A stretch of DNA of 27,271 nt, taken from IMG/VR virus record IMGVR_UViG_3300049216_000572, positions 1-27,271 of that record; one strand, given 5' to 3'. Position numbers and translations under genes: made by a program. Source of the DNA: a virus. Under the pieces are notes generated by a model. That model was not told the origin of the DNA. It saw only the letters and a list, made by a program, of their open reading frames with translations, and did not search any database. This document shows positions 1 to 27,271 of the stretch, in pieces (the first letter of the stretch is position 1; every line of letters starts with the position of its first letter).

Positions 1-585
1 CTAAACCGGCCGCGACCCCAGTTTGCCGATCGCCTCCAGCCCCTCGCGGATCAGGGCCAGGCGGGTGTCGTGGCGGGCGGTCCAGGGGCGGTCGCGCTCG
101 AACAGGCAGGCGGCGACCCAGGCCCCGGCATAGGGCCGGGTGGCGATGCCAAGCGTGGCGGCGCTGACCGCGGGGCCGCAGCGGTGCAGCGCCTTTAACA
201 GGCGATCGTATTCCGCCTCGACCCGCATTTCGCGTTTCGTGCCGGCCTCGCTGGCCGCTTCGGTCACCGTCACACGCCGCCCGCCGGATGAGCCCAGCGC
301 CATGGCGGGTCCGTATATGTCGCGCGCGGCGGCGGCGTCTGCGCCGAAACAGGCGCGGCGCGCCTTTTCCAGACGCAGGCCCGCATGATACTGCGCCTCG
401 TCGATCTTGCCGTGGCCGAACAGAACGCCCAGCGGCTCCATCGGCAAGTCGCCGCGTTTGGTGACCGACAGCTTGATGGCGGCCAGTTCCGGCGTGCCGC
501 CGTCGGTCTGGGCGCGGCCCTGTCCTGCGCGGGTGGTTTGGCGGCGTTTGGCGTTGGCGGATGGTTTGCGTCCGGGGCGGGCCAT
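1..585 (-). CDS. Phage protein of unknown function, resembling DUF6456-like proteins
   Basis: This 194-residue basic protein starts at MARPGRKPS; a GAGGAG ribosome-binding site lies 9 bases upstream of that ATG, so I prefer it to the ATG 22 codons earlier. The middle (PLGVLFGHGKIDEAQYHAG) and the C-terminal helical part (EYDRLLKALHRCGPA) recall the layout of alphaproteobacterial DUF6456-type proteins, in which a short 'PL..L...G.I...Q..AG' motif precedes a C-terminal helical bundle. That resemblance is from memory and weak. The gene is transcribed away from the repressor and shares its regulatory interval, as expected for the first gene of a repressed early operon. The basic N-terminus (many K/R) suggests nucleic-acid binding. 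I cannot assign a biochemical role. Confidence 0.6.
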   Translation of the reverse strand: MARPGRKPSANAKRRQTTRAGQGRAQTDGGTPELAAIKLSVTKRGDLPMEPLGVLFGHGKIDEAQYHAGLRLEKARRACFGADAAAARDIYGPAMALGSSGGRRVTVTEAASEAGTKREMRVEAEYDRLLKALHRCGPAVSAATLGIATRPYAGAWVAACLFERDRPWTARHDTRLALIREGLEAIGKLGSRPV

Positions 586-642
586 GAAATCTGTCTCCTC
601 GTTTAGAACATTAAGCGAACTGAAACTGAGATATCTGATATG

Positions 643-674
643 CACAGTCAATGGGAAAAATCACTTGATCTGTG
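643..674. promoter_or_regulatory. Candidate repressor operator (imperfect inverted repeat)
   Basis: CACAGTCAA (643-651) faces TTGATCTGTG (665-674). The arms are complementary apart from one extra base, with a 13-base spacer. The site lies between the divergent starts at 585 (-) and 701 (+), and overlaps both the candidate repressor -35 box (665-670) and a TTGACT hexamer on the minus strand (651-646). This is a plausible place for the repressor to control both directions. A separate 8-bp palindrome AGATATCT lies at 629-636. Confidence 0.4.
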
Positions 675-701
675 AAAAAAGATAGATTATGATGCGTGAT
701 A
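665..701 (+). promoter_or_regulatory. Candidate repressor promoter giving a leaderless mRNA
   Basis: TTGATC (665-670) is followed after exactly 17 bases by TATGAT (688-693), a good sigma70-type pair. Transcription would start about 7 bases past the -10 box, at or next to the A of the ATG at 701. No Shine-Dalgarno sequence precedes 701. The in-frame ATGs at 689 and 692 fall inside or next to the -10 box, so they could not be used from this promoter. Lambda cI transcribed from PRM is the known precedent for a leaderless repressor. Confidence 0.45.
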
Positions 702-1348
702 TGAGTGAGACTCTCCCTGTCCGGCTCGACCGGATGATGCGCGATGCGGGCTATAACCCGCGCAGCCTGTCGCTGGCCGCGTCGCTGGGCGTCACCGCCG
801 TGCGCGATATCATCGACGGGCGGATCGCCAGCCCGCGCTATGCCACCTTGCAGGCCCTGGCGGCGGTGCTGGGCGTTGGCGTGGCGCAGTTGGCCGGGGC
901 GGAAGGTGCGGGCGGGGAGGTTGAGCCGGCGCGTAATGCCCCAGCGGTTGAGCAGCGCGACATGCCTGTTTACGGCGCGGCGCTGGGCGGGTCCGGCGGC
1001 GCGATGGTCGTTTCGTCTGACGCCATACAATTCATGGCCCGGCCCGACCCGTTGGTTGCGGTGCGCGGCGGATATGGCGTGTTCGTGACCGGGGAATCGA
1101 TGTCGCCCGCCTATGAACAGGGGGATATCGCGCTGGTCCACCCATCCGCGCCGCCGCGCCGAAACTGCGACGTGATTTTAACCCGGATGGATGCCGACGG
1201 CACGCGCCATGTCCTGATCAAGCGCCTGATCGGCTGGGGCCCCGGTTACTGGCGTGTGCGCCAATATAACCCCGCCAAGGATTTCGACCTGTCCCAGGAC
1301 GAATGGACCGAGGTCCACGCCATCGTCGGGAAGTATAATGTGCGGTGA
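701..1348 (+). CDS. Phage repressor, HTH plus S24 (LexA/CI-like) peptidase domain
   Basis: This is the probable lysogeny repressor, 215 residues from the ATG at 701. The N-terminal 65 residues form an XRE-like helix-turn-helix (SLSLAASLGVTAVRDIIDGR around residues 22-41). The C-terminal half is an S24 peptidase fold with the catalytic serine in GESMSP (about Ser133) and lysine in VLIKRLIG (about Lys174). Such repressors bind DNA as dimers and are inactivated by RecA-stimulated self-cleavage after DNA damage. The in-frame ATGs at 689 and 692 are alternatives, but 701 fits the candidate promoter better. The divergent gene on the left is the likely repressed early gene. A convincing Ala-Gly cleavage site in the linker is not obvious. 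Confidence 0.9.
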   Translation: MSETLPVRLDRMMRDAGYNPRSLSLAASLGVTAVRDIIDGRIASPRYATLQALAAVLGVGVAQLAGAEGAGGEVEPARNAPAVEQRDMPVYGAALGGSGGAMVVSSDAIQFMARPDPLVAVRGGYGVFVTGESMSPAYEQGDIALVHPSAPPRRNCDVILTRMDADGTRHVLIKRLIGWGPGYWRVRQYNPAKDFDLSQDEWTEVHAIVGKYNVR

Positions 1349-1393
1349 GAGTGAGACGAGAAGCTGCTTAAAGCGGTTTGAATGATCTTTCGG

Positions 1394-1512
1394 CCGTCAT
1401 GGCCCGGCTTGACCCTACCCTAACTCGTCATGACCGGGCCTGACCCGGTCATCCACGCTCTCTTACGGCGGTGACGCCGCGTGGATGCCCGGATCAAGTC
1501 CGGGCATGACGG
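1394..1512. repeat. Chromosomal-type intergenic palindrome (GTCATGCCCGG family)
   Basis: The right arm CGTGGATGCCCGGATCAAGT... (1480-1512) pairs imperfectly with a left arm at 1426-1457 that begins CGTCATGACCGGGCC. A further partial arm (CCGTCATGGCCCGGCTTGAC) lies at about 1394-1413. Each arm itself contains a smaller palindrome (CCCGGATCAAGTCCGGG). A second member of the family lies at 25304-25360. Such elements are common between genes in alphaproteobacterial chromosomes. The A-tract after the right arm reads as a T-tract only on the minus strand, so it is not a plus-strand terminator. Confidence 0.8.
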
Positions 1513-1570
1513 AAAAAAAGTAAGCAGTGAAAGAATCTTCAAGAAATGTGATTTTTCCTAGAAATAGGGC

Positions 1571-1599
1571 TTGACAGGAAAGAACGCACGGGGTACACG
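1571..1599 (+). promoter_or_regulatory. Candidate promoter for the terminase/late operon
   Basis: A perfect TTGACA (1571-1576) is followed after 17 bases by TACACG (1594-1599), which matches the -10 consensus only moderately. It lies about 60 bases upstream of the first late gene, at the point where rightward structural transcription must begin if it does not read through from the repressor. The palindrome at 1394-1512 separates it from the repressor gene. Confidence 0.4.
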
Positions 1600-1659
1600 T
1601 ATTGCATAGTCGAATAGTTGGCGGGGCGATGCGCTGCCTCGATGGGCAGGAGGGCTCCG

Positions 1660-2064
1660 ATGCCACGGTCTTCCGCCAAATCCTTAAAAACGCCGTCGCA
1701 CACACTCGCCTTACCGCCCGTTACGCAGAATGACCAATTGAGCATTCTGCGTGATTTGGCGTTACGTCTTGTCGACGATTTGAACCGCATTGCAGCCGGT
1801 GAAGCTCATGGCGGTGACGCCAAGGATTGCGACAGCGTTCTTTTGCGCAAGGGCGACGGTGTGATCGATGGCCTCAACAAGCTCTCCCAAATCCTCGTTC
1901 GCATCGCCGGTAAAGGACGCCATAGTGCCGGAGACGCCGAAAACGCAGACGCCGCAGCAAATGCAAACGCCGTCCCGGCCCTGGACAAGGCGGAGCTTGA
2001 ACGCAGGATCGCCGCGGAGGTTGATCGAATCGCTGCCGCGCGCGGAGAGGATCGAGGCCTTTAG
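1660..2064 (+). CDS. Possible small terminase subunit (by position)
   Basis: A 134-residue protein starting MPRSSAKSLKTPS. The start is fixed by a strong AGGAGGG (1648-1654) five bases before the ATG. It is predicted to be mainly helical, with an amphipathic stretch around residues 27-45 (LSILRDLALRLVDDLNRIAAG) and another near 62-82 (RKGDGVIDGLNKLSQILVRI), then an Ala/Asn/Asp-rich linker and a final charged helix. The gene overlaps the probable start of the large terminase by 44 bases, the usual place of the small terminase, which recognises the packaging site and regulates the motor. Sequence alone does not prove this; it could be another small packaging-associated protein. I see no clear HTH. 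Confidence 0.55.
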   Translation: MPRSSAKSLKTPSHTLALPPVTQNDQLSILRDLALRLVDDLNRIAAGEAHGGDAKDCDSVLLRKGDGVIDGLNKLSQILVRIAGKGRHSAGDAENADAAANANAVPALDKAELERRIAAEVDRIAAARGEDRGL

Positions 2065-3343
2065 GCGGATCGTCCGCACCCCTGAAGACCTGGACAGGCT
2101 AACCGCCGACTGGATGCTGTATCTGGCGCGGGATGAGCAATTACCGTCGGATGAATGGGCAGAGGAAAAAGGCAAAATCGTCTGGCTGTTGCTGGCGGGA
2201 CGCGGTTTCGGCAAGACTCGCACCGGCGCCGAAACGGTGAAGGCGGAGATTTCGGCCGGACGCGCCCAGCGCATCGCCCTGGTCGCGCCCACCGCCGCCG
2301 ATGTGCGCAATGTGATGGTGGAGGGTGAAAGCGGCATTCTGGGAACCGCCGCGCCGGATTGCCGTCCGCTCTACGAACCCTCCAAGGGTAAGTTGACCTG
2401 GCCGAACGGCAGCATCGCGCTGTGTTATTCCGCCGATGAGCCGGAACGCCTGCGCGGGCCGCAGCACGATTTCGCCTGGTGTGATGAATTGGCTGCCTGG
2501 CGATACACCGCCGCGTGGGACATGCTGATGCTGGGGCTGCGGCTTGGGTCGCGGCCAAGGGCGGTCGTCACCACGACGCCCAAGCCGACGCGGCTGATCC
2601 GCGATTTGGCGGCCTCGCCCACCACGGTTCTGACACGCGGATCGACCTTCGATAACAGCGATAATCTGGCCCCCGCCTTTTTGTCGGTCATCGTCCAAAC
2701 CTATGAAGGCACGCGGCTGGGGCGGCAGGAATTATATGCCGAATTGCTGGAGCAGGCGGACGGCGCGTTATGGACCCGCACGATGCTGGACGCCGCGCGG
2801 GTTGACATTGCCGCGATGCCCGAACTGAAGCGCATCGTGGTCGCCATCGACCCAGCGGTCAGCGCCGGTGAAAAATCGGACGAGACGGGGATGATCGTGG
2901 CCGGTCTGGGCGCGGACGGGCTGGTTTATGTTCTGGCCGACGCATCGGGCCGGTTTTCGCCCGACGAATGGGCGCGCCGCGCCATATCGCTGTACGACCG
3001 CCACGGCGCGGACCGCATCATCGGCGAGACCAATAACGGCGGCGATTTGATCGAGGCGACGCTGCGCACCGTCAGGCCCGCCGTGCCCTATAAGGCGGTG
3101 ACGGCGACCAAGGGCAAGCGCATCCGCGCCGAACCCGTGGCCGCCCTATACGAACAGAACCGCGTCAAACATGCGCCCGGCCTGGGCCTTTTGGAGGACC
3201 AGATGTGCAATTGGGAGCCGGGTGGCGCAGACCGGTCCCCCGACCGGCTGGACGCGCTGGTATGGGCGGTGACCGAATTGATGTTCACCGAGCGCACGAC
3301 CGGCCTTCTGGATTATTACGGAAGTTTTGCCAAAGACGATTAG
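2021..3343 (+). CDS. terL: Large terminase subunit (packaging ATPase and nuclease)
   Basis: This is the motor that pumps DNA into the procapsid and cuts it. From the TTG at 2021 the protein is 440 residues. The ATPase half has Walker A (GRGFGKTR, about 60-67), Walker B (FAWCDE, about 151-156) and the coupling motif TTTP (about 184-187). The nuclease half has acidic metal-binding candidates in VVAIDPAV (Asp277), IGETNN (Glu336) and DRLDALVW (Asp411). The sequence is of the Terminase_6 type also found in gene transfer agents, where WLLLAGRGFGKTRTGAE is a typical opening. The frame is open back to an ATG at 1868, but that part translates to low-complexity residues lying over the preceding gene, so the TTG, whose product opens LIESLPRAERIEAFRRIV, is the better start. 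Confidence 0.93.
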   Translation: MIESLPRAERIEAFRRIVRTPEDLDRLTADWMLYLARDEQLPSDEWAEEKGKIVWLLLAGRGFGKTRTGAETVKAEISAGRAQRIALVAPTAADVRNVMVEGESGILGTAAPDCRPLYEPSKGKLTWPNGSIALCYSADEPERLRGPQHDFAWCDELAAWRYTAAWDMLMLGLRLGSRPRAVVTTTPKPTRLIRDLAASPTTVLTRGSTFDNSDNLAPAFLSVIVQTYEGTRLGRQELYAELLEQADGALWTRTMLDAARVDIAAMPELKRIVVAIDPAVSAGEKSDETGMIVAGLGADGLVYVLADASGRFSPDEWARRAISLYDRHGADRIIGETNNGGDLIEATLRTVRPAVPYKAVTATKGKRIRAEPVAALYEQNRVKHAPGLGLLEDQMCNWEPGGADRSPDRLDALVWAVTELMFTERTTGLLDYYGSFAKDD

Positions 3344-3368
3344 TTCTGACGATAAGAAGGACATTTTC

Positions 3369-4040
3369 ATGCCCAAATCTGTTTCCACTATTGAGGCCCG
3401 GCCCATAAGCCACGCCCGGCACGATCTGGCCGAGGTCCTGCTGGATGTGAAGGCGGCGCAAAAGCGCCATGCGGCGGCGCGCGAACCCCTGGCGCGGCTG
3501 GAGGCGGAAATCGCCGCAGCCGATGCGGCGCGCGCCCATCTCGCCGCCTTGGATGCCGATTACACAGACCGCATGGCCGCCTGGGCGAAAACCGGCCAGG
3601 GCCCAGCGCCCGAGCCTGATGACCGTGAAGCCCCGACTGCCGCCGCTATAAAGGGCGAGGCAGCACGCCGCGCCATGGCCGCCGCCGCCCAGGCCATCGC
3701 CGAGGCCGCCCGCCAGGTGGCTGAGGCCGAGGCCCGCATCGCCCCCGCGATCGCCGCCGTGTTGCGGGAGGATGGCGCGGCCCTGACCGCCGAATATTGG
3801 CGGCGCTATGGCGCGCTGGAACGTGTGCGGCGGGAACTGGAAGCGCTGGACAGCGTTCTGATCGCCGATTTCCCCATCACCCACGCCGCCACGGGCCGCC
3901 CGGTCGTCGATTTTCTATCCCCCGCCAAACTCTCCGCCCCCGCCGCCCTCAACGCCGCCGAGGCCGCCTGCGCCGACGCCGGCATAGTGGAAACATTCGC
4001 GCAAGGCTGGCGGTTGAAGGCGGCGGAATTGCGGGGGTAG
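3369..4040 (+). CDS. Ala-rich coiled-coil protein of unknown function
   Basis: A 223-residue protein, starting MPKSVSTIEARP with AAGAAGGA seven bases upstream; the ATG at 3327 lies inside terL and is less likely. Residues about 15-65 and 95-150 are long Ala/Glu/Arg helices with heptad-like spacing (EVLLDVKAAQKRHAAAREPL; AAAAQAIAEAARQVAEAEAR), split by a Pro/Asp-rich hinge near 75-90. The C-terminal third is less helical (VLIADFPITHAATGRPVVDF). It follows terL by 25 bases and is probably cotranscribed. Position suggests a packaging or scaffold-related helper, but this is inference. I do not recognise the family. Confidence 0.7.
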   Translation: MPKSVSTIEARPISHARHDLAEVLLDVKAAQKRHAAAREPLARLEAEIAAADAARAHLAALDADYTDRMAAWAKTGQGPAPEPDDREAPTAAAIKGEAARRAMAAAAQAIAEAARQVAEAEARIAPAIAAVLREDGAALTAEYWRRYGALERVRRELEALDSVLIADFPITHAATGRPVVDFLSPAKLSAPAALNAAEAACADAGIVETFAQGWRLKAAELRG

Positions 4041-4043
4041 CGT

Positions 4044-4220
4044 TCATGCGGCTTCTATCGCCGCCTCGACCGCTTCCGGAGACCGATCGATGATACGGAG
4101 TAAAACAAGCGCGGCGCCGTTCGGCTGGCGCGTTTTCTGCTCCCATTTTTTAAGCGTTTCCAGGGGAAACCCGTAACGCGCCGCAAACTTGGCTTGAGAC
4201 AGCCCGCTTTTGGCGGAGAC
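4044..4220 (-). pseudogene. Fragment of an XRE-type antitoxin/transcriptional regulator
   Basis: On the minus strand a 58-residue open stretch reads KSGLSQAKFAARYGFPLETL followed by KKWEQKTRQPNGAALVLLRI and IDRSPEAVEAAIEAA, then stops. This is the second half of an XRE helix-turn-helix regulator of the HigA-type antitoxin kind (typical pattern GLSQ..FA..YGFP..TL..WEQ..R.P). There is no start codon: an in-frame TAA lies at 4223-4221 just upstream, and the first half of the domain is missing. The break coincides with the start of the lower-GC segment, so the gene looks truncated by the insertion of the cargo block. No toxin partner is visible. Confidence 0.75.
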
Positions 4221-4296
4221 TTATCAATCTTATTCTTGAGCCATTCTATTAACAGGAACCCTATGAAGAAAACCGCCCGTCGCGTATGGGTTGAGC

Positions 4297-4485
4297 ATGA
4301 AAGAGATCAGAGCCCTGACATCCCTACGCGGAATTTTTGCGCTTTGGGTTCTGGCATATCATTTTGTCATGCTGGCGCCGGTTCCAATACACGATCCCTC
4401 TGGCTTGGCTGCAAAAGGATATCTTGGGGTCGACTTCTTTTTTCTTCTTAGCGGGTTCATTCTTGCGATGAGATTAAGACACTAA
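4297..4485 (+). pseudogene. Truncated N-terminus of an acyltransferase_3 family protein
   Basis: From ATG 4297 the 62-residue product reads MKEIRALTSLRGIFALWVLA, then YHFVMLAPVP and GYLGVDFFFLLSGFILAMRL. These are the first two membrane helices of an acyltransferase family 3 protein, with the conserved Arg...His pair (LRGIFALWVLAYHF) and the GVDFFFLLSGF motif. Full-length members have about 350 residues and ten helices, so this one lost over 80 percent. It stops at 4485, four bases from the end of a different, intact acyltransferase on the opposite strand. The pattern suggests replacement of one acyltransferase by another at the same site. Confidence 0.8.
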
Positions 4486-4489
4486 GCGT

Positions 4490-5530
4490 TCAGGTTCGCG
4501 CTATGAACGAAAAATGTCTGCGTAGATGCAGGATGGGCTTTTCTAGGCACCACCAGGAGAATGCAGCAAAAGCCAAAATTGGGAAAAAGGACGCCAGAAA
4601 GTTTAGCCACCATGTATTTGTGGCGGGAAAGGACGCGCGAATGGCCTGCTGAATGGGGTTACCGTAGAGATATATCCCATAAGATAGGTCGCCCGGCAGC
4701 GTCGGAATTCGTGTTGCACCAATGAAAACAGTCATATAGACGGTGACTGGAACAATTATAAGGTTCAGCAGTGGAATAGACATCCATGGCTGTGGCCGGA
4801 TGAGCGATACAGCCATGCAGAATAAGATGCAGGCTGCAAAGATGTGCCAATCATACGGGATGTGTTCGCGCCAAAGATAGGCGGATATCCCTAGCAGGAA
4901 GGAAACAAAGAGTTTTGATCCTTCGCCGGTGAAAGCATTGCCGCCGAACCCAGCCAGTCCGACTGCTAAGAATAAGCAAGCGAGCGCAAGCGGGAATAAG
5001 CGTTTGTGCAAAAGTTTGAAGATAATTATCGTCGACATGAGGCCGTAACATCCGAACTCATAGGGCACTGTCCAGAGTGACCAGTTAACGGCTGATTTCG
5101 GGTTATGGCTAAACACGGCTGGCAAATAATAGTTAATCCAGCCAAATATATTAGTCATATAATGCCATGTCTGCATATTTTCATAATAACTACGAAGCGG
5201 CAGTTCAGTAAAAATACCCCCTAGCACGAATGCTGATAATGTAACCTCAATGAATAGAGCCGGGAATATCCTCAGTCCGCGATTTATAAGGAAGTTTTTT
5301 AGGCCTAGACGCATCGCGCTTCCAGTTATGAGAAAGCCGCTCAGGGCAAAAAACATCACCAGTATTGCGTAGCTATACAGCCATATGCCTTGAGATGAAT
5401 CGTAATTCCGCCCGGTTGCAACTGTCTCTGCATGAATAAATACGACAGAAAAAGCCAAGGCCATGCGCAGAAAACCAAAACCGGGTGCAAGTCCACGGTT
5501 AGCGTCAATGATACTACCTATACTTTTCAT
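4490..5530 (-). CDS. Membrane O-acyltransferase (acyltransferase family 3), likely O-antigen modifying
   Basis: A 346-residue polytopic membrane protein with about ten hydrophobic helices. It carries the family signature: FLRMALAFSVVFIHAE near residues 20-35 contains the Arg and the catalytic-type His, and MFFALSGFLITG at about 59-70 corresponds to the second-helix motif. It ends with a Trp-rich helix (FAAFSWWCLEKPILHLRRHF), a normal family C-terminus, so it appears complete. Family members acetylate sugars of lipopolysaccharide, exopolysaccharide or peptidoglycan; phage-encoded ones often change the O-antigen of lysogens. It is transcribed against the structural genes and has lower GC and no clear ribosome-binding site. 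Base composition and orientation indicate recent acquisition. The substrate cannot be read from sequence. Confidence 0.88.
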   Translation of the reverse strand: MKSIGSIIDANRGLAPGFGFLRMALAFSVVFIHAETVATGRNYDSSQGIWLYSYAILVMFFALSGFLITGSAMRLGLKNFLINRGLRIFPALFIEVTLSAFVLGGIFTELPLRSYYENMQTWHYMTNIFGWINYYLPAVFSHNPKSAVNWSLWTVPYEFGCYGLMSTIIIFKLLHKRLFPLALACLFLAVGLAGFGGNAFTGEGSKLFVSFLLGISAYLWREHIPYDWHIFAACILFCMAVSLIRPQPWMSIPLLNLIIVPVTVYMTVFIGATRIPTLPGDLSYGIYLYGNPIQQAIRASFPATNTWWLNFLASFFPILAFAAFSWWCLEKPILHLRRHFSFIART

Positions 5531-5803
5531 TTTAGTTTTAGTGATTGATTAACCGTCGATCCCGCTAAGTTTTGCGTCTCTGACATAGCGGCCTGATTCT
5601 GATCGAAACTCGTTCCGGTGATCCGGTCCTACATCGAAATGAAGATTTGCGCAAATGGAAGCCCTTTCAGGCAATGAGAATAAACAGTCCTAACCAGAGA
5701 TGGTTCAGATATAGATGGACAACCATTGGTTAGGTCTTTCGCGATCAATTTCACTTTATCCCACATCGTATGTGAATAATAACTATTTAGCCAGGAAGTA
5801 ATC

Positions 5804-8281
5804 GTGAATCTTTTCTTCGCAGACAATTTCGACACAGATTCCGCTGGTTCGCTTCCTTCCTGGCTTTCGGTGATCACTGGAACATGGTCTGTTCTTTCAG
5901 ATGCGTCGGCATACTCCGCACCTAATGACCTCCAAAACACAAGTCCTACTGATGGTGTTCGGCTTCTGATTAAAGGCGGGTCCGGTGTTTCGATACCCGC
6001 GACTGCCGACATGACTTTCGCTTATGTCACGAAATCGTTGTCAAACAATAATGGCCTTCAGCCTATAATCCGATCTGATGCGACAGCGCAAAATTACTAT
6101 GTATGGCTTATCAATAACAACGGCAACTTCGTTCAGTTTATTCTCTATAAATCCGTCAACGGCAGCCTAAGCACAGTCTATGATGCCGTTACAAGCCAAG
6201 CGTGGCCGCGCGCAGGCGTAGCGCTTCGAGTCAAGGTTGCCGCAGTCGGCACCACGATCAGCGCAAAATGCTGGCTGGATGCAAATTCGGAACCGGGAAG
6301 TTACCAGGCATCGACCACCGACAGTTCGATTACGGCTGCAGGTTACGCTGGCTTTTATAATGCCGGATCATCGCAATACTCGGTCGATAATCTGACGCTT
6401 TTTGGGAATTCGTCGCTTTCGGCCGGCACGGTCACTTCTTCCGGCATCACGTCATCGACCGCCACCTTGACCAGTACTGCCGCTACAGGTGGAACGTCGC
6501 CTTACACCTATCAATGGTATCGTTCGACCAGTAATAATTTTGTGCCGCAGACCGCCAATCTTGTGTCTGGCGCGATGGGGTTAACCCTTAATGATACCGG
6601 CCTAAGCGCGGCGACAACTTATTATTATCTACTTGTTGCGACGGATGCCGCCGGTTCGATCGTCTGGTCGAATCAGTCCTTGGCGACTACTGCATCGGGT
6701 GTTTTGATGGCCGGAACATCCGGTTCTTCCGGTATTACAAGCACAGGCTGCACGGTCACCAATACTGGGCCGAGCGGCGGAACGCCGCCTTATTTGTATC
6801 AATGGTATCGTTCAACCACCCTAGGTTTTACCCCAGGTGCGGGCAATATCGTCACGGGCGCAACATCGCTTACTCTGGTCGATGGTGGACTGACGTCGTT
6901 AAGCACCTATTATTACAAGATGGTGGCGACGGATTCCTTGAGCGCAACCGCTACATCAGCGCAACTTGCCGTCACTATATCCGCGCCTGCGACTTTGACC
7001 GCCGGAAGTGTAACGACCTCAAATGTCGGTTCCACGACAGCAACGATACTTGTTAGCACGGCAACAGGCGGTGTCCCGCCCTATTCTTATCAATGGTATC
7101 GTTCGACGACTCCCGGCGCGGGCAATATCGTTTCGGGCGCAACTTCCCTTACCCTCAATGATACAGGTCTCACGCCTTCAACGAATTATTATTACAAGAA
7201 CGTAGTCACCGATAGCGTGGGTTCGACCGAAACGACCGCGCAGGCGACAATCACAACGCTTGCAGCTTTTTCGCCGGGCATCGCCTATGTCACCTATGTA
7301 GGCGTCAAAACCGTACAGCTTTCGGCGACGAACGCAACGGGTGGCAATGGGGCTTATACTTATCAGTGGTATCGATCAACCGTCTCAGGATCTAGCGGAA
7401 CGGCATTAAGTGGCGCGACCGCTGAGACGTTGATCGACACAACTGCGGTGGGCGGAACAACCTATTATTATTCATTACAATATAAGGATACGTTCGGGGC
7501 CGCGCAGGTTTTAACGCCACAGGTAACAGCTCACACATTGGTGACGACTGCTTATGAAATCGTCGGCGCGATTGGCGATTCGATTGAGGCGGGATCGTAT
7601 TCAACCGTTCAAACACCGTTCAGTGCGATGATCGATCAGTTGAATTTTGGAATGCCTACAAAAGAATGGTATGGCGGCGCACAAACTTCTGGTCCCAGTG
7701 ATGGCATAAGTCTTTCTTTAGATTTTGGGGTTTCAGGAACGACAACCCTGAACTGGTTGCCGGGTGGTTCCTATCTGCCTTCGGCTGTCTCTATTATGGC
7801 GACGACCGGTGTCACGCGCATTATCTGCAACCTAGGCGCAAACGATGCCGACACAAGCAATAACGTTTCACCGTCGACTTATCAGTCCAACCTTTCGACG
7901 ATTATCGCGTATCTTTTTGCAAATATTTCATCGCTGAAAACTGTGCATCTGGTCGGCCCTATGTTCCAGGGCGAAACCTCCGGCACTTACAGCGTTCAGA
8001 ATTGCGGTCGCTTGATAGGGTATGATTCCGCCATGGCGGCGCTGGCGAATGGAACGACGATTTTCCACACGAATGCACTTGGACCATATAATTACTTTCA
8101 GCGGCGTTCGAGCCTTCTGCAGCGCAGCGCGGACTTGCTTCATCCTAACGATTACGGTGATCAGGTTGCAGGCGCACTTTGGGCTAAGTGCGTAATTGAT
8201 GCTTTATCAATAACCTCAACCACCATTGCCACCACCACCCCCACCATCCAATCGCATCAACTGAAAAGGGCGCGGTCATGA
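5804..8281 (+). CDS. Modular tail fibre/spike protein with C-terminal SGNH esterase domain
   Basis: An 825-residue protein starting at GTG 5804, with AGGAAG five bases upstream. Residues about 1-200 look like a LamG/jelly-roll carbohydrate-binding domain (FADNFDTDSAGSLPSWLSV). Residues about 206-580 hold four Ig/FN3-like repeats, each with YQWYRST and a later YYY motif. Residues about 585-810 form an SGNH/GDSL hydrolase: Ser593 in AIGDSIEAG, Gly in FGVSGTTT, Asn680 in NLGANDAD, and Asp777/His780 in DLLHPNDYG. All catalytic blocks are present. Such domains on phage tails deacetylate host surface polysaccharide. Its last base pairs overlap the next gene as ATGA. Intermediate GC and placement between terminase and portal, beside an acyltransferase, suggest it came with the cargo block. 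The 273-base gap upstream contains nothing I can assign. Confidence 0.85.
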   Translation: MNLFFADNFDTDSAGSLPSWLSVITGTWSVLSDASAYSAPNDLQNTSPTDGVRLLIKGGSGVSIPATADMTFAYVTKSLSNNNGLQPIIRSDATAQNYYVWLINNNGNFVQFILYKSVNGSLSTVYDAVTSQAWPRAGVALRVKVAAVGTTISAKCWLDANSEPGSYQASTTDSSITAAGYAGFYNAGSSQYSVDNLTLFGNSSLSAGTVTSSGITSSTATLTSTAATGGTSPYTYQWYRSTSNNFVPQTANLVSGAMGLTLNDTGLSAATTYYYLLVATDAAGSIVWSNQSLATTASGVLMAGTSGSSGITSTGCTVTNTGPSGGTPPYLYQWYRSTTLGFTPGAGNIVTGATSLTLVDGGLTSLSTYYYKMVATDSLSATATSAQLAVTISAPATLTAGSVTTSNVGSTTATILVSTATGGVPPYSYQWYRSTTPGAGNIVSGATSLTLNDTGLTPSTNYYYKNVVTDSVGSTETTAQATITTLAAFSPGIAYVTYVGVKTVQLSATNATGGNGAYTYQWYRSTVSGSSGTALSGATAETLIDTTAVGGTTYYYSLQYKDTFGAAQVLTPQVTAHTLVTTAYEIVGAIGDSIEAGSYSTVQTPFSAMIDQLNFGMPTKEWYGGAQTSGPSDGISLSLDFGVSGTTTLNWLPGGSYLPSAVSIMATTGVTRIICNLGANDADTSNNVSPSTYQSNLSTIIAYLFANISSLKTVHLVGPMFQGETSGTYSVQNCGRLIGYDSAMAALANGTTIFHTNALGPYNYFQRRSSLLQRSADLLHPNDYGDQVAGALWAKCVIDALSITSTTIATTTPTIQSHQLKRARS
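6419..7545 (+). repeat. Four tandem Ig/FN3-like coding repeats
   Basis: Near-identical DNA encoding YQWYRST recurs at about 6508, 6798, 7087 and 7363, each at the same place in a unit of roughly 280-290 bases. The first three units share long stretches (for example TATCAATGGTATCGTTC), which points to recent duplication or recombination. The fourth has drifted (TATCAGTGGTATCGATC). Each unit encodes one beta-sandwich of roughly 90-95 residues. Confidence 0.8.
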
Positions 8282-8868
8282 CGGCACTTGCTTATAGTTT
8301 CGTGGTTCGCGACAGCACGGCGGGCGGGGCGCGGGTGGCTGGGTTGACGCCCGGTTTCGTGCTGTTCAAGAAACTGTCGGACAATTCCGACATCGCCCCG
8401 CCCGCGATCCTCGAGGTGGGGGAGGGGGCGTATAAATTCGCCTACGATCCCGCCGCCAATGGGGAGGCGATCTGGCAGGCCGATGCCGGGGCCAGCCTGA
8501 CCGTGGCCGGCGACCGCTATATCGACGGCACGGCCACGCTGGCGCTTCAGCTTCAATCCGTTGACGTTTCCGCAGTGACCGGCGGCGCGGCCAACGGGGT
8601 TCTGGATGCCGCCTTGTCCGGCCATGCGGGCGCAGGCACCGCCGGGGCGGCGCTAGGCGCGCTGGTCGGCGTGCTGGCCGAAAGTTACGCGGCCAACGGG
8701 CAACCGGCGACGATGGCGCAATTGCTGTACGGCATATTGGCGATACTGGGGAATGTGTCGCAAAGCGGCGCAAGCCTGGTCGCCAAAAAGCTGGACGGAT
8801 CGACCCCCGCCATGACCTTCACGCTGGACAACCCCACCGCGCCGACATCAAGGGTGCGCACGGCTTAA
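8278..8868 (+). CDS. Phage structural protein of unknown function (tail-fibre associated type)
   Basis: A 196-residue protein whose ATG overlaps the stop of the esterase gene (ATGA), so translation is coupled. The N-terminal 90 residues look like a beta domain (VVRDSTAGGARVAGLTPGFV, then GEGAYKFAYDP). The middle carries DAALSGHAGAGTAGAALGAL, a motif of the 'LSGH...GTAG.AL' kind seen in phage tail-associated proteins, and the end (TPAMTFTLDNPTAPTSRVRTA) is a conserved-looking tail. Coupling to the esterase protein suggests a partner in the same fibre or adsorption apparatus. GC returns to the high phage-like level here, so the cargo boundary may lie at this overlap. No enzyme motif is visible. 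Confidence 0.75.
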   Translation: MTALAYSFVVRDSTAGGARVAGLTPGFVLFKKLSDNSDIAPPAILEVGEGAYKFAYDPAANGEAIWQADAGASLTVAGDRYIDGTATLALQLQSVDVSAVTGGAANGVLDAALSGHAGAGTAGAALGALVGVLAESYAANGQPATMAQLLYGILAILGNVSQSGASLVAKKLDGSTPAMTFTLDNPTAPTSRVRTA

Positions 8869-8918
8869 CCGTCTGCAAGTAAATAATAATACTGAATATC
8901 TGCGTTTAATCTGCGTCC

Positions 8919-8967
8919 ATCTGCGTCATCTGCGGATAGTCATGATTCATCCGCAGATGACGCAGAT
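8919..8967. repeat. Intergenic hairpin, family A copy 1
   Basis: ATCTGCGTCATCTGCGGAT (8919-8937) and its exact reverse complement (8949-8967) form a 19-bp stem with an 11-base loop. Extra half-units (AATATCTGCG, AATCTGCGTCC) precede it. It lies 50 bases after a stop codon and 58 bases before the next start. Three more copies occur at 16406, 20513 and 25258. Confidence 0.9.
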
Positions 8968-9025
8968 TTAAGACCGATAAGTTTATTTCTTCAAAGCAAG
9001 CGAACGTGCCCGAGGGAGAACGCCC

Positions 9026-9490
9026 ATGTCGTCTTGGCAGATTACGCTGGGGCTGGGGTCGGCGGGGCCGGGGTCGTTTTTGCTTGACGGGCTGGGCGCA
9101 ATTTCAGGGCAGGTTCTTGCAATGACGCTCAACCCCAAACGAACGATTTGCCCGGTCTTCACATCCGGCTATGCCGGGCGGGATTTTCCGCAACTATCGG
9201 CGATGGCGGACGACACGTTCGGCATCGATTTGACCAAGGCGCTCGACGCGGGGGATTTTCTGGACGCGGCATCGCTGCAAACGATGTTCTTCCCCGTCGA
9301 TGCGCCGGTTCAGGATTATACGGATGCGCTGGACGGCGCGCCCGCCCTGATCGGCAATGTCGCCGCCCAGGCATTGGGGCAGCCGCCCGCCGGGCGCTAT
9401 CTGCTCGGCTTTATCTGCGGCACGGCGTCGGGGCGGCGCATACAGATACATTCCTTCTTCACCGCCGTGGGGGTTCCCGATGCCGCCTGA
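9026..9490 (+). CDS. Small phage protein of unknown function preceding the portal
   Basis: A 154-residue protein with a good ribosome-binding site (GAGGGAGAA) before ATG 9026. It is predicted to be mostly beta at both ends (MSSWQITLGLGSAGPGSFLL; RYLLGFICGTASGRRIQIHS) with an acidic middle (DLTKALDAGDFLDAASLQTM). The regular FPVDAPVQDYTDALDG segment and the repeated Gly turns suggest a compact structural protein. It overlaps the portal start by 11 bases, so the two are probably translated together. I do not recognise the family; a head-completion or fibre-attachment role would be a guess. Confidence 0.75.
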   Translation: MSSWQITLGLGSAGPGSFLLDGLGAISGQVLAMTLNPKRTICPVFTSGYAGRDFPQLSAMADDTFGIDLTKALDAGDFLDAASLQTMFFPVDAPVQDYTDALDGAPALIGNVAAQALGQPPAGRYLLGFICGTASGRRIQIHSFFTAVGVPDAA

Positions 9491-10946
9491 AGGTAAACTC
9501 ACGCCCCTGACGGTGAGTCCTGCGCCCGCGCCGGGCTTTTTCGGCAGGCTGGCGACCGGCGTGCGTTACGCCATTCGCGGCGTCGCGCCGGATAACTGGT
9601 TCGGCCCGTTGCAACCGCTGGCCCCCATCGCCCCCGGCTTTACCGAACCCAGGCGGTTCGATTACCGGTCAGGCATCAATATCCAGTATCAGCCGCGCGG
9701 GGAGGAAGGCATATCCTTCGCCCAGATGCGGGCGCTGGCCGACAGTTACGACCTGCTGCGGCTGGTCATCGAAACCCGTAAGGATCAGGTCGAGAAACTG
9801 CGTTGGAATATCCGCCCCAAAATTCCGGGCGGTTCGGTCCCAGGCGGCTCCATAAGGGCATCCTCCGATCCGCGAATCCTGGCGCTGGAGGCATTCTTCC
9901 GCAAGCCGGACGGCCTCAATCGCTGGGGCGCATGGCTGCGCATGTTGCTGGAGGATCTGTTCGTGCTGGATGCCCCCGCCCTTTATAAGGTGCGGGATGC
10001 GAACGGCGCGCTGCTGGCGCTGGAGCCGGTGGACGGCGCGACGATCAAATTGCTGATCGACGATCAGGGCCGCACGCCCTTGCCGCCGGACCCCGCCTAT
10101 CAACAGGTGCTGCACGGTGTGCCCAAGGCGGATTTTTCGCGCGACGAGCTGCTGTATCTGCCGCGCAATCCGCGCACCGCAAAACTTTACGGTTTTTCCC
10201 CGGTGGAACAGATCGTCACCACGGTCAATATCGCGCTGCGCCGCCAATTGGCCCAGTTGCAATATTTCACCGAGGGCAACATGCCCGAGGCGATCATCGG
10301 CGTACCCCAGGGCTGGACGATGGACCAGATCGCGCAGTTTCAGGAATATTGGGACACGATCCTGTCGGGCAACACGGCGGAACGGCGGCATACCAAATTC
10401 GTGCCGGCCGATTTTCGCTATCAGCCGATGCGCGATGCGCCGCTGAAGGACGATTTCGACGAATGGCTGGCGCGGGTCGTCTGCTACGCCTTTTCCACCT
10501 CGCCCGCGCCCTTCACCCGCCAGATGAACCGCGCCACCGCCGACAACGCCCAGGAAATGGCGCTGGAGGAAGGGCTGGCCCCGGTCATGCTGTGGATCAA
10601 GGGGCTGGCCGACCGGGTGATCGAGGACGATTTCGGCTGCGGCGATCTGGAATTCGTCTGGATCGACGAGAAGGCCATCGACCCGCTGCGCCAGGCGCAG
10701 ATCACCGACATCAAGCTGAAATCCGGCCTCAAAACCATCAACGAAGCGCGGGCCGAGGCCGGGGACGACCCGATCGACGGCGGCGATGCGCCCCTGATCT
10801 ATACCGCCGCCGGCGCCGTGACGCTGGCCAGCGTTTTGGGTGGAAATTCTGAAACCCCTCACCCCGACCCTCTCCCTCAAGGGGCGAGGGAGACAGAAAA
10901 TCCCTCGCCCCTTGAGGGAGAGGGTGGCCGCGAAGCGGACGGGTGA
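9480..10946 (+). CDS. Portal protein
   Basis: The portal forms the dodecameric ring at one capsid vertex through which DNA passes and to which terminase and connectors dock. The product from ATG 9480 has 488 residues, a normal portal length. Recognisable parts are ISFAQMRALADSYDLLRLVI followed by KDQVEKLRWNI near residues 75-110, LYLPRNPRTAKLYGFSPVEQ in the middle, YFTEGNMPEAIIGVPQGW, and SPAPFTRQMNRATADNAQEM near residue 345, then the long stem helix. The frame is open upstream to 9357 but that part overlies the previous gene. The last roughly 30 residues (after VTLASVLGG) are encoded by an intergenic-type palindromic repeat that has been captured into the reading frame and supplies the stop codon. 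Confidence 0.9.
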   Translation: MPPEGKLTPLTVSPAPAPGFFGRLATGVRYAIRGVAPDNWFGPLQPLAPIAPGFTEPRRFDYRSGINIQYQPRGEEGISFAQMRALADSYDLLRLVIETRKDQVEKLRWNIRPKIPGGSVPGGSIRASSDPRILALEAFFRKPDGLNRWGAWLRMLLEDLFVLDAPALYKVRDANGALLALEPVDGATIKLLIDDQGRTPLPPDPAYQQVLHGVPKADFSRDELLYLPRNPRTAKLYGFSPVEQIVTTVNIALRRQLAQLQYFTEGNMPEAIIGVPQGWTMDQIAQFQEYWDTILSGNTAERRHTKFVPADFRYQPMRDAPLKDDFDEWLARVVCYAFSTSPAPFTRQMNRATADNAQEMALEEGLAPVMLWIKGLADRVIEDDFGCGDLEFVWIDEKAIDPLRQAQITDIKLKSGLKTINEARAEAGDDPIDGGDAPLIYTAAGAVTLASVLGGNSETPHPDPLPQGARETENPSPLEGEGGREADG

Positions 10947-10950
10947 GGGG
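10855..10950. repeat. Palindromic repeat element inside the 3' end of the portal gene
   Basis: Perfect 25-bp inverted arms (10867-10891 and 10901-10925, starting ACCCTCTCCCTCAAGGGG) flank a 9-base loop. Outer arms CCCCTCACCCCG (10855-10866) and CGGGTGAGGGG (10940-10950) add a second stem. Elements of this CCCTCACCC/CCCTCTCCC type are usually intergenic. Here the portal frame runs through it, giving PHPDPLPQGARETENPSPLE and a stop (TGA 10944-10946) inside the right outer arm. Confidence 0.9.
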
Positions 10951-10978
10951 TCTACTGCACAACTCAAGGAGAAAACCA

Positions 10979-11776
10979 ATGAAACTCTACGCTGAAATCA
11001 CGAAGATCGACCGGGACCGGCATATGGTCTTCGGCTATGCCTCGACCGAGGCGCTGGACAGTCAGGGGGAGGTCGTGAAGCGCGAGGCGCTTGAGGCGGC
11101 CCTGCCCGACTATATGCGCTTCGCCAATATCCGCGAGATGCATCAGCCCTCCGCCGTCGGCGTGGCGACCGAGGCGGAACTGGATGCGCGCGGCCTGTAT
11201 CTGGCGGCGAAAATCATCGATCCCGTGGCCTGGGAAAAGGTGACGTCCGGCGTTTACAAGGGCTTTTCCATCGGCGGGCGCGTCGTCGCCCGCGATCAGG
11301 CGCAAAAACATGTCATCACCGGCGTCACCCTGTCGGAGATCAGCCTGGTCGATCGCCCGGCCAATCCCGAGGCGGTGTTCACGATGTTCAAGCTGGATGA
11401 GGCCGGTTTAGGAAAGATCGGCGCGCGCAATTCCGCCGGCGATCTTTCGATGATCCAGGCGATCCACGATCAGGCGGTGGCGCTGGGCGCATCCTGCGAC
11501 GGCTGCGATGAGATGGATGATGATGGTGGCGACGATAATATGAAGATCGCCGGATTGATCGCGGAACGCGATGCGCTGAAAAAAGTGCTGGCGTCGGTTA
11601 TGTACGAACGCTTACCGGAACGTAAAGCCGCGCTGCGCGCCGTCCCCATCGATAAATCCGCCGATATCGCCAAAAGCGCCGCCGAACCTGTCACGACCGA
11701 CCCGATCGAACTGACCAAACGGGCGCTACGCCGACCGATGACCCTGGCGCAGATCGAGAAGATCGCGAACGGTTAG
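10979..11776 (+). CDS. Prohead maturation protease, XkdF-like (peptidase S78_2)
   Basis: This protease processes capsid or scaffold proteins during head assembly. The product has 265 residues, starting at ATG 10979 with AAGGAG seven bases upstream. The N-terminus AEITKIDRDRHMVFGYASTE, then DSQGEVV, His55 in REMHQPSAVG, the segment WEKVTSGVYKGFSIGGRV, and Ser122 in SEISLVDRPANPEA follow the XkdF/HK97-protease pattern. The C-terminal 120 residues are a variable tail with an acidic Cys/Asp stretch (GASCDGCDEMDDDGGDDN) and a helical end, which may act as scaffold-like delta region. Its stop codon interlocks with that of the convergent ferritin-like gene (TTAG at 11773-11776). Confidence 0.87.
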   Translation: MKLYAEITKIDRDRHMVFGYASTEALDSQGEVVKREALEAALPDYMRFANIREMHQPSAVGVATEAELDARGLYLAAKIIDPVAWEKVTSGVYKGFSIGGRVVARDQAQKHVITGVTLSEISLVDRPANPEAVFTMFKLDEAGLGKIGARNSAGDLSMIQAIHDQAVALGASCDGCDEMDDDGGDDNMKIAGLIAERDALKKVLASVMYERLPERKAALRAVPIDKSADIAKSAAEPVTTDPIELTKRALRRPMTLAQIEKIANG

Positions 11777-12483
11777 CCCACCGCCGCAAATAACTGACCG
11801 GCGGTCGTAGCGGCATTCTCGATGCCGGACGGCAGGGTCGCGACTGCGCCGGTCAGCGACGACAGGAATTTCCGGTACAGGCGGGTTTCGATCAGGCACA
11901 GGCCGCGTATATGGCCGGGGTCCAGCGCCGTGAGTTTTTCCAGCCGTTCCGCCATATCGGTCAGATGGCCGTTTTCCTCAGCCAGCAGCCCTTTCAGCGA
12001 TACCATATGGCCCGCGCGGTTCAGTGCCGCATGGTACAGGCGATAGGCCCAGACGGCGCGGAATTCCACGATCATCGACATGATCAGATAGGCGATGCGT
12101 CTATCAGGCCGAGGGGGCAGGGCGCGGACGATCTCGGCCTCCAGCCGGTGGAAATACCGCCGCGCGGCGAAGGGAACGACCAGGTCGTCCGCATCGTATT
12201 CCATCGTTCGGCCCGCCTCGCGGTCGGCATGGCGCTTGAAGAAGAAGGCATGGCGGGTTTCGTCCGCCAGATGTTTCAGCGTCGGCTGTTCGATGCCCGC
12301 GCCATGCTGGGTCGCCATGATCTTGTGGCTGCCCAGATGTTCCAGCATCGACAGCGTATTCAGAAAACGGGCGTGCGAGGGCCGGTGGGCGATAAAGCCT
12401 GCGAACATCGCATCTGTCGGGGCCGCCAGTTGGGCGTTGTCATGCTCGAACGCGGAAACGAGGGATTCGATCTCAATTTTCAT
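11773..12483 (-). CDS. Ferritin-like di-iron carboxylate protein (antisense cargo gene)
   Basis: A 236-residue helical protein from ATG 12483 with a full set of di-iron ligands in the ferritin-like order: Glu48 (SMLEHLGSH), Glu75-x-x-His78 (DETRH), Glu140 (MIVEFRAVW) and Glu170-x-x-His173 (EENGH). This E/ExxH/E/ExxH pattern is shared by rubrerythrin, AurF-like and MiaE-type oxygenases, but I cannot place it in one of them. It would use iron to oxidise a substrate or to handle peroxide. It lies antisense between protease and capsid genes, its stop overlapping that of the protease. No clear ribosome-binding site is seen, and upstream in-frame starts exist (for example about 12531-12537). It looks like cargo unrelated to capsid assembly. 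Confidence 0.8.
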   Translation of the reverse strand: MKIEIESLVSAFEHDNAQLAAPTDAMFAGFIAHRPSHARFLNTLSMLEHLGSHKIMATQHGAGIEQPTLKHLADETRHAFFFKRHADREAGRTMEYDADDLVVPFAARRYFHRLEAEIVRALPPRPDRRIAYLIMSMIVEFRAVWAYRLYHAALNRAGHMVSLKGLLAEENGHLTDMAERLEKLTALDPGHIRGLCLIETRLYRKFLSSLTGAVATLPSGIENAATTAGQLFAAVG

Positions 12484-12638
12484 GGATCTAGGGGTAATTC
12501 GGCGCGCGCGCCGATGCAAGCCCTTACGCATAGACATTCCGGCCGGTGAAGCCCGCCGCCCCGGAACTTCAAACACGCCCTTGGGCAAGGCGCAGGGAAC
12601 GCCGGGAGGCGTCCCGTCCCCTATAGATGGAGCCTTTT

Positions 12639-14111
12639 ATGAATAGCGATACGACAGCCGAAACACTGGCGCTGATCAAGGATGCGCTGGGCAGACCCGA
12701 CAGCCTCGCCAAAACGATCACCACCGGAACCGGCCTGCTTGCCTACGACTTGCAGCCCTCCGCCAAGAACCTCTACCCGGCAGCGACGCCGATCCGCAAT
12801 GTGCTGCCCCGCGTCGGCGGCGGCACGGGTACGGCGACCAATTGGCGGCAGGTCAACGCCATCATCGGGTCCGGCTGGGACACGATGGGGTGGGTGCCCG
12901 AAGGCCAGCGTTCGGGCCGGATGAGCTATAATACCTCCTCCCGCTCCGCCGCCTACGCCACGGTGGGGGAGGAGGATTCGGTGACGTTCGAGGCCGTGTC
13001 CGCCGCCCAGGGGTTCGAGGATGTGCAGGCCACCGCCACCATGCGGCTGTTGCAGAAGATGATGTTGAAGGAGGAAAACGCCTTTCTGGGCGGCAACGGC
13101 TCGCTTCAGCTTGGGGTTCCTGCGACGCCGGTGCTGACCGTCGGCGGGTCGGCGGGAACATTGCCCGCCGCGACTTATTCCGTGATCGTCGTGGCCCTGA
13201 CCTATGAGGGCTATCGCAATTCCAGCCTCGCAGCCGGGGTCGCCACCACCAAAAGCATCGCCGGGGCCGACGGCAACAACTTTACGCTGAACGGCGGATC
13301 GTCCGCCCCGTCCGCCAATGCCACGCAGGCCGTGACTTTGGGCGAGACGTTATACGCCACGGTCGCGCCCAGCATCGGCGCGGTCGGCTATGCCTGGTTC
13401 GCCGGCGCGGCAGGGTCGGAAAAGTTGCAGGCGATCACCACCGTCAACAGCGTCGCCTTGTCCGCGCCGCTCGCCACCGGCACGCAAGCTGCGTCGGCGG
13501 TGACGGCGGACAGCTCCGCCAATCCTGGGCTGGCCTATGACGGGTTGTTGACCTCAGCCTTGAAGGCCGGGTCGGGGGCTTACGTGAATTATCTAAGCCA
13601 GAATTCGGGCCTGACCGCATCGGGGCGCGGATCGGTGAACGAGATCGATCTGATGCTGGAGAAAATGTGGGACCAGTACGAGGTCAGTCCGACCGTCCTT
13701 TATGTCAACAGCCAGGAACAGCGCAACATCACCAATAAGGTGCTGAGCAGCGCCTCATCCCCGCTGTTGCGCTTTACTACGGACGGGAAAGACCCGTTCG
13801 CGATCGTGGCGAACGGGGTGGTCGAATATTACTACAACCCCTTCGCGCTGGACGGCGGATATAAAATCCCGGTCAAAATCCACCCCTTCGTGCCGCCGGG
13901 CACGATCGTCGGCTGGTCGGAAAACCTGCCGGCGCAATATCAGTCCAGCAACGTGCCGAACGTGGCCGAGGTCAAAACCCGGCGGGATTATTACCGCATG
14001 GACTGGCCGCTAAAGACCCGCGCGTATGAATTCGGCGTCTATGCCGAAGAAGTGCTCGCGGTCTACGCCCCCTTCGCCATGGGCGTCATCGGCAATATCG
14101 CCAACGTTTGA
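12639..14111 (+). CDS. Major capsid protein (HK97-fold) with an inserted Ig-like domain
   Basis: This is the main shell protein, 490 residues from ATG 12639 with GGAG six bases upstream. The N-terminal part contains an N-arm and E-loop-like region (YPAATPIRNVLPRVGGGTGT; WVPEGQRSGRMSYNT), followed by the spine helix FEDVQATATMRLLQKMMLKE. The C-terminal part (GSVNEIDLMLEKMWDQYEVS; RDYYRMDWPLKTRAYEFGVY) is the axial domain and end. Residues about 160-295 form a Thr/Ala/Gly-rich beta insertion (PAATYSVIVVALTYEGYRNS) resembling an Ig/FN3 domain, probably displayed on the outer surface. A short hairpin (about 12596-12617) precedes the ribosome-binding site. The antisense cargo gene separates it from the protease. 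Confidence 0.9.
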   Translation: MNSDTTAETLALIKDALGRPDSLAKTITTGTGLLAYDLQPSAKNLYPAATPIRNVLPRVGGGTGTATNWRQVNAIIGSGWDTMGWVPEGQRSGRMSYNTSSRSAAYATVGEEDSVTFEAVSAAQGFEDVQATATMRLLQKMMLKEENAFLGGNGSLQLGVPATPVLTVGGSAGTLPAATYSVIVVALTYEGYRNSSLAAGVATTKSIAGADGNNFTLNGGSSAPSANATQAVTLGETLYATVAPSIGAVGYAWFAGAAGSEKLQAITTVNSVALSAPLATGTQAASAVTADSSANPGLAYDGLLTSALKAGSGAYVNYLSQNSGLTASGRGSVNEIDLMLEKMWDQYEVSPTVLYVNSQEQRNITNKVLSSASSPLLRFTTDGKDPFAIVANGVVEYYYNPFALDGGYKIPVKIHPFVPPGTIVGWSENLPAQYQSSNVPNVAEVKTRRDYYRMDWPLKTRAYEFGVYAEEVLAVYAPFAMGVIGNIANV

Positions 14112-14135
14112 TCGCCAACGTCTAAATCGAGCGAA

Positions 14136-14162
14136 ACGGGACCGGCCAATGGCCGGTCCCGT
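14136..14162. promoter_or_regulatory. Strong hairpin between capsid and connector genes
   Basis: ACGGGACCGGCC (14136-14147) pairs perfectly with GGCCGGTCCCGT (14151-14162) around a 3-base loop. There is no T-run, so it is not a standard terminator. Its place just after the capsid gene fits an element that stabilises capsid mRNA or dampens downstream expression. A short direct duplication of ATCGCCAACGT at the capsid stop codon precedes it. Confidence 0.7.
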
Positions 14163-14179
14163 AAGGGGAGGAGGCGCAT

Positions 14180-14740
14180 ATGACCTCAGGCGATCTCGTA
14201 ACGCTGGCCGATGTGAAGGCCTATCTGGGCGGGGATTTGCAGTCGAACGACGATGGGGTGCTGGCGCGGCTGATTACGGCCGCCAGCGCCTATTTCGTCA
14301 CCGCCTGCGCCCGGCCGATTTGGGCGCAGAGTTACAGCGAGCTTTACGACGGCAAGGGCGGCGACCGCCTGTATCTACGCCAGACGCCGGTCATCGGTGT
14401 GACGTCGCTCAGCATCGACGGCATTTCCATTCAGCAATCGTCGGTCTTTCACCAGGCCGGGTGGCGGCTGAACGGCAATGTCATTTCCCTGTTCGGCCAA
14501 TGGTTTCGCCGCGGAACGGCCAATGTCGCGGTGACCTATACCGCCGGTTACGCCACGCCCCCCGCCGATGTTGCCGAGGCGGTGATGGAGTTGGTCGGTC
14601 TGCGCTATCGCGGCAAGGACAGGCTGGGCAAGCTGTCGGAAAGCATGGGCGGCATCGCCACCACATCCTATCTGCAAAAAGATGTCAGCCCGTTCGTAAC
14701 CAGTGTCATCGCACGCTATGCGCGGGCGAATTTGGCATGA
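14180..14740 (+). CDS. Head-tail connector protein (HK97 gp6-like)
   Basis: A 186-residue protein with an excellent ribosome-binding site (GGGGAGGAGG, five bases before the ATG). The opening LVTLADVKAYLGGDLQSNDD, followed by LARLITAASAYFVTAC, is the typical N-terminus of phage gp6-like adaptor proteins that form a ring beneath the portal. The central beta part (LYDGKGGDRLYLRQTPVIGV; NVAVTYTAGYATPPADVAEA) is also characteristic. The C-terminal segment LGKLSESMGGIATTSYLQKD is conserved in this group. The stop overlaps the next start as ATGA. Confidence 0.88.
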   Translation: MTSGDLVTLADVKAYLGGDLQSNDDGVLARLITAASAYFVTACARPIWAQSYSELYDGKGGDRLYLRQTPVIGVTSLSIDGISIQQSSVFHQAGWRLNGNVISLFGQWFRRGTANVAVTYTAGYATPPADVAEAVMELVGLRYRGKDRLGKLSESMGGIATTSYLQKDVSPFVTSVIARYARANLA

Positions 14741-15216
14741 TCGACGCCGCGATAGAAAATGCCGACGCCGTCGTCGATGGCCTTGCCGATCTGGCGGCCA
14801 AGGCGGATGCAGCCTTAGCCGCCGCTGCGCAAGACCTCGCCGGCCGGCTTCTTGCGCTTGCTGCTGAAAATCTATCGGGCAGCGTTTTGAAGGCGCGCAC
14901 CGGCACGTTGCGGGATTCGCTCAGCGCCTCGGTCGATGTGTCCGGCGCCGATATTCGCGCGATTGTGGGGTCCAGCGCGCCCTACGCTGCCTTTCAGGAA
15001 TACGGCTTCACCGGCGTCGAAAGCGTTCGGGCGCATCTGCGGCGTCAGACGGTCGCTTTCGGGCGCGCCATCGCCCCGGTTCAGGTCGCGGTCCGCCCCT
15101 ATGACCGCCGTGTCGATTATCCGGCCCATTCCTTTCTGCGCAGCGCCCTGGCCGATATGTCTCAGGATATCGAAAGCGGCCTGTCGGATGCGCTGGCGGA
15201 GGCTTTTTCATCATGA
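14737..15216 (+). CDS. HK97 gp10-like head-tail/tail completion protein
   Basis: A 159-residue protein from ATG 14737, which overlaps the preceding stop. A long Ala-rich helix (about residues 5-45, ADAVVDGLADLAAKADAALA) is followed by VLKARTGTLRDSLSASVDVS and IVGSSAPYAAFQEYGF. The latter is the hallmark '..YA...E.G' segment of the gp10 family that joins head to tail. It ends with PAHSFLRSALADMSQDIESG, also typical. The frame is open further upstream to 14026, but that region overlies the capsid and connector genes and is not used. Confidence 0.85.
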   Translation: MIDAAIENADAVVDGLADLAAKADAALAAAAQDLAGRLLALAAENLSGSVLKARTGTLRDSLSASVDVSGADIRAIVGSSAPYAAFQEYGFTGVESVRAHLRRQTVAFGRAIAPVQVAVRPYDRRVDYPAHSFLRSALADMSQDIESGLSDALAEAFSS

Positions 15217-15647
15217 CGCGCGAAACCATCCAGGCCGCCCTGTTCGATTTGCTGACCGCCAATGACACAGGCGTGCCGGACCTGAAAATCGCCAGCCGCC
15301 GGTTGAAGGCGCCGCAGGATGTGGGCGCGGGCAACTGCCCGGCCCTGTTCCAGATTTATAAGGGCGAGACGGTGGAGTGGACCGCGATGCAGCCCTTGAA
15401 GCGGGTCATGCATCTGGAACTCGTCCTCTATGTCCATTCCGGCGACAAAAGTTTTCCGACCTCGTCGCTGCTGAACCCGATGATCGATGCGATCGAACAG
15501 GCATTCGGGGCCAGCGATCCGGGGCGTGTCCAGACGCTGGGCGGCCTGGTCAAGCGCGTCACCATCAACGGCAAGATCGAAACCGACGAAGGGCTTTTGG
15601 GCGAATATGCCTATGCCATCGTGCCCGTTGAAATTCTCACTCCATAG
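15213..15647 (+). CDS. Tail terminator/completion protein
   Basis: A 144-residue protein whose ATG overlaps the preceding stop (ATGA). The layout TRETIQAALFDLLTANDTGV, then CPALFQIYKGETVEW, then MHLELVLYVHSGDK, and a C-terminal GLLGEYAYAIVPVEILTP beta strand matches the small alpha/beta proteins that cap the tail tube at the head end (gpU-like role). It lies between the gp10-like protein and the tail tube gene, the standard slot for the terminator. The assignment is from position and predicted fold rather than from a catalytic motif. Confidence 0.75.
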   Translation: MTRETIQAALFDLLTANDTGVPDLKIASRRLKAPQDVGAGNCPALFQIYKGETVEWTAMQPLKRVMHLELVLYVHSGDKSFPTSSLLNPMIDAIEQAFGASDPGRVQTLGGLVKRVTINGKIETDEGLLGEYAYAIVPVEILTP

Positions 15648-15656
15648 GAGCTTACA

Positions 15657-16391
15657 ATGACTCAATATGCCTTTGGCGTCGGCGCGCTGGTTGCGCTGCG
15701 CACCGATATCGCCACACCGACGCCCGCGCAGTTCGGCACATTGCAGGAGGTGCAGCTCGATATCAGCTTTACCGTCAAGGAATTGACCGGCCAGTTTCAG
15801 GCCCCTGCGGCGCTGGCGCGCGGCGCATTGAAGATCACCGGCAAGGCTAAGGCGGCGCGCATCACCGCCGCCAATTTCAACAATGTGTTTTTCGGCCAAA
15901 CGCTGTCGACCGGAAACACGCTGACCCAGTTGAACGAGGTCGGGATCGTGCCCGCCGCTTCAGCCTATACGGTGCAGGTTGCCAATCACGCGACCTTTAC
16001 CGCCGATCTGGGCGTGGCGTATGAGGCGACCGGCGCGATGCTGACGCCGGTTCCCGCATCCCCCGCCACCGGCCAATATACCGTCAGCGGCGGCGTTTAT
16101 ACCTTCAGCGCGGGCGACGCGAATGCGGCCCTGATGTTCACCTATACTTACGTGACCACGACCGGGACCAGCCTGTCGCTGACCAATATGCTGATGGGGT
16201 CGGCGCCCACCTTCAAGCTGATATTGAACGAGCAATATCAGGGCAAATTGCTGAATTTGCAGTTGAACTCGGTTCTGTCGCCCAAGGTGTCGCTCGCCTT
16301 CAAAAACGAGGACTTCATGATCCCCGAATTCGACTTCCAGGCCGCAGCCGACGCTGCCGGCAATATCGGCAATATCTGGCTCAGCGAGTAA
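15657..16391 (+). CDS. Major tail tube protein
   Basis: A 244-residue beta-rich protein with TAGGAG upstream (sharing the TAG stop of the previous gene). The order FGVGALVALRTDIATPTPAQ, LQEVQLDISFTVKELTGQFQ, APAALARGALKITGKAKAAR is that of siphovirus tail tube proteins, which stack as hexameric rings around the tape measure. The middle contains a hairpin-rich stretch (YTVSGGVYTFSAGDANAALM) probably on the outer tube surface, and the C-terminus EFDFQAAADAAGNIGNIWLS is typical. It is followed by the family A hairpin copy 2, which may separate its expression from the chaperone gene. Confidence 0.88.
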   Translation: MTQYAFGVGALVALRTDIATPTPAQFGTLQEVQLDISFTVKELTGQFQAPAALARGALKITGKAKAARITAANFNNVFFGQTLSTGNTLTQLNEVGIVPAASAYTVQVANHATFTADLGVAYEATGAMLTPVPASPATGQYTVSGGVYTFSAGDANAALMFTYTYVTTTGTSLSLTNMLMGSAPTFKLILNEQYQGKLLNLQLNSVLSPKVSLAFKNEDFMIPEFDFQAAADAAGNIGNIWLSE

Positions 16392-16405
16392 GCGAAACCA
16401 GAATT

Positions 16406-16492
16406 TTATCCGCAGATGGCGCAGATAAGCACAGATTAAGGAAAGAATATTCTTAATCTTCATCGGCGTTAATCTGCGCCATCTGCGGATAA
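16406..16492. repeat. Intergenic hairpin, family A copy 2
   Basis: Arms at 16406-16426 and 16472-16492 are perfectly complementary over 21 bp (core ATCCGCAGATGGCGCAGAT). Relative to copy 1 the central GAC is GGC in one arm and GTC is GCC in the other, so pairing is kept by a double change. The 45-base loop carries an A/T-rich sequence with its own short palindrome (GAATATTC). Confidence 0.9.
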
Positions 16493-16521
16493 ACCTGCCT
16501 TCTTCTATCCAAAGGATATTC

Positions 16522-16851
16522 ATGACCGACATAATCACGCTTGGTGGCAAAACCTATCCGGTTGCGCCGCTGAAATTTCGGGATTTGAAGCGCATTTTGC
16601 CGCTGTTCCTGACGCTGGGCATCGACAGCGAGGCCAAGATCGAGGCGCAGGGCGATATTATTGCCGCCGCGATCGCGACGGCGGATGCGGGCTTTACCCG
16701 CGTCGCCTTCGACGATCTGTCGCCCACTATCGCCGAACTTCAGGCGGCGGTGACGACCGTGGCGGTCCTGTCCGGGCTCGAACGGCGGGACCCCGCATCG
16801 GGGGAAGGTTCGGCGGCGGGGAATTCGACTGGGGCGACATCTACGGCCTGA
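16522..16851 (+). CDS. Tail assembly chaperone, GpG-like
   Basis: A 109-residue protein with AAAGGA upstream. TDIITLGGKTYPVAPLKFRD, then LKRILPLFLTLGID, and the helical IIAAAIATADAGFTRVAFDD fit the first of the two tail assembly chaperones that coat the tape measure before tube polymerisation. The last residues (SGEGSAAGNSTGATSTA) are low complexity and look like the short tail reached when no frameshift occurs. A second conserved reading frame in the -1 phase runs through and past its stop, as in lambda G/GT. Confidence 0.85.
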   Translation: MTDIITLGGKTYPVAPLKFRDLKRILPLFLTLGIDSEAKIEAQGDIIAAAIATADAGFTRVAFDDLSPTIAELQAAVTTVAVLSGLERRDPASGEGSAAGNSTGATSTA

Positions 16852-17060
16852 TCGCTACGGCCTGTGGCCACACCTGGCCGCAGATCGACGAGATGACCCT
16901 ACCTCAATATCTGGCCCTTGCCGCCTATTGGCGAAAATACCCGCCGACCCATCTCCTCATCGGTAATCTGTTGGGGTACAAATCGCATGAAACAAGAACC
17001 GAAAGCCTAGCCGGGCTGTTGGCAACGGCGGGAAAGGAAGGGATTTTTGGCACGCGTTAA
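16800..17060 (+). CDS. Tail assembly chaperone C-terminal (GpT-like) part, likely reached by -1 frameshift
   Basis: In the -1 frame relative to the chaperone gene, an open stretch encodes GEFDWGDIYGLIATACGHTW, then PQIDEMTLPQYLALAAYWRK and ends with a stop at 17058-17060. This has the composition and Trp/Tyr-rich helices expected of the T domain. The first ATG in this frame (16893) would delete the conserved-looking N-terminal half, so a separate start is less likely than ribosomal frameshifting. Candidate slip sites are the GGGG runs at 16800-16804 and 16818-16821; neither is a perfect X XXY YYZ heptamer. The start given is the earliest likely slip position, not a start codon. Confidence 0.65.
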   Translation, partial: GGRFGGGEFDWGDIYGLIATACGHTWPQIDEMTLPQYLALAAYWRKYPPTHLLIGNLLGYKSHETRTESLAGLLATAGKEGIFGTR

Positions 17061-17652
17061 ATCGGCCTGGGGCATCGCCCTGCTATCGATGGTGCTGTCA
17101 TCGGCGTGTGCGCCTTCATCGCATGGCGCTTATTCGCAGGAAAGACAGGAGACGTTGCAACTCGCCAATAGTTATATCGGGCACGACTATTGGACGGTCA
17201 GTACGCATGTATTCGCCATTAGGGAGAAGCTGAGTTTCGATGCTCTGGTTACAACGGCGAGCGGCAAATTGCGGTTCGATTCGCTAACCGATTGTGTTTC
17301 CCGGATGTGCACATTTCATGTGACCTTCGTGAATGGAAAGTCAGGATACATAACCGCCGACCTGACGAGCCTTCAGTACGACCTGATCGACCATGAGCCA
17401 CCACCCGTCATCGTGCACGCTTTATATCCCACCTTCCTCAATCGCCTGAAACCCCAGGAGGCCGAACGCAGACGGCATTTGCCGGGCGTATTGCTGGGGA
17501 TGGTTAAGATGGAAGTGCTTGCCAGCGCCTGGGGCGAGCCGGACCGGAAAGAAGAAACCCACACATCGAGCTACCATAAAGAAAAGTGGCTCTATCCTGA
17601 TGGCAACGCCCTTCTTTTCGTGGATGGGCGCTTGGCGAAGATCAAGAATTGA
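17047..17652 (+). CDS. Prophage-encoded lipoprotein of unknown function
   Basis: A 201-residue protein with a TTG start at 17047 preceded by AAGGAAGGG. The N-terminus (KSAWGIALLSMVLSSAC) is a lipoprotein signal peptide with lipobox SSAC, so the mature protein begins at Cys21 and is membrane anchored. The mature part is beta-rich, has a possible disulphide (CVSRMC) and ends with WGEPDRKEETHTSSYHKEKW and LYPDGNALLFVDGRLAKIKN, similar in layout to BamE/SmpA-like folds ('WG.P......W.Y....L.F..G.L'). A surface lipoprotein in a late operon is not a tail component; superinfection exclusion or host envelope modification are possible roles. It overlaps the chaperone frame by 14 bases and DUF2256 by TTGA. 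Confidence 0.8.
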   Translation: MARVKSAWGIALLSMVLSSACAPSSHGAYSQERQETLQLANSYIGHDYWTVSTHVFAIREKLSFDALVTTASGKLRFDSLTDCVSRMCTFHVTFVNGKSGYITADLTSLQYDLIDHEPPPVIVHALYPTFLNRLKPQEAERRRHLPGVLLGMVKMEVLASAWGEPDRKEETHTSSYHKEKWLYPDGNALLFVDGRLAKIKN

Positions 17653-17807
17653 TCGACCCGCCGATCCGTTACAAAAAACCCAACCTCCCCCAAAAAATCT
17701 GCCTCGCCTGCGGGCGTCCTTTCGCATGGCGGAAGAAATGGCGGAACGACTGGGATGCAGTCAAAACCTGCTCCGAACGGTGCAAGGGCGCATTAAGGCG
17801 GAAGTAA
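17649..17807 (+). CDS. DUF2256 zinc-ribbon-like small protein
   Basis: A 52-residue protein from TTG 17649, overlapping the lipoprotein stop as TTGA. The sequence KKPNLPQKICLACGRPFAWR, then KKWRNDWDAVKTCSERCKGA is the DUF2256 pattern, with two Cys pairs (CLAC and CSERC) that probably bind zinc. There is no ATG in the frame. DUF2256 proteins are small basic proteins found in many bacterial chromosomes and their function is unknown to me. It sits directly before a terminator and forms a two-gene unit with the lipoprotein, neither being a normal tail gene. Confidence 0.85.
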   Translation: MIDPPIRYKKPNLPQKICLACGRPFAWRKKWRNDWDAVKTCSERCKGALRRK

Positions 17808-17856
17808 CGGCGAGCCCCTTTCTTGAGGGCATCTTCGCAAAATAACCCTAAATCTC

Positions 17857-17881
17857 AGGCGCCTTCGTGGCGCCTTTTTTT
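17857..17881 (+). terminator. Rho-independent terminator within the tail region
   Basis: AGGCGCC (17857-17863), loop TTCGT, GGCGCCT (17869-17875) and seven T residues (17875-17881). It follows DUF2256 by 49 bases and stands only 12 bases before the tape measure start. Tail gene transcription must pass it, either by antitermination or partial readthrough. Confidence 0.85.
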
Positions 17882-17893
17882 ATTGGAGCCGCC

Positions 17894-18439
17894 ATGGCCG
17901 ATAACCAGATCGAAATCGGATTCAGCGTCGCCAATGACGATCTGAAATCCGGGCTGTCGCAGGCGGCGCAATCGGTCGGCGATGCGTGCGGGGATATTCA
18001 GGAGGCGTTGGATAAGGTTCGGACCAGCGCGCTTGAAGCTTCTCAGCCTTTAAAAACACTAGCCCAACAGCCCGATAGCCGAAAATCCATCGAAGACGAT
18101 TTCGCCGCGCAGGTATCGCAGATCGATATCCTGAAAGACCTGAACCAGATTTCCGCCGACGATGCCATCGCCGATCAGATGCGGGTTGAAATGCCCGTTA
18201 CGCCAGCCTGCGCGCCCAGCTTGATGCCGCTCGCGAAGCCATGGGGGAGGAAGCAGACGCCAGGCAGAATTTTCAGGCCCAAGCCGATAATCTGGAGGCC
18301 AAGCATAACGCAAAGCTGCGTGCGCTGGACCAGCAGGCGGTCAAGGAAACCGAGGCATCCTGGAAATCGATTATCGATCCGATCGGCAATGCATTCTCAT
18401 CCTCAATCAACGGCATCATCCAGGGCAACGAGACCTTAA
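17894..18439 (+). pseudogene. Tape measure protein, N-terminal part (frame broken near 18190)
   Basis: The gene starts at ATG 17894 with GGAG five bases upstream and reads MADNQIEIGFSVANDDLKSG, a typical tape-measure opening. It stays convincing up to QMRVE (18188-18190). Beyond that this frame gives Pro/Arg-rich residues to 18439 that do not resemble a protein, while the -1 frame becomes coding. Adding one A to the run at 18189-18191 gives ...RVENARYASLRAQLDAAREA and joins the two parts into one 378-residue protein. A tape measure sets tail length; 378 residues predicts a short tail of roughly 55 nm by the usual 1.5 Angstrom per residue. Confidence 0.8.
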
Positions 18440-19029
18440 GCCAGGCGATGGCAAAGCTCGGTCAATCGGTCGTGAGCGATTTCGTTAATATGGCGGTCAA
18501 ACGGGCGACGGCCTGGATCGAGTCCGAATTGACGATGACCTCCGCCAGCGAGGCTGGCAACGCGGCGCGTCTGGCATCATCGAATGCGGCAGCCCTTGAA
18601 GGCAAGGCCGCCGACGCCGCCGCAGGGTCTGCCTCGGTGTTCGGCGACGCGAACAAGGCGGCGGCTGGTGCTTATGCCGCCACCGCCGATATTCCGGTCG
18701 TCGGTCCTGTTCTGGCCCCGGTTGCGGCGGCGGGCGCGTTTGCCGCCGTCATGGCGTTCGATGTCTTCTCTGCCGCCGGGGGGTGGGATGTGCCGGGCGG
18801 TCTTAACCCCATGACGCAGTTGCATGAGCGCGAGATGGTCCTGCCCGCCAGTATCGCCGAGCCGTTGCGCGCCAATCTGGCGGGCGGCGGCGGCAAATCC
18901 GGCGGGGATATCCATATCCACGCGGTCGACGCGGCCAGTTTTCAGCGCCTTCTGTCCAATAATAAAAGCGGCGTCGCCAAGGCGTTGCGGGCGGCGGCGC
19001 GCGGTTTCGATCCGGCGTTAAGCGCATGA
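18241..19029 (+). pseudogene. Tape measure protein, C-terminal part (frame restored after the break)
   Basis: Coding character in this frame begins at about 18190 (ARYASLRAQLDAAREAMGEE), before the first ATG at 18241, so the separate open frame is the remainder of the tape measure rather than an independent gene. It contains a coiled-coil (ADNLEAKHNAKLRALDQQAV), the conserved KSIIDPIGNAFSSSINGIIQ, then GNETLSQAMAKLGQSVVSDF, and a hydrophobic Ala/Gly-rich stretch (VVGPVLAPVAAAGAFAAVMA) that may insert in the host membrane during injection. HEREMVLPASIAEPLRANLA near the end is typical of this family. The stop overlaps the next gene as ATGA. Confidence 0.8.
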
Positions 19030-19619
19030 GCAGCGCGATTTTCCCAACACTCGCAGGGCTGGAATATCCGGTCGTGCGCACGCCGATTTTCCGCACCCTG
19101 ATTCAGCAATCGACATCGGGCAAGGAAACGCGTGCGGCGCTGTGGACCTATCCAAGATGGAAATGGACGCTCAGCTTCAATTTCCTGCGCGACGATTCCA
19201 ATAATGAATTTCGTACATTGCTGGGGTTTTTCCTGGCGCGGCAGGGCGCATTCGATTCCTTCTTGTTCGACGATGCCGACGACCGACAGGTGACAGGCCA
19301 GCCGATCGGACAGGGCACGGGATCGCAAAGCCTGTTTCAACTGGTGCGCAGCCTGGGCGGTTTTACCGAGCCTGTTTTCGCGCCGCATGTTGTCTCCACC
19401 GTTTATGTGAACGGTATCGCGCTGCCGCCCGGCGGTTGGACGGTGAATGCTAGCACAGGCGTTCTGACCCTGTTCAGCCCGCCTGCCAGCGGGGCGGAGG
19501 TGACCGCCGACTTCACCTATTACTGGCCGGTGCGGTTCCTGGCCGACGACAACGATTTCTCGAAATTCATGAATCGGCTTTGGGAACAAAAGAAACTCGA
19601 ATTCGAGAGTCTGAAATGA
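19026..19619 (+). CDS. Distal tail protein, DUF2460 family (GTA gp12-like)
   Basis: A 197-residue protein with an ATGA overlap to the tape measure. FPTLAGLEYPVVRTPIFRTL, followed by TRAALWTYPRWKWTLSFNFL and LLGFFLARQGAFDSFLFDDA, is diagnostic of DUF2460, the distal tail ring of gene transfer agents and related siphoviruses. A small C-terminal beta domain (VYVNGIALPPGGWTVNASTG) follows. It connects the tail tube to the hub. Its own stop overlaps the hub gene start. Confidence 0.92.
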   Translation: MSSAIFPTLAGLEYPVVRTPIFRTLIQQSTSGKETRAALWTYPRWKWTLSFNFLRDDSNNEFRTLLGFFLARQGAFDSFLFDDADDRQVTGQPIGQGTGSQSLFQLVRSLGGFTEPVFAPHVVSTVYVNGIALPPGGWTVNASTGVLTLFSPPASGAEVTADFTYYWPVRFLADDNDFSKFMNRLWEQKKLEFESLK

Positions 19620-20470
19620 AACCTTCGACATCGGCCTTACGGGCGATATTGGCCCAGCCGCAATTTTATATGGCGGATTGCTATAGCTTTACCCTCGTCG
19701 ATGGAACGGTGCTGCGTTATACCACCGCCGATCTCGATCTGACGGGCGGCGGGAATGTTTTCTCAGCCTCCGGCCCGCGCTTTTCCCGGTCGAGCGTCAA
19801 GCTTCAGGCCGGTGTTCAGGTGGATGAGCTGGATATCGCCGTCTCCGCCGGATCGGGTGATCTGATCGAGGGGACGCCGTGGTTGCAGGCGCTGCGCCAG
19901 GGGCTTTTCGACGGGGCCGAGGTTCAACTCGACCGCGCCTTCATGAGCAGCTTCGGCGACACATCCGCCGGTCTGGTCACGATCTTCGCCGGGCGCATCG
20001 CCGAAATCGACCTCGGCCGGACCGAGGCGACGATCAAGGCCAATACCCATCTTGAGCTTTTGACCCAGCAAATGCCGCGCCGCCTGTTCCAATCGGCCTG
20101 CGCCCATACCTTGTTCGACAGCCGGTGCGGCTTGACGAAAAGCGCCTTCGGTGAGGCGGCGGCGGTGACCGGCGCTACCGCGCCCGGCACGATTATGACG
20201 GGCCTTGCCCAAGCCGCAGGATGGGCGACATTGGGCACCGTGACATTTACGTCCGGCATTCTGAACGGCAAATCTTTCACCATCCGCGAGCATGACGCAG
20301 GCGGCGCGCTGATCACCATCCTGCCACTGCCGCAAATGCCCACCCCCGGCGACACGCTGACCGTCTACCCCGGCTGCGACCGCCAGCAGGCCACCTGTTC
20401 AAGCAAGTTCGCCAACCTGCCCAATTTCGGCGGTTTTCCCTATGTACCCGTGCCGGAGACGGCGGTGTGA
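19616..20470 (+). CDS. Tail hub protein, DUF2163/BR0599 family (GTA gp13-like)
   Basis: A 284-residue protein from ATG 19616 (ATGA overlap). The opening LAQPQFYMADCYSFTLVDGT, the segment DLIEGTPWLQALRQGLFDGA and the end FANLPNFGGFPYVPVPE match DUF2163 followed by a BR0599-type C-terminal domain. Four cysteines lie at residues 162 (SACAHT), 171 (SRCGL), 254 (YPGC) and 261 (ATC). Lambda gpL and related hub proteins bind an iron-sulphur cluster with a comparable C-terminal Cys set, so the same is likely here. The protein forms the trimeric hub at the tail tip. Family A hairpin copy 3 follows the stop. Confidence 0.92.
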   Translation: MKPSTSALRAILAQPQFYMADCYSFTLVDGTVLRYTTADLDLTGGGNVFSASGPRFSRSSVKLQAGVQVDELDIAVSAGSGDLIEGTPWLQALRQGLFDGAEVQLDRAFMSSFGDTSAGLVTIFAGRIAEIDLGRTEATIKANTHLELLTQQMPRRLFQSACAHTLFDSRCGLTKSAFGEAAAVTGATAPGTIMTGLAQAAGWATLGTVTFTSGILNGKSFTIREHDAGGALITILPLPQMPTPGDTLTVYPGCDRQQATCSSKFANLPNFGGFPYVPVPETAV

Positions 20471-20512
20471 GGTCAGGATTTAGGCCGCCAATTCGTCAAT
20501 AAAATCCTCTTT

Positions 20513-20570
20513 ATCTGTGTCATCTGCGGCTATCTGCGGATCAAGAATTTTATCCGCAGATAGCACAGAT
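20513..20570. repeat. Intergenic hairpin, family A copy 3
   Basis: The right arm ATCCGCAGATAGCACAGAT (20552-20570) pairs with the left arm 20513-20541, which carries a 10-base internal insertion (TCATCTGCGG) that duplicates part of the motif. Both arms differ from copies 1 and 2 at matching positions (CTA with TAG; TGTG with CACA), so the stem is again kept by paired changes. Confidence 0.85.
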
Positions 20571-20614
20571 GAAGGATTGATTATCTTTGTGATTTTCTCT
20601 GAAAGGCGATCCGA

Positions 20615-21241
20615 ATGAACATCGCCGATCAGCGCGCCGCCGTCGTGGCCGAGGCTAAATCCTGGCTGCGCACGCCCTATCATCATGCGGCGATGTGCAA
20701 GGGCGCTGGGGTGGATTGTGCGATGTTGCCGGCGGCGGTTTACCGGGCGGCGGGGCTGATCCCGGATTTCAGGATCGATCATTATCCGCCCGATTGGCAT
20801 CTGCACCGTGATGCAGAACGGTATCTGGGCATCGTTACGCGATACGCAATTGAGGTTCCCGCGCCGACAGGGCCGGGGGATTTCGTGCTTTATCGTTGGG
20901 GCCGTGCCTTTGCCCATGGGGCGATCATTCTCGATTGGCCGGTGATTATCCACGCCATGACCGGCATCGGCGTCACGCTGGATAATGGCGAGGGCGGCCG
21001 GTTGACCGGCAGGGCCAAGCGTTTCTTTACATTATGGGGTGGACCGGATGGGCGTTCTGACCGGCAGCACGAAAACGCAGGCGACGCAGCAGACGGTGGC
21101 GTCGGGCGTGTCGATCCAAAGCTCGGTCTATGGCGGCCCGATTCCGATCGTCTACGGTCAAACGCGGCTAACGGGCAATCTGATCTGGTATGGCGATTTT
21201 CAGGCCATCCCCCCGACATCCAACCAATCCAGCGGCGGTAA
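20615..21241 (+). CDS. NlpC/P60 peptidase of the tail tip (GTA gp14-like)
   Basis: A 208-residue product; the first 143 or so residues are an NlpC/P60 cysteine peptidase, with catalytic Cys35 in GAGVDCAMLPAAVYRAAG and the His in GRAFAHGAIILDWPVIIHA. DWHLHRDAERYL is a family hallmark. In tails this enzyme cuts peptidoglycan peptide stems to let DNA through. Relatives stop soon after the segment corresponding to RFFTLWGG (about 21040). Here the frame runs a further 65 residues of Asp/Arg-rich sequence across the start of the next gene, an overlap of about 190 bases. That tail looks like out-of-frame translation and suggests a lost stop codon. Confidence 0.88.
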   Translation: MNIADQRAAVVAEAKSWLRTPYHHAAMCKGAGVDCAMLPAAVYRAAGLIPDFRIDHYPPDWHLHRDAERYLGIVTRYAIEVPAPTGPGDFVLYRWGRAFAHGAIILDWPVIIHAMTGIGVTLDNGEGGRLTGRAKRFFTLWGGPDGRSDRQHENAGDAADGGVGRVDPKLGLWRPDSDRLRSNAANGQSDLVWRFSGHPPDIQPIQRR

Positions 21242-23456
21242 GGGCTTGGGCGGATCCAGCGGCGGCAAGAACGGCGGCGGCTCCAGCAGCACCGATTATA
21301 AGGCGTCATTCGCCTTCGCGCTGGGCGAGGGGCCGTTCGCCGCCATCGAAACCGTGTGGGCGTCCAAGACCGAAACCGCGTTCGGCGCGTCGGGCCTGGG
21401 CTTTGAAAGCGGCGCTGCGGGGCAGACGCCCTGGGGATACCTCACCACCTATCATCCCGGTCAAAATCTCGCCTATCAGGGCACGGCCTATGTCACCGCC
21501 CAGGCCTACGATCTGGGCAGCTCGGCGCAGATGCCGAACCTGTCGTTCGAGGTCACCGGTCAGGGCGCGCACGCCATCGCCGGGCAGCCGGATGCCGACC
21601 CTGCCTTTGTGGTCAGCGATTTTCTGACCAGCAGCGCCTATGGCGCAGGCTTTCCGGCGGCGCGGATCGGCGATCTGTCGGTCTATTCCAATTATTGCCG
21701 GGCGGCAGGGCTGGTGATCTCGCCCTTGTTCGATACACAGCAAGACGCCGCGACGACGCTGAACGATATCGTGCAGCAGACCAATGCGGAATTCGTCTGG
21801 TCCGGCGGGCAACTGACCATCGTGCCTTACGGCGATACGGCGCTGGCCGCCAACGGCGCAGCCTATACGCCGCCCGCCGAGGCGCTTTACAGCCTGACCG
21901 ACGACGATTTTCTGGATGATGGCAGTAACGGCGACCCGGTGCAACTTGCGCGCGCCCGCCCGTCCGACCGGATGAATTCGATCAAGCTGGAATGGCTGAA
22001 CCGCGCCAACCAGTACAATCCCGAAATCGTCGAGGCCAAGGATCAGGCGGCGATCGAGATTTACGGCCTGCGGTCCAACCAGTCGCAGCAATCGCATTAT
22101 TTCTGCAACCTTGCCGCCGCCACCATGTCTGCGACCTTGCAATTGCAGCGTCAGGCGGTGCGCAACCAATATAGCTTCACGCTCGGCTGGAAATATTGCC
22201 TGCTCGACCCGATGGATATCGTCGAGATTACCGACGCCAATCTGGGGCTGAACCAGCAATGGGTCCGCATCCTGTCGATCGAGGAAGACGATAACGGCAA
22301 TCTGAAAATCACGGCTGAGGAATATCTGGGCGGGGCAGGGGGCGCGCCGCTTTATTCCTATCAGACCGGGTCACCCTTTATCGCCAATTACAATATCGCG
22401 CCCGGCCCGCTGAACGAACCCGTGATATTCGAGCCTTCGGGCGCCTTGACCGCCGGCGTGCCGCAGGTGTGGGTCGGCGCATCGGGCGGGGCGAATTGGG
22501 GCGGGGCCGATGTCTGGCTCAGCATCGATAATGCGACCTATAGCAGGGTGGGGCGCATCGCCGGGCCTGCGCGTCAGGGTATTCTCCATGCCCCGCTGGC
22601 GCTGGGCGGCGATCCCGACACCGCACATACTTTATCGATCGATCTGTCGGAAAGCGGGGCTGCGTTGCTGTCGGGAACGCAGGCCGACGCCGATGCCTTT
22701 CGCACGCTCTGTTACGTAGCCAATGACAGTGGAAACGGGGGCGAGCTGATCTCCTATGAGACCGCATCGCTGACCGGCGGCAATCTTTACGGCCTGACCT
22801 ATCTGCGGCGCGGCCTGTTCGGAACGGTGGCGTCGGCGCATTCCGCGGGCGCGCAGTTCTGCCGCCTGGACGATGCGATCCTGAAAATCGACCTGCCGTT
22901 GGCGCCCGTGTCCTATGTCGGGCAGACGATCTATCTGAAGCTGACCGGCTATAATGCCTATGGCGGCGGCCAGCAGGCGCTCGCCGATGTTCCGGCTTAC
23001 ATCTATAATCCGTCCGGAACCGGGGCCTACGTCGCGCCGCCGTCCGGGGTGGCGATCAGCGTCGGGACGCAGCGTCAGCCGGACGGCACGATCGTGCCTT
23101 TCATGGAAATAAGCTGGACGGCCAGCCCCGACCCTCTTTTCGACGAATATGAGGTCCAGTGGCGTCTTCATACCGGCCCCGGCGCATGGCAGAGCCAAAA
23201 ACTCGGCCCCAATGTCACATCCTTTACCGTCATTCCGGTTCAACCGCTGACCGCATTCGACGCGCAGGTCCGCGCCATCCGCAACCAGGGCGGCCCGTTC
23301 TTTTCCGCCTGGGCGCAACAGCTGAACGTCTCGACGATCTTCAAAACCGCCCCGCCGCCTGCGCCAACCGGCCTGTCGGTCGTTGGCGGTTATCGACAGA
23401 TGACCATCGACTGGACCGCGTCGGCCGAGAACGATATCGCCTGGTATGAGGTGTGA
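21048..23456 (+). CDS. Large tail-tip/central fibre protein, N-terminal part ending at an in-frame TGA
   Basis: This is the host-interacting J-like protein of the tail tip (GTA gp15 position). From ATG 21048 (GTG 21039 is an alternative) the part before the stop has 802 residues. KTQATQQTVASGVSIQSSVY, YGGPIPIVYGQTRLTGNLIW and the Gly/Ser linker near residues 65-85 begin it; a Phage-tail_3-like region follows (DAATTLNDIVQQTNAEFVWS; LDPMDIVEITDANLGLNQQW), then an FN3 domain near the end (APPSGVAISVGTQRQPDGTI; FMEISWTASPDPLFDEYEVQ). A second FN3 domain is interrupted at IAWYEV by TGA 23454-23456. No TIM-barrel glycosidase domain like that of some GTA gp15 proteins is apparent. Confidence 0.88.
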   Translation: MGVLTGSTKTQATQQTVASGVSIQSSVYGGPIPIVYGQTRLTGNLIWYGDFQAIPPTSNQSSGGKGLGGSSGGKNGGGSSSTDYKASFAFALGEGPFAAIETVWASKTETAFGASGLGFESGAAGQTPWGYLTTYHPGQNLAYQGTAYVTAQAYDLGSSAQMPNLSFEVTGQGAHAIAGQPDADPAFVVSDFLTSSAYGAGFPAARIGDLSVYSNYCRAAGLVISPLFDTQQDAATTLNDIVQQTNAEFVWSGGQLTIVPYGDTALAANGAAYTPPAEALYSLTDDDFLDDGSNGDPVQLARARPSDRMNSIKLEWLNRANQYNPEIVEAKDQAAIEIYGLRSNQSQQSHYFCNLAAATMSATLQLQRQAVRNQYSFTLGWKYCLLDPMDIVEITDANLGLNQQWVRILSIEEDDNGNLKITAEEYLGGAGGAPLYSYQTGSPFIANYNIAPGPLNEPVIFEPSGALTAGVPQVWVGASGGANWGGADVWLSIDNATYSRVGRIAGPARQGILHAPLALGGDPDTAHTLSIDLSESGAALLSGTQADADAFRTLCYVANDSGNGGELISYETASLTGGNLYGLTYLRRGLFGTVASAHSAGAQFCRLDDAILKIDLPLAPVSYVGQTIYLKLTGYNAYGGGQQALADVPAYIYNPSGTGAYVAPPSGVAISVGTQRQPDGTIVPFMEISWTASPDPLFDEYEVQWRLHTGPGAWQSQKLGPNVTSFTVIPVQPLTAFDAQVRAIRNQGGPFFSAWAQQLNVSTIFKTAPPPAPTGLSVVGGYRQMTIDWTASAENDIAWYEV

Positions 23457-23468
23457 GAGAGCGCGGAC

Positions 23469-25256
23469 ATGGTTGTGGCCCATGCAACCCGCATCGGCCT
23501 GATCAACGGCACCCATTATGTGCGCCCCGGCCTGAACCTGAACGATACGCGCAACTACTGGATCAGGGCTGAGGATACGTCGGGGAATTATTCCGCCTAT
23601 CTCGGCCCCGGCTCGTCGACGACGCTGCCTATCGATTCGTCCGATGTCATCGGCGCCATCGTCGCGACGGAGATCGCGGACAATTCGATTGCGGCGTCCA
23701 AGCTGGTCAACGGCCTGAATGTCGTGCAGGTCGTCGCCACGATTTCCCTGGCCAGTCACACGGTCAGCAATATCGCCTATGCCACCGATACGGGGCAGCT
23801 TTATCAGTGGAACGGTTCTGCCTTCGTCATTCCGGCGGTCAGCGTCACGCCGGGGTCGATCACGCTGGCAGACTTTGCAACCGGCGTCACGCCGGTCCAG
23901 ATCGTCTCCGCCCTGCCGGGCAGCGGGACGGAGGGCCAGGTCGTGGTGCTGACCACCGATGGCCAGCTATACCGCTATCATTCGGGGTCCTGGACCGTCG
24001 CCGTGCCTGCGGCGAATGTTACCGGGCTGCTGACTGCCTCGCAGATAGCTTCGATTACGGCAGCGCAGATAAGCACTCAATTAACGGCCTCTCAAATCGC
24101 TTCGATCTCGACGGCGCAACTGACCGGGCAGATCGCCACAACGCAAATCACGAACGGAGCCGTCACGACGCCCCTTCTCGCGGCCGGGGCGGTCAATACG
24201 GCGGCGCTGGCGGCAAATGCGGTGACAGCCTCTACGATTGCTGCTGGAACGATCACCTCTACCCAGATTGCAGCCGGTACAATCACAGGGTCCAATCTCG
24301 TCGCTGGAACTGTCACCGCCTATAATATCGCGGCGGGCACGGTCACCTCAGCCAATATCGCGGCGAACACAATCACCGCTAGCAATATCGCTGCCAATAC
24401 CATCACGGCGGGGCAGATCGCGGCGGGTTCGATCACTGCCGCCCAGATTGCGACCGGCACGATCACGGCTGCACAGATCGCCGCCGGAACCATTACCGCC
24501 GCCCAGATTCAGGCGGCCGGCATCACCGGCGACCGGATCGCAGGCAATACGATTACCGCATCCAACCTTGCGGCCAATTCGGTCACGGCGGCCTCGATCT
24601 TGGCGGGAGCGATCACCGGCGACAAGATCAGCGCCAATTTCTTCCAGGGTTATAATTTTACCGCCAGCGCGGGCAGCACCGGCGGTTATCTCCAGATGTA
24701 CGGCGGCCAGTACACCAACGCCTATGGGCTTCAAGGGCCTTATTTCGCCGCCGTGGACAATACCGGCGCCTGCCGCGTGCAGATGGGTATGCAATCGGGC
24801 GCATGGGGTCTGTGGGTTTACGATTCGGCTGGAAACCCCATCTTCGAGGAGTCCGCGCTGGGAACGAACGTCGTTTCGACGGGCAATGTGAGGGCCGGCA
24901 ATATCGTCGCGCAGGGCTTTGCGACCGTGCCGTTCGGCGTCTATGCAGGCGGCACAAGCTGGCAGTTGATCGCCCAATTCAGCATTACGCTTTACGACAA
25001 TGCGAACGTCATGGTGTTCGGCAATATTCTGCACGGCATCGCAGGACCCGGATTCGGCGCGGCACAAATTCAGGCCGACGGCGCGCCCTTAGGCGGGGCA
25101 GATATTTCAGAGTCTACTGGCACCCTTTCAGGCGGCATATATCTGTCGGGCAATCCGGCAGGCGTTAGCCATACGATTTCCTTCTACTGGTCCGGGTCCA
25201 GCTCGAATTATTCCGTCAATGGCGGGTCTTTGATCGCCTTTGCCGGGCAAAGGTAA
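23469..25256 (+). CDS. Large tail-tip/central fibre protein, C-terminal part after the in-frame TGA
   Basis: It has the same reading frame as the preceding part: after the TGA the frame reads ESADMVVAHATRIGLINGTH, which completes the FN3 domain (WYEV-x-ESAD). The 595 residues from ATG 23469 comprise the FN3 end (YWIRAEDTSGNYSAYLGPGS), a region with YATDTGQLYQWNGSAFVIPA, a long run of 10-residue repeats, and a beta-rich tip (NFFQGYNFTASAGSTGGYLQ onward). The start at 23469 would cut a domain, so independent translation is doubtful, although GAGAG precedes it. Read as one gene, 21048-25256 would encode about 1400 residues, a usual size for central fibre proteins. Confidence 0.8.
   Translation: MVVAHATRIGLINGTHYVRPGLNLNDTRNYWIRAEDTSGNYSAYLGPGSSTTLPIDSSDVIGAIVATEIADNSIAASKLVNGLNVVQVVATISLASHTVSNIAYATDTGQLYQWNGSAFVIPAVSVTPGSITLADFATGVTPVQIVSALPGSGTEGQVVVLTTDGQLYRYHSGSWTVAVPAANVTGLLTASQIASITAAQISTQLTASQIASISTAQLTGQIATTQITNGAVTTPLLAAGAVNTAALAANAVTASTIAAGTITSTQIAAGTITGSNLVAGTVTAYNIAAGTVTSANIAANTITASNIAANTITAGQIAAGSITAAQIATGTITAAQIAAGTITAAQIQAAGITGDRIAGNTITASNLAANSVTAASILAGAITGDKISANFFQGYNFTASAGSTGGYLQMYGGQYTNAYGLQGPYFAAVDNTGACRVQMGMQSGAWGLWVYDSAGNPIFEESALGTNVVSTGNVRAGNIVAQGFATVPFGVYAGGTSWQLIAQFSITLYDNANVMVFGNILHGIAGPGFGAAQIQADGAPLGGADISESTGTLSGGIYLSGNPAGVSHTISFYWSGSSSNYSVNGGSLIAFAGQR
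24185..24650 (+). repeat. Tandem 30-base coding repeats in the central fibre protein
   Basis: About fifteen degenerate copies of a 10-residue unit such as IAAGTITAAQ or IAANTITASN run from about 24185 to 24650. Neighbouring DNA copies are similar but not identical (GATCGCGGCGGGTTCGATCA-type). Repeats of this kind form beta-helical or triple-stranded shaft segments in tail fibres. They end at ITGDKISANF. Confidence 0.9.
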
Positions 25257-25257
25257 A

Positions 25258-25408
25258 TTTATCCGCAGATGACGCAGATAATAAAGCCGATGCTTGTGTA
25301 ACCGTCATCCCGGCCCTCGCGACCGTTGATAGATGGGTCCCGGATCAAGTCCGGGATGACAAAAAAGTTGAATTTCATCTGTGACCATCTGCGTCATCTG
25401 CGGATAAA
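25258..25408. repeat. Intergenic hairpin, family A copy 4, with a nested GTCATCCCGG palindrome
   Basis: The outer arms 25258-25279 and 25387-25408 are perfectly complementary over 22 bp (core ATCCGCAGATGACGCAGAT). The 107-base loop contains a different element, GTCATCCCGG (25304-25313) facing CCGGGATGAC (25351-25360), with the inner palindrome TCCCGGATCAAGTCCGGGA. That inner element belongs to the same family as the one at 1394-1512. The whole fills the gap between the fibre gene and the DUF4376 gene. Confidence 0.9.
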
Positions 25409-25431
25409 AATACGAAGGTAACAGGTGCGCG

Positions 25432-26004
25432 ATGACCGATTATTTCGTCTATGAAACCGCCACCGGCCTTGTGCGCTGGCATACCGCCAGTGTCCCAGCA
25501 ACGCTCGATGCCGGTTTAGCCTCGATCGCGGTGCCGGAAGGCGACGATCCGCTATCGCCCGGCAATTACAGCGTGGTGAACGGGGCGGTGGTGGCGCGGG
25601 TCTATACGCTGGCGCAGAACCGGGCGCTCAAGGTGAAGGCGGCCATCGATTATTTCGACGGGTTGTTTACTGCGCCCAAGGGCTTCACGATCCAGGGCGC
25701 GCTGATGCAGATCGATGCCGCGAGCCAGGCCAATATCGGCGGCGCGGTATCGGCGGCTCTTCTCAGCAGCCAGAACCCCACCGACTTTCCCTGGGACAGC
25801 GGCTTTTACTGGGTGGCCGCCGATAACAGCCATATCGCTATGACGGCGGCGCAAATGGTCGTGTTCGGTCATGCGGTGTTCGAGTATGTGCGCCTTACCC
25901 GCATGAATATCCGCGCCGTCAAGGACGCCATCGCGGGCGCAGCAACGCAGGCCGAGCTCGACGCCATCGACGTTACCGCCGGATATCCCCCGGCATCTGC
26001 ATAA
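25432..26004 (+). CDS. DUF4376-type phage tail-associated protein
   Basis: A 190-residue protein starting at ATG 25432 (AGGTG upstream). The N-terminus is beta-rich (TDYFVYETATGLVRWHTASV). The C-terminal half, VYTLAQNRALKVKAAIDYFD, then FTIQGALMQIDAASQANIGG and AADNSHIAMTAAQMVVFGHA, follows the DUF4376 pattern found in many phage tail-end proteins and fibre assembly proteins. It lies right after the central fibre gene and before a terminator, so it is the last structural gene. The usual role, not proven, is a small fibre-tip or assembly protein. Confidence 0.8.
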   Translation: MTDYFVYETATGLVRWHTASVPATLDAGLASIAVPEGDDPLSPGNYSVVNGAVVARVYTLAQNRALKVKAAIDYFDGLFTAPKGFTIQGALMQIDAASQANIGGAVSAALLSSQNPTDFPWDSGFYWVAADNSHIAMTAAQMVVFGHAVFEYVRLTRMNIRAVKDAIAGAATQAELDAIDVTAGYPPASA

Positions 26005-26030
26005 ACCAAGCTCATCGTTTCCGCTTCATC

Positions 26031-26053
26031 GCCTCCTTCGGGAGGCTTTTTTT
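26031..26053 (+). terminator. Rho-independent terminator after the structural genes
   Basis: GCCTCC (26031-26036), tetraloop TTCG, GGAGGC (26041-26046) and seven T residues (26047-26053). It closes the structural operon 27 bases after the DUF4376 stop and precedes the lysis genes, which then need readthrough or their own promoter. Confidence 0.9.
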
Positions 26054-26077
26054 ATGTCTGCATATCAGGAGGATCCT

Positions 26078-26284
26078 ATGCCCGAACCCGGTATCGTAAC
26101 AGGCGGGGGCGTCGCCGACGCCTATGCGCAAACCGCCGCCGGTCTTGCCCTGACGGCAAGCCCGATTTGGATAAACTTTCTCTACACCGTCAATATTATC
26201 GCGGCGGCTATTGCGGCCATTTGCGGCGCGATCATCGGCGTTGCGGGCGTGTGGCGCATTATCCGCCGCCGGGGCCAATCATGA
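26078..26284 (+). CDS. Small membrane protein, candidate holin
   Basis: A 68-residue protein. ATG 26078 has an ideal AGGAGG five bases upstream, which decides against the earlier ATG at 26054. A short polar N-terminus (MPEPGIVTGGGVADAYAQTA) is followed by one or two hydrophobic helices (TASPIWINFLYTVNIIAAAI; AICGAIIGVAGVWRII) and a basic end RRRGQS. This is the layout of small holins. The stop overlaps the endolysin start (ATGA), giving the common holin-endolysin pairing. A second holin-like gene follows the endolysin, so one of them may be an accessory or antiholin. Confidence 0.7.
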   Translation: MPEPGIVTGGGVADAYAQTAAGLALTASPIWINFLYTVNIIAAAIAAICGAIIGVAGVWRIIRRRGQS

Positions 26285-26721
26285 GCGCGTCCGATACGCC
26301 GGACCCCGCCGATACGTTAGCCCGCACCATCTGGGGTGAGGCGCGGGGTGAGGGCGCGGCGGGTATGGCAGCCGTCGCCGCCGTGGTGATGAACCGCGTG
26401 CGGATCGCCGCCGCCCATGGCGGGCGTTACTGGTGGGGAAAGGATGCCGAGGGCGTGTGCCGCGCCCAGGCCCAATTTGCCTGCTGGAACCCCGGCGACC
26501 CCAACCGCGCCAAATTGCTGGCGGTGGATGACGGCGACGCCGAATTCCGCGTGGCGCTGGGCATCGCCGCCGACGCGCTGGCCGGGCGGCTGCAAGACCC
26601 GACGCTGGGCGCGACATCCTACAAGGTGGCGTCGCTGCCCTGGCCGCACGATTGGGGTCCGCCGCGCCAGCCGCTGATCACCATCGGCAAACACGCATTT
26701 TATAATCTGACGGAGGATTGA
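26281..26721 (+). CDS. Endolysin, SleB-type cell wall hydrolase (Hydrolase_2)
   Basis: A 146-residue enzyme from ATG 26281. LARTIWGEARGEGAAGMAAV, then AAVVMNRVRIA, is the SleB/CwlJ signature, with Glu20 in WGEARGEG as the likely catalytic acid. CRAQAQFACWNPGD and LGATSYKVASLPWPHDW complete the family pattern. It would cleave the glycan strands of peptidoglycan at the end of the lytic cycle. No signal peptide or cell wall binding domain is present, so it needs a holin for release. It lies between two membrane protein genes with tight spacing. Confidence 0.92.
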   Translation: MSASDTPDPADTLARTIWGEARGEGAAGMAAVAAVVMNRVRIAAAHGGRYWWGKDAEGVCRAQAQFACWNPGDPNRAKLLAVDDGDAEFRVALGIAADALAGRLQDPTLGATSYKVASLPWPHDWGPPRQPLITIGKHAFYNLTED

Positions 26722-26725
26722 TCCC

Positions 26726-27271
26726 ATGGACCCGATTTCCATCGCGCTCGGCCTGTCGCAATTCGTGCCCTCCATCGTGCGCTGGCTGGGCGGCGACAAG
26801 GCGGGCGATGTCGCCCAACAGGTGATCGACACCGCCCAAACCGTCACCGGCAAGACCGGTCAGGCGGCGCTGGATTCGATCAAGGCCGACGCCGCACAGC
26901 AACTCGCCTTTCAACAGGCGATGGCCGCCCAGGCCGAGGATCTGGAGAAAGCCTATCTGGCCGACCGCGCCAGTGCCCGCAGCCGCGACGTGGCCATCAC
27001 CCAGGCCGGCAAGCGCAATGTCCGCGCCGATATTCTGGCCTATTCCGCCATCGGCGGGCTGATCAGCCTGATCTGGGTTCTGCTGGTCCATTCCATCCCC
27101 GAAGGGCCGACGCGCGACATATTGCTGATCCTGTCCGGCGCGCTGGTCGCCATCGTGAAGGACGTCTACGGCTTCGAGTTCGGATCGTCGCGCGGCAGCC
27201 AGGACAAGACGGACCAGTTAAGCGCGCTTATGGCCGGGGGAACGAGCCAGCCGCCGCCGAAGACGCCGTAA
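26726..27271 (+). CDS. Holin of the GTA_holin_3TM type
   Basis: A 181-residue protein with GGAGGA upstream. The N-terminus DPISIALGLSQFVPSIVRWL, then GGDKAGDVAQQVIDTAQTVT and QQLAFQQAMAAQAEDLEKAY, LADRASARSRDVA matches the 'holin of 3TMs, for gene-transfer release' family. Hydrophobic segments lie at about 1-20, 110-135 (LAYSAIGGLISLIWVLLVHS) and 138-160 (DILLILSGALVAIVKDVYGF). It ends with a polar Gly/Ser/Pro tail and stops at the window edge. Together with the SleB enzyme it forms the lysis cassette typical of GTA-like elements. Confidence 0.88.
   Translation: MDPISIALGLSQFVPSIVRWLGGDKAGDVAQQVIDTAQTVTGKTGQAALDSIKADAAQQLAFQQAMAAQAEDLEKAYLADRASARSRDVAITQAGKRNVRADILAYSAIGGLISLIWVLLVHSIPEGPTRDILLILSGALVAIVKDVYGFEFGSSRGSQDKTDQLSALMAGGTSQPPPKTP

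Follow-up and report, generated by a model that had tools for sequence, protein, structure and literature searches.

What does a gene for a ferritin-like protein do on the antisense strand of a phage head operon, and how did it come to lie there? The window analysed here, a 27,271-base virus record, encodes a CI-like repressor (689-1348) besides terminase, decoration, portal, protease, capsid, neck and tail proteins; this head and tail gene set together with the repressor indicates that the source virus is probably a temperate phage. The gene in question, hereafter FERR, occupies positions 11773-12483 on the minus strand. It is flanked by the prohead protease gene (10979-11776, plus strand, Pfam S78, with an alternative GTG start at 10943) and by the capsid gene (12627-14111, plus strand), which was recognised by its match to phrog_13692 and sits between the portal and protease genes and the neck genes. 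The antisense position between protease and capsid, noted in an earlier reading of the letters alone (the sequence-only reading), was thus confirmed.

FERR is an open reading frame of 236 amino acids with an ATG start and a TAA stop. Its GC content at the three codon positions (0.67/0.44/0.76) was similar to that of the adjacent protease gene (0.66/0.42/0.77), and comparison with its phage relatives gave a dN/dS of about 0.23. From these two results we concluded that FERR is a real gene under selection. Fifteen further phage contigs carried it, with 62-98% identity in the aligned pairs. Profile matching against Pfam, NCBIfam and PHROG gave no family match, the only family traces being weak ones to aldehyde deformylating oxygenase (ADO), and tblastn of the protein against phage and plasmid collections gave no matches. 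A Caballeronia plasmid match obtained with one of the relatives as query (L040, E 4) was weak and looked like chance. A scan for the sigma-70 consensus, a scan confined to that promoter type, recognised no promoter site for FERR.

The sequence-only reading had described a complete E/ExxH/E/ExxH ligand set. All of these residues were identical in 31 of 31 aligned phage and bacterial relatives, at identities down to 37%: E48 (codon 12340-12342), E75xxH78 (12250-12261), E140 (12064-12066) and E170xxH173 (11965-11976), all on the minus strand. The predicted structure agreed with the di-iron ferritin-like protein that had been proposed. With an alignment of phage and bacterial sequences AlphaFold2 returned an all-helical model (pLDDT 92.7, pTM 0.87); with the phage sequences alone the model was poor (pLDDT 69), and it was the addition of the bacterial relatives that raised the score. 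The top structural matches, in a comparison made with VIA-align and covering the families listed there, were ferritin-like di-iron proteins, namely MiaE (Z 17.6; 185 residues, rmsd 2.6, 15% identity) and proteins with ADO activity (Z 17). A Foldseek search with the model found nothing significant in PDB or BFVD. The fold of FERR is confidently predicted to be ferritin-like.

Among phages with a related capsid the content of the protease-capsid gap varied: it held a full FERR, a short form of FERR, other cargo or almost nothing, and in five of them it measured 127-338 bp and contained no gene. Because the gap content varies in this way among related phages, we regard the gap as a hot spot, with FERR one cargo among several, and the earlier views that it had been inserted and that it is no standard head gene were both borne out. 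The interlocking stop codons that had been pointed out were present at 11773-11776, where the FERR TAA (11773-11775, minus strand) overlaps the protease TAG (11774-11776, plus strand). They were limited to the window and a near-copy, and in the other phages 30-2113 bp separated FERR from the protease gene, so that an antisense effect on protease expression, also suggested at that time, found no support. In three other loci the same gap was filled by antisense genes for secreted proteins with PEP-CTERM-like ends (L090:2671-3579, L102:4058-5741 and L109:4091-6010, all minus strand).

The bacterial relatives pointed to biotin. Full-length relatives were present at 24 bacterial loci with 38-68% identity, and the alphaproteobacterial ones closed bioB-bioF-bioD-bioA-FERR operons. 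FERR was carried by 24 of 142 genomes in the alphaproteobacterial order of genome G021 and by 8 of 96 in a second order of the same class, and in 30 of these 32 copies it directly followed bioA. Within the order of G021, bioB was found in 22 of the 24 genomes with FERR vs 32 of the 118 others (P 3e-9), and among the bioB-containing genomes full-length BioC-like genes, assigned below the curated NCBIfam cut-off, were found in 4 of 22 with FERR vs 25 of 32 without it (P 2e-5); both P values ignore the relatedness of the genomes, and the assemblies may be incomplete. In seven bioB-containing genomes of this order both FERR and a full-length BioC-like gene were missing; these genomes either use another pimeloyl route or are incomplete assemblies. 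Most of the bio-operon genomes searched contained a single strong KAS III and therefore no BioZ candidate. Counting against a biotin role, the gammaproteobacterial and Nitrospirillum copies lay outside bio operons, and several gammaproteobacterial genomes had a bioB-bioC pair. A truncated copy (L041:2578-2784, a 68-amino-acid frame) was found in the same Rhodospirillales MAG as a full-length one (L017). In a midpoint-rooted tree both branches of the deepest drawn split contained bio-linked members, and the phage copies nested within the bacterial tree, grouped with one copy from a Rhodospirillales MAG. From this topology the biotin linkage looks ancestral to the family.

Five genomes in the order of G021 contained both FERR and BioC. 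In all five a pair of genes for a bioG-like hydrolase and bioC adjoined nrdD/nrdG, accompanied by ubiTUV in four and by hemN in one, whereas the pair lay in such an anaerobic island in none of the four FERR-less genomes checked, a small sample on both sides. This placement is what would be predicted if FERR required O2 and bioG-bioC were its anaerobic backup. Together with the avoidance of BioC it suggests that pimeloyl-ACP is made by a route dependent on O2; FERR may thus be the aerobic, O2-consuming route and bioG-bioC a possible backup without oxygen.

An enzyme of this kind was described in 2025. BioE, from Elizabethkingia (EmBioE) and Chlamydia psittaci (CpBioE), is a di-iron oxygenase of the ferritin-like kind and produces the pimeloyl group by cutting long-chain acyl thioesters, and its active site was compared by the authors to that of ADO (Zhang et al. 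2025, PMC12915131). The six ligands of FERR align one to one with those of CpBioE: E48 with E41, E75 and H78 with E68 and H71, E140 with E140, and E170 and H173 with E170 and H173 (PMC12915131). Their spacing is 27/3/62/30/3 in the window and 27/3/69/30/3 in CpBioE, and the distance from the first histidine to the third glutamate ranges over 58-66 in the FERR family vs 69 in BioE. Of 17 other functional CpBioE residues, which lie in the acyl pocket and the ACP interface and whose mutation inactivates the enzyme, seven were the majority residue in the FERR family, the unshifted register scoring far above all slides; three positions, Y147, Y150 and I139, are common to ADO as well. A K-I pair after the glutamate of helix 1 and the tyrosines Y110, Y147 and Y150 are common to FERR and BioE. 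Like the FERR family, BioE is encoded in bacterial biotin operons as an alternative to BioC-BioH, whereas the phage copies of FERR lie outside any bio cluster. A further BioE paper, by Xu et al. (PNAS 2025), is cited by Zhang et al.

There are also differences. The published criterion for BioE is more than 40% identity to EmBioE, and the published list of carriers contains no Alphaproteobacteria and no phages (PMC12915131). FERR, by contrast, is phage-carried, and its alphaproteobacterial and gammaproteobacterial branch falls outside the families listed there; no genuine BioE sequence was found among the Pseudomonadota sampled at class and phylum level. We therefore call FERR BioE-type, short of a proven BioE, a likeness drawn from published residues and spacing rather than from whole sequences. 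In outline the proposed reaction also resembles that of BioI, the P450 of Bacillus subtilis, which cleaves acyl-ACP oxidatively to pimeloyl-ACP (PMC12915131); BioI, however, is a haem enzyme with an unrelated fold.

Taken together, we consider it quite probable that FERR is a phage-encoded, divergent BioE-type oxygenase of alphaproteobacterial origin, carried as cargo in the head operon. The protein would be a soluble di-iron enzyme that, supplied with an electron donor and O2, splits long-chain acyl-ACP or acyl-CoA and so yields pimeloyl-ACP or pimeloyl-CoA, the first committed biotin precursor, from which BioF, BioA, BioD and BioB of the host would complete biotin. The virus would in this way probably help its host to make biotin from fatty acids. 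Phage or lysogen might gain from a higher biotin supply, e.g. for acetyl-CoA carboxylase and membrane lipid synthesis, a benefit that we put forward more loosely than the reaction itself. That the gene may serve the lysogen had been suggested before, and with a CI-like repressor in the record this is possible; among the earlier guesses at function "modified metabolite" came nearest. The phage appears to have acquired FERR from an alphaproteobacterial, Rhodospirillales-like lineage. In Nitrospirillum the family is chromosomal, and its prophages have syntenic head genes with 42-54% identity to the phage; the prophage stretches read contained no copy of FERR. Because of these prophages and the tree grouping, the phage host likely belongs in or near Rhodospirillales.

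Evolution has repeatedly replaced the step with which biotin synthesis begins. If the assignment is right, the FERR family adds an unannotated proteobacterial branch to BioE, the newest of these routes, and would explain the source of the pimeloyl chain in bioBFDA genomes that have no BioC or BioZ candidate. It would also suggest a rule by which an O2-dependent oxygenase is used in air and BioC-BioG is kept among anaerobic genes. A virus with a single biotin gene would be an unusual case of an auxiliary metabolic gene; among the titles and abstract openings of the literature found, none described a phage-borne biotin gene.

Other biotin genes were absent from every phage FERR locus, which would fit a different account, in which the bacterial proteins serve biotin synthesis but the phage protein has moved on to a different acyl substrate, e.g. 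for lipid remodelling in infection, or has its effect by lowering long-chain acyl-ACP instead of through biotin. The same reaction can disturb lipids, as over-expression of EmBioE lowers the fitness of E. coli and long-chain fatty acids are exhausted when BioE is unregulated (PMC12915131). The ligands, however, do not differ between the phage and bio-operon copies, nor do most of the pocket and interface residues that match, and we consider this account improbable.

The best structural matches could be taken to mean that FERR works in another pathway as a di-iron monooxygenase, either a MiaE-like tRNA hydroxylase, in line with the tRNA chemistry once considered, or an ADO. MiaE, the tRNA-(ms2io6A) hydroxylase, has the closest fold, but this fold is common to other di-iron families, its gene context is different, and Pfam MiaE matched none of the 31 members at E 0.1. 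The cyanobacterial ADO has the same fold and ligand pattern, acts on fatty chains and is weakly similar in sequence (E 0.017-0.07); FERR nevertheless scored only 13.3 bits against the ADO model TIGR04059, with its cut-off of 222.65, and the biotin-operon context differs. A similar fold at 13-15% identity is uninformative on substrate, and with the bio-operon linkage of the relatives there is little chance that either assignment is correct.

The C-terminal helix and tail of FERR (LYRKFLSSLTGAVATLPSGIEN..., 11776-11880, minus strand) were not seen in the bacterial relatives, and were common to a group of short phage forms. In six phage contigs (L079, L091, L093, L096, L100 and L106; L195-L200) the minus strand of the gap before the capsid gene encoded a protein of about 100 amino acids, in which the N-terminal helix and the tail ALATMPSGIET were kept and every metal ligand was gone. 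Their pairwise dN/dS of 0.16-0.59 indicated that these forms are apparently still coding and selected. A 189-amino-acid form (L092:5285-5851, minus strand) without E48, helix 2, E140 and the ExxH of helix 4 is likewise a metal-less relative. Such proteins would be expected if the metal core were a passenger and the part selected in the phage were the C-terminal helix and tail, put to another use such as binding a virion or host protein. The full-length copies, on the other hand, keep all ligands at the dN/dS given above, and the tail is missing from many full-length phage copies, which leaves the passenger account very unlikely.

It is extremely unlikely that FERR is an oxidative-stress or iron-storage protein of the ferritin or rubrerythrin type, another of the early suggestions: it is predicted to form a helical bundle with di-iron ligands and several families with the ferritin-like fold store iron or remove peroxide, but none of the 31 members matched Pfam Ferritin or Rubrerythrin at the gathering score (one touched Ferritin at E 0.062), and the biotin-operon linkage and BioC avoidance would be unexpected. 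A fuller version of the BioE-type reading combines both sets of observations: Rhodospirillales-like temperate phages would carry a new BioE branch, an O2-dependent oxygenase that forms the pimeloyl group, for raising the biotin supply of the host, and in part of the clade it would have been reduced to a short protein without metal, with the tail kept for a second, phage-specific task. This combined version we regard as tentative and rather doubtful.

Two other features of the window were recorded. A second antisense gene at 4490-5530 (minus strand), between the terminase and decoration genes, encodes an O-acetyltransferase (phrog_3333; phrog_6705, O-antigen acetylase) and is likely a seroconversion cargo. 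A large inverted repeat, cctcaccccgaccctctccctcaaggggcgaggg ... ccctcgccccttgagggagagggt...ggtgaggggt, spans 10850-10945 where the portal gene ends, and resembles an intergenic repeat element.
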